Below are positions 1-64,000 of a DNA stretch of 64,000 nucleotides, piece after piece; the first letter of the stretch is position 1; every line of letters starts with the position of its first letter. This DNA comes from Mariprofundus ferrooxydans PV-1 (GTDB taxonomy: Bacteria; Pseudomonadota; Zetaproteobacteria; Mariprofundales; Mariprofundaceae): positions 1,186,844 to 1,250,843 of the forward strand of contig NZ_DS022294.1 in the NCBI RefSeq assembly GCF_000153765.1, given 5' to 3'. The position numbers and the translations under genes are program-made. The notes beneath the pieces were generated by a model that saw nothing but the letters and a program-made list of their open reading frames with translations, was not told where the DNA came from and made no database searches.

Positions 1-43
1 AAGAAAGGGTTTATTCTGGATCATTGGCGGAGAGATGCATGCA

Positions 44-75
44 AAAGACCTGCCGGGGAGGTAGGGCAGGTCTTT
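44..75 (-). terminator. Rho-independent terminator of 6S RNA copy 1
   Basis: An 11-bp perfect stem (AAAGACCTGCC at 44-54 with GGCAGGTCTTT at 65-75) lies about 20 nt past the 3' arm of the 6S-like RNA on the minus strand. The descending arm ends in TTT. A matching terminator sits at the same place behind the second 6S copy near 42.25 kb, which supports the assignment. Confidence 0.75.
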
Positions 76-93
76 GTTGACGGTGTTGATGAA

Positions 94-256
94 TTTCACT
101 GGCGTTGTGGCCTATAAATACTGAACCCTTTATGACAAGGTGGGCGTTGCATCCAGACATCAGGTTTCCCACAGAGGGACTCACACAGCCTGGATAGAGA
201 AACTCCCGTTCAGATGACATCGGCCCCGATTTATAAGCCACAACGCCAGTGAAACT
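94..256 (-). ncRNA. ssrS: 6S RNA, copy 1
   Basis: 6S RNA mimics an open promoter and binds sigma70-RNA polymerase to repress transcription in slow growth. The minus-strand transcript is closed by an 18-bp perfect stem (positions 237-254 with 94-111) and extended by an AT helix. It then shows a large internal bubble with GGGCCGATG on the 5' side. On the 3' side is CCCACCTTG...AAGGGTTC, with a small CCTT/AAGG hairpin. The apical arm is closed by ATCCAG/CTGGAT. These are the landmarks of proteobacterial 6S RNA. A 163-nt homologue lies at 42304-42466. A good sigma70 promoter and a terminator bracket it. Any ORF reading through it is a shadow. Confidence 0.8.
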
Positions 257-262
257 GGGTTA

Positions 263-291
263 ATATTACTCCTGCGGCAGGTGTTGTGCAA
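263..291 (-). promoter_or_regulatory. Sigma70 promoter of 6S RNA copy 1
   Basis: On the minus strand, TTGCAC (286-291) and TAATAT (263-268) are separated by exactly 17 nt. This is close to consensus and predicts a start near 256-257, 2-3 nt before the closing stem of the 6S RNA. It lies just past the stop codon of the upstream zinc-ribbon gene, so the RNA has its own promoter. Confidence 0.8.
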
Positions 292-294
292 GTG

Positions 295-462
295 TTATTG
301 ATGGCAGTCATGTTCCGAGCCGGATTTGTCGAAAAAGACCAGGTATCGGTAGTCGCATATCACACAGCGATAACGCCTGGATAATGGTACCAGTCGCATC
401 CACCATCTTCGGTGTACTCTTTTTTTTAACGCGCTTCCACATGCAGGGCAGGTTTTTGCCAT
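295..462 (-). CDS. Small zinc-ribbon protein, function unknown
   Basis: A 55-residue protein with two cysteine knuckles, CPACG near the N-terminus and CVICDY near residue 34, separated by a basic stretch rich in Arg and Trp. This is the pattern of a one-domain zinc ribbon. The start at 462 is chosen over an in-frame upstream start because CAGGAGAGCC, a good ribosome-binding site, lies directly before it, and the 56 residues upstream look non-coding. The function cannot be read from the sequence; nucleic-acid or protein binding is typical of such folds. Confidence 0.55.
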   Translation of the reverse strand: MAKTCPACGSALKKRVHRRWWMRLVPLSRRYRCVICDYRYLVFFDKSGSEHDCHQ

Positions 463-820
463 GGGGCTCTCCTGGACAGGTAGCTCTGAAACATTTGCGC
501 CATTCCATGATGGCGCACTCATCCTCTCAGTGAGGTCAAAGCCTTGCGTTCCTATATTTATGTTTGCCTGAGTATAGGCGCGGATACTCGGAACTGTTAT
601 CAGAAGAGGTCTGATTTTCATGCCGGGCATGCTGCACGATCTTTATAGTTGAAAAATTTAAAAGTGGCCAGAGCAAATGTCAGTATGGTGCGACAGTTTG
701 CCTCGATCGGGCATGGCGTGCGGCCAGAAGGCTGTCCGAGAACATGGAACCGTTGTGAGGGAAAGCGGCCAATATACGCATTTCCCGGCAGGCTCTTCTG
801 TTCTTAGGGCAGTCTTCCGA
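463..820. other. Intergenic region, no gene seen
   Basis: I see no convincing gene between the zinc-ribbon start and the end of the radical SAM gene. On the minus strand an AT-rich patch with TATAAA (642-647) could be a weak -10 for the zinc-ribbon gene, but no good -35 accompanies it. The short plus-strand ORFs here lack ribosome-binding sites and normal codon use. Confidence 0.4.
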
Positions 821-2362
821 CTACAGACCGTTTTGCTCTACCCGGGCATGTCGGATCTGGCGCTTGTTGTGACCGGTAGCTGATTGTAACGGCTCCGGGC
901 TGCGCTCATATGCAAATGGTTGCAGGCACTTCGGCATTTTCCGCCCTTTCAGCTTCATGGTATCTTCAATTAGCAGAGCCGCAACGTCACCCCTGTTGCA
1001 CCCCCGTTTGTCACACAGGTAATCGAACAGCAGAGCAGTCAGCCGGTCCAGCGATATCTGCCAGGTGCTTTGAGTTTGCTGGTATACCCAGAGTGAGAAG
1101 GCGCCAAACTGCTCATAGACGTCACCTGCCGGCCAGAGCAGGCCGATACTCTGTTTAAAGTTGCCGCTGTTGTAATAGAGGTTCCAGAAGCGTGAGAAGC
1201 GCTTCATTTGCTGGATGTCGACAAAGCTCAACAGATCATTCTTCAGGATATCATAGGGCGGTTTTGGCGAATAGATCATGCCGAACTCATCATCGTGTCG
1301 GTGCAGACTGGTGCCGGAGAGTTTTTTCAGAATGCCGATCTGGATTTCCGAGTTGGCCATCGTGCACAGGCGATTGAGGTTGTCACCGAAGCTGTCCAGT
1401 GTTTCACCGGGCAGTCCGACAATCAGATCCAGATGCATATGTGCCGAGCTCTCCTCTTCGAGAAAGCGGATGTTCTCTTTGATTTTATCCATCTTCAGGT
1501 TGCGATGAATACGATCGGCAACCTCCGTGTTCAGTGTCTGGATGCCGATTTCCAATTGCAGAGCTGCGGCAGGAAATCGGGCGATGCGCTCCTTCAGCGC
1601 ATCCGGGAAGTGGTCGGGAATGACCTCGAAATGGACAAAGCAGGGTTGTCTCTCGAGGAAAAAATCAAGCAACCGGCTGGCGATTTTCACATTGAGGTTG
1701 AAGGTGCGGTCGATAAACTTGAAGCTGCGCACGCCTCGTTGATAGAGCTTGTCGAGTGCGAGCAGCAATTGTTCGGTATCGATATTGCGCACCTTTTTGT
1801 CTATCGAAGAGAGGCAGAACTCGCACAGGAAAGGACAACCTCGTGAGGCTTCCACATAGATGTAACGGTTGGCCACGTCGGCATCCGTATAATAATCATA
1901 GGGCAACTCAATGGTATTGAGGTCGGGCATCGGCGCCTGAATGGTGCGCTGCTGTGGGGGCAGGTCACCCAGTAGTGCCTTGGCCAGATCATAAAAGGCC
2001 GCATCGCCTTCGCCCTGCACAATGTAGTCCGCCGCATCAAAATTCAAACGTAGCGGCAGATAGCTGACCTCAGGGCCTCCGAGCACCACGATGGTCTGCG
2101 GCGATATCTGTTTGATCAGTTGTACCAGCTCTGCGCATTCGCAGGCATTCCAGATATAAACGCCAATCCCGATCACCTTCGGTTGTGCAGCCAGCAGTTG
2201 CTCGGCGATATCCTGGATATTGTCGTTGATGGTGAACTCACGGATTGCACTCTCAGGTTGGAGTTCGCGCATATTGGCAAATATATATCGCAGGCCGATT
2301 GCACTGTGTGAATAGCGTGCATTGAGCGTGGTTAGCAGGATGTGATGGCGGTTTTCTGGCAT
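821..2362 (-). CDS. B12-binding-domain radical SAM protein (DUF4080 type)
   Basis: A 513-residue protein. Residues 5-130 form a cobalamin-binding-like Rossmann domain with a VVLGGPEVS stretch. The radical SAM domain follows, with the 4Fe-4S ligands C176, C180 and C183 in CPFLCEFC. The C-terminal third matches the DUF4080 region found in this subfamily. Such enzymes use a 5'-deoxyadenosyl radical, often for methylation, on substrates mostly still unknown. The family call is strong; the reaction is not known. A small gene at 2458-2643 lies upstream on the same strand and may be co-transcribed. Confidence 0.85.
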   Translation of the reverse strand: MPENRHHILLTTLNARYSHSAIGLRYIFANMRELQPESAIREFTINDNIQDIAEQLLAAQPKVIGIGVYIWNACECAELVQLIKQISPQTIVVLGGPEVSYLPLRLNFDAADYIVQGEGDAAFYDLAKALLGDLPPQQRTIQAPMPDLNTIELPYDYYTDADVANRYIYVEASRGCPFLCEFCLSSIDKKVRNIDTEQLLLALDKLYQRGVRSFKFIDRTFNLNVKIASRLLDFFLERQPCFVHFEVIPDHFPDALKERIARFPAAALQLEIGIQTLNTEVADRIHRNLKMDKIKENIRFLEEESSAHMHLDLIVGLPGETLDSFGDNLNRLCTMANSEIQIGILKKLSGTSLHRHDDEFGMIYSPKPPYDILKNDLLSFVDIQQMKRFSRFWNLYYNSGNFKQSIGLLWPAGDVYEQFGAFSLWVYQQTQSTWQISLDRLTALLFDYLCDKRGCNRGDVAALLIEDTMKLKGRKMPKCLQPFAYERSPEPLQSATGHNKRQIRHARVEQNGL

Positions 2363-2457
2363 GATCCGCCAAGGCTACGTGTTTATGGCCGGATTACGAA
2401 ATGCTGATGTCGCGAGCGCTCCGGTTGAGGTTCTATTCAGGTCTGTTTGTCGAAGGG

Positions 2458-2643
2458 TTAATGCAACAGGCGCGGATCAATCAGCTTTACGCGCTTTGAA
2501 TTCAGGTCGATTTTCACGATGGAGCAGTATGCTGCCAAGTTCGGATATTTGGTGGCGAAAAGAGAGCGGGCGAATTGTGCCTGCTGCTCGGAGTAGTAGG
2601 GGCCATACAGGTTCATCTCGAAGTTCAATCCATATCCACACAT
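2458..2643 (-). CDS. Small hypothetical protein (61 aa)
   Basis: A 61-residue ORF with balanced, globular-protein-like composition. AGGGATGG lies about 6 nt before the ATG, a usable ribosome-binding site. It sits between the decarboxylase and the radical SAM gene in the same orientation. No domain is recognised and there is no signal peptide. It is listed because its composition and ribosome-binding site beat the overlapping frames, but a chance ORF is possible. Confidence 0.4.
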   Translation of the reverse strand: MCGYGLNFEMNLYGPYYSEQQAQFARSLFATKYPNLAAYCSIVKIDLNSKRVKLIDPRLLH

Positions 2644-2670
2644 AGTACACCATCCCTGGTTCAGATATAC

Positions 2671-2685
2671 TGCTGATCATCAGCA
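2671..2685. promoter_or_regulatory. 15-bp perfect dyad, possible operator
   Basis: TGCTGATCATCAGCA is a perfect inverted repeat with a one-base centre. It is flanked by TATAC on the left and TATAC on the right in a partly symmetric AT context. It lies 28 nt upstream of the small gene at 2643 on the minus strand, a position suited to an operator. No regulator is encoded nearby, so this is suggestive only. Confidence 0.3.
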
Positions 2686-2806
2686 TATACTTCATATATC
2701 GACAGTTTACGGTGAGTGTTTAATTGCGGGTCCGGGCGTTCAGGTGCGGGGCTGAATCAGAAAGTCGGTTCCGAGCCTGTCTGTGTATCAACACTTCTGT
2801 TTCTGG

Positions 2807-3982
2807 TTATCCGATGACGTACTGCTTCAGTGGCGGGAAACCGTTGAATTCGATAGCGCTGTAGCTGGTGGTGTAGGCGCCGGTTGAAAACCAGTAGAGG
2901 CGGTCGCCGATCTCCAGACTATTCGGGAGTCCGTACTTGTGATCTTCGTACATGATGTCGGCACTGTCGCAGCTGGGGCCTGCAATCACACTCTCTTCGC
3001 GCTCGCCGCTCCTGTCCGTGTAGATCGGGTATTTGATGGCTTCGCCCAGCGTTTCGATCAGGCCTGAAAACATGCCGACATCGGTATAGACCCAGCGATG
3101 CAGCGAGGTCGTGGTTTTGCGCGAAATCAGTACCACCTCACTGACCAGTACGCCGGCATTGGCGCAGAGTGAGCGGCCCGGCTCGAGAATGATCTCGGGC
3201 ATATCATCGCCGAAGTCGTCATGCAGGTAATGGGTTATCTCTTTTGCATAGGTGGGCAGATCATTGGTGCGGGTCAGGTAGTTGGCCGGGAAGCCGCCGC
3301 CCATGTTGATCATCTTCAGTTGAATGTCACACTCTGTTTTAAGCCAGTCGAAGATGGCTTTGACCTTGTCGATGGCAGCGTCCCACGCGCCGATATCGCG
3401 TTGCTGGGAGCCGACATGAAATGACACGCCGTAAGGCTCCAATCCCAACTCTTTGGCCAGTATCAGCAGGTTGGTCGCCATATCGGTCTGACAACCGAAT
3501 TTGCGCGACAGCGGCCAGTCGGCGGTGTGGCTGCCTTCGGTGAGCAGGCGGATATAGACTTTTGCTCCGGGGGCTTCACGAGCGATATTGCGCAAATCGG
3601 CCTCTGCATCGCTGGCAAACAGCCGGATGCCCTTTGCATAGAAATAGCGGATGTCTTTGCATTTCTTGATGGTATTACCGTAGCTGCAGCGATCGGGTGA
3701 AACGCCGAGCCCGAGCACCTTGTCCAGCTCATAGGTGGAGGCCACATCAAAGCAGGCGCCACGATCACGCAGCAGGCTCAGTATTTCCACGTCCGGATTG
3801 GCCTTGATGGCATAGTAGATTTTGGCGTAGGGGAAATTATCGACAAGCTCACTGTAGTGCTCATTGATGATGCGGCGGTCTAACACCACAAACGGTGTCT
3901 CCCGGCTATCCGCAAACGTCTTGATATCGGAAAAATATTCCGGGTTGTAATAATCTTCAATACGAACGATATCTGATTGCAT
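2807..3982 (-). CDS. Ornithine/lysine decarboxylase, type III PLP fold
   Basis: The 391-residue protein has the alanine-racemase-like TIM barrel followed by a beta domain, as in eukaryote-type ornithine decarboxylases. The PLP lysine is K60 in YAIKANP. The C-terminal domain carries GPSCDSAD, where the Cys-Asp pair reaches into the active site of the dimer partner. The reaction is L-ornithine (or L-lysine) to putrescine (or cadaverine) plus CO2 in the cytoplasm. Substrate choice cannot be settled by eye. The start at 3982 fits the family N-terminus better than the longer upstream frame. It is transcribed divergently from transaldolase. Confidence 0.85.
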   Translation of the reverse strand: MQSDIVRIEDYYNPEYFSDIKTFADSRETPFVVLDRRIINEHYSELVDNFPYAKIYYAIKANPDVEILSLLRDRGACFDVASTYELDKVLGLGVSPDRCSYGNTIKKCKDIRYFYAKGIRLFASDAEADLRNIAREAPGAKVYIRLLTEGSHTADWPLSRKFGCQTDMATNLLILAKELGLEPYGVSFHVGSQQRDIGAWDAAIDKVKAIFDWLKTECDIQLKMINMGGGFPANYLTRTNDLPTYAKEITHYLHDDFGDDMPEIILEPGRSLCANAGVLVSEVVLISRKTTTSLHRWVYTDVGMFSGLIETLGEAIKYPIYTDRSGEREESVIAGPSCDSADIMYEDHKYGLPNSLEIGDRLYWFSTGAYTTSYSAIEFNGFPPLKQYVIG

Positions 3983-4064
3983 GCGGCGATTATTATCCTT
4001 GCTTGCAGGCGAAGCAATATGCCGGGTGAAAATAATCGATGGCGGACACATCCTGTTACTGACC

Positions 4065-4073
4065 TGCTATACT
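4065..4073 (+). promoter_or_regulatory. Extended -10 promoter for transaldolase
   Basis: TGCTATACT contains a TATACT -10 (4068-4073) preceded by TGC, the extended -10 signature. It lies about 60 nt upstream of the transaldolase ATG in the divergent intergenic region. No strong -35 is seen, which is normal for extended -10 promoters. The same TGCTATACT string precedes the genes at 21807 and 25926. Confidence 0.5.
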
Positions 4074-4134
4074 CCGACGATACATTTAATTGCTGATACC
4101 TCAACATTGATCAGCCGGAATGCAGGAGGAAACT

Positions 4135-5091
4135 ATGCAGACAAGACTCGAACAGTTGCGCGGGATGACAACCGTTGTCGCGGACACCGGCGATATTGAG
4201 GCCATTCGCCAGTGGCGGCCTGTTGATGCTACAACCAACCCGTCACTGCTGCTCAAGGCAGTAAGCCAGCCCGAATATGCCCATTTTCTCGATGAAGCGG
4301 TAACATGGGCCAAGGGGCAGGGCGGTCATGGTTCCCGCCTGCTTGAGGATGCTGCCGATATGCTAGCGGTAATGGTCGGGCGCGAGGTGCTGGATATTGT
4401 TCCCGGTCGTATTTCTACCGAGGTGGATTCCCGTCTCTCTTTCGATGGCGAAGCTACGATGGCCCGCGTTCACAAGCTGATTGACCTCTATGCCGGTCGT
4501 GGCGTTGGTACAGAACGGATTCTGATCAAGATTGCTTCAACCTGGGAGGGGATTCGTGCTGCCGAGCAGCTGGAGCGCGAAGGCATCAATTGCAACCTGA
4601 CGTTGATGTTTTCCATGGCTCAGGCGCGCGTCGCAGCCGATGCCGGGGTGTTTCTGATTTCCCCCTTTGTCGGTCGTATTATGGATTGGTTCAAGGCTGA
4701 AAACGGACAGGATTATGCGGCAGCGGAGGATCCGGGCGTGTTATCGGTGCAACAGATCTACCGCTATTACAAGAGTCACGGCTATGCGACCGAGGTCATG
4801 GGAGCGAGCTTTCGCAATATCGGCGAAATTCTGGCGCTGGCCGGCTGCGACCGGTTGACGATCAGTCCTGCCCTGATGCAGCAACTGGATGCTTCCTGTG
4901 AATCGGTGGAGCGTATGCTGGCGGATGATGGGGGCTGCCAGGCGCGGGAGTCTCCGATGCGAGAAGCTGAATTCCGCTGGCACCTCAATGAAGATGCCAT
5001 GGCCACCGAAAAACTGTCCGAAGGTATTCGTAATTTCACGACCGATCAGCGTAAGCTGGAGGCGCTGCTTAAAGCTCGTCTGGCAGACTAG
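4135..5091 (+). CDS. tal: Transaldolase
   Basis: A 318-residue TalB-type enzyme. It moves a dihydroxyacetone unit from sedoheptulose 7-phosphate to glyceraldehyde 3-phosphate in the non-oxidative pentose phosphate pathway. The Schiff-base lysine is K132 in [12 protein letters not shown], the same number as in E. coli TalB. The family motif DATTNPSLL is present near residue 31. The start at 4135 is chosen because AGGAGG lies just upstream; an earlier in-frame ATG would overlap that site. Confidence 0.95.
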
Positions 5092-5159
5092 GCCGACTCA
5101 CCGGCATCCTGGCCAGAGGGTTCTTGGTCAAAGGCCGGGAGCCCGGCTAGGGTTTGCCC

Positions 5160-5903
5160 ATGCCTTTTCTTATTTTTATTCTACTCTTTCTTGCCCCGTC
5201 TCAGGCGTTGGCGATTATCAATGCCGAGGATCTCGACCTCTCCATTCACGAGGATGGCACGGCCGGCAAGGTCGGGTTTTCGCTGAATGGCAACTCCGGC
5301 AACAGTGCCAAAATTAACGGAGAAGGTAGCGGCCGGTTGTTATGGCGGCATGGATCAAATACCGAGATGCTGGTTGGCAGCTATGCCTATGGCAAAAGCC
5401 GCGGGGTGCGGGACACTAATGAGGCGTTTGTCCATCTGCGCCATCGTTATGCACTCAACGATTCGTGGGATGTTGAAGCGTTTGCGCAGGCGCAGCAGAA
5501 TGAATTTGCACGTCTGAAGCTGCGTACGCTGCTCGGCGGAGGCCTGCGCTGGTCCAGTCAGGCGGAAGGCTGGCAGTTGCATGTCGGCCTGGGCTCTTTT
5601 TTCGAGCGCGAATCCTTGCGAGGCAGCAATGCGCCGGCTACCCGGCTCTGGCGTGGCAATGCCTATTTGGGCCTGCATTTCGCCATCAATGATCATGTAC
5701 GGCTGCAGAATACCGTTTATTATCAGCCTGCATGGCGGTATCCTGCTGATTTCCGCCTGCTTGACGATGCGGCTGTGAGTGTCACGCTAAGCGCCGGGCT
5801 TGATCTGCGGCTTTCACTGGAGATGGCGCATGACTCCCGCCCTCCGGCAGGGGTCAGGCCGACGGATATCAGCTACAAGACCGGCCTGGCATACGCATTC
5901 TGA
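5160..5903 (+). CDS. DUF481-type outer-membrane beta-barrel protein
   Basis: A 247-residue protein that starts with a clear signal peptide (hydrophobic run ending in SQALA). The rest is alternating aromatic/polar strands ending in an aromatic C-terminal residue, as expected for an outer-membrane barrel. The strand pattern and length fit DUF481 (YdiY-like) proteins of unknown function. It follows transaldolase by 68 nt and may share its transcript. The ATG at 5160 is preferred to a TTG two codons earlier. Confidence 0.7.
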   Translation: MPFLIFILLFLAPSQALAIINAEDLDLSIHEDGTAGKVGFSLNGNSGNSAKINGEGSGRLLWRHGSNTEMLVGSYAYGKSRGVRDTNEAFVHLRHRYALNDSWDVEAFAQAQQNEFARLKLRTLLGGGLRWSSQAEGWQLHVGLGSFFERESLRGSNAPATRLWRGNAYLGLHFAINDHVRLQNTVYYQPAWRYPADFRLLDDAAVSVTLSAGLDLRLSLEMAHDSRPPAGVRPTDISYKTGLAYAF

Positions 5904-5985
5904 TGCATATGTTGGGGTGTTGGGAGTCGGAGTTGGCATAGCTATTGCTCAATTTTTCACCTGTTCGGGGAACTCAGGAGTTTAC

Positions 5986-6654
5986 ATGCACAGCAATCAT
6001 TCGACACTGCCGATTCAAATGTTTTTGCCGAGCGAGACGGTGGAGTTGATTGCAGAATATGGCTCTGACTTTCCTCATAATCTGGCGCTGGAGCAGGATA
6101 TGACCATTTTGTTCAGCGATATGCGCGATTTTACCGAGCTGGCGGAACGGTTTGAGCCGAGGGAGGTGTATGCTTCGATCAATGCCAGTATTGCCCTGCA
6201 GGTGAAAAGCGTTCATGCCTATGGCGGTAGCGTCAACAAGTTTCTCGGCGATGGTCTGCTGGCCTGTTTTTCGGGTGAAGGGAAAAGTGAGCGGGCCGTG
6301 GCATGTGCGGCTGAATTGCTCCGGGTGCTGCCTGAGCATGAGGGGGCACTGCTGCCTTGCCGGATTGGTTTCGGCATTAATAGTGGCAAGATTATGTTTG
6401 GCGTGCTGGGTGATGCCATGCGCTGGGAGTACACGGTCGTCGGTGATGTCGCCAATACGGCTGCGCGGCTGTGCGGTATCGCCAAGCCGTTTCAGGCTCT
6501 GGTGACCGAGAGTGTGTTTGAGGACATGTCGCCGGCCAGCAGGCAGAAGTATTGCTCATTTCTGAGGCCTCAGATGTTTAAAGGAAAAAAACACCCGGTC
6601 GGCATCTACGAAGTACGCGCAGAATCAGACGACGACGCAGATAAATCAGCCTAG
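5986..6654 (+). CDS. Soluble class III adenylate cyclase
   Basis: A 222-residue protein that is almost only the cyclase homology domain. Metal-binding aspartates are D45 (LFSDMRDF) and D89 (KFLGDG). K86 is the residue type that selects ATP. VVGDVANTAARL carries the transition-state asparagine and arginine. It therefore probably makes cAMP, although guanylate use is not excluded. There is no membrane segment and no sensor domain beyond about 35 N-terminal residues. The start at 5986 has AGGAG six bases upstream. Candidate partners in this window are the dual cNMP-binding protein (45652) and a class II phosphodiesterase-like hydrolase (57234). Confidence 0.85.
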   Translation: MHSNHSTLPIQMFLPSETVELIAEYGSDFPHNLALEQDMTILFSDMRDFTELAERFEPREVYASINASIALQVKSVHAYGGSVNKFLGDGLLACFSGEGKSERAVACAAELLRVLPEHEGALLPCRIGFGINSGKIMFGVLGDAMRWEYTVVGDVANTAARLCGIAKPFQALVTESVFEDMSPASRQKYCSFLRPQMFKGKKHPVGIYEVRAESDDDADKSA

Positions 6655-6712
6655 AGCCTGGGCTTCACGCGGAGGCTCGAGCGACCCGGTGTGTCGCTCT
6701 CCTGAGGCGTGC

Positions 6713-7498
6713 TCAGGTCTGTTTGCGCAGCAGGTCGATGCGGATCGGCATCTGAAAATCAGCGCCGTTTTCTCCCATGTGGAGGGCAAACCGCTGTTTC
6801 ACCTGTGCATGAAGTTCATCGGACAATCGGTGATCGGTGTGCGTTACCTTGAGCACCTTTTTCTCGAAATCGGCAAAATCGCTGAAATGCATCGGTGAGT
6901 TGAAAAAGCACTGTTGCTCCAGCGACATCACCTCCGAATCGACAGCACGTTTAATGGCCTCAAAAGCGGCCAGACGCACCTGCTCTTCGTCATGAAACAT
7001 CTTCAGCAGGTCGTTGAAGTCACCGGCATATACAGGCTCGGAAATATAGGCATAACCGCCGGGCTTCAGTACGCGACGGATTTCCAGCAATGCCCTGTCC
7101 ATCAGCTCCAGCGGTACATGATGCAGTGATTTGAACATGAATACGACATCAATACTGTTATCCGCACACGGAATCTCTTCTGCACCGGCCATGATGAATT
7201 CGACATTGGGCAGATCATCGATGGCCAGGTGATTGCGGTGCTGAATTTCATCGACTTCCAGCGCGATGATCTGGCGGTCATTGCCTTCGGTAGCGATGGC
7301 GCGGGTGATTTCGGCTTTGCCGCAGCCCAGCTCCAGAATACTTTTGCCATCAAGTTGCAGCAATTCGTTGTAGATCTCCCGCTCGGGAGATGTGCGGGTA
7401 ATAGAGGGATCGGAGAGTTTCATCATGGACAGGAGGTTAGGAGTACCTGTGCTCGCAGGCAACTGATTATGTGCCGGTGAAGATGCTCGATTCGACAT
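6713..7498 (-). CDS. SAM-dependent methyltransferase, class I
   Basis: A 261-residue protein with the SAM-binding motif I ILELGCGKAEIT, acidic end of strand 2 (IALEVDE), motif near AGAEEIPCADNS and a later LKPGGYAYI loop. This is the UbiE/Methyltransf_11 pattern. The substrate is unknown. The first 24 residues are low-complexity and a later start at 7426 or 7423 is possible, though neither has a good ribosome-binding site. It converges with the cyclase gene. Confidence 0.75.
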   Translation of the reverse strand: MSNRASSPAHNQLPASTGTPNLLSMMKLSDPSITRTSPEREIYNELLQLDGKSILELGCGKAEITRAIATEGNDRQIIALEVDEIQHRNHLAIDDLPNVEFIMAGAEEIPCADNSIDVVFMFKSLHHVPLELMDRALLEIRRVLKPGGYAYISEPVYAGDFNDLLKMFHDEEQVRLAAFEAIKRAVDSEVMSLEQQCFFNSPMHFSDFADFEKKVLKVTHTDHRLSDELHAQVKQRFALHMGENGADFQMPIRIDLLRKQT

Positions 7499-7520
7499 GG
7501 GCTCAGAATAAAATTATCTT

Positions 7521-7673
7521 CATAGTCGGTTCACGGAGGTCTCACATATCGACTGCAATGTACGTCCTGTCCGGAGCGGGTCACCCTCCCTCCCCTCCCT
7601 CCGATCCCTCCGGACTGAATTCTCCTCCTCAAGAGAATCATAGGTGGCCCCGATGTATGTCGGGGCCATTTTT
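7521..7673 (+). ncRNA. Candidate small RNA with C/U-rich (anti-SD) loops
   Basis: Three consecutive hairpins end in an intrinsic terminator and no ORF fits. Hairpin 1 pairs GTCCGGAG (7569-7576) with CTCCGGAC (7608-7615) around a 31-nt loop with repeated CCCTCC. Hairpin 2 pairs ATTCTC (7619-7624) with GAGAAT (7633-7638) around the loop CTCCTCAA. Hairpin 3 is the terminator. Loops complementary to Shine-Dalgarno sequences are the hallmark of sRNAs such as Xanthomonas sX13 and related families. The 5' end is a guess: TAAAAT at 7509-7514 could be the -10, but no good -35 is present. It ends 93 nt before tex. Confidence 0.55.
7645..7673 (+). terminator. Rho-independent terminator
   Basis: TGGCCCCGA (7645-7653) pairs with TCGGGGCCA (7660-7668) over a 6-nt loop, followed by TTTTT. 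No plus-strand coding gene ends upstream because the neighbour is divergent. The terminator therefore implies a non-coding transcript, and separates it from tex. Confidence 0.85.
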
Positions 7674-7765
7674 GTTTCCCGTTTCTTTCTGAAAAGCAGG
7701 CTATAAACTGCCGCCGACTTCGGGTGCATGCGAAGGCTATCTATTCACCCGTTGCAGGAGCATAT

Positions 7766-10201
7766 ATGCGAATTGAACTGCGTATCGCAAAAGAGTTAAA
7801 CGTGAATGAGCGGCAGACTGCGGCAGCGATTGCGTTGCTGGATGGCGGGGCTACCGTGCCTTTTGTTGCCCGCTATCGTAAAGAGGCAACCGGTGGACTG
7901 GATGATACGCAATTACGTTATCTGGATCAGCGTCTCACTTATTTGCGGGATCTGGAGTCGCGTCGCTCGGTTATTCTGAAATCGATAAGAGATCAGGAAA
8001 AACTGACCCCTGCGCTGGAGCATGCCATTGTTACCGCAGAAACCATGGCACGGCTGGAAGATATCTACCTCCCCTTTAAACCGAAACGCCGAACCAGAGC
8101 GCAGATGGCGCGCGAAGCAGGACTGGAACCGCTGGCCCATAGCCTGCTGGCTGATCCGACGCAGCAGCCGGAGGCGCTGGCTGCCACATTCATCAGCAGC
8201 GAGCATGGTATCGACAGCGTTGATGCAGCGCTTGAGGGAGCGCGCCAGATTCTGATGGAGCAATTCGGCGAGGATGCCGATCTGATCGGGCGCTTGCGCG
8301 ACTATCTGGGCAAACATGCGCTGCTTATCAGCTCTGTGCTGCGCGGCAAGGCGGAAGAGGGGAGTAAATTTGCCGATTATTTCGACTACAGCGAGCAGCT
8401 GAAACGGATACCGTCTCACCGTGCACTGGCCCTGTTTCGCGGGCGTAATGAAGGCGTGCTCAGTATCAGAGTGCAGGAAGGCAATGAAGTGCCGGACGCT
8501 TCGGGGATGGGGCACTGTGAAGCGATGCTGGCCCGTCATTTCAGCATTGCCGGGCGCGGCAGGCCTGCTGATAAATGGCTGCTGGAGAGCGTGCACGCAG
8601 CCTGGACGCAAAAGCTGCACAAGCGGCTGGAGCTGGACCTCTTTAACGGACTGCGGCAACAGGCCGAAGATGAGGCGATCAGGGTGTTTGCCCATAATCT
8701 GCGCGATCTGCTGCTTGCGGCACCGGCCGGCCCGCGTACGACCATGGGGCTGGACCCGGGACTGCGTACAGGTGTGAAGGTGGCGGTAGTCGATGCAACA
8801 GGCAAGTTGCTTGATACCGCAACGATCTATCCGCATGTGCCGGCCAAACGCTGGGATGAAGCGATTGCAGCTCTGGCCGTGCTGGCCGACAAACATCATG
8901 TGGATCTGGTCGCTATCGGTAATGGTACAGGTTCACGCGAAACCGAGGCGCTGGTGAAGGAGTTGCGCGAACGCTTTGCCCAGTTGCATCTCACACAGGT
9001 GATGGTTTCCGAAGCAGGTGCATCGGTCTATTCGGCTTCAGAGACGGCTGCCAAAGAGTTTCCCGGTCTGGATGTGTCGTTGCGCGGTGCTGTTTCCATT
9101 GCCCGGCGCTTGCAGGATCCGCTGGCGGAACTGGTGAAGATCGAACCGAAGTCGATTGGTGTCGGCCAGTATCAGCATGATGTGAATCAGACAGCGCTCG
9201 CACGCATGCTCGATGGTGTGGTGGAAGACTGCGTGAATCATGTCGGGGTCGATATCAATACAGCTTCAGCAGCGTTGCTGGCGCATGTGGCAGGACTCAG
9301 TCGTTCGGTGGCTGAAAATATTGTCAGTTGCCGCGATACGCAGGGCAGCTTTCATAATCGTCAGCAAATTCTCAAGGTACAGGGTATCGGGCCGAAGAGT
9401 TTTGAGCAGGCGGCCGGGTTTCTGCGTATTATGAAAGGGGACAACCCGCTGGACGCATCGGCTGTACATCCGGAAGCCTATCCTGTGGTGGAAAAGATAG
9501 TGGCCGCTACCGGCAAGCCGGTGAAAGAGTTGATGGGCAACCGTGAGTTTCTGCAGCAGCTGAAGGCGGGAGATTTTGCCGATGAGCGTTTCGGCGAAAT
9601 CACCGTATCCGATATTCTGCTGGAGTTTGAAAAGCCGGGTCGCGATCCGCGTCCGGCGTTCCGTACGGCTAAATTCAAGGCGGGTGTTAAAGAGCTGCGT
9701 GACCTGCGCGAAGGCATGATTCTGGAGGGGGTCGTGACCAATGTGGCCAACTTCGGCGCATTTGTTGATATCGGCGTGCATCAGGACGGACTGGTACATA
9801 TCTCCGCTTTGACGCATCAGTTTATCGATGATCCGCGCAAGGTCGTGAAAACAGGAGAAGTGGTACAGGTGAAGGTGCTGGAGGTGGATGCCAGGCGCAA
9901 GCGCATCTCTTTGACCATGCGTATGGATGATGTGCCGGGTGCGAAAGCGGAGAAGCCGGAGGCTGCCGCTGCTAAACCGGCAGAAAAACGTCGGGGGAAA
10001 AAACAGCATCCGGAGAAGTCCCGCGCAGCAGGCAAAGCGCAGGCGAACAAGGCGCATGGTGGCAGGTCGGATATACATAAAGCGCGCCCGAGTGCGCCGA
10101 AGACACCAAAAGATCAGGTGAAAGAGCGGTTGGCGACACAGAAGAGTCAGCCGAAAAATGCACTGGCGGCAGCTTTTGCCAAAGCGATGAGTAAGAAGTA
10201 A
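7766..10201 (+). CDS. tex: Tex, S1-domain transcription accessory protein
   Basis: An 811-residue cytoplasmic nucleic-acid-binding protein of the Tex family, which affects transcription and in some species virulence gene expression. It shows the N-terminal helical domain, a YqgF/RNase H-like domain starting near residue 327 (GLDPGLRTG), helix-hairpin-helix repeats around 490-570, and an S1 RNA-binding domain at about 648-718. The last 90 residues are a Lys/Ala-rich tail. The start at 7766 has AGGAG six bases upstream; the upstream in-frame extension is not family-like. Confidence 0.95.
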
Positions 10202-10247
10202 CGAAAGGATCGTTTCAGCTTCGGGGCAGCCATCCCGAACGGGTTTG

Positions 10248-10277
10248 TTGGTCCGGCCGCCTCACTTGGTCTATACT
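10248..10277 (+). promoter_or_regulatory. Probable sigma70 promoter for the Dyp peroxidase
   Basis: TTGGTC (10248-10253) and TATACT (10272-10277) are 18 nt apart, about 40 nt before the peroxidase ATG. The -10 is perfect apart from one base and the -35 matches at four of six positions. Confidence 0.5.
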
Positions 10278-10318
10278 CACACAGCTGATCAGGAACAGCG
10301 GGCGATACGGAGAAAGAT

Positions 10319-11200
10319 ATGAACAAGGTGCAACGGGGAATATTGGCAGATGTGCCGCAAGTCGGACGGCATCTGCTGTTTTCTATCATGCCGGGTGGAG
10401 ATCTGATCCCGGCATTAGAGTCGTTGCGCGAGATAGCCGACGGTGAGGCGACGGTCGTCGGGCTCGGCCAGTCGCTGGTGCTTGCGCTCGGCCACGATGT
10501 GCCCGACCTGCGCCTCTTTCCGCCCGTTGCCGGAGCGGGTTTTGCCGTGCCCTCGACGCCTGCTGCTCTGTGGTGCTGGCTGCGCGGTGCAGATCGGGGT
10601 GAGCTGCTGCATCGTGCACGCCGGATCGAACGGATTCTGGTACCCGCCTTGCAGCTGGATCAGAGCATCGATGTATTCAAATACGATATCGGCCGCGATC
10701 TTACCGGCTACGAGGACGGCACTGAAAACCCGGTGGATGGGGATGCAGTCGAAGCGGCTGTCATGAGCAGTGGAAAGGTCGGTATGGATGGCTCCAGCTT
10801 CGTGGCGGTGCAGCAATGGTTACATGATCTGGGCCGGTTCGATGCGATGTCTGCAACCAACCAAGACTATACTATAGGCCGTTGCAGGGAATCCAACGAA
10901 GAGATCGCAGATGCGCCGGACTCGGCTCATGTGAAGCGTACGGCTCAGGAGGATTTTACCCCTGAAGCCTTTATCCTGAGGCGCTCAATGCCATGGTCCG
11001 ATGGCCAGCGGGCGGGACTCGTGTTTGTCGCTTTCGGTAAATCGTTTGATGCCTACGAGGCGCTGCTGCGCCGCATGGTCGGTGCCGATGACGGCATCGT
11101 CGACAGTCTGTTCAGTTTTACTACCCCGATCACCGGCAGTTATTTCTGGTGTCCGCCGATGTATGACGGGCACCTTGACCTGCGCGCTATCGGCCTTTGA
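10319..11200 (+). CDS. Dye-decolorizing (Dyp-type) haem peroxidase
   Basis: A 293-residue Dyp peroxidase that reduces H2O2 using haem and oxidises bulky phenolic or dye-like substrates. Diagnostic residues are the distal Asp in GYEDGTENP, the proximal haem His in DSAHVKRT and the distal Arg in ILRRSMPW. The absence of a signal peptide and the length place it with the short, cytoplasmic (YfeX-like) group. No encapsulin gene or encapsulin-targeting tail is visible nearby. GGAG precedes the ATG. Confidence 0.92.
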   Translation: MNKVQRGILADVPQVGRHLLFSIMPGGDLIPALESLREIADGEATVVGLGQSLVLALGHDVPDLRLFPPVAGAGFAVPSTPAALWCWLRGADRGELLHRARRIERILVPALQLDQSIDVFKYDIGRDLTGYEDGTENPVDGDAVEAAVMSSGKVGMDGSSFVAVQQWLHDLGRFDAMSATNQDYTIGRCRESNEEIADAPDSAHVKRTAQEDFTPEAFILRRSMPWSDGQRAGLVFVAFGKSFDAYEALLRRMVGADDGIVDSLFSFTTPITGSYFWCPPMYDGHLDLRAIGL

Positions 11201-11269
11201 GGTTGCTGTTGATCAGGCAGATGCCTGATGATGCCGACGTCGCCGCATTCTTAATCGTTGTTTGCGGCT

Positions 11270-12784
11270 TCAGGAGATCGATGTATATCCATGCTGATAT
11301 ACGGTTGAGAGATCACGCCAGCAACCGATACAGCCTTCCATGATAGTATCGATATCGGGTATATCCGAGCTGCCGGCTTCATAGAAGCGGATGCTGCCGG
11401 GCTGTTTCCATGCCTCCATCACCGGCGCCACGATACGCCATGACTCCTCCACCTCGTCGGCACGGGAGAACAGGGCTGTCTCTCCGAGCAGAGCATCGTG
11501 CAGCAGGGTTTCGTAAGCTTCGGGCGAGTCCGAGCCGGTCATTGCATATGGTGCATCAAGCGCCAGCTTGTGCAGTTGATCGTTCAATCCGGGCTGTTTG
11601 GCATTAAGCAGAAAGATCATGCCCTCTTCGGGATGCAGTCGGAAAACCAGTTCATTCTGCGGCAGGTGTTCCTTGATATGGGCAAACAGGTTCTTCGGCG
11701 GTTGTTTAAAGCGGATGGCGATTTCCGAAACGCGCTCAGGCAGTCGTTTGCCGGTACGCAACAGGAATGGCACATCCTGCCAGCGCCAGTTGTCGATATA
11801 GAGTTTCAGTGCGGCAAAGGTTTCGGCGGTTGAGGCGGGGTCAACATCCGGCTCATCGCGATAGGCGGGCACGCGCTTGCCGTCAATGGTGCCGCCGGCG
11901 TACTGGGCGCGCACGGCAAAGCGATCTACCTGATCGGATGGAATCGCGCGCACGGATTTCAGCACCTTTACCTTTTCATCGCGTATGGCATTACCGTCGA
12001 GTGATACCGGCGCCTCCATCGCCACCAGCGTCATGACCTGAATCAGGTGGCTCTGGATCATATCCACCAGTGCGCCGGCCTTTTCGTAATAGTCGGCCCG
12101 GTACTCCACGCCGATCGTTTCTGAAACCGAAATCTGTACATGGTCGATATAATTGCGATTCCACAACGGCTCGAAGACGGTGTTGGCAAAGCGGAACACC
12201 ATCAGGTTCTGTACCCCCTCCTTGCCGAGATAATGGTCAATACGGTAAACCTGCGACTCTTTGACATATTCCCGGAATGTCAGATTGAGTGCGCACGCAC
12301 TCTCCAGGTCACTGCCGAATGGCTTCTCGATGACAATGCGGCGAAAACCATCGCTCTCATCCAGCAAACCCGACTGATGCAGGGCGGATACAGCGGATTC
12401 ATACCACTGGGGCGGTATGGCGAGGTAAAACAGGGCGTTGGTTCGTCCGTTCGAGCTTTTCATGTTTTCGCGCAGGCGCTGATACATGGATGCATCGGTC
12501 AGATCACCGATTGTCAGTTCCAGCATCGTGGAGATGCTCTGCCAGCTGGCATCATCATTGATGCTGTCGGGATGAAACTCCTCCAGTGATGCATGCACAT
12601 AGCTCTGCCACCGCTCTGCATGCCAGCTCGGATCGCGCATGACACCGATAATACGCGAGTTCGGTGCCAGCAGGTTCCAGTGATGCATGCGTGCCAGCGC
12701 CGGCAGCAACTTGCGCCGGGTCAGATCACCCGAGGCGCCAAAGATGACGATATTACATGGGTCTGCCTGTAGAACCGTGCTCAT
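11270..12784 (-). CDS. zwf: Glucose-6-phosphate 1-dehydrogenase
   Basis: A 504-residue cytoplasmic enzyme that oxidises glucose 6-phosphate to 6-phosphogluconolactone with NADP. The dinucleotide motif GASGDLT is at residues 16-22. The active-site block RIDHYLGKE is intact. It begins 8 nt after the HemF gene, so it is the last gene of the leftward maf-rng-hemW-hemF-zwf run. No pgl or gnd gene is beside it. Confidence 0.95.
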   Translation of the reverse strand: MSTVLQADPCNIVIFGASGDLTRRKLLPALARMHHWNLLAPNSRIIGVMRDPSWHAERWQSYVHASLEEFHPDSINDDASWQSISTMLELTIGDLTDASMYQRLRENMKSSNGRTNALFYLAIPPQWYESAVSALHQSGLLDESDGFRRIVIEKPFGSDLESACALNLTFREYVKESQVYRIDHYLGKEGVQNLMVFRFANTVFEPLWNRNYIDHVQISVSETIGVEYRADYYEKAGALVDMIQSHLIQVMTLVAMEAPVSLDGNAIRDEKVKVLKSVRAIPSDQVDRFAVRAQYAGGTIDGKRVPAYRDEPDVDPASTAETFAALKLYIDNWRWQDVPFLLRTGKRLPERVSEIAIRFKQPPKNLFAHIKEHLPQNELVFRLHPEEGMIFLLNAKQPGLNDQLHKLALDAPYAMTGSDSPEAYETLLHDALLGETALFSRADEVEESWRIVAPVMEAWKQPGSIRFYEAGSSDIPDIDTIMEGCIGCWRDLSTVYQHGYTSIS

Positions 12785-12792
12785 GGCATCGC

Positions 12793-13830
12793 TCAGCTAT
12801 GGTTTTTCACGGTAGGAGGAGTGCTGTCGCCCGAGGCCTGCATGGCGATCGCTTCCGGATAGGTGCGGTAATGGTTGCGGACTACGGCTGCGAGCTTTGC
12901 TTTTACCTGAGCGTCCACCAGTGCAGGGGTGGTTGCCGGCAGGGCGGCGATCAGTGATTCCAGCAGTTTTTCCTGCGGTGCAGGCATGCGATCGACCCAC
13001 GTGTGTAGCAGGTCGCGATCCACATAAGCCGGCAATGAGCCCATAATACCGACATCGTTCTGGTCGTGAACCAGCAGGCCGGTGGTGGTGCCGCGATCGA
13101 GTGTCAGTACCTGAAAGAAATAGAGTGTGTGGTAGGCCAGTTGTGCCGCCTGCTGCGCATCGGTGGCCTGTTCAGGGCTCTGCAGCACCTGCTTCAGGAT
13201 ATCGACATAGGTGTCGATGGCGGCCTCGCCGACACTTCTGGCCAGTGCGTAATCCGCATCGGCATCGCTGGTGCTGTAGCTTTCCAGATAAAAATGGGCC
13301 ACGCCGCGATGACGGCCGAGAGCCGGGATATAAAAGTAACGCTCGCCCTGTGCTTTGGCCTCATCGAATTGCGCCGGAGCCGCCTGTTTGAGGGCGGCGA
13401 AGAACTGGGCTGTGTGGGCCGGATTCTCATTGGATGGATTCAGATCGGCCATCATGCGCCAGTATCCCTGCCCGTTTTTCATTTCGGTCCAGCTGATATG
13501 GATGTGTACCGACGGGGCCAGCGGATGCACGGGATGGATAATGGTCGATATGGCGTTGGCCGAACCCAGTTTCTTTTCAGGCAGATCATCGTAATGTACC
13601 TGCGAAACATTGACCGAACCGCGCCCGATCAGATCGCCATCGGCTGTTTCAAAGCGCACTCCGCCGCCATGTTTGCCCTCATCGCGACACCACTCGACCG
13701 CCGCAAGGCGCTGACTGCTACCTTCGGTGATCGCCAGTTTTTCCAGAGCCTGCACAAAACGGCTTTGAAGTTCAGTGACCAGATCCAGTGCGTGAGCTGC
13801 GCTGGCAGATGTGGCGGGTGTGCGTTGCAT
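12793..13830 (-). CDS. hemF: Oxygen-dependent coproporphyrinogen III oxidase, divergent
   Basis: HemF decarboxylates two propionates of coproporphyrinogen III with O2. The 345-residue protein can be lined up with E. coli HemF through several blocks: GGGVRF, GSVNVSQVH, the IIHPVHPLAPSVHIH core, YFYIPALGRHRG, and LDRGTTTGL near the C-terminus. It is divergent: the usual QRGIGG reads HRGVAH and the usual FGGGFDLTP region reads RMMADLNPS. Location directly after hemW supports a haem role. A distinct function within the fold is possible. Confidence 0.75.
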   Translation of the reverse strand: MQRTPATSASAAHALDLVTELQSRFVQALEKLAITEGSSQRLAAVEWCRDEGKHGGGVRFETADGDLIGRGSVNVSQVHYDDLPEKKLGSANAISTIIHPVHPLAPSVHIHISWTEMKNGQGYWRMMADLNPSNENPAHTAQFFAALKQAAPAQFDEAKAQGERYFYIPALGRHRGVAHFYLESYSTSDADADYALARSVGEAAIDTYVDILKQVLQSPEQATDAQQAAQLAYHTLYFFQVLTLDRGTTTGLLVHDQNDVGIMGSLPAYVDRDLLHTWVDRMPAPQEKLLESLIAALPATTPALVDAQVKAKLAAVVRNHYRTYPEAIAMQASGDSTPPTVKNHS

Positions 13831-13928
13831 GGTAAATACCTCGATGTTTTATGGGCATGGAACTATGAAGGAATCGGGCCGGGGTTCAATGACCTGTAAG
13901 CCATCCTGCCTGAGTATGTGCCGGATGC

Positions 13929-15092
13929 TTACAATACGCTGGCGGCAATGGTGTCGGCCAGAGGCAGTCCTGCCGGGGTCAGAAAAATAGATTGTTCTGT
14001 CACCTTCAGCATCTCCCGATCCAGCCACGGTTGCAGATTGGCGGCAAACAGATCGAACGCATCAGTGCCGAAACGCTGTTTGAAGGCTGCGCGATCGATT
14101 CCCTGTGTGCGACGCAGGGCCAACCAGCATGCTTCGCCGGCTGCCTGCAGGTGATCCAGAGATTCGCGGCTGTTAATAGCGCATCCGTTGGTTGTGGCTG
14201 TCTCGATATAGCGCTCCGGCGCACGCGTGTTGCTATAGCGTGTGACGCCCAGATCCGGCTCATCCCATTTGCCGGCAGCGCCTGCACCGATGCCGATATA
14301 ATCATCATATTGCCAGTAGCCGTCATTGTGGCGGCACTTGAGATCAGGGCGCGAGAAGTTGGATACCTCATAGGCCTGATAACCGGCATGGGCCAGCTGC
14401 TCACGGGTGGCGAAAAGCATGGCGAGCGCCAGCTCGTCGTCGGGCAGTGGATAGGGTTCTTGCGCATGCCTGACGGCCAGTGCGGTATGGGCTTCCACTG
14501 TCAGCTGGTAACAGGAGAGGTGCTCGGGAGCCAGTTCCACCACCCTGCGTAGTGTGGTCAGCCAGTGATCCAGATCCTGCTCGGGCAGGCCGAACATCAG
14601 GTCGAGATTGATATTGTCAAAGCCGGCACGGCGGGCCATGTGAAAGGCGGCAGTGGCTTCTTCCGGTCCGTGAATGCGCTCCAGCCAGCGCAGTTTGGCC
14701 GCATCAAGGCTCTGCACACCGATGGATAGGCGATTGATGCCGGCCTGCCGGTAAGCCAGAAACCTGTCTGCCTCGGCGCTGCCGGGGTTGGCTTCCAGTG
14801 TGATCTCACAGGAGCTGGTCAGCCCGAACAGCTCCTCTGCCGCGCTTATAACAGCTGCGATCAGTGCAGGCGGAGCCAGTGACGGTGTGCCGCCGCCGAA
14901 AAATATCGAGGCAAGTGTGCGCCCGGCGAAGGGGGCGTGCTCCGACCAGTGTGTTAGCTCGGCCAGCAACGCCTGCTGATAGGCCTGCCAGGGCGGTTCA
15001 TCACGCACGTGCGAGTTAAAATCACAGTAATGACATTTATGTGCGCAGAAAGGGATATGCACATACAGGCGTAACGGGCTGGCAACAGTCAC
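13929..15092 (-). CDS. hemW: Radical SAM haem chaperone HemW
   Basis: A 387-residue HemN-like protein. The 4Fe-4S cysteines are C16, C20 and C23 in CAHKCHYCDF. This is the HemW pattern; HemN oxidases carry an extra Cys directly after the triad, and have a longer N-terminus. HemW binds haem and delivers it to respiratory enzymes rather than oxidising coproporphyrinogen. It starts 11 nt after the RNase G stop, in the same operon direction, and is followed by hemF. Confidence 0.88.
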   Translation of the reverse strand: MTVASPLRLYVHIPFCAHKCHYCDFNSHVRDEPPWQAYQQALLAELTHWSEHAPFAGRTLASIFFGGGTPSLAPPALIAAVISAAEELFGLTSSCEITLEANPGSAEADRFLAYRQAGINRLSIGVQSLDAAKLRWLERIHGPEEATAAFHMARRAGFDNINLDLMFGLPEQDLDHWLTTLRRVVELAPEHLSCYQLTVEAHTALAVRHAQEPYPLPDDELALAMLFATREQLAHAGYQAYEVSNFSRPDLKCRHNDGYWQYDDYIGIGAGAAGKWDEPDLGVTRYSNTRAPERYIETATTNGCAINSRESLDHLQAAGEACWLALRRTQGIDRAAFKQRFGTDAFDLFAANLQPWLDREMLKVTEQSIFLTPAGLPLADTIAASVL

Positions 15093-15103
15093 CGGATGGA
15101 TGC

Positions 15104-16624
15104 TTACTGCAGTACTACTTCGTAGTGATCGGAGGCGAAATCCTCGTCGCTCTTGAGCGAAATCTCTTTCTTCAGGAACTCTTCGAGTTGCAGTACGCCC
15201 TGATTTTCCTCACTGAGCAGCAGATCAATGATGGAGGGATGGGCTATGACCATCAGTTTTTCGCAAGGGTAAGCGCGTGCTTCGGCGACCACCTCGCGGA
15301 AGAGCTGGTAACAGATCGTGGTCGGGCTTTTGGCCTGACCAATGCCGCCGCAACGCCCGCACTCTTTCATCAGCATGCGGCCGAGTGAATCACGTGTGCG
15401 CTTGCGTGTCATTTCCACCAGCCCCAGCTCGGAGAGCTGGACGATATGGGTTTTGGTTTTGTCGCGCTTGAGTGCCTCATCCAGTACTTCCATCAGCCGC
15501 TGCTTGTTTTCATCCTCCTGCATATCGATGAAGTCCACGACGATGATGCCGCCGAGGTTACGCAGGCGCAGCTGATGCACGATTTCATGTACGGCTTCCA
15601 GGTTGGTTTTAAAGCCGGTCTCTTCCATATTGCGTGAGCCGACAAATGAGCCTGAATTCACATCAATGGCGATCAGGGCTTCGGTCTGGTCGATGACAAT
15701 GTGGCCGCCGGATTTGAGGGGGACACGCCGCTTGAGTGCGCTTTCGATGGCTTCTTCCACGCCATACACATCGAAAATCGGGCGCTCGCCCGGATAATAG
15801 TAGAGTCGTTTGGAGACTTCCGGCATAAATCTGCGGGCAAACTTTTTCATGCTTTCATACGCTTCTTTGGAGTCGATATGGATTTTTTCAACTTCCGCAT
15901 CGACATAATCGCGCATGACACGCAGGTAGAGGTTCAGCTCCTTGTGGATCAGCGTACCCAGGCCTGCACTCTTGGTCCGTTTTTCAATATCACCCCACAG
16001 GCGCAGCAGGTAATCAAGATCCTGCTGGATATCAGCCTCCTGTTTGCCTTCGGCAACAGTGCGAATAATCAGGCCGCCCTTTTCAGGTGCGATAGCATGG
16101 GCGATTGCCAGCAGACGTTCACGTTCAACCGGATCCTCCAGACGACGGGCAATGCCGGTGTGCTGGAGATGGGGCAGATAGACCAGATAGCGACCGGCCA
16201 GACCGACCTGGCTGGTCAGCCGCGGTCCCTTGGAGGCAATGGGTTCTCTGGAGACCTGTACCATCAACTCCTGCCCGTCCCTGATCAGGTTGGCGATCGG
16301 CGGCGCATTCCGACGCGGCTGATTGGAGGCACTGGAGTCATCTCCGACCTCATTGTCATCACCGTGATCGATCTCTTCCGACAACTCGAGGGCGGGTTGT
16401 TTGGCGGTGGCGATATCTCCGGCATAGAGAAAGCCGGCCTTATCCATGCCGATATCAACAAACGCCGCCTGAATGCCCGGCAGGACGCGTTGCACCCGTC
16501 CTTTATAGATGTTGCCTTTCAGGCCCCGTTCGCGCTCGATATAAATTTCTTCCGCCTGCCCGTTTTCAATGCGTGCCACGCGTGTTTCGAAAGGGGTGAC
16601 ATTTACCAGCAATTCCACGCTCAT
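15104..16624 (-). CDS. rng: Ribonuclease G
   Basis: A 506-residue endoribonuclease of the RNase E/G family that processes 16S rRNA 5' ends and decays some mRNAs. An S1 domain lies at residues 38-120 (YKGRVQRVLPGIQAAFVDIG). The DNase-I-like catalytic region contains AIDVNSGSF and VVDFIDM, whose aspartates bind Mg. The zinc-link CGRCGG is near residue 420. It lacks the long C-terminal scaffold of RNase E. Its ATG overlaps the maf stop (ATGA), showing translational coupling. Confidence 0.95.
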   Translation of the reverse strand: MSVELLVNVTPFETRVARIENGQAEEIYIERERGLKGNIYKGRVQRVLPGIQAAFVDIGMDKAGFLYAGDIATAKQPALELSEEIDHGDDNEVGDDSSASNQPRRNAPPIANLIRDGQELMVQVSREPIASKGPRLTSQVGLAGRYLVYLPHLQHTGIARRLEDPVERERLLAIAHAIAPEKGGLIIRTVAEGKQEADIQQDLDYLLRLWGDIEKRTKSAGLGTLIHKELNLYLRVMRDYVDAEVEKIHIDSKEAYESMKKFARRFMPEVSKRLYYYPGERPIFDVYGVEEAIESALKRRVPLKSGGHIVIDQTEALIAIDVNSGSFVGSRNMEETGFKTNLEAVHEIVHQLRLRNLGGIIVVDFIDMQEDENKQRLMEVLDEALKRDKTKTHIVQLSELGLVEMTRKRTRDSLGRMLMKECGRCGGIGQAKSPTTICYQLFREVVAEARAYPCEKLMVIAHPSIIDLLLSEENQGVLQLEEFLKKEISLKSDEDFASDHYEVVLQ

Positions 16625-17190
16625 TGCATATGCTCCATTGCCTTGATCTGTTCAATCATGCGGATCGTTGTGCGTACGGGCAGACCGATTACGTTGTCGA
16701 GCGGGCCGTCGATCGCTTCAATAAAGCTTGCCGCACCGCCCTGTACGGCATAGCCGCCGGCTTTATCCAGTACCTCATTGTGTACCAGATAGATGCCAAT
16801 CTCCTCGCGGCTTAGCTCGCGAAAGCGCACACGGGTTGCCACCTGTTCGCACAATATCTGTTCGCCCAGGCGGACGGCAACGCCGGTCAGCACCTGATGG
16901 GTCTGGCCGGATAACTGCATCAACATATGCCTCGCTGCATCCAGGTCTGCAGGTTGCCCGAAGGCCGTACCGTGAATGGCAACCAGTGTATCAGCGGCAA
17001 TGACCGGAATATCGGCAGGCGCACTACATGCCTGTGCCTTGTTGAGGCTCAGACGTGATACGGTTTCGCTTACCGTTTCGCCATGTTTGATAGTCTCATC
17101 AATATGTTGAGGTCGCACCTCAACGGCCATGCCTGCACTTTGCAGCAGGGTCAGGCGGCGGGGGGATTGGGATGCCAAAATTACTTCCAT
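16621..17190 (-). CDS. maf: Maf-family nucleoside triphosphate pyrophosphatase
   Basis: A 189-residue Maf protein. These hydrolyse dTTP/UTP or modified nucleotides to the monophosphate, keeping them out of nucleic acids. The signature SQSPRR is at residues 7-12 and the AADT motif lies near residue 65. Maf is commonly the gene before rng, as here, with a 4-nt overlap. YhdE (dTTP/UTP) type is the most likely subgroup from that context. Confidence 0.92.
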   Translation of the reverse strand: MEVILASQSPRRLTLLQSAGMAVEVRPQHIDETIKHGETVSETVSRLSLNKAQACSAPADIPVIAADTLVAIHGTAFGQPADLDAARHMLMQLSGQTHQVLTGVAVRLGEQILCEQVATRVRFRELSREEIGIYLVHNEVLDKAGGYAVQGGAASFIEAIDGPLDNVIGLPVRTTIRMIEQIKAMEHMQ

Positions 17191-17272
17191 GCGCCCATGT
17201 TATGCAATTGCCTGATAAATGCATCCTGCAGCTTGCATGTGGCTGGCGCATGCCTGTTGGCGTGGCCGATAC

Positions 17273-17300
17273 TTGACGATCCGGATTGCGTGTTTACGAT
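17273..17300 (+). promoter_or_regulatory. Sigma70 promoter of the polyprenyl synthase gene
   Basis: TTGACG (17273-17278) and TACGAT (17295-17300) are 16 nt apart. The predicted start near 17307 lies just before the ATG at 17322 and after the upstream in-frame GTG, which supports the shorter protein. Confidence 0.55.
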
Positions 17301-17321
17301 GCACGACCCGTGAGTCAATCA

Positions 17322-18299
17322 ATGAAATCATCACTGCAACGAGCAGTTACGCTGTGCAAGGCCGATATGCAACTGGTGGATACCTGTATCCATGAGAACC
17401 TGCAGTCGGATATCATGATGATTCCGGCTATCGGCCATTATATCGTCAACAGTGGCGGCAAGCGGCTCAGGCCTCTGCTTACCCTGCTGACCGCGCGTCT
17501 GTTCGGTTATCAGGGCAAGCGCCATGTCCCTCTGTCGGTTGTGGTGGAATTTATCCATACCGCATCATTGTTGCACGATGACGTGGTCGACTCCTCGGAT
17601 CAGCGCCGTGGCGCGCCCTCTGCCAATGGCGTGTGGGGTAATCAGGCCAGCGTGTTGGTTGGCGATTATCTCTTCTCGCGTGCTTTTCAGATGATGGTGA
17701 GCGATGGCGATATGGTCATGCTCAAGCTGATGAGCGATGTGACTAATGCACTGGCGGAAGGTGAAGTGTTGCAGCTGTCGCGCACTTTCCACCTGGAGAT
17801 GACGGAAGCCGAGTGTCTGGAAGTGATCGAGCGCAAAACAGCAGTACTGTTCAAGGCGGCAACGGAAGTCGGTGCTCACGTGGCCGGCCAGTCGGCACAA
17901 ACCATTGCGGCTATGGCTGAGTACGGCATGTGTCTGGGTGTCGCGTTTCAGCTGATGGATGATGCACTGGATTATCTGGCGGAAGCTGAAGATGCAGGCA
18001 AGCCTGTCGGTCATGATCTGGAGGAGGGGAAGATTACCCTGCCTCTGATCCATGCCATGCAGCGCGATGAGGCGCTGGCAGAGCGGGTGGAGGCTGTTTC
18101 CGAACGTGGCGGCTATGAGCCGGGTGATCGTGAATGGGTACGCGAGCGGGTAGCCGCACAAGGTGGCGCGGAATACGCCATGCAGTGTGCCAGAGAGTAT
18201 GCCGGCCGGGCAAAAAAACTGCTGCCTGAGCATGCCGACCCTGAGATGAAAGGGTTGCTGGCTGATCTGGCCGATTTTTCAGCGCACAGGCCTTTCTAA
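17322..18299 (+). CDS. ispB: Octaprenyl-type diphosphate synthase (ubiquinone side chain)
   Basis: A 325-residue trans-prenyltransferase. The two aspartate-rich Mg sites are DDVVD at 86-90 and DDALD at 213-217, and GGKRLRP binds the allylic substrate. It extends farnesyl diphosphate with IPP to the long chain used for ubiquinone. Chain length cannot be read with certainty, but the small residues before the first DDxxD fit long products. Start chosen at 17322 because the promoter lies across the longer alternative. Confidence 0.88.
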   Translation: MKSSLQRAVTLCKADMQLVDTCIHENLQSDIMMIPAIGHYIVNSGGKRLRPLLTLLTARLFGYQGKRHVPLSVVVEFIHTASLLHDDVVDSSDQRRGAPSANGVWGNQASVLVGDYLFSRAFQMMVSDGDMVMLKLMSDVTNALAEGEVLQLSRTFHLEMTEAECLEVIERKTAVLFKAATEVGAHVAGQSAQTIAAMAEYGMCLGVAFQLMDDALDYLAEAEDAGKPVGHDLEEGKITLPLIHAMQRDEALAERVEAVSERGGYEPGDREWVRERVAAQGGAEYAMQCAREYAGRAKKLLPEHADPEMKGLLADLADFSAHRPF

Positions 18300-18358
18300 A
18301 GCCAGCTCAGTGAGGCGGCCTGAATAGTCGGGCTGAAATGGCGGAAGGAAATTTGCAT

Positions 18359-18387
18359 TTGACGAATGAATATTGAGACATTAATGT
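18359..18387 (+). promoter_or_regulatory. tRNA-Gln promoter
   Basis: TTGACG (18359-18364) and TAATGT (18382-18387) are 17 nt apart, followed by the GC-rich discriminator GCGCGCC typical of stringently controlled stable-RNA promoters. The tRNA starts 16 nt later. Confidence 0.8.
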
Positions 18388-18402
18388 GCGCGCCTTCCTG
18401 AT

Positions 18403-18476
18403 TGGGGGATCGTCTAATGGTAGGACAGCGGTCTCTGACACCGTCAATCGTGGTTCGAGTCCACGTCCCCCAGCCA
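18403..18476 (+). tRNA. tRNA-Gln, anticodon CUG
   Basis: 74 nt with encoded CCA. Acceptor TGGGGGA pairs with TCCCCCA. The anticodon stem GCGGT/ACCGT encloses the loop CTCTGAC, giving anticodon CTG (CUG, reads CAG). The T arm is CGTGGTTCGAGTCCACG. Sequence and arm sizes match bacterial tRNA-Gln. It has its own promoter and terminator. Confidence 0.97.
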
Positions 18477-18481
18477 AACAT

Positions 18482-18513
18482 AAAAAAAGGGTCCCGAAAG
18501 GGGCCCTTTTTTT
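18482..18513 (+). terminator. Rho-independent terminator of tRNA-Gln
   Basis: AAAAAAAGGG pairs with CCCTTTTTTT around a GC core with a GAAA loop, directly after the tRNA, ending in seven T residues. The symmetric A and T tracts could also let it act on the other strand. Confidence 0.9.
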
Positions 18514-18579
18514 ATGTTTGGCTCTGAGGGACTAAGGCCTCAACCATTGGTTCGACAATCCAGCAGGACAGCTGGATTG

Positions 18580-18642
18580 AACGCCGCTTTAGCGGCGGCC
18601 CCGAAGGGGTGAAGGGCAGGATGCCCTGAATAGTCCACGTCC
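18580..18642. repeat. 63-bp repeat, copy A
   Basis: This 63-bp unit is repeated at 18796-18858 with a single mismatch. It contains three small inverted repeats in a row (CGCCGCT/AGCGGCG, CCCC/GGGG, GGGCA/TGCCC). Its right end AGTCCACGTCCC (18632-18643) is identical to 12 nt of the tRNA-Gln T arm/acceptor (18458-18469). Confidence 0.8.
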
Positions 18643-18795
18643 CGTTCTTAACGTCTTGGCAGGACAAACGCGACCTCCATGCACCACCCTTACAGGGCGC
18701 TAACGCGTGCAATGATGCTGTCCTGCATCATTGTCGACAAATCGGCAGGAGCAAGTAGCGGCGTTCCCGCTACGCGATAGGGTTGTCATTAAATC

Positions 18796-18858
18796 AACGC
18801 CGCTTTAGCGGCGGCCCCGAAGGGGTGAAGGGCAGGATGCCCTGAATAGTTCACGTCC
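18796..18858. repeat. 63-bp repeat, copy B
   Basis: Direct copy of 18580-18642 with one difference (AGTTCACGTCC instead of AGTCCACGTCC). It shares the three nested hairpins. The copies are 216 bp apart, start to start. Confidence 0.8.
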
Positions 18859-18946
18859 TTTGATTCGACGCATTCGCAGGGTAGTGGTTTATGGTGCACA
18901 TCCATGTGATTCGGGGCAATCCAGCTTCCACATCAACACAGCCCAT

Positions 18947-19879
18947 TCACAATAGATCCTTTTGCGCCTCGCCTTCTGACTCGGTGAGAATAACCGGCAC
19001 GCCGCTCGGCGGTTGCGGGGCGGGCGTTGGACGTTCGCGGGCGACGATAATACCGGCAACGACAATGCAGAGCATGCCGGCAAGCCCCGGTATGCCGGGG
19101 ATCTCCTGCCATGCAAAGAAACCGATCAGACCGGCAAACAGCAGACTGGAGTAACCCAGTGGTGATACCTGTGTGATCGGTGCGTGCTGATAGGCCCAGG
19201 TGAGGCCCAGCTGACCGAGACTGCCGAACAGACCGACTGCCAGCAGCCAGCCCCATGCTTCATGCCCGGGCCACTGGAAGCTCCACAGCATTGGTAGTGC
19301 CGATATGGCGGATGAAATCAGCGCGAACCAGACAACAATAGTGACTGGATTTTCTGTGGCTGAAAGCCGTTTTACCGTCGTCAGTGCCAGCCCCGCGAAT
19401 GCACCGGAGGCAAGGCCCAACAGGCCGGGTAGGGAAAAAAGGTGTGCAGAGGGACGAAACAGCAGAGCCAGCCCAACCAGACTGATGGCCAGTGCAATAC
19501 GGCGAGCGATTGTCCATTGCTCTTTCAGCCACACTACGGCAAACAGCGCGATAAAGATCGGCGATGTGTAATTGAGTAGCAGCGCATCGGCCAGAGGCAG
19601 GCCATTGATGGCGTAAAAGTATAGGTACATGGCAGTCAGCCCTGCGCCTGCGCGTAGCAGGTGAAAACGAAAGTGCTCTGTCTTCAGCGACACATGATTG
19701 CGCTGCATCAGCGGCAGCAGGATGAGCAGGGCAATAAAATTACGGAAAAATACTACCTCGCTCTGTGGCAGCTCTATGCTGGCCATGCGCACGCATGCGG
19801 CCATCGAGGCAAAGCTGGCTGCCGAAAGCAGAGCAAAGCCAATCCATGCCGCAGGCAAGGGGGGCGATTTCAGCTGCAT
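18947..19879 (-). CDS. EamA-family (DMT) inner-membrane transporter
   Basis: A 310-residue protein with about ten hydrophobic segments arranged as two EamA repeats, the drug/metabolite transporter fold. The N-terminal half contains PLADALLLNYTSPIF, a common EamA stretch near TM4. Substrates of this group (amino acids, S-adenosylmethionine, metabolites) cannot be told apart by eye. The C-terminal 30 residues form a polar cytoplasmic tail. Confidence 0.85.
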   Translation of the reverse strand: MQLKSPPLPAAWIGFALLSAASFASMAACVRMASIELPQSEVVFFRNFIALLILLPLMQRNHVSLKTEHFRFHLLRAGAGLTAMYLYFYAINGLPLADALLLNYTSPIFIALFAVVWLKEQWTIARRIALAISLVGLALLFRPSAHLFSLPGLLGLASGAFAGLALTTVKRLSATENPVTIVVWFALISSAISALPMLWSFQWPGHEAWGWLLAVGLFGSLGQLGLTWAYQHAPITQVSPLGYSSLLFAGLIGFFAWQEIPGIPGLAGMLCIVVAGIIVARERPTPAPQPPSGVPVILTESEGEAQKDLL

Positions 19880-19982
19880 ATGGCAGTCTCGGAGGATGAG
19901 TGCATCAGGAAAGGCTGGCGCGGAAGCAGATCGAGGTAAACACTCTGTTTGGTCTGTCTGCCTGACCGCGTAGAGTGGCGCT

Positions 19983-20648
19983 ATGAGAAGCGTTGATCCG
20001 GTGGATGAAGAGGCTCAGAGGTATCAGGGCATGCATGCAGCTCAACGGCAAGCCGTGATTGAGCGCCACCGTGATAGTCTGGACTATTTCGGTTATGCGC
20101 CGCAGGCGCTCTACTGGGGTACGTCGGAAGAGCAGCTTGCAAGATTCGGGATGCTGGCCGGGATAGGTATCCGTAGCGGAGATTCACTGCTCGATGTCGG
20201 CTGCGGTTTTGGTGACCTGTACTGCTGGTTACGCAGTCAGGATCTGGTTGTCGATTATACCGGGCTTGATATCTCGCCTGAAATTCTGGCTAAAGGGCGT
20301 GAGTTGAATCCGGCACTGCGGCTGGTGCAGGGCGAGCTGTTTGATTTCGACTGGGCGCCGCAAAGCTTCGACTGGGTGGTTTTGTCCGGCACATTGAACT
20401 GGGATGTCGGAGAGGGCAGCGCTTATGCACGCCGCGTGATACGGCGCATGTTCAGCCTCTGTCGCTTCGGTGTGGCGTTCAATCTGCTGGATATCCGTAC
20501 GCTTGATATGACGGGGCTTGGCGAGATCGTGGCCTATCAGCCACATAAGGTGCTTGCATTCTGTGAGGGGATTACGTCTGACTGCACGTTGTACTGTGAC
20601 TACCTCGAGGATGATTTCACTATTTACATGCGGCGTGCGAACGTATGA
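19983..20648 (+). CDS. SAM-dependent methyltransferase
   Basis: A 221-residue class I methyltransferase with SAM motif I LLDVGCGFGDLY, the strand-2 end YTGLDISPE and a GELFDFDW loop. The target is unknown. It is transcribed divergently from the EamA gene and is followed 53 nt later by ppnP. The two need not be functionally linked. Confidence 0.75.
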   Translation: MRSVDPVDEEAQRYQGMHAAQRQAVIERHRDSLDYFGYAPQALYWGTSEEQLARFGMLAGIGIRSGDSLLDVGCGFGDLYCWLRSQDLVVDYTGLDISPEILAKGRELNPALRLVQGELFDFDWAPQSFDWVVLSGTLNWDVGEGSAYARRVIRRMFSLCRFGVAFNLLDIRTLDMTGLGEIVAYQPHKVLAFCEGITSDCTLYCDYLEDDFTIYMRRANV

Positions 20649-20701
20649 TTGCCGTAGCTTACGGCTGTTGAAATGAAATAAATGATGGATGAGGATGATC
20701 T

Positions 20702-20983
20702 ATGTTTAAAACCAACGAGTATTTTGACGGAAAAGTGAAATCGATCGCCTTTGAAACGGCGGATGGACCGGCCACCATCGGCGTGATGGCTGCAGGCGAC
20801 TATGAGTTCGGTACCTCCAGCAAAGAGATTATGTCTGTTGTATCCGGAGCTATGGATGTGAAGCTTCCCGGTTCTGACGCCTGGCTGAGTATTGATGCCG
20901 ATGAACAATTTGTTGTCGAAGCCAATCAGTCATTCGGCGTGCGCGTCAAAGAGCAGACGGCCTACCTTTGCCTGTATAAATAG
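20702..20983 (+). CDS. ppnP: Pyrimidine/purine nucleoside phosphorylase
   Basis: A 93-residue single-domain cupin of the PpnP (YaiE, DUF1255) family. It cleaves several nucleosides with phosphate, giving the free base and ribose 1-phosphate. The full-length match includes the N-terminal YFDGKVKSI and the C-terminal [14 protein letters not shown] blocks. GAGG sits 9-10 bases before the ATG. Confidence 0.92.
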
Positions 20984-21019
20984 GCTTCGGCGCAGCGCAG
21001 GCTGCGCATATAACTGCTT

Positions 21020-21664
21020 TTATGGGCGGATGCGAAACCAGCCGGTCAGACTCAGTCGGTCGCGTGTGGCCGGCAAGACTTCATGCGGAAACTGCTCGCT
21101 GATAAAGGTGACCAGGCGCCCGCCCTGCGGCAGTATCTGCATCGGTAGTGGCAGGGTGGATGCATCGTGGCCCTGATGGATGTTCAGGGCACCGCCATCT
21201 TCAGCTTGCCAGTTATCGTTAAGATAGAGAATGCAGGTGACAACGCGCTCGAGTGCGCCGATAAATCGATCGTAGTGGATATCGTATGATGCGCCGGGTG
21301 GATAGAGCGCAAAATGGCCTTCATACTCGAACAGGCCCAGAAACAGATTGCGATTGATATATTGGCGCAATGTTTCCAGATCGAGCAGGTAGGGCTGTTG
21401 TATGGCCGTAGGGTTTTCCGTATCCAGCCAGTAGATGCGGTCGTTGCGGATTTCCGGGCGCAGCTGCATTGATACACCGCGGCCGATGCGGGCATGGCGA
21501 AAGGCGCCTGATTGCTGCAGCTCTCTGGCCTCCAGCGCCATGCTGCTGACCAGCAACGGCGAAACAAAATCATCACAGACGGATAACCCCGTTTCCATCA
21601 GGTCCGCTACGATGCGGTCGAACTTGTTCGATGAGCCGTTGTCGGCAAAAAGCGATTGGACCAT
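21020..21664 (-). CDS. 2-oxoglutarate/Fe(II) oxygenase, prolyl-hydroxylase-like
   Basis: A 214-residue double-stranded beta-helix oxygenase. The iron ligands are the HxD in YDIHYDRF and the His in FPHEVLPA, and the 2OG-binding Arg is in RDRLSLTGWFR. It most resembles prolyl 4-hydroxylase-like proteins; the substrate is unknown. The start at 21664 (with CAGGGTG before it) is preferred to a longer frame, which would run across the promoter region of the divergent lipase gene. Confidence 0.8.
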   Translation of the reverse strand: MVQSLFADNGSSNKFDRIVADLMETGLSVCDDFVSPLLVSSMALEARELQQSGAFRHARIGRGVSMQLRPEIRNDRIYWLDTENPTAIQQPYLLDLETLRQYINRNLFLGLFEYEGHFALYPPGASYDIHYDRFIGALERVVTCILYLNDNWQAEDGGALNIHQGHDASTLPLPMQILPQGGRLVTFISEQFPHEVLPATRDRLSLTGWFRIRP

Positions 21665-21772
21665 TGCACACCCTGATGTCAGATCTGTTAAAACGCCTGC
21701 ATGATCGTTCACAGTTGCATTGGCGGCAACAGAAATCAGATCCCGCCTGCGCCGCCGAGCGCTTAAATATTT

Positions 21773-21781
21773 TGCTATACT
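21773..21781 (+). promoter_or_regulatory. Extended -10 promoter for the lipase-like gene
   Basis: TTGCTATACT contains TATACT (21776-21781) preceded by TGC. It lies 26 nt before the ATG of the alpha/beta hydrolase and about 110 nt upstream of the divergent oxygenase start. No clear -35 is seen. Confidence 0.5.
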
Positions 21782-21806
21782 CCGATGCGATACAGAGGAG
21801 GTGTGT

Positions 21807-23198
21807 ATGCAACTCATATTTGTTCACGGATGGAGCGTTACCAATACCAATACGTATGGCGGGCTGCCGGAAGCGCTGGCAAAAGCGGGCGGCACTGAAA
21901 TGGATCTGGATATCCGGCATATTTACCTGGGCCGCTATATCAGTTTTCATGATCAGGTGACGTTGGATGATATTGCCAGAGCGATGGACAGGGCGCTGCG
22001 TGATCTGCCCGGTAACGGGGATACACATATTGAGCCGTTTTCATGCATCACGCACTCCACAGGCGGTCCGGTGCTGCGCTTCTGGGTGGACAAGTATTAT
22101 GGTCCGGATGCGCAGCAGGGGCTGAACGATTTGCCGCTGAAGCATCTGGTGATGCTGGCACCGGCCAACCACGGCTCCGCTCTGGCCAAGTTGGGAAAGG
22201 CGCGTGTCGGACGTATCAAGGCATGGTTCAGCGGTGTTGAGCCGGGCCAGCGGGTTCTCGACTGGCTCTGCCTCGGCAGTGAGGGGCAGTGGCAGTTGAA
22301 TGAGCGTGCGCTTGCATATGATTATGCCGCGCACGGATTTTATCCCTTTGTCCTGATTGGTCAGGGGATCGACAAAGCCCTGTATGATTTTCTCAATAAT
22401 TATCTGGTTGAACCGGGTTCCGATGGGGTGGTGCGTGTATCCGGTGCGAATATGAACTACCGCTATCTGTCGCTGACGCAGAGTCGGGATCAGGTGATTC
22501 GCAAGCAGCCGCGAACGCTTGCCCTGAATCCGGACGGAGATGTGCGTGCGTCCAAGCCGGTACCGCTGGGCGTCTATAACGGATACAGCCATTCGGGCAA
22601 AAAGATGGGCATCATGGCCAGTATTGCAGGCGATGATGATCAGGCACCGGTGGTACAGGATATTCTGGCCTGCTTCCGGGTAGAGAGTGCGGCCGATTAC
22701 CTGCGCAGAGCGGCTGAACTGGAGCTGTTGACCGATTCCCAGCAGGCAGGTACGGATCGCTTTTGCATGTTCGTGTTTAATATCTGCGATGATCAGGGGG
22801 AGCAAATCGGAGAGGGCGACTACGATCTCTACCTGCTGGCCGGAAACAACTACCAGCCGCAAAAACTGCCGAAGGGCTTTTTCAAGGACAGTCAGATGAA
22901 TAGCCAGAGCGGTCGTCTGGTCTATTACCTGGATGCCAACAGGATGGAAGAGATCAGGGACGGCAAGTTCGGTCTGCGTGTTGTAGCCCGCCCGACAGAC
23001 GGATTTTCCTATTATTGTCCTGCCGAGTTTCGCTCCGAAGGGATGGCTGCGGCAGGTATTTTGAAGCCCAATCAGACCACTTATGTGAATATCATACTGC
23101 ACAGGTTTGTCGATGAGGCCGTTTTCCGTTTCGACCCGGCTACGGCTGCCAGAACGAACTTCAAACGCATCAAGCCATCCGGCAGGACGCTCGGATAA
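21807..23198 (+). CDS. Alpha/beta-hydrolase (lipase/phospholipase-like) with C-terminal extension
   Basis: A 463-residue protein. Residues 1-260 are an alpha/beta-hydrolase fold starting with LIFVHGW (oxyanion region). The nucleophile elbow THSTGG gives catalytic Ser84. APANHGSAL near residue 122 is typical of PGAP1/lipase-type hydrolases. The last 190 residues form a separate beta-rich region of unknown role. No signal peptide is visible, so it is probably cytoplasmic. GAGGAGG precedes the ATG. It is divergent from the 2OG oxygenase. Confidence 0.75.
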   Translation: MQLIFVHGWSVTNTNTYGGLPEALAKAGGTEMDLDIRHIYLGRYISFHDQVTLDDIARAMDRALRDLPGNGDTHIEPFSCITHSTGGPVLRFWVDKYYGPDAQQGLNDLPLKHLVMLAPANHGSALAKLGKARVGRIKAWFSGVEPGQRVLDWLCLGSEGQWQLNERALAYDYAAHGFYPFVLIGQGIDKALYDFLNNYLVEPGSDGVVRVSGANMNYRYLSLTQSRDQVIRKQPRTLALNPDGDVRASKPVPLGVYNGYSHSGKKMGIMASIAGDDDQAPVVQDILACFRVESAADYLRRAAELELLTDSQQAGTDRFCMFVFNICDDQGEQIGEGDYDLYLLAGNNYQPQKLPKGFFKDSQMNSQSGRLVYYLDANRMEEIRDGKFGLRVVARPTDGFSYYCPAEFRSEGMAAAGILKPNQTTYVNIILHRFVDEAVFRFDPATAARTNFKRIKPSGRTLG

Positions 23199-23434
23199 CA
23201 GCTGACCAGGCCTGTATTGCTGCACCACAGGGAGAGCGCATGAAGATGGCTACCCAACTGAGCGGTAAGCGGTCGACGAAGGGGCTGTTCACCGCGTTTG
23301 TCGCAAGCCCATGGCGGGATGAGAATATTGCAGGCAGGCTGGTTAAGCGGGTCACTGTTGTGTCATCTTCATCTGTTAGCAATGCATGGCGGTTATCGTT
23401 TGATAAAGGCTTATAGTTACGAAGGAGTTGCGAT

Positions 23435-25801
23435 ATGAATCAACGTTCGCTCGGTGCTGAAAAACTCAAAGCCATGCATGGCTTTTGGCGGGCCTGCAAC
23501 TATCTGGCGGCCGGCATGATCTATTTGCGGGATAATCCGCTGCTCTCCGGGCCGCTCAAGCCGGAGCACATCAAGCAGCGGCTGCTGGGGCACTGGGGTT
23601 CCAGTCCGGGGCTGAGCTTTATCTATACCCACCTTAACCGGCTTATTGTCGAGCAGGATGTGAATGCGATCTTTCTTGCAGGTCCCGGTCACGGCGCACC
23701 CGGCGTGCTGGCGCCGGTTTATCTGGAAGGGCGCTACAGCGAGGTATACCCGAACAAGAGCGAAGATGAAGAAGGTATGCGACTGTTTTTCAAGGATTTC
23801 TCTTTTCCGGGAGGTATCGGCAGTCACTGTACGCCGGAGACGCCGGGTTCGATCCATGAAGGCGGTGAGTTGGGTTACTCGATTTCACACGCATTCGGCG
23901 CGGCATTCGACAATCCGGATTTGCTGGTTGCGGTTGTTGTCGGTGACGGCGAGGCCGAGACGGCGCCGCTGGCCACATCATGGCACTCCAATAAATTCCT
24001 GAACCCGGTCCGTGACGGGGCGGTGCTGCCGGTGCTGCATCTCAACGGTTACAAAATCAATAACCCCTCGGTGCTGTCGCGTATCCCCGCCGAAGAGCTG
24101 ACCAGCCTGATGCAGGGCTATGGCTGGAAGCCCTGTTTTGTCGAGGGCGATGATCCGGAGCTGATGCACCAGCAGATGGCTGCAGCGCTGGATGAATGTA
24201 TGGCGGAGATCCGCAGCATCTGGAGTGCGGCTCGCGAGGAGGGGGTAACTGAGCGACCGCTGTGGCCGATGATTGTGCTGCGCTCGCCCAAGGGGTGGAC
24301 CGGGCCGGCAGAGGTTGACGGTCACCAGGTGGAAGGTTCCTGGCGGGCCCATCAGGTACCGCTAAAGGGTGTACGGGAGAATGAAGAGAAACTGCATCAG
24401 CTGGAAGCGTGGTTGCGCAGTTATGGTCCGGAAGAGCTGTTTGATGCCGAAGGCTGCCTCCGGCCGGAATTTAAAACGCTGACGCCGAAAGGGGAGCGTC
24501 GGATGAGTGCGAACCAGCACGCCAACGGCGGGCGGTTGCGCCGGATGTTACGTTTGCCGGATTTCCGCAGGTATGCGCTGGAATTTGAGAAACCCGGCAC
24601 GGTTGAAGCGGAGAATACGCGACCGCTGGGTCGTTTTCTGCGCGATATCATGAGCAGGAATATGCATAACTTCCGGGTGTTCAGTCCGGATGAGAACAGC
24701 TCCAACAAGCTGGATGATATCTATCAGGCCAGCAAAAAGTGCTGGATGGCCGGACGGTTGCCGATCGATAGCGACGGCGGCGAACTCTCGGCCGACGGGC
24801 GGGTGATGGAGATGCTCTCCGAGCATACGCTGGAAGGTTGGCTGGAAGGTTATCTGCTGACCGGTCGGCACGGCTTCTTCTCCACCTACGAATCCTTTGT
24901 GCATGTCATTGATTCGATGTTCAACCAGCACGCCAAATGGCTGGCGATGTCGCGCGATGTGGACTGGCGGGCGTCGGTATCGTCGCTGAATATGCTTATT
25001 ACCTCCACGGTATGGCGTCAGGATCACAACGGCTTCACGCATCAGGATCCCGGCTTTCTGGACCTGGTGGTGAACAAGAGCCCGAAGGTGACCCGCATCT
25101 ATTTGCCGCCGGATGTGAATACCCTGCTGGTCACAGCCAATCACTGCCTGAACAGCCACGACTACATCAATGTCATTGTGGCCGACAAACAGAATCACCT
25201 GCAATACCTCGATATGGATGCCGCAATCAAGCACTGTACCAAGGGGCTGGGGATCTGGTCATGGGCCAGCAATGATCAGGGGTATGAGCCGGATGTGGTG
25301 ATGGCATGCGCCGGCGATGTGCCCACGCGCGAGGCGCTGGCAGCCACGTATCTGCTGCGGCAGCACTTCCCGGATTTGAAGGTGCGTTTTATCAATGTGG
25401 TTGATCTCTACAAGCTGGTGCCGGACTCCGAGCATCCGCACGGGCTGACCGATCGCGACTATGACAGCCTGTTTACCGTTGATAAGCCGATCATATTCAA
25501 CTTCCACGGTTATCCGTGGCTGATTCATCGCCTGGCCTACCGGCGTACGAACCACAAAAACCTGCATGTTCGCGGTTACAAGGAGCACGGCAGCATCAAT
25601 ACGCCGCTGGAGCTGGCGATTGCGAACGAGATAGACCGCTTCTCGCTGGCGATTGATGTGATTAATCGCATTCCCCGTCTGGCAGTGGCCGGAGCCCATG
25701 TCAAAGAGCAGTTGCGCGATCAGCAGCTTACCTGCCGACAATATGCCTACGAACACGGCGTCGACCTGCCCGAGGCCACCAACTGGACATGGCCATTGTG
25801 A
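23435..25801 (+). CDS. xfp: Xylulose-5-phosphate/fructose-6-phosphate phosphoketolase
   Basis: A 788-residue TPP enzyme. It splits xylulose 5-P (or fructose 6-P) with phosphate to acetyl-P plus glyceraldehyde 3-P (or erythrose 4-P). The TPP motif GDGEAET begins near residue 170 and the conserved tail [11 protein letters not shown] ends the protein. Length and the N-terminal [11 protein letters not shown] block are typical. Acetate kinase or phosphotransacetylase is not adjacent. With transaldolase and zwf in the same window it suggests active pentose-phosphate cycling. Confidence 0.95.
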
Positions 25802-25895
25802 GATAAACCTGGCTGACGCTTTGCCCTTTTCAGGGCCTGTGGTGAGCCCGGCGAAAACAGATAATTGCGCATTTGCCGGAAAAGTTCAGGTTCTC

Positions 25896-25904
25896 TGCTA
25901 TACT
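25896..25904 (+). promoter_or_regulatory. Extended -10 promoter for the DinB/PAS pair
   Basis: TGCTATACT (TATACT at 25899-25904) lies 21 nt before the DinB-family ATG and about 95 nt past the phosphoketolase stop. The pair therefore has its own promoter. Confidence 0.5.
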
Positions 25905-25925
25905 GTGAGCGGGCGAGGTGAGGGC

Positions 25926-26462
25926 ATGGTTGAATATCTGCAACGCATGGCGCGTTATAACCGCTGGATGAATCGCAAGCTTTTTGCGAAAGTCGCCGAA
26001 CTGCCTGCGGCAGACATTGCCGAAGATCGCGATGCCTTCTTCGGCTCCATTCTCGGCACGCTCAACCATATTATGGTCGCCGATCTGATCTGGTTGCACC
26101 GTATTGCTACCAGCAAGGCGTGCCATGAATCGCTGATTCCGCTGGCTGATTTCCCGACACCGTCACTGCTGCGCGATATCCTCTTTAATGATTTCTCCGA
26201 TTTGAGTGATGCCCGTAATCAGCTGGATGTGCTGATTCTCGAATTTTCCGAGACATGGACGCAAGAGATGCTGGCCGGGATGATCCATTACCGCAATATG
26301 GCCGGTGACACACACGAGCACCCGCTGGGCGCTTTGTTGCAGCACCTCTTTAACCACCAGACCCACCATCGAGGCCAGGCCACCACGCTGCTCTTTCAGG
26401 CCGGTATCGATCCCGGCCCCACCGACCTGCTGGTGATGATGATGGAAGAGGAGAACGTATGA
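25926..26462 (+). CDS. DinB-family four-helix-bundle protein
   Basis: A 178-residue protein of the DinB/YfiT-like fold. The metal-binding histidines are H48 (LNHIMVADLIW), H144 and H148 (FNHQTHHRGQ). Members act as metal-dependent thiol (bacillithiol/mycothiol-type) transferases or have unknown roles. This is the DinB superfamily, not DNA polymerase IV. The start at 25926 has GAGG before it; a longer in-frame ORF begins inside the phosphoketolase gene and is rejected. It overlaps the next gene by 4 nt. Confidence 0.8.
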   Translation: MVEYLQRMARYNRWMNRKLFAKVAELPAADIAEDRDAFFGSILGTLNHIMVADLIWLHRIATSKACHESLIPLADFPTPSLLRDILFNDFSDLSDARNQLDVLILEFSETWTQEMLAGMIHYRNMAGDTHEHPLGALLQHLFNHQTHHRGQATTLLFQAGIDPGPTDLLVMMMEEENV

Positions 26463-27106
26463 CCGATATAGCCGCTGACATGGAAGCCGATGGTGCTGTT
26501 TACAAGACTCTGCTGGAGTCTACCAAAGCCATTCCGTGGAAGCTTGACTGGGGCACCATGAGTTTCTCCTATATCGGCCCGCAGATTGAAGCGCTGCTGG
26601 GCTGGGCGCCATCGAGCTGGCTGAGTGTCGAGGACTGGGCTGCAAGAATGCATCCGGATGACAGGGACAATGTGGTGAATTATTGCGTTGCCCAGTCGCA
26701 GGATGGCATTGACCATGAGGCGGATTATCGCGCCCTGACAAAAGATGGCGGCTATGTGTGGATTCGCGATGTGGTTCATGTGATCCGCAAGGATGATGGC
26801 GAGGTTGAAGCGCTGGTCGGTTTCATGTTCGATATCAGCGAGCGCAAGGCGCTGGAGCAGTCGCTGGAGCGCTCCAATGCGGAACTGAAAAAAGCCAATG
26901 ATGAGTTGCAGGACGCGATGCAAACGATCAATACGATTAGCGGCATTATTCCGATATGCGCATGGTGCGGGCATAAGATCAGGAATGCCCGCGATCAATG
27001 GGTGAGCGTTGAGTCGTATCTCAAGGAGCATACCACCGCACAGCTTTCTCACGGTATGTGCCCGGGTTGCCAGGAAGTAGTTCTCAATCAGACCGATGTT
27101 GCCTAG
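26459..27106 (+). CDS. PAS-domain protein with C-terminal Cys4 motif
   Basis: A 215-residue soluble protein. A PAS fold (residues 10-130, ending in FMFDISERK) is followed by a coiled coil (131-160). The tail then contains C167-x-x-C170 and, after SHG, C201-x-x-C204. This GIIPICAWC...HGMCPGC tail recurs in many PAS/GAF and response-regulator proteins and probably binds metal or haem. No kinase or cyclase output is present, so it may act through a partner. It is coupled to the DinB-like gene by ATGA overlap. Confidence 0.75.
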   Translation: MTDIAADMEADGAVYKTLLESTKAIPWKLDWGTMSFSYIGPQIEALLGWAPSSWLSVEDWAARMHPDDRDNVVNYCVAQSQDGIDHEADYRALTKDGGYVWIRDVVHVIRKDDGEVEALVGFMFDISERKALEQSLERSNAELKKANDELQDAMQTINTISGIIPICAWCGHKIRNARDQWVSVESYLKEHTTAQLSHGMCPGCQEVVLNQTDVA

Positions 27107-27219
27107 TGAGGGTGCCCGCATCGCTCGATTCTCTCCGGCTTCTCTGAATCCGGCGAGGTGATGAAAGGAGGCGACCGGCTGGAAGATCGACCATCGGCAC
27201 CGACAAGGACTTGATGAGT

Positions 27220-27335
27220 CATGCGCTAACTACCGAATAGACCGGTGCATGCGGATCAGAAGTGAGGGGTGATGATAGCTGGGGTCAAGAAAGTGCACGA
27301 AACGAGACCTGAGCCTCAATGCACGGAACATGCCA
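27220..27335 (+). repeat. Leader-like element, copy 1 (related to 28347-28480)
   Basis: This non-coding segment lines up with 28347-28480 over its length. Exact blocks are CGGATCAG (27252-27259) and TGCACGAAAC (27294-27303), followed by CTCAA (27315-27319), with nearly the same spacing in both copies. GTGCA (27293-27297) can pair with TGCAC (27320-27324), and a matching helix exists in copy 2. It sits directly before an attC-like site. A structured RNA is possible, but it matches no family I know. Confidence 0.5.
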
Positions 27336-27340
27336 AGAGC

Positions 27341-27417
27341 GCATAATAAGGCGCTTGTCCGGACGCAAATTACGCTGCGCTTCGTTTGCGCCGCACGCAC
27401 AGCTTTCGTCGTTAGGC
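27341..27417 (+). other. attC-like site A (integron recombination site)
   Basis: The segment runs from GCATAATAAGGCGC to the core GTTAGGC (27411-27417), 77 nt. Its centre is an imperfect hairpin, GGACGCAAA...TTTGCGCC, around a GCTGCGCT middle, as in many attC sites. The left core reads GCATAAT rather than the consensus RYYYAAC and the L' box is degenerate. It may therefore be a decayed site. The core GTTAGGC lies just upstream of the cassette gene. Confidence 0.6.
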
Positions 27418-27437
27418 CCATGAAGGAGAATTGAGCA

Positions 27438-28136
27438 TTGGATAATGGTTATGAGCTAGATTTAAAAATGCATAACTCTAAAGGAATGGCATTTCTTAAT
27501 CGAATGCGAGCGCATAGTTTTAGCCATAACATATTTTCAATGAATCTTCATGAGATAAATGAAGGGTTAAAGTTAATAGAAAACCCTGAAATAGGTATAA
27601 GGCTTATGGCTCAGGATAACAGAGAGGCAGGAGATCAGGCATTTAGAGAAGTTAACCGTCTTTTTCATAACTTGCTAGCGTCAGCCAAAACACTAATTGA
27701 GCATACACGAATTTTTATGGATAAATATTATACAGGCACCTCTATTCATCAGGCGTATTCACAAAAGATTAGAGATGATTATGCCAACGATGAGCTATGT
27801 AGATTTATCCAAGACCTTAGAAACTATATGCTTCATCAAGGCCTTCCCCACTCAGAAATGTCACTTAGTGCGCAACGTGACGGATATATAGAGACAACCA
27901 TAAGCCTTGATGTTGAGAAATTGAAGTTATGGTCAAGATGGTCACCGAAGAGTAAACAATATCTGTTAAAGTCCGGTAAGAAAATAAAGGTCTCAACAAT
28001 CACTGGAGAATATGGTAACAAAATCAATGCGTTGAACGAATGGCTGCATACTCATTTGCATAAATATCACGAGCATGAACTTGATGAATTAAAATCAATG
28101 AGAGATGAGTACATATCAAAGTATGGAGAGGCCTAA
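27438..28136 (+). CDS. Integron-cassette protein, function unknown
   Basis: A 232-residue protein with codon use and base composition much richer in A+T than its neighbours, a sign of transfer. It is rich in His, Lys and Asn, largely helical by composition, with no signal peptide or membrane segment and no domain I recognise. The start is a TTG 9 nt after AGGAG. The TAA stop lies inside the GCCTAAC core of the following attC, the usual arrangement in gene cassettes. No integrase gene is in the window. Confidence 0.75.
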   Translation: MDNGYELDLKMHNSKGMAFLNRMRAHSFSHNIFSMNLHEINEGLKLIENPEIGIRLMAQDNREAGDQAFREVNRLFHNLLASAKTLIEHTRIFMDKYYTGTSIHQAYSQKIRDDYANDELCRFIQDLRNYMLHQGLPHSEMSLSAQRDGYIETTISLDVEKLKLWSRWSPKSKQYLLKSGKKIKVSTITGEYGNKINALNEWLHTHLHKYHEHELDELKSMRDEYISKYGEA

Positions 28137-28199
28137 CCAGTCGCTACACCGACCAAAAACCGCTGTGCGGTTTTCGTCGGGTGAGCGTGGTCGTTATGT
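28131..28199 (+). other. attC site B (integron recombination site)
   Basis: 69 nt from the R'' core GCCTAAC (28131-28137) to the R' core GTTATGT (28193-28199). L''-type AGTCGCT and L'-type GAGCGTGG boxes sit in the expected places. A hairpin pairs CCGAC with GTCGG and AAACCGC with GCGGTTTT around TGT. Size, order of boxes and the overlap with the ORF stop codon make this a convincing attC. Confidence 0.8.
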
Positions 28200-28280
28200 G
28201 CCAGAAAAAATACGGGGCCCAAAGTGAGTCATAATTTCGAAAATGACGGGGTCTGGCATGAGTTATTGAGTTGTTTCGTT

Positions 28281-28289
28281 TGTTATACT
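28281..28289 (+). promoter_or_regulatory. Extended -10 promoter for the GH100-like gene
   Basis: TGTTATACT contains TATACT (28284-28289) with an upstream TG. It would start a transcript about 205 nt before the glycosidase ATG, with the repeated element 28347-28480 in its leader. There is no strong -35. Confidence 0.5.
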
Positions 28290-28346
28290 GCCTGCAGCGC
28301 CCTGAGTGAGGCGGTTGGCACGTTGCTTTTGGGGCGTTCGATGGTC

Positions 28347-28480
28347 TAAGCTTACAACTTGCGTCCTTGCTGGTCTGGTGTGAACTATACGGATCAGCAA
28401 AGGGGGGAAGATTGATGGCGGCATGGGTAACTAAATGCACGAAACAAGATCTTCGCAGCTCAAAGGTGCAGGCATCGGCC
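28347..28480 (+). repeat. Leader-like element, copy 2 (related to 27220-27335)
   Basis: Non-coding segment related to 27220-27335. It shares CGGATCAG (28390-28397), TGCACGAAAC (28436-28445) and CTCAA (28459-28463) in the same order and near-identical spacing. TGCAC (28436-28440) can pair with GTGCA (28466-28470). It lies in the presumed 5' leader of the GH100-like gene, ending 20 nt before the ATG, so a cis-acting RNA role is conceivable. Confidence 0.5.
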
Positions 28481-28500
28481 CTGCGCGGGAGTGACCGGGT

Positions 28501-29763
28501 ATGCATAAGAATCCCGTAGAGGAAGAGGGTTACAGCAAGGCGCTGGCACTGCTTCACGCATGTGTGACGGCGGACGGATTCGTAGCCAGCCCCAGCGATC
28601 ACGACAACTACCGGCGCATCTGGGCTCGCGATGGAACGATTATTTCGCTGGCCGCACTACTCAGCGGGGATAACGAGTTGATCAAGGCGGCCCGGTGTAC
28701 CTTCGAGACGCTGGCAGAGTGGCAGGGGCCGCATGGCGAGATACCAAGCAATGTCGATACCGCCGCAGAACGGATCAGTTACGGCGGTACCACCGGCCGG
28801 GTTGATGCCGATCTCTGGTTTATTATCGGTTGCGGTGAATATTGGCTGGCAACCGGCGATGATGAATTCATCGAGCATATGCTGCCTGCTATCGAAAAGG
28901 TCCGCTTTCTGCTCGGCGCCTGGGAGTTCAATAACCGCGGACTTATTTATGTGCCGCTGACCGGCGACTGGGCTGACGAGTATCTGCATAATGGGTATGT
29001 GCTTTACGATCAGGTGTTGTATCTGCAGGCGCAACGTACACTGGCCCGCATACGGGCGGCAGCACACGATTCGCTTGACCATGCGCTCATCGAGAAAGTA
29101 AGTCGTCTGCGCCACCTCATCCGCACCAATTACTGGTTTGAGGATGGCAAAAAAACGCCTGATGATGCCTACCATGAGGTGCTCTATGAAAAGGGGCGGG
29201 CTCTTGCCCCGTCGCACGGTGCCGGACAGCACTGGATGCCATTTTTCTCACCCGGCGGTTACGGTTATCGCTTCGATGCCCTAGCCAATGTGCTGGTATC
29301 GTTGCTGGATATCTCCGATGACACCAGATGCAGCAAGGTGGATGAATATATTGCTGCGGAGGTGGTCAATGAGCAGCTGCCGTTGTTGCCCGCATTTCAC
29401 CCGGTGATCAAACCGGTGGATGAGGACTGGAAAGATCTGCATGTGATGTTTTCGTATACCTTCAAGAATAAACCTTATGAATTTCACAATGGCGGCCTGT
29501 GGCCTGTGGTGACGGGATTTTATGTGGCGGATCTTGTGCGGCGGGGGCGAATGGGTGAGGCAAACAGGTATTTGCAGGGCATATATCACGCCAATGCACT
29601 GGTGATGGAGGGCGAGGCATGGGGTTTTCCCGAGTTCGTTCACGGCAAGAACCTCACACCCGGCGGAACAAGGCATCAGGGGTGGAGTGCTGCCGCGGCC
29701 GTAATCGGGCATCATGCCCTGAAAGGGCAGTGCGTGTTCCGGGTGAACGAGGAGCAGGGGTGA
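28501..29763 (+). CDS. GH100-like (alpha/alpha)6 glycosidase
   Basis: A 420-residue protein resembling neutral/alkaline invertases and the amylo-alpha-1,6-glucosidase clan. Shared blocks are YRRIWARDG near residue 37, GRVDADLWFIIG near 100 (where GH100 carries a catalytic Asp), and the C-terminal EFHNGGLWPVVTGF. The expected activity is hydrolysis of sucrose or a related glycoside in the cytoplasm; no signal peptide is present. The substrate is inferred from family only. GGGAG precedes the ATG by about 11 nt. Confidence 0.7.
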   Translation: MHKNPVEEEGYSKALALLHACVTADGFVASPSDHDNYRRIWARDGTIISLAALLSGDNELIKAARCTFETLAEWQGPHGEIPSNVDTAAERISYGGTTGRVDADLWFIIGCGEYWLATGDDEFIEHMLPAIEKVRFLLGAWEFNNRGLIYVPLTGDWADEYLHNGYVLYDQVLYLQAQRTLARIRAAAHDSLDHALIEKVSRLRHLIRTNYWFEDGKKTPDDAYHEVLYEKGRALAPSHGAGQHWMPFFSPGGYGYRFDALANVLVSLLDISDDTRCSKVDEYIAAEVVNEQLPLLPAFHPVIKPVDEDWKDLHVMFSYTFKNKPYEFHNGGLWPVVTGFYVADLVRRGRMGEANRYLQGIYHANALVMEGEAWGFPEFVHGKNLTPGGTRHQGWSAAAAVIGHHALKGQCVFRVNEEQG

Positions 29764-30098
29764 TTCAACTTTCCCACCACTGTCAGGCAGGGTCACTTGA
29801 CAGCAACACCTAAATTCGGTTCTCTTGCTTATGCCCATATCAAAGCCTGTTTTCGGTTCCTGTTAATATGAGGCAAGGATCTTTCTGTTCAGGTATGTCT
29901 CCCGGTTTACACTGTTTGTGAGACAACGCCTTTCGCCTCTGCACGCAGCAAGGCTTAAAGGGGGCAGCTATACTGTAGAGGCTTTTGCCGAACATGCGGG
30001 AGGATGACACCTTCTGATGAGCAGACGGCCTCACGGCGCAGATGCTTATCCTCCATGCCGGTTCCCGCTTCCAGCTACTCCAATCACAGGTGCTTGAA
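29764..30098. other. Intergenic region, no gene seen
   Basis: Between the glycosidase and the MscS gene I find no credible ORF. CTATACTG with TATACT at 29969-29974 could be a -10 for the MscS gene about 125 nt downstream, but no -35 or extended -10 supports it. Confidence 0.35.
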
Positions 30099-31187
30099 AT
30101 GACACTTTATTTACAGACCGAAATTGCATCAAACAGCGTCCAGACCTGGCTCATTGCGTTAGCGATTGCGCTGGCCACGATGGTTGCAGTCGGGGTTTTC
30201 CGTTTCGTTAGTATGAAATATCTGCAAAAGCTGACCGAACATCAGGTTGCAGCATCCGTCTGGGATATTCTGCTGAAGGTAATCGGGCGGACCAGTTGGC
30301 TCTTCATTTTTATACTGGCCCTGTTCATCGGCTCGCTGGTTGTTGAGTTGCCTGAAACCGCACGCAGGGTTCTGGACTCCATCACCATCATCTCCCTGCT
30401 CATACAGGCCGGCCTGTGGGCATCGCTGGCGCTGCAGCAGTCCATTGATCAATACCGGGAACATAAAATATCCGAGGATCCCGCCAGCGTCACAACCCTC
30501 AACGTACTGAGCTTTATCGGCAAGGTCATGTTATGGGCTGTTGTTTTGCTGCTGGTGTTGGACAATCTGGGCATCAATATCACCGCACTGGTTGCAGGTC
30601 TGGGCGTTGGCGGTATCGCCATTGCACTGGCCGTTCAGACCATATTGGGCGATCTGCTTTCATCATTATCAATCGTACTTGATAAACCCTTTGTCATTGG
30701 TGACTTCCTGGTTGTCGGTGACCTGCTCGGCTCGGTTGAACACGTCGGGCTGAAAACAACCAGGCTGCGCAGTCTTTCGGGCGAGCAGCTGGTATTCTCC
30801 AACTCCGATCTGTTAAACAGCCGCATCCGAAACTACGGCCGTATGTATGAACGCCGCGTACTATTCAGCATCGGTGTTACCTACCAGACCCCGCGTGAGA
30901 AGCTGATCAAGATCCCCGAGATCATCCGCGAGGCAGTGACCGGGCAGGAGAAGACGCGCTTTGATCGCTCGAACTTCAAGGAGTACGGTAATTTTTCACT
31001 GAATTTCGAATCGGTCTATTATGTGCTTGGACCGGATTACAATGAATATATGAATATTCAGGAGTCGATCAATCTGCACATCCATGAGGCTTTTGAGAAT
31101 GAAGGTATCGAATTTGCCTATCCGACGCAGACCCTGCTCGTACAACAGCAGTCCCCGGCCGGAGATCATCAAGCGGCCCCTGAGTGA
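30099..31187 (+). CDS. MscS-family mechanosensitive ion channel
   Basis: A 362-residue inner-membrane channel that releases solutes on hypo-osmotic shock. There are about four to five hydrophobic helices in the first 170 residues. The Gly/Ala-rich pore helix ALVAGLGVGGIAIALAVQ follows, then the beta domain starting IVLDKPFVIGDFLVV. The start at 30099 gives a hydrophobic first helix after a short polar tail. It has more N-terminal helices than E. coli MscS. Confidence 0.9.
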   Translation: MTLYLQTEIASNSVQTWLIALAIALATMVAVGVFRFVSMKYLQKLTEHQVAASVWDILLKVIGRTSWLFIFILALFIGSLVVELPETARRVLDSITIISLLIQAGLWASLALQQSIDQYREHKISEDPASVTTLNVLSFIGKVMLWAVVLLLVLDNLGINITALVAGLGVGGIAIALAVQTILGDLLSSLSIVLDKPFVIGDFLVVGDLLGSVEHVGLKTTRLRSLSGEQLVFSNSDLLNSRIRNYGRMYERRVLFSIGVTYQTPREKLIKIPEIIREAVTGQEKTRFDRSNFKEYGNFSLNFESVYYVLGPDYNEYMNIQESINLHIHEAFENEGIEFAYPTQTLLVQQQSPAGDHQAAPE

Positions 31188-31295
31188 TTCAAGCCCCGCC
31201 ATTCTCAGCCGATAGGTATCGGTGGCATGATCGTAGAACAGCTGGATTTTCCCGCGTATAAAACGGTGAGCCGTCAAATCAAAGGTGGGATAGGT

Positions 31296-32126
31296 ATGGG
31301 TGACAAAGAGAAGAAGCCGAAATATCAGAAAGGGCTGTTGGAAAAAGCGGTTGTAGAGAGTGTGCAAATCACCCGTTACGCCGTGAAAGGGAAGCATGAG
31401 AACAAGCACAAGGTTGTGTTAAGTACCGATGGTGAGATCGCCTTTGTCGAGAAGGGAGTGACGAATTGGAAGCTTGATCTGACGGCGAAAAAGGCCATTA
31501 CGCTGAGCCGGACCGATACTCCGCATGTGGCGGTGAAAGCCCGCTGGTATACAACGCAGGAGGCACTGGAGAAGGGGATCGAGGTGGTGTATGGCGGCAG
31601 CGCCAATACATTCGGCAGTCTGGGCGCACTGCTGGTGCCCGATGGCTTTAACATCCCGACGGTGATGGCTACGGCCGAGAATGTTAAACATTACGATTTG
31701 CAGTTGATCGCCAGTGGAGAGGATTTCGCTATCTCGACCGATCAGTTTCAGATTGCCATGATGAAATATGATTATAGTGGGGACTACAAAAAGGATTTCC
31801 TGATGCAGAAGTATGGTGGCGGAGGTGTGTTTGTTGAGACGCACAACTTCCCCCATATTCATATCCCTCTGAATGAAGAGTGCGGCGGTTATATCGTCAT
31901 CGGTAAACAGGTTACAGCAGGTCTTTTCAATTTTACTGCCTTTCAGATTCCCTACGGTTTTGCGCTCTATACCCCCTCATATACTATCCATGGCGATGGT
32001 ACTCTGGTCGGCGAATATGGATTCACCGTGGCCGACTCAGCGATGGCTCATGCCGATACCGTATTAATTTACAACAAGGAGCGGTTGAGCATGGCGCGTA
32101 ATGTTGTACCGAACTGGAAGGCATGA
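31296..32126 (+). CDS. Conserved-looking hypothetical protein, cupin-like C-terminal half
   Basis: A 276-residue soluble protein with no signal peptide. The N-terminal 30 residues are very basic. The remainder is beta-rich and contains FPHIHIPL near residue 190 and YTIHGDGTLVGEY near 235, a His-rich beta pattern reminiscent of cupins, but I cannot assign a family. The ATG at 31296 is preferred to an in-frame one 69 nt earlier because the longer N-terminus is not protein-like. Confidence 0.7.
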   Translation: MGDKEKKPKYQKGLLEKAVVESVQITRYAVKGKHENKHKVVLSTDGEIAFVEKGVTNWKLDLTAKKAITLSRTDTPHVAVKARWYTTQEALEKGIEVVYGGSANTFGSLGALLVPDGFNIPTVMATAENVKHYDLQLIASGEDFAISTDQFQIAMMKYDYSGDYKKDFLMQKYGGGGVFVETHNFPHIHIPLNEECGGYIVIGKQVTAGLFNFTAFQIPYGFALYTPSYTIHGDGTLVGEYGFTVADSAMAHADTVLIYNKERLSMARNVVPNWKA

Positions 32127-32397
32127 GTGATTGAGTGATTCGCTGTGCTACCCGGGTCATGCACCAACTGCGAGATGGCTACGGGTTCAGAGAGCACAGT
32201 GGTTTCTTTGTTATTGCCAGTCAGGTGAGGTTAGGCGCGTAGAGTTCGGTGCCGGATTTCAGCAGAGCTTGAATGATCGGTGGCAGGTCTTGAGCCTTGA
32301 ATCTACCTCAGCGTGTGGGATGTTTCGCAAAGTGTGATTTTGGGCACTGTCGTGCCTTAAAGGAGCCGCTTGAATTGTCTCCATGACGGAGGCAATG

Positions 32398-32688
32398 ATG
32401 AAAAAGACGATTATTACTGTGACTGCTCTAATGGTTCTGATGGCTTCACCGGCGCTGGTATCAGCTGCGGAGGCGACTGCCGGGGATAAAGCCAAGGCCG
32501 GTATAAGCAGTGCTGTTGACTGGACTGTTTCAGCATCTAAAAAGCTATGGAGCTCCACAAAGCATGGCGCTAAAGAGCTCAAGTCCTGGGCCGATGAGAA
32601 CGAAAAAAACAAAAAACCGGCTAAATGGGCCCGAGTCAAAACTGATAAAGGCTGGAGAATAGTTAGAGTGGATAAAGCTGGTACCTGA
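32398..32688 (+). CDS. Small secreted basic protein
   Basis: A 96-residue precursor with a textbook signal peptide (MKKT..., hydrophobic core, cleavage after VSAAE or similar near residue 22). The mature part is about 70 residues, rich in Lys, Ala and Trp, probably an amphipathic helix followed by a basic tail. No family is recognised. GGAGG lies five bases before the second of two adjacent ATGs, fixing the start at 32398. Confidence 0.65.
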   Translation: MKKTIITVTALMVLMASPALVSAAEATAGDKAKAGISSAVDWTVSASKKLWSSTKHGAKELKSWADENEKNKKPAKWARVKTDKGWRIVRVDKAGT

Positions 32689-32735
32689 TCTGAGCAAAGC
32701 TGCTCTATCCTCATCGGGTAGGGCCCGGCTGACAG

Positions 32736-33263
32736 CTACGAAGAGGCAGACCACAGCGGATTTTTCGTTATTTCCAGCCAGGTGAGATAGGCGCGCAGGT
32801 CGAACTCCAGTTGGTGATAGTTCGGCTCCATATTACAGCAGAGCTTGTAAAAGGCCTTGTCATGTTCGCTCTCTTTCATGTGGGCCAGTTCGTGAACCAC
32901 AATCATGCGCAAAAATTCGGGCGGCATATCTTTAAACATGGTTGCCACGTGAATCTCGCGTTTACGCTTGAGTTTGGCGCCATGCACCTGTGATTTGCTG
33001 GTATGGATGCCGAGCGCATTGCGGGTGAGGTGCAGCGTACTGTCGAAAGCCACTCTGTTGATCAGCCCTGCATTGCGCATATAGCTCTGTTTGAGCTCCA
33101 TCACATAATCATAGAGCGCCTTGTCGCTGCGGATCGCATGCTGATGCGGATACTTGTGCAGTAACCAGTCGGCCAGGTGTCCCTGCTCGATCATCTGTTT
33201 GATTTTATCTGTCAGCTCAGGCGGATAGCCGGCCAGATAGTTCGGTGCTGATTTGGGGCGCAT
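32736..33263 (-). CDS. YgjP-like zinc metalloprotease (M48-related)
   Basis: A 175-residue protein with HELAH at residues 124-128 and H134 as probable zinc ligands, in the YgjP/WLM-type VVHELAHMKE...H arrangement. No signal peptide or membrane helix, so it is cytoplasmic. YgjP-type members are often described as M48-like peptidases of unknown target. The start is the ATG of a GTGATG pair. Confidence 0.82.
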   Translation of the reverse strand: MRPKSAPNYLAGYPPELTDKIKQMIEQGHLADWLLHKYPHQHAIRSDKALYDYVMELKQSYMRNAGLINRVAFDSTLHLTRNALGIHTSKSQVHGAKLKRKREIHVATMFKDMPPEFLRMIVVHELAHMKESEHDKAFYKLCCNMEPNYHQLEFDLRAYLTWLEITKNPLWSASS

Positions 33264-33491
33264 CACCGCAAGCTAGTCGTTTATCAGGTCTGCAACCATG
33301 CAGGAATGGGCAGCCTGTGGTCTGCCGGCTCAGGCCGGGGGCAACGCTTCTCCATCCGTTGTGCATTCCTGTTTATGGACTATCCTCTCGGTGATGCAGC
33401 AAAGAGGTTTCATATCATGCGTTGCCCTGTTTCTGAGCAACAGGATTTCGGTCGGGCGGTCTGATGCAAACATGAAAACAGTCGAAACTGC

Positions 33492-34820
33492 ATGAGTACA
33501 TCCGGCAAAGAGAAGCTGGGCTACTGGGAAGTCACTGCAATAGGCATCGGCGGCATGGTCGGGGGCGGTATTTTTGCCGTACTTGGTCTGGCCGTGGAGT
33601 TAACCAGGGGCGGTGCACCGGTAGCATTTCTGATTGCAGGGCTGGTTGCGCTTGTGACCTCCTACTCTTACGCACGACTATCCGTAACGTATCTGAGTCA
33701 GGGCGGGACAGCAGCCTTTCTGGATCGGGCGTTCGGCTCGGGGCTGTTGACGGGCAGTGCGAATATCCTGCTCTGGATTAGTTACATCGTTATGTTATCG
33801 CTCTATGCCTATGCCTTTGGCAGTTATGGCGCATCCTTTTTTCCGCCGGACTCACAGCTGGTCTGGAAACACATTCTGATCACCGGCAGTGTCGCAGGCA
33901 TTACCGGGTTGAACCTGTTGAACGCCAGGCTGATTGGCGAGTGGGAAGACGGGATTGTACTGCTTAAGCTGGTGATTCTGTCGCTTTTTATCGGGGTTGG
34001 TATCTGGGGCGTTGATACAAGCAGGCTGGCTCCGGCAGCCTGGTCGGCCCCTGTGCCCCTGATTGCGGGCGGTATGATCATCTTTCTTGCTTATGAGGGG
34101 TTCGAGTTGATTGCCAATACCGCGCAGGATGTGCGCGACGCGTCCAACACATTGCCCCGGGCATTCTATTCAAGCGTTGGTTTCGTGGTTGTGCTCTATG
34201 TCCTTGTGGCGATCGTTACAGCGGGAACGCTGCCTGTTGATACAATTGTAGCTGCCAAGGACTATGCCCTGGCTGAAGCTGCCCGCCCCTCCCTCGGCCA
34301 GACTGGATTTGTTCTGATCGCCATTGCAGCACTGCTTTCAACGGCTTCGGCTATCAATGCCACCCTTTATGGTGCAGCCCGATTGAGTTATGTCATCGCA
34401 AAAGATGGAGAGCTTCCACGCTCACTGGAGAAAAAGGTCTGGGGCAAGCCGATAGAGGGACTGTTGATCACAGCAGGACTGACTCTGTTCATCGCCAATA
34501 TGGCCGACCTCTCCAGCATGTCGATTATGGGCAGTGCCGGCTTCCTGATCATTTTTGCTGCTGTTAATGCTGCGAATGTGATGCTGGCAGAGGATACACA
34601 GAGCAGGCGTTCAATCTCGCTGGTCGGAGTCGTGCTATGCCTGTTCGCATTGGGAAGCCTGATCTGGCAGACCGCAAACAGCTCACCCGAACAGCTGTGG
34701 TTTCTGTTCGCAATGGCAGGAGCCGCCTTCCTGATTGAAGTCACATTCAGGGTGGTTACCGGACGAAAAATGAACCTTTCAGGGGATAAGCAACAAGGTG
34801 AAAATGCCGCCGGCCCCTGA
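33492..34820 (+). CDS. APC-superfamily amino-acid/polyamine permease
   Basis: A 442-residue inner-membrane protein with about twelve hydrophobic helices. TM1 carries the broken-helix motif GIGGMVGGGIFAVLG typical of APC transporters, and EGFELIANTAQDV lies in the TM6-TM7 region. Substrate (amino acid, polyamine or other amine) is not decidable. It is convergent with the tauE gene; an inverted repeat lies between them. Confidence 0.85.
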   Translation: MSTSGKEKLGYWEVTAIGIGGMVGGGIFAVLGLAVELTRGGAPVAFLIAGLVALVTSYSYARLSVTYLSQGGTAAFLDRAFGSGLLTGSANILLWISYIVMLSLYAYAFGSYGASFFPPDSQLVWKHILITGSVAGITGLNLLNARLIGEWEDGIVLLKLVILSLFIGVGIWGVDTSRLAPAAWSAPVPLIAGGMIIFLAYEGFELIANTAQDVRDASNTLPRAFYSSVGFVVVLYVLVAIVTAGTLPVDTIVAAKDYALAEAARPSLGQTGFVLIAIAALLSTASAINATLYGAARLSYVIAKDGELPRSLEKKVWGKPIEGLLITAGLTLFIANMADLSSMSIMGSAGFLIIFAAVNAANVMLAEDTQSRRSISLVGVVLCLFALGSLIWQTANSSPEQLWFLFAMAGAAFLIEVTFRVVTGRKMNLSGDKQQGENAAGP

Positions 34821-34822
34821 AT

Positions 34823-34846
34823 CCGGCAAGCATGCTTATATGCCGG
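34823..34846. terminator. Inverted repeat between convergent genes
   Basis: CCGGCA (34823-34828) and TGCCGG (34841-34846) bracket AGCATGCT, another inverted repeat. The hairpin lies between the APC and TauE stop codons and may end both transcripts, although no T tract follows on either side. Confidence 0.35.
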
Positions 34847-35593
34847 TTATGTGACGCTCAGACTCTGCCAGGCGATAAAGCCGCCGAGAAATATCAGCAG
34901 AATGGCAAAACCTTTCTGCAGCCGGGCCGCAGGCAGGCGCTTGAGCAGGATGCCGCCGATGATGCTGCCCACGGCTGCTATCAGGGCAACGCTCAGGGTC
35001 AGGCCGATATCAATATGCACCGATTCAACTGTTGAGTAACTGATAATGCCGCCCGCGGCATTGGCGATAATAATCATCAGTGAGTGGCCGACGGCTGTCG
35101 GAAAGTGACCGATACCGAGAAAAATCAGTGCCGGGACCAGCAGGAAACCGCCACCGACGCCGAGCATGCCGGTGAGCAGGCCTATGGCAAAGCCTGCCAG
35201 CACGGCAGGAATGTAACGAAACGTACTAACCTTGTTTTCCAGTCGCACAAAGCCGGTCCAAACCGCGACAGTAAGAATCAGTATGGCGAGGATGGCCAAC
35301 TGCAGGCTTTCGGACATGCCTGCCCCGATACGGGCCCCGCTGGCGCTGCCGGCAATGCCGGTTGCTCCCAGAATGATCAGCAGACGGTACTGCAGCTGTT
35401 TCCATACCTGCTGGTGAATGGCGGCTGTCAGCGAGACCAGACTAACGACCCACAGGCTCATGGGTACGGCTTCCTTGACGCTCATGTCTCCGACCATCAT
35501 CAGGGCAGGCACGGTTAACATGCCGCCACCTGCGCCAAAGAGGCCGAGGATCAGCCCGATCAGCAGGGCGGCCGGGATCAAGCCGAAGCTCAT
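34847..35593 (-). CDS. TauE/SafE-family sulfite/anion exporter
   Basis: A 248-residue inner-membrane protein with eight hydrophobic helices in two repeats. The conserved GLFGAGGGMLTVPAL near residue 18 and GMLGVGGGFLLVPALI near 142 are the repeated signature. The family exports sulfite, sulfoacetate and similar anions. Its start overlaps the stop of the persulfide dioxygenase gene, so the pair is translationally coupled and sulfite is the likely cargo. Confidence 0.88.
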   Translation of the reverse strand: MSFGLIPAALLIGLILGLFGAGGGMLTVPALMMVGDMSVKEAVPMSLWVVSLVSLTAAIHQQVWKQLQYRLLIILGATGIAGSASGARIGAGMSESLQLAILAILILTVAVWTGFVRLENKVSTFRYIPAVLAGFAIGLLTGMLGVGGGFLLVPALIFLGIGHFPTAVGHSLMIIIANAAGGIISYSTVESVHIDIGLTLSVALIAAVGSIIGGILLKRLPAARLQKGFAILLIFLGGFIAWQSLSVT

Positions 35594-36273
35594 CAGGTTT
35601 TGCCGCAGGCCAGGTTAGCCGGCACCGCTTCGTGAATGCGTTTCGGATCGGCCAGATCCAGCTGCTGCATAAAGGTGATAAACTCATCCTTTGCCAGATT
35701 CATGCGTGGGTTCCACTGCTTCTCTTCACCGATGGTGGTGCATGTCATGCCCTTATAATCATGGCCGGGATAGACCAGTGTATCCGCAGGCATGGTGAAC
35801 AGTTTGTTGGAGATCGAATCGTAGAGCGTGCCGGCATCACCCTGTTGAAAGTCCGTGCGCCCGCAGCCGCGGATCAGCAGTGCATCACCGGTCATGACCC
35901 GCGACTCACAGACGAAACTCAGGCAACCATCGGTATGGCCCGGTGTCTCCAGAACGCGGATCTCATGGCGGCCGAAACGGAACTGATCAGCTTCAGCCAG
36001 CTGCAGATCCGCACATGCCACATTGCCGTGTTTTGATACGCCGGATGTGCAGCCCAAACGCTCGCGCAAGGCGCCGGTCGCCGTGATATGATCCGCATGT
36101 ACATGGGTGTCAAAGGCATAGGATAGCCTGAGGCCCAACTCCCGGATCAATTGAATATCCCGCTCCAGCTGCGTGTCCACCGGATCGATGATGATCGCTT
36201 CTCCTGTTGCCTGATCGGCAAGCAGGTAGGTGTAGGTTGATGTGTCCCTGTCGAAAAGCTGTCGAAAAAGCAT
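35593..36273 (-). CDS. ETHE1-like persulfide (sulfur) dioxygenase
   Basis: A 226-residue metallo-beta-lactamase-fold non-haem iron enzyme. Metal and fold residues are H57, H59, D61, H62 in THVHADH, H113 in PGHTDG, and D130 in TGDALLIRG; the block GCGRTDFQQGD is specific to persulfide dioxygenases over glyoxalase II. It converts glutathione persulfide plus O2 to sulfite and glutathione. The downstream coupled TauE exporter would remove sulfite. Confidence 0.9.
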   Translation of the reverse strand: MLFRQLFDRDTSTYTYLLADQATGEAIIIDPVDTQLERDIQLIRELGLRLSYAFDTHVHADHITATGALRERLGCTSGVSKHGNVACADLQLAEADQFRFGRHEIRVLETPGHTDGCLSFVCESRVMTGDALLIRGCGRTDFQQGDAGTLYDSISNKLFTMPADTLVYPGHDYKGMTCTTIGEEKQWNPRMNLAKDEFITFMQQLDLADPKRIHEAVPANLACGKT

Positions 36274-36349
36274 AAGTCACTCCTTTTGCCGGAATGTGCT
36301 TACTATAGATGAAGAGCCTCTGCCCGCCCAGACAGTCGTTAGGTCTTGC

Positions 36350-36769
36350 TCAGTGCAACAGTGTGCGCTGCATGACGGCGATGCAGAGATCCATGATGCA
36401 TGTTTGACCGCCGACAGTCGCGATGTGCCAGGCCTCCTCATTGATAATGCCCTGTTGCAGCCACAAAGCTCCGGCGCCGATGGCAACGGAGGTTTTGGCG
36501 ATGGGCGGGGTAAGCTCGGGGCGAAGAAAGACATTCACAATATCTACCGACTCGGGAATATCGGTCAGCGATGGGTAGGCTTTCTGGCCCAGAATCATAT
36601 CGGCTTTCGGATGCACCGGGATCACATGGTAACCGCGCCCCAGCAGAAAGGCGGTAATCTGGTGGCTGGTGCGCTCAGGTTTGGGGGAGCAGCCGACAAC
36701 GGCGATGGTTTTTGCCGAGCGCAACAGCTCGCTTAATTCTGCATCGTTCGGGTTCTGCCAATGCTTCAT
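36350..36769 (-). CDS. CoA-binding-domain protein (YccU-like)
   Basis: A 139-residue Rossmann-fold protein with the CoA_binding pattern: IAVVGCSPKPERTSH near residue 20, HPKAD near 52, and GALWLQQGI near 100. It resembles E. coli YccU and the nucleotide-binding part of succinyl-CoA synthetase alpha, without catalytic regions. The cellular role is unknown. The start at 36769 follows a GGGAGAGCAGG ribosome-binding site. Confidence 0.85.
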   Translation of the reverse strand: MKHWQNPNDAELSELLRSAKTIAVVGCSPKPERTSHQITAFLLGRGYHVIPVHPKADMILGQKAYPSLTDIPESVDIVNVFLRPELTPPIAKTSVAIGAGALWLQQGIINEEAWHIATVGGQTCIMDLCIAVMQRTLLH

Positions 36770-36903
36770 CCTGCTCTCCCGTTTTTTCTGTTTGGTCATG
36801 CAATACTGCTCCCAGCTTACAGTAATGGGTAACCCGGGGTGGTGAAGCTTTACAGACAAGAGGATGGCAATGTGCGAAACAATCGCCGATAGTTGCTTGT
36901 CAT

Positions 36904-37785
36904 ATGACACTGAGTTATCACATGCCGCTCTACCGGCCACCGAGCGAGGGCGATAATCTGATTATCCAGGTGACACTGGGTTGCAGCTTCAATCGTTGCA
37001 GTTTCTGTGCGATGTATCGAACGAAGCAGTACAGTCAGCGTCCGCTTGAGGCGGTACAGGAGGATATCGGCAGGGCAGCCTTAAGTGAGCCTGATGCTCG
37101 ACGGGTGTTCCTTGCCGATGGCGATGCGCTGAGTCTGCCTACAGGAGAGCTGCTGGCGATTCTGGATGCACTGCATGCGGCTTTTCCAGCACTTACCCGT
37201 GTCTCCTGTTATGCGACACCGGCGAATATCCTGCGCAAGGGGGTGGATGAGCTCGCACTGCTAAAAGGGCAGGGTTTAAGTCTGCTCTATCTGGGCATCG
37301 AGTCCGGATCCGATCTGATCCTGAAGAAGATCACCAAGGGGGCAAGTCAGAAAGGGATCGCCGAGGCGATGCACAAGGCTCACGATGCAGGCATCAAGGT
37401 ATCGGGTACCGTTATTCTGGGGCTCGGTGGCAGGCAACACTGGCAGGAGCATATCGACGGCACCATTGCGCTGCTCAATAGCGCGCCGATCACATACCTC
37501 TCCACGCTGCAGTTATATCTGGAGGATGGGATCGTTGACGAGTTTCAACGCAAGTTCGGGGAGGCGTTCGAGATGCAGAGTGACAGCGCCATCCTGCTGG
37601 AGCAGCAGCGCTTGATTAGCGGTGTGAGTCCGCCACAGCCTGTGATTTTTCGCTCTAATCACGCCTCCAATGCACTGGCGCTGGCCGGCAATCTGCCGCG
37701 TGACCGGGCAAAACTGCTGGCTCAGCTGGAGGCGGCACTGGATGGGGAAGCGCCGCTACGGCCATGGTATCTGCGCGGCATGTAA
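36904..37785 (+). CDS. Radical SAM protein, Elp3/MiaB-like, CX4CX2C type
   Basis: A 293-residue radical SAM enzyme. The cluster motif is CSFNRCSFC, in which the first two cysteines are four residues apart rather than the usual three. LYLGIESGSD and VSGTVILGLGG are the later SAM/barrel motifs seen in Elp3-like domains. The substrate is unknown. It is transcribed divergently from the CoA-binding protein. Confidence 0.8.
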   Translation: MTLSYHMPLYRPPSEGDNLIIQVTLGCSFNRCSFCAMYRTKQYSQRPLEAVQEDIGRAALSEPDARRVFLADGDALSLPTGELLAILDALHAAFPALTRVSCYATPANILRKGVDELALLKGQGLSLLYLGIESGSDLILKKITKGASQKGIAEAMHKAHDAGIKVSGTVILGLGGRQHWQEHIDGTIALLNSAPITYLSTLQLYLEDGIVDEFQRKFGEAFEMQSDSAILLEQQRLISGVSPPQPVIFRSNHASNALALAGNLPRDRAKLLAQLEAALDGEAPLRPWYLRGM

Positions 37786-37848
37786 GTGCGCGAGCGGCAA
37801 TTGTGCTTTTGCGGCAAAATGTTACAGGATTAAGCGGGAGCGTATCAG

Positions 37849-38298
37849 ATGAAAACAGACCTCACTGAGATACTGAATTATGTGCATGAGCATATTCCGA
37901 TCACCACTCACCTTGGGGCGGCCATTAAAAGCTATGATGGCAATGCCATCGTGATAAGTGCGCCGCTGGATGCGAACATCAATCACCGCAACTCGGCCTT
38001 TGGCGGCAGCCTCTCTGCCGTAGCGATCCTCTCCGGCTGGGCACTGCTGTTTATCAGGATGAAAGAACTTGGCCTGCATACGCGGCTGGTGATTCAAAGC
38101 TCTGCCTTTGAGTTCACCAATCCAGTCACTGCCGACTTTGAAGCGGTATGCGCACTGCCTCCGGCAAAGGTATATGACCGCTTTATCAACACGTTGCAGA
38201 AGCGCGGGCGGGCAAGAATAACGGTCGATTCCGAACTGTTGTGTAATGGTGTCAGCTGCGGCCGCCATACCGGCGTCTATGTGGCGGTACAGATCTGA
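37849..38298 (+). CDS. YiiD-type hotdog thioesterase domain protein
   Basis: A 149-residue single hotdog-fold domain. The helix region NHRNSAFGGSLSAVAILSGW is the conserved thioesterase block of the YiiD C-terminal family, and the C-terminal GVSCGRHTGVYV is the last strand. It probably hydrolyses an acyl-CoA. It follows the radical SAM gene by 63 nt in the same direction. Confidence 0.8.
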   Translation: MKTDLTEILNYVHEHIPITTHLGAAIKSYDGNAIVISAPLDANINHRNSAFGGSLSAVAILSGWALLFIRMKELGLHTRLVIQSSAFEFTNPVTADFEAVCALPPAKVYDRFINTLQKRGRARITVDSELLCNGVSCGRHTGVYVAVQI

Positions 38299-38328
38299 TT
38301 AGTATCTACATCGCGAAGGTTGACCTGA

Positions 38329-39531
38329 ATGCGCGGCAATAAAGCATCCGTTGGTCTGCCCCTGTCGCTGGTTGTCGCAGCACTGGCAACCGTGGCCCCG
38401 TTCACCATCGACACCTATCTGCCATCCTTTCCCGACATCGGGACCGAACTCTCTGCTACCCATGCGCAAATGCAGCTCACCCTGAGTCTCTACCTCTTTG
38501 CCGCGGCTACCTCCACTCTGATTTACGGCCCGCTCTCGGACGGTTTCGGTCGACGCCGGGTTATCATGGCGGCGCTGCTGATCTATGTTGCGGCCTCAAT
38601 CGGTTGCGCACTGACGGCAACAATAGATCAGCTGATTCTGCTGCGAATCGGGCAGGGCTTGTCGGCCAGCGCCGGCATGGTCATCGGCCGCGCCATGGTG
38701 CGCGATGTCTATCACGGCGCGGATGCGCAGCGAGTGATGTCGCGGGTCATGCTGCTGTTTGCCATCGCACCTGCCATAGCGCCGGTGATCGGCGGCTGGC
38801 TCCATGATATGTTCGGCTGGCACTCCGTATTCCTGTTTCTGGCGCTGGTGGCGGCAGCGCTGTTCCTGATGATCTGGCTTGGCACGGGTGAAACACTGGC
38901 TGCGGAAAAGCGGCAGAGCATTCACCCGCTCGTTATTGCCCGCAGCTATGCCAGAGCGCTACGCCACCGGCATTTTCTGGCGCTGGTATTCTGCTTCGCA
39001 CTGATGTTCAGCGGTTTCTTTATCTATGTGGCCGGTGCTCCGGTCGTGATCTACGTGTTTCTCGGTCTCGGCGTCAACGATTTCTGGATGTTGTTCGTGC
39101 CCTGTGTGGCTGCGATCATGATCGGCGCGCAACTCTCGAGCTGGCTGGCGGGCAGGTTCTCTGCGACGCGCACGGTCCGCATCGGTCTGGGGTTGTTGTT
39201 GGCAGCCTCGATGGTGAACCTCATGCAGAGCCTGTGGCTGGCAGCAACTCCGTTGAGCGTGATTGCGCCGCTGGCGCTCTATGTGCTCGGCATGGCGCTG
39301 ACCATGCCCAACCTCAATGTGATGGCGCTGGACTGCTTCCCACATAATCGCGGTATGGCCTCGGCCATGCAGAGCTTTGTGCAGATGGCTTTTACCGCGC
39401 TGGTGGTGGGGGCAGTGGTTCCTCTGGTCACGGTGTCCTTGACGATGATGACGTTGTGCATGTTCGGATTGAGTCTGATTGCATGCCTGTTCTGGATATT
39501 GCGTGGCGGTGAATCAGAGGCTGTAGCTTGA
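38329..39531 (+). CDS. Bcr/CflA-type MFS multidrug exporter
   Basis: A 400-residue, twelve-helix inner-membrane antiporter. TM1 contains ATVAPFTIDTYLPSFP, a Bcr/CflA signature, and loop 2-3 carries GPLSDGFGRRRV, the MFS motif A. It exports drugs such as bicyclomycin or small molecules using the proton gradient. The gene lies 30 nt after the thioesterase, probably one transcript. Confidence 0.9.
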   Translation: MRGNKASVGLPLSLVVAALATVAPFTIDTYLPSFPDIGTELSATHAQMQLTLSLYLFAAATSTLIYGPLSDGFGRRRVIMAALLIYVAASIGCALTATIDQLILLRIGQGLSASAGMVIGRAMVRDVYHGADAQRVMSRVMLLFAIAPAIAPVIGGWLHDMFGWHSVFLFLALVAAALFLMIWLGTGETLAAEKRQSIHPLVIARSYARALRHRHFLALVFCFALMFSGFFIYVAGAPVVIYVFLGLGVNDFWMLFVPCVAAIMIGAQLSSWLAGRFSATRTVRIGLGLLLAASMVNLMQSLWLAATPLSVIAPLALYVLGMALTMPNLNVMALDCFPHNRGMASAMQSFVQMAFTALVVGAVVPLVTVSLTMMTLCMFGLSLIACLFWILRGGESEAVA

Positions 39532-39543
39532 CAGCGGCGGGGC

Positions 39544-39843
39544 ATGACTGAAGAACTCGCATGCATGAAAAGTGCAATGGCGAAACATATCCTGGTAAAA
39601 ACGAAGGCCGAGGCCGAAGCGCTGAAAGTGCGTCTGGCCGGAGGCGCGGATTTCGCTGCACTGGCGCGCAAATATTCGCTCTGTCCGTCGAAGAAGCGGG
39701 GCGGTGATCTGGGCGAGATTTATCCGGGTCAACTGGTCAGGCCAATCGAGAATGTAATTTTCAAACAGCCGCTGTTGAAGCTGCACGGGCCGGTAAAGTC
39801 GCAGTTCGGATATCACCTGGTGATTGTCTACTTCAGAAGCTAA
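39544..39843 (+). CDS. ppiC: Parvulin peptidyl-prolyl isomerase
   Basis: A 99-residue single-domain rotamase resembling E. coli PpiC along its whole length (KHILVKTKAEAE, CPSKKRGGDLGEI, GPVKSQFGYHL). It speeds cis-trans turns at proline in the cytoplasm. The start is uncertain: ATGs at 39544, 39565 and 39577 are all in frame. The first has a GGCGGGG in reach, and the last fits the family N-terminus best. Confidence 0.88.
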   Translation: MTEELACMKSAMAKHILVKTKAEAEALKVRLAGGADFAALARKYSLCPSKKRGGDLGEIYPGQLVRPIENVIFKQPLLKLHGPVKSQFGYHLVIVYFRS

Positions 39844-39870
39844 AAGGAGGCTGAGCGGAGCGAAAAGTGA

Positions 39871-40434
39871 TCAGTAGCCGCCGATCCAGAGCGTGCGGTA
39901 CTCCTTGTTGTCGATGAACTGCTCACCCGCTTTTCTTGCTGCGGCTATGGTGGCAAAGCCCTTGATACGCAAGCGTAACCAGTGACGCCCATCAATGTTC
40001 ACTTCAATCACTTCCGGTGTGTAGCCCAGTGCAGTGATCTGATCAAGATGTTCAGGTTTGCCGTTCAGGTTGGAGAGCGACATCAGGTTCAATGCCCACG
40101 GCGGCCCGGAGTGGTCGGCGGGGATGATGGCGTGATCGACAGGCTGCGATTCCGTTTCAATGGGGCGCGGCTCAGCTTCAGGCTTTGTGTCCCCGGAAAC
40201 GGGTGCAGGTTCTTTGCTTGCCCGCTCAGGCTCGGCAACGACAGCTGCGGGCGCACTTGGCGATTGCAAGATGTCGGCAGGTTTCGGCGCTGCGGGTTTG
40301 TCCGGGCTGCTGAACATGAGAAGGAGGGCAAAGATGGCAACAGCGCCAATGAGGGCCGCGAGCAGATACAACGGTGTTGAACTGACCGATCTTGCCGGAG
40401 CAGCCTCGGATGACGAATGATCAGAATCGGACAT
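39871..40434 (-). CDS. SPOR-domain membrane protein
   Basis: A 187-residue protein with a short cytoplasmic tail, one transmembrane helix (about residues 22-42), and a Pro/Ala/Glu-rich linker. The C-terminal SPOR domain (about 112-187) contains the WALNL and WLRLRIKGF strands. SPOR domains bind glycan strands stripped of stem peptides and bring proteins to the division site. The start at 40434 leaves the upstream gene's stop at 40488 clear. Confidence 0.82.
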   Translation of the reverse strand: MSDSDHSSSEAAPARSVSSTPLYLLAALIGAVAIFALLLMFSSPDKPAAPKPADILQSPSAPAAVVAEPERASKEPAPVSGDTKPEAEPRPIETESQPVDHAIIPADHSGPPWALNLMSLSNLNGKPEHLDQITALGYTPEVIEVNIDGRHWLRLRIKGFATIAAARKAGEQFIDNKEYRTLWIGGY

Positions 40435-40487
40435 ACAGAAAAAACTAGACCTTGCTGCCGCGCACGTCCATATATCCTGAGTCCGGG

Positions 40488-41162
40488 CTAATAGCGAACA
40501 GCCACCCATATGGTGTGAATAGCACCGAGATCGTCGGTATGCTCGCGCACCCGTTTTTCCTCGACTTCAAAACCGATCTTCATCAGTCGCTGGGTGAAAT
40601 TGATATCCCGCTCTGCCGACCATACCGTGAGTACGCCGCCCGGTGTGAGCGACTCAAAGGCCGTTTCAAGACCACCCAGCCCATATAGGTTGTCATTATC
40701 ATCGCGGGTGAAGCCATCCGGTCCGTTATCGACATCGAGCATGATGGCATCGAAGGTGTTTTTATGCTCACGCATCACTTTTCCGACATCCTGAATGATC
40801 ACATCAACCCGTTTATCCTTGAGAGGGTGGCCGGCAATAGCGCCTATATGCTCACGATTCCAGCGCACGACGGCAGGCATCAGTTCTGCCACGGTAATGC
40901 GTGCGTCGGGGCCGGAGTGAGTCAGCGCGGAAGCCAGCGTGAAACCCATGCCGAGGCCTCCGACCAGCAGGCGTGTTTTTTTCCGCGCAGCCACATGTTT
41001 GCAGGCCAGCTCCGCCAGCACATCTTCCGAGTTATGCACGCTGCTGTGCATCAGCTCGCCATGCTGGTTGTCCACGCGGATGGTGAATTCATCACCCCGT
41101 TTGAGCAGCCGCAGCGTTGTACCGTGTTCGGAGCTGGTATCGAGCAGTGTATAGTCAGTCAT
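40488..41162 (-). CDS. Spermidine-synthase-like protein
   Basis: A 224-residue protein with the nucleotide-binding core of spermidine/spermine synthases: LLVGGLGMGFTLASAL near residue 65, VAELMPAVVRWNRE near 90 and FDAIMLDVDNGPDG near 137. The N-terminal beta domain of true SpeE is much reduced. It may be an aminopropyltransferase or a related methyltransferase-fold enzyme. It is not next to the decarboxylase at 2.8 kb. Confidence 0.75.
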   Translation of the reverse strand: MTDYTLLDTSSEHGTTLRLLKRGDEFTIRVDNQHGELMHSSVHNSEDVLAELACKHVAARKKTRLLVGGLGMGFTLASALTHSGPDARITVAELMPAVVRWNREHIGAIAGHPLKDKRVDVIIQDVGKVMREHKNTFDAIMLDVDNGPDGFTRDDNDNLYGLGGLETAFESLTPGGVLTVWSAERDINFTQRLMKIGFEVEEKRVREHTDDLGAIHTIWVAVRY

Positions 41163-41281
41163 CAGTGTCTTATCCTCGGCCGCGCATCGTAGCTCTGTTC
41201 ACGGGCAAGCAACACTGTCCGGATTGATGTCTTGATCTCCGCAGGTGTTGACGTGTGAAGGTCGAGCCACGTCCAGGTCGC

Positions 41282-42178
41282 TTACCAGTTCAACTGCAGG
41301 TGACTTTCAAATTGATGCATCTGGCCGGAAACCGGATCGGTGAAAGCCAGTCGTTTGGCCAGCAGTTGCAGCGGATTGTCGTAGCTTGGCGGGTCTGTCG
41401 GCGACTGGTAATCCGGATAGAAGCGGTCTCCGACGATATGGGCTCCGATCAGGCCCATGTGCAGGCGCAGCTGATGGGTCTTTCCGGTAATCGGTTGCAG
41501 TTCGAAACGGGAGAGCGAGCCCTTGGATTCGATAATGCGTATGCGTGATCGGGCATTGATTTCACCGACGGTGTTGCGAAAACGAATCCAGGGTTCGCCG
41601 CGCTCAATGCGACTTTCAACCAGCCATTCGCGTTGTTGGCTCTCGGCTGGTGTTGCAGCGATCGCCTCGTACGATTTGCTGATAGCGCCATGACGGAACA
41701 GGTCGAACCACGGTTGTCGCTGTTTTTTGTCGACGGTAAACAGTACGAGCCCGGCTGTTTCGCGATCCAGTCTGTGTGCCGGCACGAGGTGCTCCAGCCC
41801 GGTGCTGCGCTTGAGCCGGTGCAGCAGACACTCGTTTACATATGAGCCGCCCGGAGTAACGGGTAAAAAGTGCGGCTTGTCTGCGACGAGGATCGAATCG
41901 TTTTGGAACAGGATCTGCTCCCGGAAGGGGATCGGGTGTTCGTAAGCAACTTCGCGGAAATAGCGCAGGCGTGCATGGGGCCTGAAAGACGTATCTGTCG
42001 TGATGATGTTGCCGAGCTCATCCGTGATTTTTCCGGCCTCAAGCCGGTGTTGCCATATCGCCCGCTCGATAAACGGGAATCGCTGTTCGAAAAAGTCGAG
42101 CAGGGTAGGCCAGGGGGCAGGCAGGTTGGGCAGCGTGATATGGGAGGGCGTGAGCGAGGTGCTGGGGGCTGGTTGCAT
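41282..42178 (-). CDS. RluA-family RNA pseudouridine synthase
   Basis: A 298-residue enzyme that isomerises uridine in rRNA or tRNA. The catalytic Asp lies in HRLDRETAGLVLF. Later motifs GKTHQLRLHM and the C-terminal L(A)KRLAFTDP are intact. There is no S4 domain, so it is like RluA/TruC rather than RluC/D. The start at 42178 is chosen because a longer in-frame ORF would run into the 6S RNA terminator. Confidence 0.88.
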   Translation of the reverse strand: MQPAPSTSLTPSHITLPNLPAPWPTLLDFFEQRFPFIERAIWQHRLEAGKITDELGNIITTDTSFRPHARLRYFREVAYEHPIPFREQILFQNDSILVADKPHFLPVTPGGSYVNECLLHRLKRSTGLEHLVPAHRLDRETAGLVLFTVDKKQRQPWFDLFRHGAISKSYEAIAATPAESQQREWLVESRIERGEPWIRFRNTVGEINARSRIRIIESKGSLSRFELQPITGKTHQLRLHMGLIGAHIVGDRFYPDYQSPTDPPSYDNPLQLLAKRLAFTDPVSGQMHQFESHLQLNW

Positions 42179-42246
42179 GTGGGGATTCTGCAACTCCCGG
42201 CGGCTGTGACAATCATTCGGATAATATCCGTATGCCGGAGCAATCA

Positions 42247-42287
42247 AAAGGCCTGCCGGAAGGGAGGGGGGAGACCGGCAGACCTTT
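42247..42287 (-). terminator. Rho-independent terminator of 6S RNA copy 2
   Basis: AAAGGCCTGCCGG (42247-42259) pairs with CCGGCAGACCTTT (42275-42287) with one G-T wobble, and on the minus strand the hairpin runs into CTTTTG. It lies 17 nt beyond the 3' arm of the second 6S RNA, as for copy 1. Confidence 0.75.
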
Positions 42288-42303
42288 CGTTGAAAACTTG
42301 TCT

Positions 42304-42466
42304 GTTGCACTGGCGTTACGACCTATGTGAACTGAACCCTTGCGAAAAAGGTGGGTGCCGCATCCTGGTATCAGGTATCCCGTGAGGGACGCACACAACC
42401 CGGATAGACAAGCTCCCGATCAGTATTCATCGGCCCGGACACATAAGTCACAACGCCAGTGCAACG
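42304..42466 (-). ncRNA. ssrS: 6S RNA, copy 2
   Basis: A 163-nt homologue of the RNA at 94-256, the same length and strand. The closing stem pairs 42447-42465 with 42304-42322 almost perfectly. GGGCCGATG, the GTGTG-GTCCCTC apical region and GCGGCACCCACC...AAGGGTTC are kept, including the CCTT/AAGG hairpin in the 3' side of the bubble. Substitutions in the stems are largely compensated. Its promoter is weaker than that of copy 1: TTGGCC (42496-42501) and TAAACA (42473-42478) at 17-nt spacing. It lies between the protoporphyrinogen oxidase and the pseudouridine synthase genes. Confidence 0.78.
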
Positions 42467-42666
42467 AACGCTTGTTTAACAGTGAGCATAATCGGGGCCA
42501 AAATCGTGGAAATGCCCGGAACAGCTCTGCTTGCGGCTTTAAAAGCCTTACTTTTTTGTCGCAACGGGCAGCCTGCTGGAACCAATGCCGGGTCAGACAT
42601 GCCGTCGATATTTTGACTTGTTGCCTGTTTGACGGGCATGAATAGTCACATTTAGCAGCAGAAGAG

Positions 42667-43848
42667 TTATGCTACGAGTCTGGCGAATTCGCTTTCCACG
42701 CGCTCCAGACAGTCTTCGACCGCTACGCCGGCAAAATAGTTACCGACCAGAGCCAGCGGTTGTTCCGCCAGTAGTCCGTCCACGGCGTTGATCAGCTGAT
42801 GATGGCCCATATCCGGTGCAGGCAGTCGGTTTGTTTTATGGAACAGGTGCAGCAGTGAGGATTTCTCCACTCCCAGCACGGAGCAGATGCGCTGTAATTT
42901 GGCTTCTTCATCCAGCAGCCCCGGTTTGAAATGAAAGGTGAGTCCGCGCAGGTGCGGGTGGCCGACAATATCGCGTGAAACCGCTGACCAGAAATCACCG
43001 TCGACGGCGATAATGCCCGCAACCGGCTCCAGCGGCAGCCGCTCTTTCTCCAGCACAACGCCGACCGACTCAATCTCGACTTCGCCCATCCAGTTCAGTT
43101 GCTCAGAGATCTCCGGGTGCGCAGTTTTGAGCAGGCGTGCTGCAGCCAGCACCGGTGTGGCGCATACAAGTGTGTCGGCCTGAAACAGAGTATCGGCCGT
43201 TTCGATCTGATAGCCGGCTTCGGTGCGCTGAATATTGCGGATATCCTGCCCTGTTTTTATCTCCAGTTGCGCTTCCAGGGCATCAATAATCCGGCTCAAC
43301 CCGCCGGGAAAGGTGTAGCTACGCATGATACTTTTGTTGCGCGGACGTTTGCGAAACAGCATGTCGGCCGGCACATCGGAGGCTGGCTGGCAGATGACGG
43401 CATTGAAGGCATGGCTGAATACGTCGCGGTAATTTTTTGCTCCGAAAATGGCGCGGTAATAGTCGCCGACCGATCTGTTCTCCTTACTCTGTGAAAACAG
43501 TCGCCAGATATGGGTGAAAATCTCGAAAAAGTGCAATAGTGATGGAATTGCCACGAGTTTATCTCCGGCCAGCATGCGATAGCGCAGTTTTTCGCGCCCC
43601 TGCATCTGATCGGTCAGTTTCAGCTTATCCATCAGTGTGAGCAGGCGAGTGTAGGAGTTGAAGCAGGTGTGTGTGCCCATCTCCAGCCAGAAGGTGTTGT
43701 CCGCCACCGTTTCCGAGTGAAAGCAGCCGCCGGCTCGTGCCTCTTTTTCCAGTACCAATACCCGCTTGCCGGCCTCTTGGGCCCTGTGCGCCATGGCCAG
43801 TCCTGAAATGCCGGCTCCGAGGATGATCATATCATATCTGTTTTCCAT
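42667..43848 (-). CDS. HemY/HemG-type FAD protoporphyrinogen oxidase
   Basis: A 393-residue flavoprotein. GAGISGLAMAH at residues 11-21 binds FAD, and the C-terminal block LVGNYFAGVAVEDCLERVE is characteristic of oxygen-dependent protoporphyrinogen oxidases. The reaction is six-electron oxidation of protoporphyrinogen IX to protoporphyrin IX. The protein is shorter than typical HemY and other amine-oxidase-like roles remain possible. Haem genes hemF and hemW lie elsewhere in the window. Confidence 0.75.
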   Translation of the reverse strand: MENRYDMIILGAGISGLAMAHRAQEAGKRVLVLEKEARAGGCFHSETVADNTFWLEMGTHTCFNSYTRLLTLMDKLKLTDQMQGREKLRYRMLAGDKLVAIPSLLHFFEIFTHIWRLFSQSKENRSVGDYYRAIFGAKNYRDVFSHAFNAVICQPASDVPADMLFRKRPRNKSIMRSYTFPGGLSRIIDALEAQLEIKTGQDIRNIQRTEAGYQIETADTLFQADTLVCATPVLAAARLLKTAHPEISEQLNWMGEVEIESVGVVLEKERLPLEPVAGIIAVDGDFWSAVSRDIVGHPHLRGLTFHFKPGLLDEEAKLQRICSVLGVEKSSLLHLFHKTNRLPAPDMGHHQLINAVDGLLAEQPLALVGNYFAGVAVEDCLERVESEFARLVA

Positions 43849-43912
43849 GTCGGTACTCTATGCCAGGCATCCCCTTCAGGACAAACAATGGACTTATGAT
43901 TAAGCTCTGCGC

Positions 43913-45064
43913 ATGCGAAGAATAGACAGAATCGAACCATTTCGGGTGATGCAGTTGCTGGAGCGAGCCAAGCAGCTGGAAGCAGCAGGGCGCAGGATTG
44001 TGCATATGGAGATTGGCGAGCCGGATTTCTCCACGCCCGCTTCGGTGATTGATGCGGCTCACGCGGCGCTTGATAGCGGCGACAGTTTTTATACCCCTTC
44101 CACCGGAAATCCGGCGCTGCAGCAGGCGATTGCCCGCTGGTATCGTGAAGAATACGGTGTCGATGTGAGTCCCGAACGTATCCTGATTACACCGGGGACA
44201 TCCGGAGCCTTTAGCCTGATTTATGCCGCCCTGATTGAAGCCGGAGAATCGGTGCTGCTCTCCGATCCGGGTTATCCGTGTCAGCGCAATTTTATCCGGC
44301 TGGCTGGCGGCGAACCGGTCAGTGTGCCCGTGGGTCCGGAAACCCTCTATCACCTGTCACCCGGATTGATTGAGCAGTACTGGCAGAGCGGCACGCGCGC
44401 GGCTGTGGTGATCAACCCCTCCAACCCGACTGGCACGCTGATAAGCGATGATGCGCTGCAACAGGTTGCTGCGACATGTCGCCGTCTGGGCGGTTATCTG
44501 ATTTCAGATGAAATATACCACGGGCTGACCTACGGTTTGAAAGCGCGTTGCGCACTTGAGTTTGATGACAATGCGATAGTTGTGAACGGTTTTTCCAAGC
44601 GCTGGGCCATGACCGGCTGGCGTATCGGCTGGGTCATCGTACCGGAAGAGCTCATAGATGCCTGTCGTCGGGTGATGCAGAATATATTCATTGCCGCTCC
44701 CACCCTGTCGCAATACGCGGCGATTGCCGCATTGCGTGCAACAGATGATTGTGAGCGTATGCGCCTGGCTTATGATGAGCGCCGTCGCTACCTGCTGGAG
44801 GCACTACCCGAACTTGGCTTTGATATCGTGGTGCAGCCACAGGGGGCCTTTTATATCTATGCCAATGTCGAACGCATAACCGATGATGCAAAATCATTTT
44901 GCTGGGAAATTCTTGAGAATGTCGGTGTTGCTATCACGCCGGGTGAGGATTTCGGCACCTACAGGGCGGCCGGGCATGTCCGCTTCTCCTATGCAACCGG
45001 AATGGATGATATCCGTCTGGGTGTTGCACGGCTGCGGGAGTGGCTGCAGCCGGTCAGCGCATGA
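43913..45064 (+). CDS. Class I/II pyridoxal-phosphate aminotransferase
   Basis: A 383-residue fold-type I aminotransferase. The PLP lysine is in NGFSKRWAMTGWRIGW. VINPSNPTG and ISDEIYHGL are the other PLP-contact motifs. It resembles aspartate/aromatic aminotransferases of the I-gamma group; substrate not determined. Divergent from the protoporphyrinogen oxidase. Its 3' end overlaps the convergent lipoprotein gene by 11 nt. Confidence 0.88.
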   Translation: MRRIDRIEPFRVMQLLERAKQLEAAGRRIVHMEIGEPDFSTPASVIDAAHAALDSGDSFYTPSTGNPALQQAIARWYREEYGVDVSPERILITPGTSGAFSLIYAALIEAGESVLLSDPGYPCQRNFIRLAGGEPVSVPVGPETLYHLSPGLIEQYWQSGTRAAVVINPSNPTGTLISDDALQQVAATCRRLGGYLISDEIYHGLTYGLKARCALEFDDNAIVVNGFSKRWAMTGWRIGWVIVPEELIDACRRVMQNIFIAAPTLSQYAAIAALRATDDCERMRLAYDERRRYLLEALPELGFDIVVQPQGAFYIYANVERITDDAKSFCWEILENVGVAITPGEDFGTYRAAGHVRFSYATGMDDIRLGVARLREWLQPVSA

Positions 45065-45434
45065 GCTTCCAGGTTCCATCGTCCGGCTGACGACAGGCTG
45101 TGCCGCGGGCGCTCTCCTTTTTATTGTCAACGAAGATCTCGGTCTGAAATGCTCTGCAGTTCTGGCCGGATACATTCCGGTAGGTGCTTGTCGGCGTAGT
45201 GATGAAACGGGCACCTGTATTGTCGTTTTGCCATTTTCGGGCCTGCCTGTCCTGGTTGTACTCCAGTGCGAGTTGCGCCTGCATCTCATCGGTTGTGTCC
45301 ATATAGCGGTTGATCTCACTGCCGGCTAGCACGCTCGAGAGGTTACCTTCACTTATCATCGGTCTGTCTGACTGGCAGCCTGAAACGGGAATCATGAATA
45401 ACCCGAACAACATATAGACAAGATATTTGTGCAT
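45054..45434 (-). CDS. 17-kDa-surface-antigen-like lipoprotein
   Basis: A 126-residue precursor. The lipobox is PVSGC, so C20 would be lipidated; Gln at +2 suggests outer-membrane sorting. The remainder resembles the C-terminal region of the Rickettsia 17-kDa antigen family but without the glycine-zipper segment. The role is unknown. GGAGG lies seven bases before the ATG. Confidence 0.75.
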   Translation of the reverse strand: MHKYLVYMLFGLFMIPVSGCQSDRPMISEGNLSSVLAGSEINRYMDTTDEMQAQLALEYNQDRQARKWQNDNTGARFITTPTSTYRNVSGQNCRAFQTEIFVDNKKESARGTACRQPDDGTWKLMR

Positions 45435-45492
45435 CGCAACGCCTCCGAAAACAGGTTTTGCAGTATACCTTTCCTGCCGTTTGTATCGCTCC

Positions 45493-45522
45493 AGTATAAT
45501 AGTGTGCGGAAATAAATCGCAA
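45493..45522 (-). promoter_or_regulatory. Sigma70 promoter of the lipoprotein gene
   Basis: On the minus strand TTGCGA (45517-45522) and TATACT (45493-45498) are 18 nt apart, predicting a start near 45486 and a ~50-nt leader. A second TATACT closer to the gene lacks a -35. Confidence 0.6.
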
Positions 45523-45651
45523 GTTGTGTATGAGTAAGGCCGTGAACATAACCTGCAGGTACCTGTGCTCGCACGGTTGAAAGGGCGTAAGCCTTCGCCT
45601 ATAGTCGTAACTTTCGTACGCGGGTTAATCCGCCTTTGAGGGGGGGATGAT

Positions 45652-46956
45652 GTGGTATTATTGAACGCGCGTGAAGCCCAACTCTATGCCAGCAAGAAAA
45701 AAACGGGCAGAGGTGCAGAAGGCAAACGCGAGGCAGCCGAGCTGTTTCATCAGGCCAGAGAAGCGGCGGCAGACGGAAAACATGATCAGGCTGCATTGTG
45801 TTATGCGGTGCTGGCCCGGTTGTCATCATCCAATGCCCAGTTGGCGTTGCGTGCAGCACGCAGTTATCAGGAGGCAGGCCAGCGCCGGGATGCTGCACGC
45901 TGGTACCTGGAAACTGCCGAGCGCTATGCGGAGCAGTGCCAGACCACGCAGGCCATCGCCGTGTTGCGCCTGTATCGGGAACTGGCTCCTGATGAATATG
46001 ATGGCCCGCGAAAGGTGTTCAATGTCTGTCAGGAGAGAGGGATGACGGGCAGTGGTCTGTTTGAGTTTTTGTTGCCGGTCGACCGGGCGAGGCTCTCGCT
46101 GCGTACCGATGACATGTTTGCAGCATTCGATGATGCCACCTTCGAAACGGCGCTGGATGCAATGGTTTCCCGTGATCTCGCCAAGGGTGATATGTTGACC
46201 CGTACCGGCGAGGCGGCTCATTCACTGTTCATTATTGTGCACGGCCGGGTTGATGGCTATCTGACACTTGCAGGCAAGCGGACGCATCTGGGACACATGG
46301 GTAGTGGAGAGATATGCAGTGCCGTACCCTATTTTACCGGCGGCCGCTGTGCCTCCGAGGTTACGGCAGCCGAAGAGACCCAGGTGCTTGAGCTGCCTTA
46401 CAGTGTGCTGGATACGCTGCGGGAGAGATCCGAAGAGTTCAGTGCGCATCTTGAGGCCCTGTATCGCAGACATATTCTGGTTAAACAACTGGCGCTTGCA
46501 CCGGTTCTGCGTCTGCTTGATGCGGAAACGCGCAAAATGATGGTTGAAAAAATGGAGGCGGTCTCACTCAAGGCGGGAGCGTTGCTGTTTCGGGAAAACG
46601 AAATCGGATGCGATCTATACCTGATACGCAGCGGGGCTATAGGGCTGAACCTGGATGTGAACGGTGAGGAGCGGCAGTTCAAGACCATGTGTACGGGTAC
46701 GGTCGTCGGTGAAATCAGTATCTCCACCCGGGGCAGACGTACGGCTACAGCCCGCGCTATTTCTGACTGTCGGCTGCTCAAGCTCGATGGTGAAATCTAT
46801 CGGCAGCTGTTTGAGCAGAGCGATCTGCTGCACAGTGAGTTGGATAAACGCCGCATTAAACAGGTGAACGAGGCCCGAGAATTCGTCAGGCAGCTGAATT
46901 TGACGGAGGGTGATGACACCTGCGAGTTGCTGCTCAAGGATATCTGGCGCGATTAA
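45652..46956 (+). CDS. TPR protein with two cyclic-nucleotide-binding domains
   Basis: A 434-residue soluble protein. Residues 1-120 are helical repeats of TPR type (GKHDQAALCYAVLA, AGQRRDAARWYLETAERYA). Two cNMP-binding beta-roll domains follow at about 170-280 and 290-410, each with a KGDML or KAGALLF entry strand and a GEI turn. No DNA-binding helix-turn-helix or kinase follows, so it probably works by protein contacts. The GTG start follows GGGGGG. A cAMP-making cyclase is encoded at 5986. Confidence 0.8.
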   Translation: MVLLNAREAQLYASKKKTGRGAEGKREAAELFHQAREAAADGKHDQAALCYAVLARLSSSNAQLALRAARSYQEAGQRRDAARWYLETAERYAEQCQTTQAIAVLRLYRELAPDEYDGPRKVFNVCQERGMTGSGLFEFLLPVDRARLSLRTDDMFAAFDDATFETALDAMVSRDLAKGDMLTRTGEAAHSLFIIVHGRVDGYLTLAGKRTHLGHMGSGEICSAVPYFTGGRCASEVTAAEETQVLELPYSVLDTLRERSEEFSAHLEALYRRHILVKQLALAPVLRLLDAETRKMMVEKMEAVSLKAGALLFRENEIGCDLYLIRSGAIGLNLDVNGEERQFKTMCTGTVVGEISISTRGRRTATARAISDCRLLKLDGEIYRQLFEQSDLLHSELDKRRIKQVNEAREFVRQLNLTEGDDTCELLLKDIWRD

Positions 46957-47055
46957 TGAGGCGTGCCTGAGCCTGCTTTCGGTCGCGTAGCTTGGTCGTA
47001 GTGGTTGTGCATGCTAGCTTGCAGCGCATTACCATATTTCGGGAGCACCACCATC

Positions 47056-49704
47056 ATGTTAAAAGTTCTGACCAGATTATTCGGTAGCCGCAATGAGCGT
47101 CTGCTCAAGCAGTATTGGCCTATTGTTGATCAGATTAATGCCTTTGAACCCGCTATCAAGGAACTCAGCGATGAAGCGCTGGCGGCAAAAACCGTCGAGT
47201 TCCGGCAACGTATTGCGGATGGTACGAGTCTGGATGATCTGTTGCCGGAAGCCTTTGCGGTGGTGCGTGAGGCATCATCACGCGTGCTCGGCATGCGCCA
47301 TTTTGATGCGCAGATGATTGGTGGTGTGATTCTGCATCAGGGCAAGATTGCCGAAATGAAGACCGGCGAAGGTAAAACGCTGACGGCCACGCTGGCCGTC
47401 TATCTCAATGCGCTCTCCGGAAAAGGCGCGCATGTGGTGACGGTGAACGATTATCTGGCCCGTCGCGATGCTGCGATGATGGGGCGTCTGTACGGGTTTC
47501 TCGGCCTCTCTACCGGCGTGATTGTGCATGGCATAACCAGTGAAGAGCGGCGGGCGGCGTATGCGGCCGATATCTCCTACGGCACCAATAACGAATTCGG
47601 CTTTGATTACCTGCGCGACAATATGGCTTTTTCCCGTGAAGAGCTGGTCCAGCGCGGTTACAACTTCGCCATTGTGGATGAGGTGGATTCGATCCTGATC
47701 GATGAGGCGCGCACGCCGCTGATCATCTCCGGCCCTGCCGAGCAGGCCACCGAGCTGTATAATCAGGTGGATGCGCTGATCAAGCGGCTGGATGAGTCGG
47801 ATTACGAAAAGGATGAGAAAGACAAGGTCGTTGCCTATACCGAAGCCGGGATGGAGCATATTGAAGAGCTCTTCCGTGAAGCGGGCCTGATGGATGAAGG
47901 TCAGTTGTACGACCCTGAGAACGTCAATCAGATGCATGCCGCAACCCAGTGTTTGCGTGCCAACACGCTGTTTACCCGTGAAGTCGATTACATCGTGCGT
48001 AATGATGAAGTGGTGATCATTGACGAATTCACCGGCCGCATGATGCCCGGCCGTCGTTACTCCGACGGACAACATCAGGCGCTGGAAGCCAAGGAAGGCG
48101 TGACCGTGCAGCCGGAAAACCAGACGCTCGCTTCGGTGACCTTCCAGAACTATTTCCGTATGTACGATACGCTGGCCGGTATGACCGGCACCGCGGATAC
48201 CGAGGCCGAAGAGTTCCACAAGATTTACAAGCTGGAAGTGGTCATTGTGCCGACCAACAGGGATATGATCCGCAAGGATATGCCTGATCTGATTTATCGT
48301 GATACCGATGACAAGTTTGCTGCGATTATCGACGATATCGAAGTGACACACCGGACCGGCGCGCCGATTCTGGTCGGTACAACCTCAATCGATAAATCGG
48401 AGATCCTGTCGACGCTGCTCACCAAGCGCGGCATCGCGCATGAAGTACTCAATGCCAAACATCATGAGCGGGAAGCGGAAATCGTGGCTCAGGCCGGTCG
48501 CAAGGGCGTAGTTACGATTGCCACGAATATGGCCGGTCGAGGCACCGACATCATGCTCGGTGGTAATCCGGATATGCTGATCGACGCAATCGACGCCAAA
48601 ATCACCGGCGAAGAGCGCGAGCGCAGGATCGAGGAAATTCGCGAGGCTTGCCGGGCTGAGCATGTCGAGGTCGTTGATGCAGGCGGCCTGCATATTGTCG
48701 GCACCGAGCGCCATGAATCCCGCCGTATCGATAACCAGCTGCGCGGTCGTTCCGGTCGTCAGGGCGATCCGGGCGTAACCCGCTTTTATCTCTCTCTTGA
48801 AGATGACCTGATGCGTATTTTCGGCGGCGAAAAAATGCAGGCCATGCTGACCAAAATGGGCTTTGAAAAGGGTGAGGCGATTGAGCATCCCTGGGTCACC
48901 AAGGCGATTGAAAATTCGCAGAAGAAGGTGGAAGGCCGCAACTTCGATATCCGCAAGCAGTTGCTGGAATACGATGACGTGATGAATCAGCAGCGTGATG
49001 TGATCTACTCGCAGCGTCGTGAATTGCTCGAAGCCGATGATGTGCATGACGTTATTGAAGATATGCAGCTTGAATATGCGACCCGTTTCGGTGCGCCATT
49101 CCTGGAAGGGCATACGGAAGAGTGGCAGCTCGACGAGATGGCGGCAGAGCTGAAGGAGAAGCTGACTATTGTCATTGATCCACATAGCTGGCTGGAGCTC
49201 GATGAGGTGGAGACATCGGAAGATATGATCGCGAAGTTGAGCGATGCCATGAAAGCCCATATGAGTGCGAAAGAGACGATGACCGGCGTTGAGCAGATGT
49301 ACGGTTTTGAAAAATATCTGCTGCTGCAGGTGCTCGATCACCACTGGAAGGAGCACCTGCTGGCCATGGATCACCTGCGCCAGAGTGTGGGCCTGCGCGG
49401 CTATGCCCAGAAGCAACCGATTCAGGAGTACAAGCGCGAATCATTTGAACTGTTTGAAACTATGCTGGATAAGGTGCGCGAAGAGACGATGCTGGCTCTG
49501 CACCGGGTTCAGGTTGAACTGCCTGCGATGGAAGAGCCGCCTGTTGTCGAGACGGCACCGGTCACATACAGCCACAGGCTGGAAGAGGAACAGGAGAGCG
49601 AGGCTGCGCATACCTACAAGCGTGAAGAGCCCAAGGTGGGGCGCAACGATCCATGTCCGTGCGGCTCAGGCAAGAAATACAAGCAGTGCCATGGCAAGCG
49701 CTGA
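47056..49704 (+). CDS. secA: Preprotein translocase ATPase SecA
   Basis: An 882-residue motor that pushes unfolded preproteins through SecYEG. Walker A is MKTGEGKT near residue 105, the DEAD-like box is [10 protein letters not shown] near 210, and [13 protein letters not shown] and [12 protein letters not shown] are intact. The C-terminal SEC-C zinc motif [16 protein letters not shown] is present. Start 47056 gives the canonical [14 protein letters not shown]-terminus. Confidence 0.97.
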
Positions 49705-49732
49705 TTGATTCCAATCACAAGGAAAACGTCGT

Positions 49733-50956
49733 ATGGCTGTTAACACCCCTGAACTGGAAAAACCGCTGCCGGTACCCGGCTTTCGGGTCGGTACCGCATC
49801 ATGCGGCGTAAAGTCGCCGGTCTTAAAGGGCAAGCGTCAGGACCTGACGCTGATTGTCGGTGAGGTTCCCTGCCATGCTGCAGGCGTATTCACCAAAAAC
49901 AGGTTCCGTGCGGCCTGTGTACGGCAGGCTGAGGCAACGCTGGCAACCGATGCTGAACATGTTCGCGCCATTATTGCCAATGCAGGCAATGCCAATGCCG
50001 GACTTGGCGAGATGGAGTCGGTCTGGGCCGGGCAGCTGATCGAAGCCGGCGCAGCAGCAGCAGCTGTTTCCACCACTGCCGTGCTTTCCGCCTCTACCGG
50101 CGTGATCGGTACGCCGTTCCCGATCGAACGGATTCAGGCGAGTGTGCATGAAGCGGCCGACTCACTGGACGCGAACGGGTGGGAAGCCGCCGCCAATGCC
50201 ATTCGTACCACCGATACCTTTGCCAAATGGTCTTCGGCAGAGGTCAGTATCGACGGGCAAACCTATACCCTGACCGGCATCGCCAAGGGCAGCGGAATGA
50301 TTCACCCGAATATGGCTACGATGCTCGGCTTTGTTGCGACCGATGCGCCGATTGCCGCAAACGATCTGCAGGCCATGCTCCGGCGTGTCGCCGACCGTTC
50401 ATTCAACTGCATCAGTGTTGATGGCGATACCTCGACCAATGACACGCTCTACCTGCTTGCCTCGGGCCTGGGGCTGGGTCATGCACCGCTTTCCGATACG
50501 TCGCTGTTTGAACAGGCGCTGACAGAGCTCTGTATTGAGCTGGCGCAGTTGATTGTGCGTGATGGTGAGGGCGTCACCAAATTCGTCACCATTGAAGTCA
50601 CCGGTGCAGCGAGTGAAGCCGATGCTCGTACGATTGGCCGTGCCGTAGCCGTTTCACCGCTGGTTAAAACAGCATTTGCCGGCTCCGATGCCAACTGGGG
50701 TCGTATTCTCTCGGCCGTCGGCAATTCAGGTGTCGCTATCGATACCAACGCGATCACGCTGCTGGCCGACGATGTGTTGATGTTCAGGGATGGTAACCTG
50801 CATCCGGACTACCGGGATGCAGATGGCATGGCCGTATTTGCCAGACCTGAATTTTCCATTACGCTGGATGTCGGCATGGGCGATGCCTCAGCCACAGTCT
50901 GGACGGGCGACCTGACCCACGAATACATCACCATCAATGCGGAGTATCGCACCTGA
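49733..50956 (+). CDS. argJ: Glutamate N-acetyltransferase / ornithine acetyltransferase
   Basis: A 407-residue ArgJ. It moves acetyl from N-acetylornithine to glutamate, and in some species also uses acetyl-CoA. The autocleavage motif KGSGMIHPNMATML carries the Thr that becomes the new N-terminal nucleophile. Presence of ArgJ implies the cyclic arginine pathway. It overlaps the NUDIX gene by 4 nt and lies near argF-argD on the other strand. Confidence 0.96.
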   Translation: MAVNTPELEKPLPVPGFRVGTASCGVKSPVLKGKRQDLTLIVGEVPCHAAGVFTKNRFRAACVRQAEATLATDAEHVRAIIANAGNANAGLGEMESVWAGQLIEAGAAAAAVSTTAVLSASTGVIGTPFPIERIQASVHEAADSLDANGWEAAANAIRTTDTFAKWSSAEVSIDGQTYTLTGIAKGSGMIHPNMATMLGFVATDAPIAANDLQAMLRRVADRSFNCISVDGDTSTNDTLYLLASGLGLGHAPLSDTSLFEQALTELCIELAQLIVRDGEGVTKFVTIEVTGAASEADARTIGRAVAVSPLVKTAFAGSDANWGRILSAVGNSGVAIDTNAITLLADDVLMFRDGNLHPDYRDADGMAVFARPEFSITLDVGMGDASATVWTGDLTHEYITINAEYRT

Positions 50957-51387
50957 AGTCCTGGTCGATTGCGCTGGCCGCAGCTTTTAACAGCAGTGGC
51001 GAGGTGTTGTTGTTAAAGCGGAGCACGGATCAGCATTGCGGTGGTCTGTGGTCATTTCCCGGCGGTAAAGTGGAGCAGGGCGAGTCGCCGCAAGCTGCGG
51101 CCATGCGTGAGTTGCAGGAGGAGACGGGGCTCACCGGCTTGACCTGGCAGAGCTTGGGTACACACAGCTTCACCTATCCTGATCGTTTGTTGCATTTTCA
51201 GCTGTTTGGCTGTTTGTGTGTATCCCTGACGAGCCTTGATTGCGAATCAGAACATGCATGGGTAGCCAGAGACAGGTTGGTTGATTACCCCATGCCGGCA
51301 GCCAACGGCGCACTGCTGGGGATGCTCGGAGCGTACCGGGTGTCAGTAAAAGATGGCAATCAGGATGAGGATCAGGATAGGGAATAA
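50953..51387 (+). CDS. mutT: MutT-like NUDIX hydrolase, probable CTG start
   Basis: A 144-residue NUDIX protein. The NUDIX box (about residues 38-60) reads GGKVEQGESPQAAAMRELQEETGL split over the motif GX5EX7REUXEE. It probably cleans 8-oxo-dGTP. The first in-frame ATG/GTG (51004) would delete strand 1 (SWSIALAAAFN). The protein is complete only if it starts at CTG 50953, overlapping the argJ stop (CTGA), with GGAG 8 nt upstream inside argJ. Confidence 0.75.
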   Translation: MKSWSIALAAAFNSSGEVLLLKRSTDQHCGGLWSFPGGKVEQGESPQAAAMRELQEETGLTGLTWQSLGTHSFTYPDRLLHFQLFGCLCVSLTSLDCESEHAWVARDRLVDYPMPAANGALLGMLGAYRVSVKDGNQDEDQDRE

Positions 51388-51870
51388 GATAGGCGCAAGC
51401 GATTTTACCCTGTCGAGCACGACCTCTCTGGAAGGGAGGCCTATTTTAGGCATGAGCATTTCAGCCGGGCCGAAGAGTTGCACGGCATCCCTTGACGATA
51501 TGGCCTCCGCATTCGCCCAATACGTTTTGTCGGCCAGCACCTTCTCCCACGTCACAGAATGCTTTTGTGACGGAGCTTCGTTAGCCACTGCATCCTCTTT
51601 AATTGAAGCATCCGTGATAATGAAATCCTCGGTTGGCGGATAATATGATGCATCATCCAGCCGTTGTTCCCTGATCGCCCACCAGCCGCACTGCGGGCAC
51701 TCCGCGAGACTGGTTATAATCACGGGAGTGGTGGCTGTTTGATGAAAGATCCGGGAAGCCCCAGAATGATCCACCTCACGCGTCGTCAGGGCACTGTAGC
51801 AGGATGGACACCTTTTGAGTTCCAGTTTTTTTCTGCTCAGAGACATGATGTTAAAACAAACGGTTTTCAT
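51343..51870 (-). CDS. Zinc-ribbon protein with C-terminal membrane helix
   Basis: A 175-residue protein with CPSC (near residue 21) and CPQCGWW (near 58), a two-knuckle zinc ribbon. After a polar middle the last 17 residues are a hydrophobic helix (ILFPILILILIAIFY), so it is tail-anchored. The function is unknown. AGGAG lies six bases before the ATG. Its 3' end overlaps the convergent NUDIX gene by 45 nt. Confidence 0.6.
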   Translation of the reverse strand: MKTVCFNIMSLSRKKLELKRCPSCYSALTTREVDHSGASRIFHQTATTPVIITSLAECPQCGWWAIREQRLDDASYYPPTEDFIITDASIKEDAVANEAPSQKHSVTWEKVLADKTYWANAEAISSRDAVQLFGPAEMLMPKIGLPSREVVLDRVKSLAPILFPILILILIAIFY

Positions 51871-51986
51871 GCTTTCTCCTGCCCTGCATAGATATTTAGT
51901 CTGGCAACCATGTAGGTTCCCTTGTTTCTTTGTAACGAAGGTGCAGCGCCGGATAAAAAAGCGCTCCGGGCGGATGTGCTCCGGTT

Positions 51987-52319
51987 TTATGCGTGGCGCG
52001 CTCCGAGTATGATGATCGCAGCACCGAGCATGCAGACCGTCGCACCCACCCAGTCAGTCAAAGTAGGACGGATTGCATCAGTCATCCACAGCCACAACAG
52101 AGCTACGCCGATATAAACACCGCCGTAAGCGGCATAAGTGCGACCAGCCGCATATGGATGCAGCGTCAATAGCCAGGCAAAGGCGGCCAGGCTAGCGGCC
52201 GCAGGTAGCAGCAGCCAGACGGGTTTACCCTGCTTTAGCCATAGCCATGGCAGATAACAGCCGATGATCTCAGTCAGTGCCGTGACGACAAACAGGCTGA
52301 ATGTTTTGAGTATATCCAT
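51987..52319 (-). CDS. YnfA-family (UPF0060) membrane protein
   Basis: A 110-residue protein with four transmembrane helices, resembling E. coli YnfA, a small-multidrug-resistance-like protein. Conserved blocks are [12 protein letters not shown] near residue 13 and [18 protein letters not shown] near 58. It probably works as a dimer in the inner membrane. Confidence 0.92.
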
Positions 52320-52343
52320 GCCCTGTCTACGCGTCTGACCGGT

Positions 52344-53249
52344 TTATGCCATCAAAAATTCAAGCAACCCTTTCTGTGCATGCAGGCGATTTTCCGCCTC
52401 TGTCCAGACAACCGATTGTGCGCCATCGATCACATCCGCACTGACTTCCTCGCCGCGATGGGCCGGCAGGCAGTGCATGAACAGGGCATCGGGGCCGGCA
52501 TAAGACATGGTCCGCGCATCGACACAAAATCCGGCAAAGGCCTTGACGCGCTCTGCCTGCTCGTCCTCCTGGCCCATGGAGGCCCATACATCGGTGGTGA
52601 CCAGGTCGGCATTGGCAACCGCTTCCAGAGGATCATCTGTCAGCGTCACATCGGCACCCAGGGCGCGAGCCGCCGACAGCGTCTTGTCATCCGGGCAGTA
52701 GCCAGGCGGGCATGCGATACGTAACTGATAACCGAAAGTGACAGCGCCATTAATCCATGAGTGGGCCATATTGTTGCCGTCGCCAACCCAGGCCACTGTT
52801 TTCCCCTCAATAGAGCCGCGCTGCTCTTCATAGGTGAATACATCGGTCAGGATTTGGCAGGGGTGGGTGAGATCGGTCAGTCCGTTGATAACAGGGACCG
52901 AGGAGTACTCCGCAAAACGCTGAATGGTATCGTGGGCGAAAGTGCGGATCATCACGCCATCAACCATGCCGGAAAGGACGCGGGCGGAATCCTCAACGGG
53001 CTCACCGCGGCCGAGTTGTGTGGTTGCCGAGTGCAGGAAAAGGGCGTGGCCGCCGAGCTGATACATGCCCACTTCGAAAGAGACGCGAGTGCGCGTACTG
53101 GCCTTGTCGAAAATCATTGCCAGTGTTTTACCTTCCAGTGGCCGGAACGCCTTGCCTTCCCTGAGTTTGCGCTTCATCTTTTCTGCACGCTTGAGGATAT
53201 GGCGCGCTTCATCCGGTGTGATATCCAGCAGGGTTAAGAAGTGCTTCAT
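52344..53249 (-). CDS. argF: Ornithine carbamoyltransferase
   Basis: A 301-residue enzyme that joins carbamoyl phosphate and ornithine to make citrulline. STRTR near residue 51 binds carbamoyl phosphate, HPCQ near 129 and HCLPAHRGEEV near 260 are present. Its ATG overlaps the argD stop by 4 nt, so argD-argF is one translationally coupled operon. Confidence 0.96.
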   Translation of the reverse strand: MKHFLTLLDITPDEARHILKRAEKMKRKLREGKAFRPLEGKTLAMIFDKASTRTRVSFEVGMYQLGGHALFLHSATTQLGRGEPVEDSARVLSGMVDGVMIRTFAHDTIQRFAEYSSVPVINGLTDLTHPCQILTDVFTYEEQRGSIEGKTVAWVGDGNNMAHSWINGAVTFGYQLRIACPPGYCPDDKTLSAARALGADVTLTDDPLEAVANADLVTTDVWASMGQEDEQAERVKAFAGFCVDARTMSYAGPDALFMHCLPAHRGEEVSADVIDGAQSVVWTEAENRLHAQKGLLEFLMA

Positions 53250-54406
53250 AATGTGTTCTCCATAGCGGTGGCCAGCTTTTGCAGCGCTTCATCCACCTCT
53301 GCTTCGCTGACATTCAATGGCGGCAACAAACGCAGTACCTGCGGCCCTGCAGCCAGAACCAGCAGGCCTGCAGCGCGTGCTGCGGCAATCAGCGGGGCAA
53401 CATCCACATTCAGTGAAGCGCCGATTAGCAGCCCCTGGCCGCGAATATCACCCATGCCCGGGAAACGAGCGGCCATGGCGGTCAGGCCCGAGCGCAGCTG
53501 TGCGCTGCGCGCCCGCACATTGTCCAGCAGGGCGGTAGTTTCAATTTCATCAAGCACGGTCAGTGCTGCCGTGCAGGAGAGCGGATTGCCGCCGAAGGTG
53601 GAACCGTGCGAGCCCGGTCCGAATGAGGTGGCCACACCCTCTCTGGCCAGCATCGCGCCGATCGGTACACCGCCGCCAAGTCCCTTGGCCAGTGTCAGGA
53701 TATCAGGAACGATACCCGCCTGTTCAAAGGCGAACATCGTACCGCAGCGACCAATGCCGGTTTGTACCTCATCAAGCAACAGCAGCAGTCCGTGTTCATC
53801 GCAGAGTCTGCGTACGGCCTGCAGATATTCCGCATCGGCAAGGTTGACACCGCCTTCGCCCTGTAACGGCTCCAGCAGAATGGCCGCCGTATGCTCGTTC
53901 ACCGACTGTTTCAGGGCTTCGATGTCATTGAGCGGCACATGTATGAATCCCGGCGGTAGCGGGTCAAAGCCTGTTTTTACCTTCTCCTGACCGGTAGCGG
54001 TCAGAGTCAGCAGAGTGCGCCCGTGAAATGATTGATGGGCGGTAATAATCGTACGACGAGTGGAACCCTGGTCGTAAAAATACTTGCGTGCCAGCTTTAT
54101 GGCGGCCTCATTGGCTTCAGCACCGGAATTGCAGAAAAAGGCGCGTTCCAGGCCGGAGAGCTGTGTCAGCCGCGCAGCCAGCTGCTGCTGGGTGGGAATA
54201 TGAAACAGATTGGAGCAATGCAACATCGTGCCGGCTTGTGCAGACAGCGCAGCGGTCAGTTTCGGATGGGCATGGCCGAGCGTGTTGACGGCAATGCCGG
54301 AAATAAAATCCAGGTATGCATTGCCGGCATCGTCCCAGACGCGTGTGCCTGCGCCGCGCACGAGCGTTAACGGGAATCTGGCATAGGTATTCATGACTGC
54401 GTTCAT
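53246..54406 (-). CDS. argD: Acetylornithine aminotransferase
   Basis: A 386-residue class III aminotransferase. It converts N-acetylglutamate semialdehyde and glutamate to N-acetylornithine. PLP lysine is in TLAKGLGGGVPIGAM and the LLLDEVQTGIGR Asp contacts the PLP nitrogen. Start 54406 is used; an in-frame ATG four codons later is an alternative. Confidence 0.94.
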   Translation of the reverse strand: MNAVMNTYARFPLTLVRGAGTRVWDDAGNAYLDFISGIAVNTLGHAHPKLTAALSAQAGTMLHCSNLFHIPTQQQLAARLTQLSGLERAFFCNSGAEANEAAIKLARKYFYDQGSTRRTIITAHQSFHGRTLLTLTATGQEKVKTGFDPLPPGFIHVPLNDIEALKQSVNEHTAAILLEPLQGEGGVNLADAEYLQAVRRLCDEHGLLLLLDEVQTGIGRCGTMFAFEQAGIVPDILTLAKGLGGGVPIGAMLAREGVATSFGPGSHGSTFGGNPLSCTAALTVLDEIETTALLDNVRARSAQLRSGLTAMAARFPGMGDIRGQGLLIGASLNVDVAPLIAAARAAGLLVLAAGPQVLRLLPPLNVSEAEVDEALQKLATAMENTL

Positions 54407-54520
54407 GAGGGCATACTAGGAATTTGTCGGGTTTAGGCAATTCGTGGCGGCGGAGGCAATCAGGGGCAGTGATGACGGGCAGAATTTGTCATCGTAACGA
54501 CAGGCTTCTAGTGTACTGGC

Positions 54521-55162
54521 ATGAGCGTTATGGAATCAGCCACACGTACCCGTATCAAGGTATGCGGCATTACCCGTCTGGAAGATGCACTGGAAGCATC
54601 GCATCTCGGCGTGGATGCCCTCGGCTTTGTATTCTATAAGCGCTCACCGCGTTATATCGATCCGCAGAAAGCTGCTGCGATTCTGCGCCAGTTACCGCCG
54701 TTTGTTTCGGCTGTCGGCCTGTTTGTGAATCCGTCACAGGATGAAGTTGATACGGTTCTCTCCAGTTGCCCGGTGGGTGTGATTCAGTTGCATGGTGATG
54801 AGACGCCGGAGTTTTGTCAGGCGCAGTCGCGGCGGGTGTTGAAGGCAGTGGCTGTCAGTTCCGCCGAAGACCTGAAGCGGGCAAGTCGTTACAACTGCCC
54901 GATCCTGCTCGATGCCAAGGCGCCACCCGGTGTCTATGGCGGTACGGGGACCCGTTTTGACTGGTCGCTGCTCAGAGACTACAGGCATGACTATCCGATT
55001 TCTCTGGCCGGCGGACTGAATGCGGAGAATGTGCAGGATGCACTGGCTGTTCGCCAATGGTTTGCGCTGGATGTATCCTCCGGCGTTGAAGTTTCGCCGG
55101 GGATCAAGGATGCCGGTAAGATGCGTACATTTATTGCAGCTGTGAACGGCTGTAGCAAGTAA
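54521..55162 (+). CDS. trpF: Phosphoribosylanthranilate isomerase
   Basis: A 213-residue TIM barrel of tryptophan synthesis. The N-terminal IKVCGITRLEDA carries the catalytic Cys, and LLDAKAPPGVYGGTG and LAGGLNAENV are phosphate-binding loops. It begins the run trpF-trpB-trpA-MBL-accD-folC, a common proteobacterial order. Confidence 0.95.
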   Translation: MSVMESATRTRIKVCGITRLEDALEASHLGVDALGFVFYKRSPRYIDPQKAAAILRQLPPFVSAVGLFVNPSQDEVDTVLSSCPVGVIQLHGDETPEFCQAQSRRVLKAVAVSSAEDLKRASRYNCPILLDAKAPPGVYGGTGTRFDWSLLRDYRHDYPISLAGGLNAENVQDALAVRQWFALDVSSGVEVSPGIKDAGKMRTFIAAVNGCSK

Positions 55163-55177
55163 GATCAAGGAGTTAGT

Positions 55178-56431
55178 GTGAGCCGTTTACCCGAGGCCAG
55201 CCCGGAGCACCCGCTTTATCATTTTGATATTACCCACGCCCCCGATGCGGGTGGCCATTTCGGACGTTTCGGAGGTCGCTTTGCCGCCGAGACCCTGATG
55301 CAGCCGCTGAAGGAGATCGAGGAGGCATTCTATGCCGCCTGGGCCGACCCGGAATTTCACCGGGAGCGTCTGGATCTATTGAAGAACTACGTCGGTCGTG
55401 CCACGCCGCTCTATCATGCCGAGCGGTTGACGAAGCTGACAGGCGGAGCGCAGATCTATCTCAAGCGCGAGGATCTGAATCATACCGGTGCGCATAAAAT
55501 CAATAACACGATCGGCCAGGGCCTGCTGGCCAGACGCATGGGCAAGAAACGCGTGATCGCCGAAACAGGCGCCGGTCAGCACGGCGTAGCTACGGCTACA
55601 GTGGCAGCGATGTTCGGTATGCAGTGCGATATTTATATGGGTCGTGAGGACATGGCGCGGCAGATGCCCAATGTACTGCGCATGCGCCTGCTCGGCGCAA
55701 ATGTAATTCCCGTCGATTCGGGCACGGCTACGCTGAAAGATGCGGTTAATGAGGCGTTGCGCAATTGGGTGGCGAGCTGTGAAAACACCTTCTATATCTT
55801 CGGTACTGCGGCCGGCCCGCACCCCTATCCGCTGCTGGTGCGTCAGTTTCATACAGTCATCGGACAGGAGGCGCGCGCACAGATTCTCGAGCAGGCAGGA
55901 CGTCTGCCTGATGTGGCTGTTGCCTGTGTGGGCGGCGGCTCCAATGCGATGGGGCTGCTGCACCCCTTCCGCGATGATGCGGATGTACGGCTGGTGGCGG
56001 TGGAAGCAGCCGGTCACGGACTAAACAGTGGCAAGCATGCAGCCTCACTGGCGGCCGGGAAAGCCGGTATTCTGCACGGCAACCTGACCTTCCTGCTGGA
56101 AGATGATGAGGGGCAGGTGTTGCCCACGCACAGTATTTCAGCCGGTCTCGACTATCCGGGAGTCGGTCCTGAGCTGGCATTGATGCTGGAAGAGGGGCGT
56201 CTGGAACTGGAAGCGACGACGGACGATGATGCACTGGCTGCGCTGCAGCAGCTGACGCGCTGCGAAGGGATTATCCCGGCGCTGGAGTCCAGCCACGCGC
56301 TGGCTGCCGGTTGCCGTATAGCCGCAGGCATGCGCCCGGATCAGATCATGATTATCAATCTGTCGGGACGCGGTGACAAGGATATGGACAATGTATTCAA
56401 GCATCTGGGCTGGCTGGAGGATGCACGATGA
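55178..56431 (+). CDS. trpB: Tryptophan synthase beta chain
   Basis: A 417-residue PLP enzyme that condenses indole with serine. The PLP lysine is in [17 protein letters not shown] binds the substrate carboxylate, and GGGSNAMG binds the PLP phosphate. The start is GTG at 55178 after AAGGAG. It carries a short N-terminal extension of about ten residues compared with E. coli TrpB. Confidence 0.96.
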
Positions 56432-57237
56432 GCGCACGTCTCGGGCAGGTATTTGAGCGCTGCAGGGCGCAGGGCAGATCGGCGCTGGTGGGTTATCTGA
56501 CGGCCGGCGATCCGAATCCGGCAGAGAGTCGGGAGTTGTTGCTGGCGCTGGCGGCGCATTGCGACATTATCGAAATCGGCATGCCGTTTTCCGATCCGAT
56601 GGCGGATGGGCCGGTGATTGAAGCGGCGAGTGTGCGTGCTCTGGCTGCAGGGACGCATATCAACGATGTTTTCGAGCTGACCCGCGCCGTACGTGAGGCC
56701 AATCCCGATATAGGGATTGTCCTGATGGGGTATGCGAATGTGCCTTATGCCATGGGCTTTGATCTGTTTTCGGAGCGGGCGGCTGCAGTCGGTGCTGACG
56801 GGGTATTGATTGTCGATATACCGCCGGAAGAGGGTGCAATCTGCGATGATGCATTCAGGGCGCACGGCCTTGATCGTATTCTGCTGTTGTCGCCGACATC
56901 ACCGGATGAGCGCATTCGTCTGGCTTGTGCCGAGGGCAGCGGCTTTATCTATTATGTCTCCCTGACCGGCATTACCGGCGCGGACATGGGGGAGGTTGCC
57001 GATATCCGTAGCAGTGTAGCGCACATTAAGACGATGACCGATCTGCCGATCTGTGTCGGTTTTGGTATTAAAACACCGGAGCAGGCCAGTGCGGTTGCAA
57101 GCTTTGCCGATGGTGTCGTGGTGGGCAGTCATTTCGTCAATCAGATTGCAGGCGACGGTGATGTGCATGAAGCGGCCGGGGCACTGGCAGCTTCGGCAGC
57201 CGCGATGCGGGCAGTGATGGGCGGGGAGCAGGTTTGA
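56428..57237 (+). CDS. trpA: Tryptophan synthase alpha chain
   Basis: A 269-residue TIM barrel that releases indole from indole-3-glycerol phosphate. The catalytic Glu is in [17 protein letters not shown] (the usual EhGvPFSDP block) and the Asp lies in the VDIPPEE region. [10 protein letters not shown] binds phosphate. The ATG overlaps the trpB stop. Confidence 0.96.
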
Positions 57238-58019
57238 GGCTGAAGGTTCTCGGATGCTACGGCGGGCAACTGCTGGGCTTTCGTCTGACATCGTTTCTGA
57301 TTAACGACTCTATTTTGCTTGATGCAGGTTCTCCCACCGAGGTATTGTCGCTGGAACAGCAGCACGATATTCGCCATATCTGTTTGTCGCATACACACCT
57401 GGACCATATCAAGGATATTGCCTTTCTGGCCGATAATCGTGCATTAAAGCGGATGGGCGGCAGCATTGAGAATCGCACGATCCGGATTCACTCGCTGGCG
57501 GAGAATAACCAGATACTGCAGCAGCATTTTTTCAACGAAAAGATATGGCCGGATTTTACCCGTATCCCGGCTAAAGATGATGCCATTCTGAAGCTGGTTG
57601 ATATTGAGCCGGAGCAGCCCTTTGTTGTTGACGACATCACGATTACGGCGATCCGGGTCAACCATCCGGTGCCATGCACCGGTTTTCTGGTCGATGATGG
57701 CATCAGTCAGCTGATTTACAGCGCCGATACCGGCAATACCGATCGGCTCTGGGAGATTGCCAACGCCCAACCGAACCTGAAAGCGGTGATACTGGACTGC
57801 TCATTTCCCAATGCCTATCAGCATCTGGCTGATATCAGCGGGCATATGACGCCGCAGGGAATGATGCGGGACCTGCAAAAATTCGCGTTACTTGGTAAGG
57901 TTCCGGTCTACCTGTATCATATGAAGCCGGAAACGCTGAATGTTATGACTGCGGAAGTGGAGATGCTGAACGTGACGCATTTGCGCATGCTGACGCAGGT
58001 GGATGAGTTACTGATTTGA
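57234..58019 (+). CDS. Metallo-beta-lactamase hydrolase, class II cyclic-nucleotide PDE-like
   Basis: A 261-residue protein with the zinc motif SHTHLDHIKDIAFLAD near residue 44, which resembles the class II cyclic nucleotide phosphodiesterase signature (HxHLDH). Further ligands are H143 in RVNHPVP, D163 in YSADTGN and a late His. The start is TTG 57234, overlapping the trpA stop (TTGA) with GGGGAG upstream. cAMP hydrolysis is an inference from that signature; another phosphodiester or lactone substrate is possible. Confidence 0.65.
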   Translation: MRLKVLGCYGGQLLGFRLTSFLINDSILLDAGSPTEVLSLEQQHDIRHICLSHTHLDHIKDIAFLADNRALKRMGGSIENRTIRIHSLAENNQILQQHFFNEKIWPDFTRIPAKDDAILKLVDIEPEQPFVVDDITITAIRVNHPVPCTGFLVDDGISQLIYSADTGNTDRLWEIANAQPNLKAVILDCSFPNAYQHLADISGHMTPQGMMRDLQKFALLGKVPVYLYHMKPETLNVMTAEVEMLNVTHLRMLTQVDELLI

Positions 58020-58092
58020 GGGGTGGCAGCGCAAGCAGTCATCGATGTGCAGGGACGATACGACCCTTATTCAATATTGCCGGAGGCCTGCC

Positions 58093-58962
58093 ATGAGCTG
58101 GTTCACGCGCCTGATAGAAGCGCCAAAAAATATACTCAAGCCCAGTGATTCCGGATCGCCGGAAGGGCTGTGGGTGAAGTGCCCGAACTGCTCGGTTGCG
58201 CTGTTCAATAAAGACCTGCTGCGCAGCAGCATGGTGTGCGGCAAGTGTAATTATCATCTGCGCATGAACGCCGGCCAGCGTGCCGGGCTGTTATTTGATG
58301 AGGGCAGTTTTGAGGAACAGGACGCCGCGCTGCGCTCGGAAGATCCGCTCTCGTTCAAGGATCAGAAGCGCTATAAGGATCGCACCAAGGATGCCGCCAA
58401 AAAAGCGGGCCCTGAAGATTCGGTGCGTAACTACATTGGTGATATCCAGGGGCGCACAATTTCTGCTTCGATCTTTGAATTCGCTTATATGGGCGGCAGC
58501 ATGGGGTCGGTGGCCGGCGAGAAGATTGTGCGCGGCATGGAACATGCGCTGGAGCGGGGGTGCCCCTATCTGCTGGTCACAGCATCCGGCGGCGCACGCA
58601 TGCAGGAGGGGGTGCTGGCGCTGATGCAGATGGCTAAAACATCCTCCACGGTCAATCAGCTCAATGATGCAAAACTGCCCTTTATCTGCCTGCTCACCGA
58701 CCCGACCATGGGCGGCGTTTCAGCCTCGGTTGCCTGGCTGGGCGATGTGGTGCTTGCCGAGCCCAATGCGCTGATCGGTTTTGCCGGGCCGCGCGTGATT
58801 CAGGAGACCGTCGGTCAGAAGCTGCCGGAAGGCTTTCAGCGTTCGGAGTTTCTGCTTGAGCACGGCTTGATTGATGACGTGGTGGATCGCCGTGAACTGC
58901 GCGATTATCTGGCAACACAGTTAAATCATCTGTGCGACAGGCCGTACCGCCAGCCGGCCTGA
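58093..58962 (+). CDS. accD: Acetyl-CoA carboxylase carboxyltransferase beta subunit
   Basis: A 289-residue subunit of the enzyme that makes malonyl-CoA for fatty acid synthesis. A zinc ribbon has C30, C33, C49 and C52, followed by the crotonase-like carboxyltransferase domain with SGGARMQEG and GVSASVAWLGD. Start 58093 has GGAGG six bases upstream. Confidence 0.96.
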   Translation: MSWFTRLIEAPKNILKPSDSGSPEGLWVKCPNCSVALFNKDLLRSSMVCGKCNYHLRMNAGQRAGLLFDEGSFEEQDAALRSEDPLSFKDQKRYKDRTKDAAKKAGPEDSVRNYIGDIQGRTISASIFEFAYMGGSMGSVAGEKIVRGMEHALERGCPYLLVTASGGARMQEGVLALMQMAKTSSTVNQLNDAKLPFICLLTDPTMGGVSASVAWLGDVVLAEPNALIGFAGPRVIQETVGQKLPEGFQRSEFLLEHGLIDDVVDRRELRDYLATQLNHLCDRPYRQPA

Positions 58963-58965
58963 CGC

Positions 58966-60096
58966 CTGAACGACAAGCCGCTATATATTGAGGCATGGCT
59001 GGAGCAGTTGGGCCAGCCATCCGCCGACCGGGACTATCTGCCGGGACACGAGCGCATGCAGGCGCTGCTCTCCGGCATTCGCCAGCACCGGCCGCGCCTG
59101 CGTATCCGTATTGCCGGTACCAACGGCAAGGGCTCGACCGCTTTTATGCTGGCTGCGGCACTGCAATCAGCCGGGCTTACGGTCGGATTGTACACCTCCC
59201 CGCATATCCTGCGTTTTAATGAGCGCATCCGCATTCAGGGTGAACCGGTGTCCGATGCGCTGTTGCTTGCCGCCATGCAGCGGCTGATGCCGGCAGCACT
59301 CGATGCTGGAGCTTCCTACTTTGAAACCGCGACGGCGCTGGCGCTGGATTTGTTTGCTGCTGCCGGCGTTGATGTAGAGATTCTCGAGGCCGGTGTCGGT
59401 GCAAGGCTCGATGCCACCACGGCCGTCCCGGCCGATATGGCGCTGATCACGCCGATAGGGCTGGATCATCAGGCGTGGCTGGGTGAGACGGTCGCGGCGG
59501 TGGCCTCTGAAAAAGCTTTTGTTATGCAAGGATGTCGTTGGAGTATCAGTGCCCCGCAAACAGAGGCGGTGGTGGCTGTGCTCAATGCCTTTAATCCACT
59601 TGTGAAATACTGTGATATCCTCCACTGGCGAGAGCTGGCGGTTGCAGGCGTGCATCAACAGATCAATGCATCGCTGGCTTATGCTGCAGCAGAGCAGTTG
59701 CAGGAGATACTGCCGGAGATGGACATAGATATCGCGCGCGAGGCGATTGCCGCCTGCGATGTGTCCGGTCGTTTGCAGCTTGTTCAGGTCGGCGACGCCC
59801 GCGTCTGGCTGGATGCCGCGCATAACAGGCATGCGATTGAGGCGCTGCTGCCCGGCTTAAGCGCGCTGGCCGATCCCTTTGATGCTATCCTTGTGTTTAC
59901 CCGTGAGGATCGCTCTCTGGAGCAGGAGCTGGCGCTACTTTCCCCTTATGCGCGTGAGATCGTCCACAGTCGTGGTGAGGCCGATACAGCCCTCCGCGCA
60001 CTGCGTCAGGCCATCGAGCAATATCCGCACGGCTCATTTCTGGTGCTCGGCTCTTTTATCACCGTTGCCGCTATACTCAGAGTCTATGCCGACTGA
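58966..60096 (+). CDS. folC: Dihydrofolate/folylpolyglutamate synthase
   Basis: A Mur-ligase-fold enzyme that adds glutamate to folates. The P-loop is AGTNGKGSTAF, and ETATALALDLF and LDAAHNRHA are conserved later. The start is uncertain: TTG 59008 is the first usual codon. The preceding in-frame codons encode a family-like first helix (EAWLEQLG), and the only earlier candidate before the accD stop is CTG 58966. I give 58966; a start at 59008 removes 14 residues. Confidence 0.85.
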   Translation: MNDKPLYIEAWLEQLGQPSADRDYLPGHERMQALLSGIRQHRPRLRIRIAGTNGKGSTAFMLAAALQSAGLTVGLYTSPHILRFNERIRIQGEPVSDALLLAAMQRLMPAALDAGASYFETATALALDLFAAAGVDVEILEAGVGARLDATTAVPADMALITPIGLDHQAWLGETVAAVASEKAFVMQGCRWSISAPQTEAVVAVLNAFNPLVKYCDILHWRELAVAGVHQQINASLAYAAAEQLQEILPEMDIDIAREAIAACDVSGRLQLVQVGDARVWLDAAHNRHAIEALLPGLSALADPFDAILVFTREDRSLEQELALLSPYAREIVHSRGEADTALRALRQAIEQYPHGSFLVLGSFITVAAILRVYAD

Positions 60097-60418
60097 GCTC
60101 TGGAGGGCTTCTGTCAACAAGATAAGGGATGCTACCCTGTTCGACAGCCACCACAGGCTCAGGCGTTGCGCCGTTGCTGCGGGGCGTTTTTCTCCGATGA
60201 AAAGTTGTCTGTCAGACCGGCCCGAAGGGCGTTTATTTCTAGGAGAGATGCGGGATAGCTGATACCATTAATGCCTGCAAGTCAGGCACGCTTGCACTAT
60301 ATTTCAGCAGCCGTGGATTTGAAGTGCCAGTTTTAGTTGATTTTGCTGCTGTTTTTGGTGGCCTCAATATTGCTCTCTGAATGAATCCGGGCTGGGGGCG
60401 ATATTGATTGAGGTGAGC
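60097..60418. other. Intergenic region, no gene seen
   Basis: Between folC and the EAL gene no ORF has a ribosome-binding site and protein-like composition. No strong promoter or terminator stands out. Confidence 0.4.
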
Positions 60419-61606
60419 ATGCATGCAGATTTACAGCAATTTTTAAGCCATTCACTGTATCCGGTGTACCAACCTATTCTGGATATAAAAAAACAGGTTG
60501 TTATTGGTCTGGAATCTTTAACCAGGTCAACTGACGGTGTATCTCCGCTGGAGTTGTTTGCCGAGGCAGCTGAGCACAACATGCTGCTTTCCTTTGACCG
60601 CTCATGCAGGAGTGCTGCGCTGTCGCAATTCCGCGACCTGGGTGAGTGTAGCCGGGACAGACTGCTGTTTCTGAATATTGATGTCTCTGCACTGGATGAT
60701 GCTGACTCTGTTGCCGGCTGGATTATCGAACAGGTAAAGATCAACGGGCTTGCAAATAGTCAGGTGGCGCTGGAAATTGTTGAATCGAAGGTGGAGTCCA
60801 CAGCCAAACTGATCGATTTTGTGAACCGGCACAGGCAGGCGGGCTTTCTGATTGTGCTCGATGATTTTGGCGAGAGCCACTCTAATTTGAATCGGGTGGT
60901 GCAGTTAAAGCCGGATATCATCAAAATCGACAAGGCTCTGATCCGGGACATTCAAACGGATTATTATAAACAGAGTATCGTACAGGCCATTGTCAGCCTT
61001 TCGAATAAAATCGGTGCAATTACTCTGGCGGAAGGTGTTGAAACCAGAGATGAGCTGTTTGTCTGTTATGAAATGGGAATCCAGTTATATCAGGGGTATT
61101 ACTTTTCCAGACCCAAACAACCGAGTGAGTTTCCCTTGTTTGAGTGCATGGAGGCGCTCGAGCACTTGCTGCCTGAACTCAATGAGCACATAGCGGCCGG
61201 TATTCAGCGTGTACAACGCGAGAATCTGCAGTATAACAGCATCAGTGCCGACATTATCAGCAGACTACACAGCACGAATGAGAGCGCCGAAGTAGTGGCG
61301 CGATGGATTATGCAGGCGCACGTCCATATTGACTGTGTGTACCTGCTTAACGAGCAGGGCATCCAGATCAGCAAAACAGTATGCAGGACACGTTCTGAAA
61401 CGGTTCACCCGCTGTTTTCGCCTTCAGATGAGGCGGCGGATCACTCCTACAAGGAGTATTATTACTATCTGAAATATCTGGGCACCAATCGCTATATATC
61501 GGAGCCTTATATCTCGCTTGCTACAGGCAATATATGCCGAACAGTATCATCGCGATTTATCCATCAGGGAGGTGTATGTATCCTCTGTGTTGACTTTAGC
61601 GTCTGA
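60419..61606 (+). CDS. EAL-domain c-di-GMP phosphodiesterase with YkuI_C-like sensor
   Basis: A 395-residue soluble protein. The EAL domain covers about residues 1-240. The signature reads ESL rather than EAL, but the metal and catalytic residues appear intact: the Glu of ESL, N in LNIDVS, DDFGES, KIDK, AEGVET and YQGYYFSRP. The C-terminal 150 residues look like the PAS/cache-like YkuI_C sensor seen in Bacillus YkuI. It should hydrolyse c-di-GMP to pGpG. Start 60419 has GAGG five bases before it. Confidence 0.85.
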   Translation: MHADLQQFLSHSLYPVYQPILDIKKQVVIGLESLTRSTDGVSPLELFAEAAEHNMLLSFDRSCRSAALSQFRDLGECSRDRLLFLNIDVSALDDADSVAGWIIEQVKINGLANSQVALEIVESKVESTAKLIDFVNRHRQAGFLIVLDDFGESHSNLNRVVQLKPDIIKIDKALIRDIQTDYYKQSIVQAIVSLSNKIGAITLAEGVETRDELFVCYEMGIQLYQGYYFSRPKQPSEFPLFECMEALEHLLPELNEHIAAGIQRVQRENLQYNSISADIISRLHSTNESAEVVARWIMQAHVHIDCVYLLNEQGIQISKTVCRTRSETVHPLFSPSDEAADHSYKEYYYYLKYLGTNRYISEPYISLATGNICRTVSSRFIHQGGVCILCVDFSV

Positions 61607-61627
61607 TTCGAAGGCGACCAACAAAGA

Positions 61628-62125
61628 TCAGCTAAACTTCTTACGCATGGCGATTAATTGGGTGTTCTCCCACAGGTGCTTGTCGTAGAAGCGCCTGGCC
61701 GGCTCATTATCCAGCTCGGTTAGCAGTTGCAGGCGGGTCATGTGCTGTTGCTGGGCAACCTTTTCAATGGCATCAAGCAGGATGCCGCCTATACCCCTAC
61801 CGCGCCATGCTTCTCTTACCACCAGGTCTTCGACCATGCCGACCGTGCCGCCTTCAGCGGTGGAGACCAGTGGTTGCAGGGTGCACATGCCGACGATGTC
61901 GTTTTTGATCACGGCAACCAGCAGCGTGGCTTCATCGTTAGCCATCAGCTCCGCCAGTCCCTGACGCTGGCGGCGGACATCGGGTGTGAAGTCGACCTCA
62001 ATCGTGAACAGCTCACCGAGCAGGCTGGTCATGCCGGCCAGGTCGGCAGTCGTGGCAGTGCGGATCTCCACCGTACCGTTCATCTTCAGTTTGCGAGTCA
62101 TTTTTCGGATCGTATTTTTGGGCAC
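61628..62125 (-). CDS. GNAT-family N-acetyltransferase
   Basis: A 165-residue acetyl-CoA-dependent transferase. The pyrophosphate-binding motif A reads VREAWRGRGIGGILLDAIE, and the C-terminal LDNEPARRFYDKHLW is the usual motif B. The acceptor is unknown. The start is set at GTG 62125 because AGGAG lies six bases upstream. ATGs at 62101 and 62083 are alternatives without a ribosome-binding site. Confidence 0.85.
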   Translation of the reverse strand: MPKNTIRKMTRKLKMNGTVEIRTATTADLAGMTSLLGELFTIEVDFTPDVRRQRQGLAELMANDEATLLVAVIKNDIVGMCTLQPLVSTAEGGTVGMVEDLVVREAWRGRGIGGILLDAIEKVAQQQHMTRLQLLTELDNEPARRFYDKHLWENTQLIAMRKKFS

Positions 62126-62291
62126 GGTCGCTCCTGAGATAGGCATCAGTTGGATAGCTGCATCATAAGCGAGGCGAGCGGCAGATGCTATCCCTCAGTG
62201 AAGTATCGCTCCTCAACGAGATGACGCCCGCAAGCTGAGGAGGTAAGGGCACGCAATATCACATGTTAAATGCAAAGCTTGGCCCCGGAAA

Positions 62292-63191
62292 TCATTTTTG
62301 GGTCAGCGAGTTCTCCCAAAGCTTTACCTGGTTGCGGCCATTCTGTTTGGCCGTGTACATGGCGATATCTGCCTGTTCGACCGAGATTTCGACGCTGGTG
62401 TTCGCATCAATGGCGGCGATGCCGACCGAGACAGTTATGCGCACAGGCAGCTTGTCGATCTCTATGATCGTGTCCTCGACATACTTTCGCACGCGCTCGG
62501 CAACCAGCAGCGCCGATTCCACGGCGGTGTTGGGGAATACAGCGACGAACTCCTCGCCGCCGTAGCGGAATAGCTTGTCGTAGGGGCGCAGTCCCTTGAG
62601 CAGGGTTGAGGCGATGCTTGTCAGGACATGATCTCCCATTTTGTGGCCGTACTGATCGTTTACCTGCTTGAAGAAATCGAGGTCCAGCATGGCGATCGAG
62701 CAGCTGTTGACGCCGCGCGCCACCAGTTCCTGCTGTTCGTGCAGGAAGGCCATCATGCCGAAGCGGTTGTAGGCTCCGGTTAGTGGGTCGAGGTTGTTCA
62801 GGTCGCCCTCAATTTCATGTTTCAGTGAAAACAGCAGCAAGCGCATCCGCTGCAGGGTGTTGGCGAACTCGTCGAAGACATGTACGTCGATAGGCTTTGC
62901 CTCCGCCATGGAGACCTGCAGCAATCCCGAAACCCGTTCGTGCAACAGCTGGTGCTCATGTTCGATGGAGGCGAAGGTGGGGTGGCTGCGCAGGGCAGGG
63001 CTGGAGTACTGGTAATACCACTGCCCGAAACGGCACTGTTTGTAAGCATCCTTTTCCAGGTCGCGCTGGTCGGGGGGGAGCTTGCAGATCAGGGTGCGCT
63101 CCAGTTGGGCATACCACTGGTCATGGTTATCAATTGCCTGATCGATCTGGATCAGGATTCCGTCCAGCTCCTTGTGGTCAACATCCAGCAT
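62292..63191 (-). CDS. dgcZ: Zinc-sensing diguanylate cyclase (CZB-GGDEF, DgcZ-like)
   Basis: A 299-residue soluble protein. The N-terminal CZB domain has H23, C53, H80 and H84, matching the zinc ligands of E. coli DgcZ (H22, C52, H79, H83) with an offset of one. The GGDEF domain has an active GGEEF near residue 208 and an inhibitory I-site RPYD five residues before it. Zinc binding should inhibit c-di-GMP synthesis. The start at 63191 follows GGAGGAGTT. Confidence 0.9.
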   Translation of the reverse strand: MLDVDHKELDGILIQIDQAIDNHDQWYAQLERTLICKLPPDQRDLEKDAYKQCRFGQWYYQYSSPALRSHPTFASIEHEHQLLHERVSGLLQVSMAEAKPIDVHVFDEFANTLQRMRLLLFSLKHEIEGDLNNLDPLTGAYNRFGMMAFLHEQQELVARGVNSCSIAMLDLDFFKQVNDQYGHKMGDHVLTSIASTLLKGLRPYDKLFRYGGEEFVAVFPNTAVESALLVAERVRKYVEDTIIEIDKLPVRITVSVGIAAIDANTSVEISVEQADIAMYTAKQNGRNQVKLWENSLTQK

Positions 63192-63742
63192 AACTCCTCC
63201 GGCCTGCACCTTGCGCACTCAAATGTACGCTATTCGGTAGGCAAATGTCCATGCTTGTGTGGCAATCAGCGGCAAGCTGTTTACCTGGCCAACGGCACGT
63301 CCTCCGACAGTTAGCTATTGATGATTGGCTGAAAGCCAGCGCTCGTTAACAGATAACGGTGATCCCATTCTATTGTTGCCGGATTTACCCGGGTTGGGAG
63401 CCCGAGCCGGACTCATAAACTCTGGTGCGTGACAGTGAATGAAGAGGCAGAAAAGCAAAAAGGCGCCTTCCTCTTTGCCTGTAGGAAGGCGCCTTCGGAC
63501 GTGATCACTGATATCACTGAAGATGCTTATCATGTACTCAGCAATAGCGGTGCCAGAACTTTTTGGTGCAAACAGGGGTCATCAAGGATCTTTGTGGCTG
63601 TTATTTATGCATTCGCCGCCTGCCAAATATGCACAGAGGTGTGGAGCTGTTCGTTATCTCCGTTATTCAAAACGGAGAATAAATGCGTTATAGTAAGCCA
63701 TTCGCATCTGATGTGATGCCGTTGAAACAAAGGGGCGAGCCG
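63192..63742. other. Intergenic region with one leftward terminator
   Basis: No protein-coding gene is convincing in this 550-bp gap. It holds the strong minus-strand terminator at 63451-63495 and otherwise AT-rich DNA upstream of the PAS gene. A short leftward non-coding transcript from the 63.5-63.7 kb stretch would explain the terminator, but I see no clear promoter. Confidence 0.4.
63451..63495 (-). terminator. Rho-independent terminator, minus strand
   Basis: AAGGCGCCTTCC (63460-63471) pairs perfectly with GGAAGGCGCCTT (63484-63495), a 12-bp stem with a 12-nt loop. On the minus strand it is followed by TTTTTGCTTTTC; on the plus strand there is no T tract. No minus-strand gene is seen upstream of it. 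Confidence 0.8.
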
Positions 63743-64000
63743 ATGAGCGACCCATTGCAAAAGCTACAGCATCGACTGGAAGCCGCGCAACGCGCGCTGG
63801 CCGGGGCTGAATCTCGTTGCACCCGCCAGGCTGCCGAACACCGTGATGCCCTCGAAGCATCCGAGAATGCACGCAGGCAAGCCGAGCAGGAACTCAAGTT
63901 GCTGCGCACCCTGCTCGATAACTCCAGCGATGCCATCGAAGTGATTGATCCGGTCAGCTTTCGTTTTCTGGACGTAAACGAAACGGAGTGCCGGGAGCTC
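63743..64000 (+). CDS. PAS-domain signalling protein, N-terminal part (cut by window end)
   Basis: 86 codons are visible and the frame runs off the end. Residues 5-55 are an alpha-helical coiled coil rich in Ala, Glu, Arg and Gln. A PAS domain then begins (LLDNSSDAIEVIDPVSFRFLDVN). The output domain is not visible; histidine kinase or GGDEF/EAL are both possible. The start at 63743 is chosen for the GGGGCGAG upstream; an in-frame ATG at 63716 lacks one. Confidence 0.75.
   Translation, partial: MSDPLQKLQHRLEAAQRALAGAESRCTRQAAEHRDALEASENARRQAEQELKLLRTLLDNSSDAIEVIDPVSFRFLDVNETECREL

Follow-up and report, generated by a model that had tools for sequence, protein, structure and literature searches.

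The window, by which we mean the whole stretch of 64,000 nucleotides analysed here (C4:1186844-1250843 of an assembly of 2,992,730 bases that is 99.75% complete), contains a gene that lies between two attC-like sites, with no integrase beside it. It is best explained as a chromosomally stranded integron gene cassette, the integrase gene (intI) having been lost or only transiently present, and we put the probability of this reading at about 0.9.

The cassette and its two attC sites

A preliminary description, made from the DNA letters, had reported a 232-codon open reading frame with its stop inside GCCTAAC and an attC-like site on either side, and all of these were found in place. The features are as follows, with R1 denoting the covariance model described in the next section.

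27341..27417, + strand: attC1, a decayed attC site (R1 54.5 bits, E 3.6e-11; homology to pTBH13 attC sites)
27412..28193, + strand: integron gene cassette of 782 bp (complementary edges; GC contrast)
G27411^T27412 and G28193^T28194: crossover points of the cassette
27438..28136, + strand: cassette gene, 232 aa, predicted HEPN-type protein (TTG start, AGGAG upstream)
28131..28199, + strand: attC2, a well-formed attC site with an extrahelical base (R1 39.4 bits, E 2.8e-7; fold z -4.6)

As integron crossovers occur at G^TTRRRY, the cassette is taken to span 27412-28193. The gene had been called AT-rich, in agreement with a GC content of 0.37 for the cassette compared to 0.56 for the flank. The 5′ edge of the cassette, GTTAGGC (27411), is the exact complement (7/7) of GCCTAAC (28131), which contains the stop codon of the gene and forms the R'' box of attC2; complementary ends of this kind are expected if both derive from one circle. 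The border match is perfect in 10 of 12 attC-bearing units, including that of the window (11 units are from this genome and one is from Ferrigenium), and about 5-12% per unit would be expected by chance.

As in other integron cassettes, attC2 has R'', L'', L' and R' boxes, an extrahelical base and a structured bottom strand, and its fold is far better than that of shuffled sequences (none of 200 shuffles reached it). The R'' box of attC1 reads GCATAAT. The site closes with seven bases, GTTAGGC, that form the 5′ edge of the inserted cassette; its left part is the remnant of a lost upstream cassette. We regard attC1 as decayed because R'' has AAT in place of AAC, the stem carries a 3-nt insertion and the site folds no better than its shuffles (z +1.0). 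It shares 91% identity over 55 nt with attC sites in the cassette array of the Thiolapillus plasmid pTBH13. The earlier view of the site before the gene as attC-like is thus borne out by R1 and by this homology, with the qualification that the site is genuine but decayed.

Both sites are recognised by an attC covariance model

R1 is a home-made model rather than that of IntegronFinder, and was built from 14 attC sites, none of them from the window: 10 belong to the pTBH13 array of Thiolapillus brandeum, three to relatives and one to another part of this genome. The consensus fold of the training sites shows what marks an attC, paired R and L boxes with an extrahelical base, and has covarying pairs, and as a control the model recovered seven attC sites in a Vibrio array outside the training set. 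A check with attC covariance models had been proposed for the locus, and R1 accepts both sites at their exact coordinates. Its only matches within the window are 27341-27417 and 28131-28199, both on the bottom strand, which is the recombinogenic one; in a genome-wide search attC1 has an E-value of 5.9e-10 and attC2 one of 4.6e-6. A search of the window with Rfam at the gathering threshold returned tRNA and 6S RNA only, and promoter and terminator scans found nothing.

The genome has no integron integrase and several other cassette loci

The lack of an integrase, first noticed near the cassette, holds for the entire 3.0-Mb genome, in which the TIGR02249 profile found no integron integrase over the cut-off. 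Two weak matches, at C4:737k and C4:1260k, are probably ordinary tyrosine recombinases of the XerC and XerD kind. Among the relatives, intI was found over the cut-off in 7 of 23 genus genomes and 25 of 74 family genomes. A complete integron has intI adjoining attI, an arrangement absent from the window locus.

R1 detected about nine further attC sites in this genome, spread over six other loci.

C4:880-881k: three attC sites, one of them weak (R1)
C3:114558: attC site (R1)
C3:804065: attC site (R1)
C3:992678: attC site (R1)
C3:1318201: attC site (R1)
C3:223-224k: two attC sites

The genome therefore has at least seven stranded cassette loci including that of the window. The description of a lone cassette stands in so far as the cassette is bounded by attC sites and has no intI, but not for the genome, in which at least six further loci have attC. 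In another genome, G012, the first cassette next to an intact intI matches one whole cassette of the C4 array with 90.6% identity over 944 bp.

Orphan attI-like platforms

Four of the six other cassette loci begin at an orphan attI-like site.

G000:C3:992186 (L089): orphan attI-like platform, followed by 1-3 cassettes with attC, without integrase
G000:C3:1316731 (L087): orphan attI-like platform, followed by 1-3 cassettes with attC, without integrase
G000:C4:882227 (L085): orphan attI-like platform, followed by 1-3 cassettes with attC, without integrase
G000:C3:225054 (L142): orphan attI-like platform, followed by 1-3 cassettes with attC, without integrase

These loci (C3:992k, C3:1317k, C4:882k and C3:225k) have in common an upstream region of ~210 bp that terminates exactly at the first cassette edge and is most strongly conserved in its last ~30 nt, with the consensus GATACKTRYRYMTATTAATAWG^TTA. 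A short leader ORF, e.g. MITWQKDTCVY, spans the attI-like site in most copies, and we take it to resemble ORF-11 of attI1. With a sequence model of the attI-like site (R2), we found 28 sites in 16 of 74 family genomes, although the weakest matches, with E near 0.001-0.01, may be due to chance; five of the sites are in this genome, four of them strong and one weak. An attI-like site was also sought within the window and none was found. The attI of the canonical intI-bearing integrons in G010 and G012 is of another kind.

The same type of site adjoins integrase genes in two relatives. In G034, it fronts an IntI that is intact and extended at its N terminus, and an attC lies behind; in G002 it adjoins an intI truncated after ~57 codons.

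G002:C11, L050 5489-5716: N-terminal part of a truncated integron integrase of the N-terminally extended type, MDKIHAIAETYRPFLL..., immediately beside the attI-like site

We take the orphan platforms as attI sites whose intI was lost, and the presence of attI beside intact or truncated intI in the relatives suggests that there were once several integron platforms, which have since lost theirs.

Some further observations were made at these loci. L148 (G034:C41) and L104 (G004:C96) encode a lineage of integron integrases whose N terminus is extended by ~120 residues; at L104 1-1000, the 5′ end of the integrase gene lies in an inverted duplication around an attI-cassette unit, which may be an assembly artefact. 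Upstream of one orphan attI there is a near-perfect duplication of 129 bp (97%; L085 4469-4596 and 5397-5525).

A proposed history of the locus

We propose that an IntI, since lost from the genome or present only transiently, would have opened attC1 at G^TT, and that a circular cassette would have inserted into attC1 at that cut. The empty attC1 would have read ...TTTCGTCG^TTATGTGCC... before the insertion, and its old right half (28194-28199, TTATGT) would now end attC2. The old attC1 would have decayed after the insertion and, without IntI, the cassette would now be fixed. Insertion into attC1 is suggested by the half-site GTTATGT, which resembles the usual partner of a GCATAAY-type R''; by inspection, the R'' of attC1 pairs equally with its old and its new R' partner (5/7 each), and these counts do not prove the insertion.

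One alternative is that there was never a resident integrase to lose, and that the attC sites and orphan attI sites are non-autonomous and were served in trans by the IntI of a plasmid or a transient integron. This would account for the common ~210-bp platform of the four attI loci, with its similar left end and no detectable relic of intI, for the similar platforms in relatives that mostly have no adjoining integrase, and for the cassette common to this genome and the intI-bearing G012. The truncated intI N-terminus in G002 and the intact intI in G034, both at the same attI type, favour loss, and the platforms of this genome are only ~68-91% identical to each other and hence old, which speaks against this alternative. 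We therefore consider this alternative possible, if rather unlikely. A broader version, which we regard as somewhat more doubtful still, is that orphan attI platforms (attI, short leader ORF, 1-3 cassettes and no intI) are numerous in the genus and would work as non-autonomous mini-integrons. An integrase that only some of the relatives possess would load them in trans, and cassettes would also spill over to solitary sites like that of the window.

The insertion of cassettes at non-classical attG sites has been described (Loot et al. 2024, as reported in PMC11023631) and, in the account given there, also places cassettes outside the integron platform. The window cassette could likewise have entered an ordinary chromosomal attG-like site, attC1 being a chance look-alike. 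The poor fold of attC1 and its non-canonical R'' are compatible with this, and the cassette at C3:114558, which is preceded by neither attI nor attC, may itself be of the attG-like kind. The R1 E-value of attC1 and its 91% identity to the attC of a cassette array nevertheless make a look-alike very improbable, and the target in the window would have been an attC, unlike in the attG insertions. That both sites are unrelated inverted repeats or terminators around an AT-rich gene acquired otherwise, as its composition and a nearby transposon end might suggest, can be dismissed as extremely improbable, since it is contradicted by correct-strand covariance matches and complementary edges at both ends of the cassette, terminator-like sites were not found, and the homologues of the gene are themselves cassettes.

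The cassette protein is a likely HEPN RNase

The stranded cassette encodes a protein that had been described as having no recognisable domain, a view that we revise. It contains an RNxxxH motif (R128-N-Y-M-L-H133), of which R, Y and H are invariant in four homologues, with either N or S following R (R-[NS]-Y-x-x-H); the Vibrio homologue has RSxxxH. A survey of the HEPN superfamily gives its motif as Rx4-6H with a polar residue after R, as is found in the cassette protein, and lists an 'integron cassette HEPN' family (PMC3710099).

Pfam, PADLOC and NCBIfam gave no significant family for the protein, while a PHROG of unknown function matches it (E 1.2e-7). The AlphaFold2 model has a pLDDT of 88.8, and its best matches among solved structures are HEPN toxins, with Z-scores of 9.6 to 9.1, where a Z-score below 13 can arise by chance in helical proteins. 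The Vibrio integron cassette HEPN protein 3jrt is also among the structure matches (Z 8.1). The protein resembles the 'integron cassette HEPN' family, of which 3jrt is the type (PMC3710099), in its RNxxxH motif, helical fold and location on a cassette, but has no sequence match to 3jrt; a search of solved structures by sequence returned chance matches only. Judging from the motif and the predicted fold, it is likely a HEPN RNase, which would be of the toxin or phage-defence type.

The nearest homologue, from Candidatus Ferrigenium straubiae, is 45% identical. It is a lone cassette too, because it has its own attC at 5718-5817 and a matching 5′ edge, GTTAGGT, at 4967; its flanks are presumably a glycogen-synthase-like ORF and a RecQ-like ORF, as named by reading. 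The Vibrio homologue lies inside a cassette array and has an attC after it, and further homologues occur on one actinobacterial plasmid and two viral contigs. The cassette-borne homologues, together with the covariance model and the border complementarity, uphold the original reading of the gene as an integron cassette. The family thus has cassettes in three distant bacteria, and is a candidate for a HEPN gene of defence or toxin type that escapes the family libraries now available.

Relation to known systems

Clusters of attC sites lacking an integron-integrase (CALINs), as defined in IntegronFinder 2.0, and single attC sites are already known (PMC9024848). Like a CALIN, the window locus lacks intI and has a cassette gene flanked by two attC sites, which lie 790 bp apart; it just reaches the two sites that are the threshold for reporting one. 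It differs in the decay of one attC and in belonging to a genome with several loci of this kind, of which four are headed by an attI-like site. The pTBH13 array likewise has attC sites of the attC1 sequence type, but it is a plasmid array of about ten sites, and no cassette shared with the window was found. A literature search of incomplete coverage found no paper on integrons in this bacterial group, nor on orphan attI arrays. The window feature is accordingly a CALIN, an already known kind, and the scattered attI platforms without integrase are the less ordinary part; it is this multi-locus pattern that deserves specialist attention.

The window cassette illustrates cleanly what is left over once an integron loses its integrase. 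In relatives, the states run from an intact integron (G034, same family) to a truncated intI beside attI (G002, same genus), and in this genome from orphan attI with cassettes to single cassettes and a decayed attC. Such a series allows integron decay or scattering to be tested in environmental bacteria.

Flanks of the cassette

The cassette lies between a PAS-domain gene upstream and a glycosidase-like gene downstream. No empty site for it was found in the genomes examined, because the flanks are not syntenic there: the neighbouring genes in G009 and G016 are in other orders or at contig ends, and the neighbourhood is rearranged in the relatives. An empty-site search for the C3:114558 cassette found none either. 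We also looked for an upstream cassette ending in attC1 and found none, as no 5′ edge matches and no plus-strand ORF reaches 60 aa in 27107-27341. Two repeats were noted outside the cassette.

28243..28277, + strand: solitary copy of a genus-wide dispersed repeat of ~30 bp, just after attC2; also in L049
27245..27330, + strand: diverged leader copy; the other copy is at ~28387-28460, before the glycosidase gene

The dispersed repeat, located between attC2 and the glycosidase gene, is the end of an IS200-like/REP-associated transposase element. The two leader copies form an imperfect direct repeat that brackets the attC-cassette-attC block.
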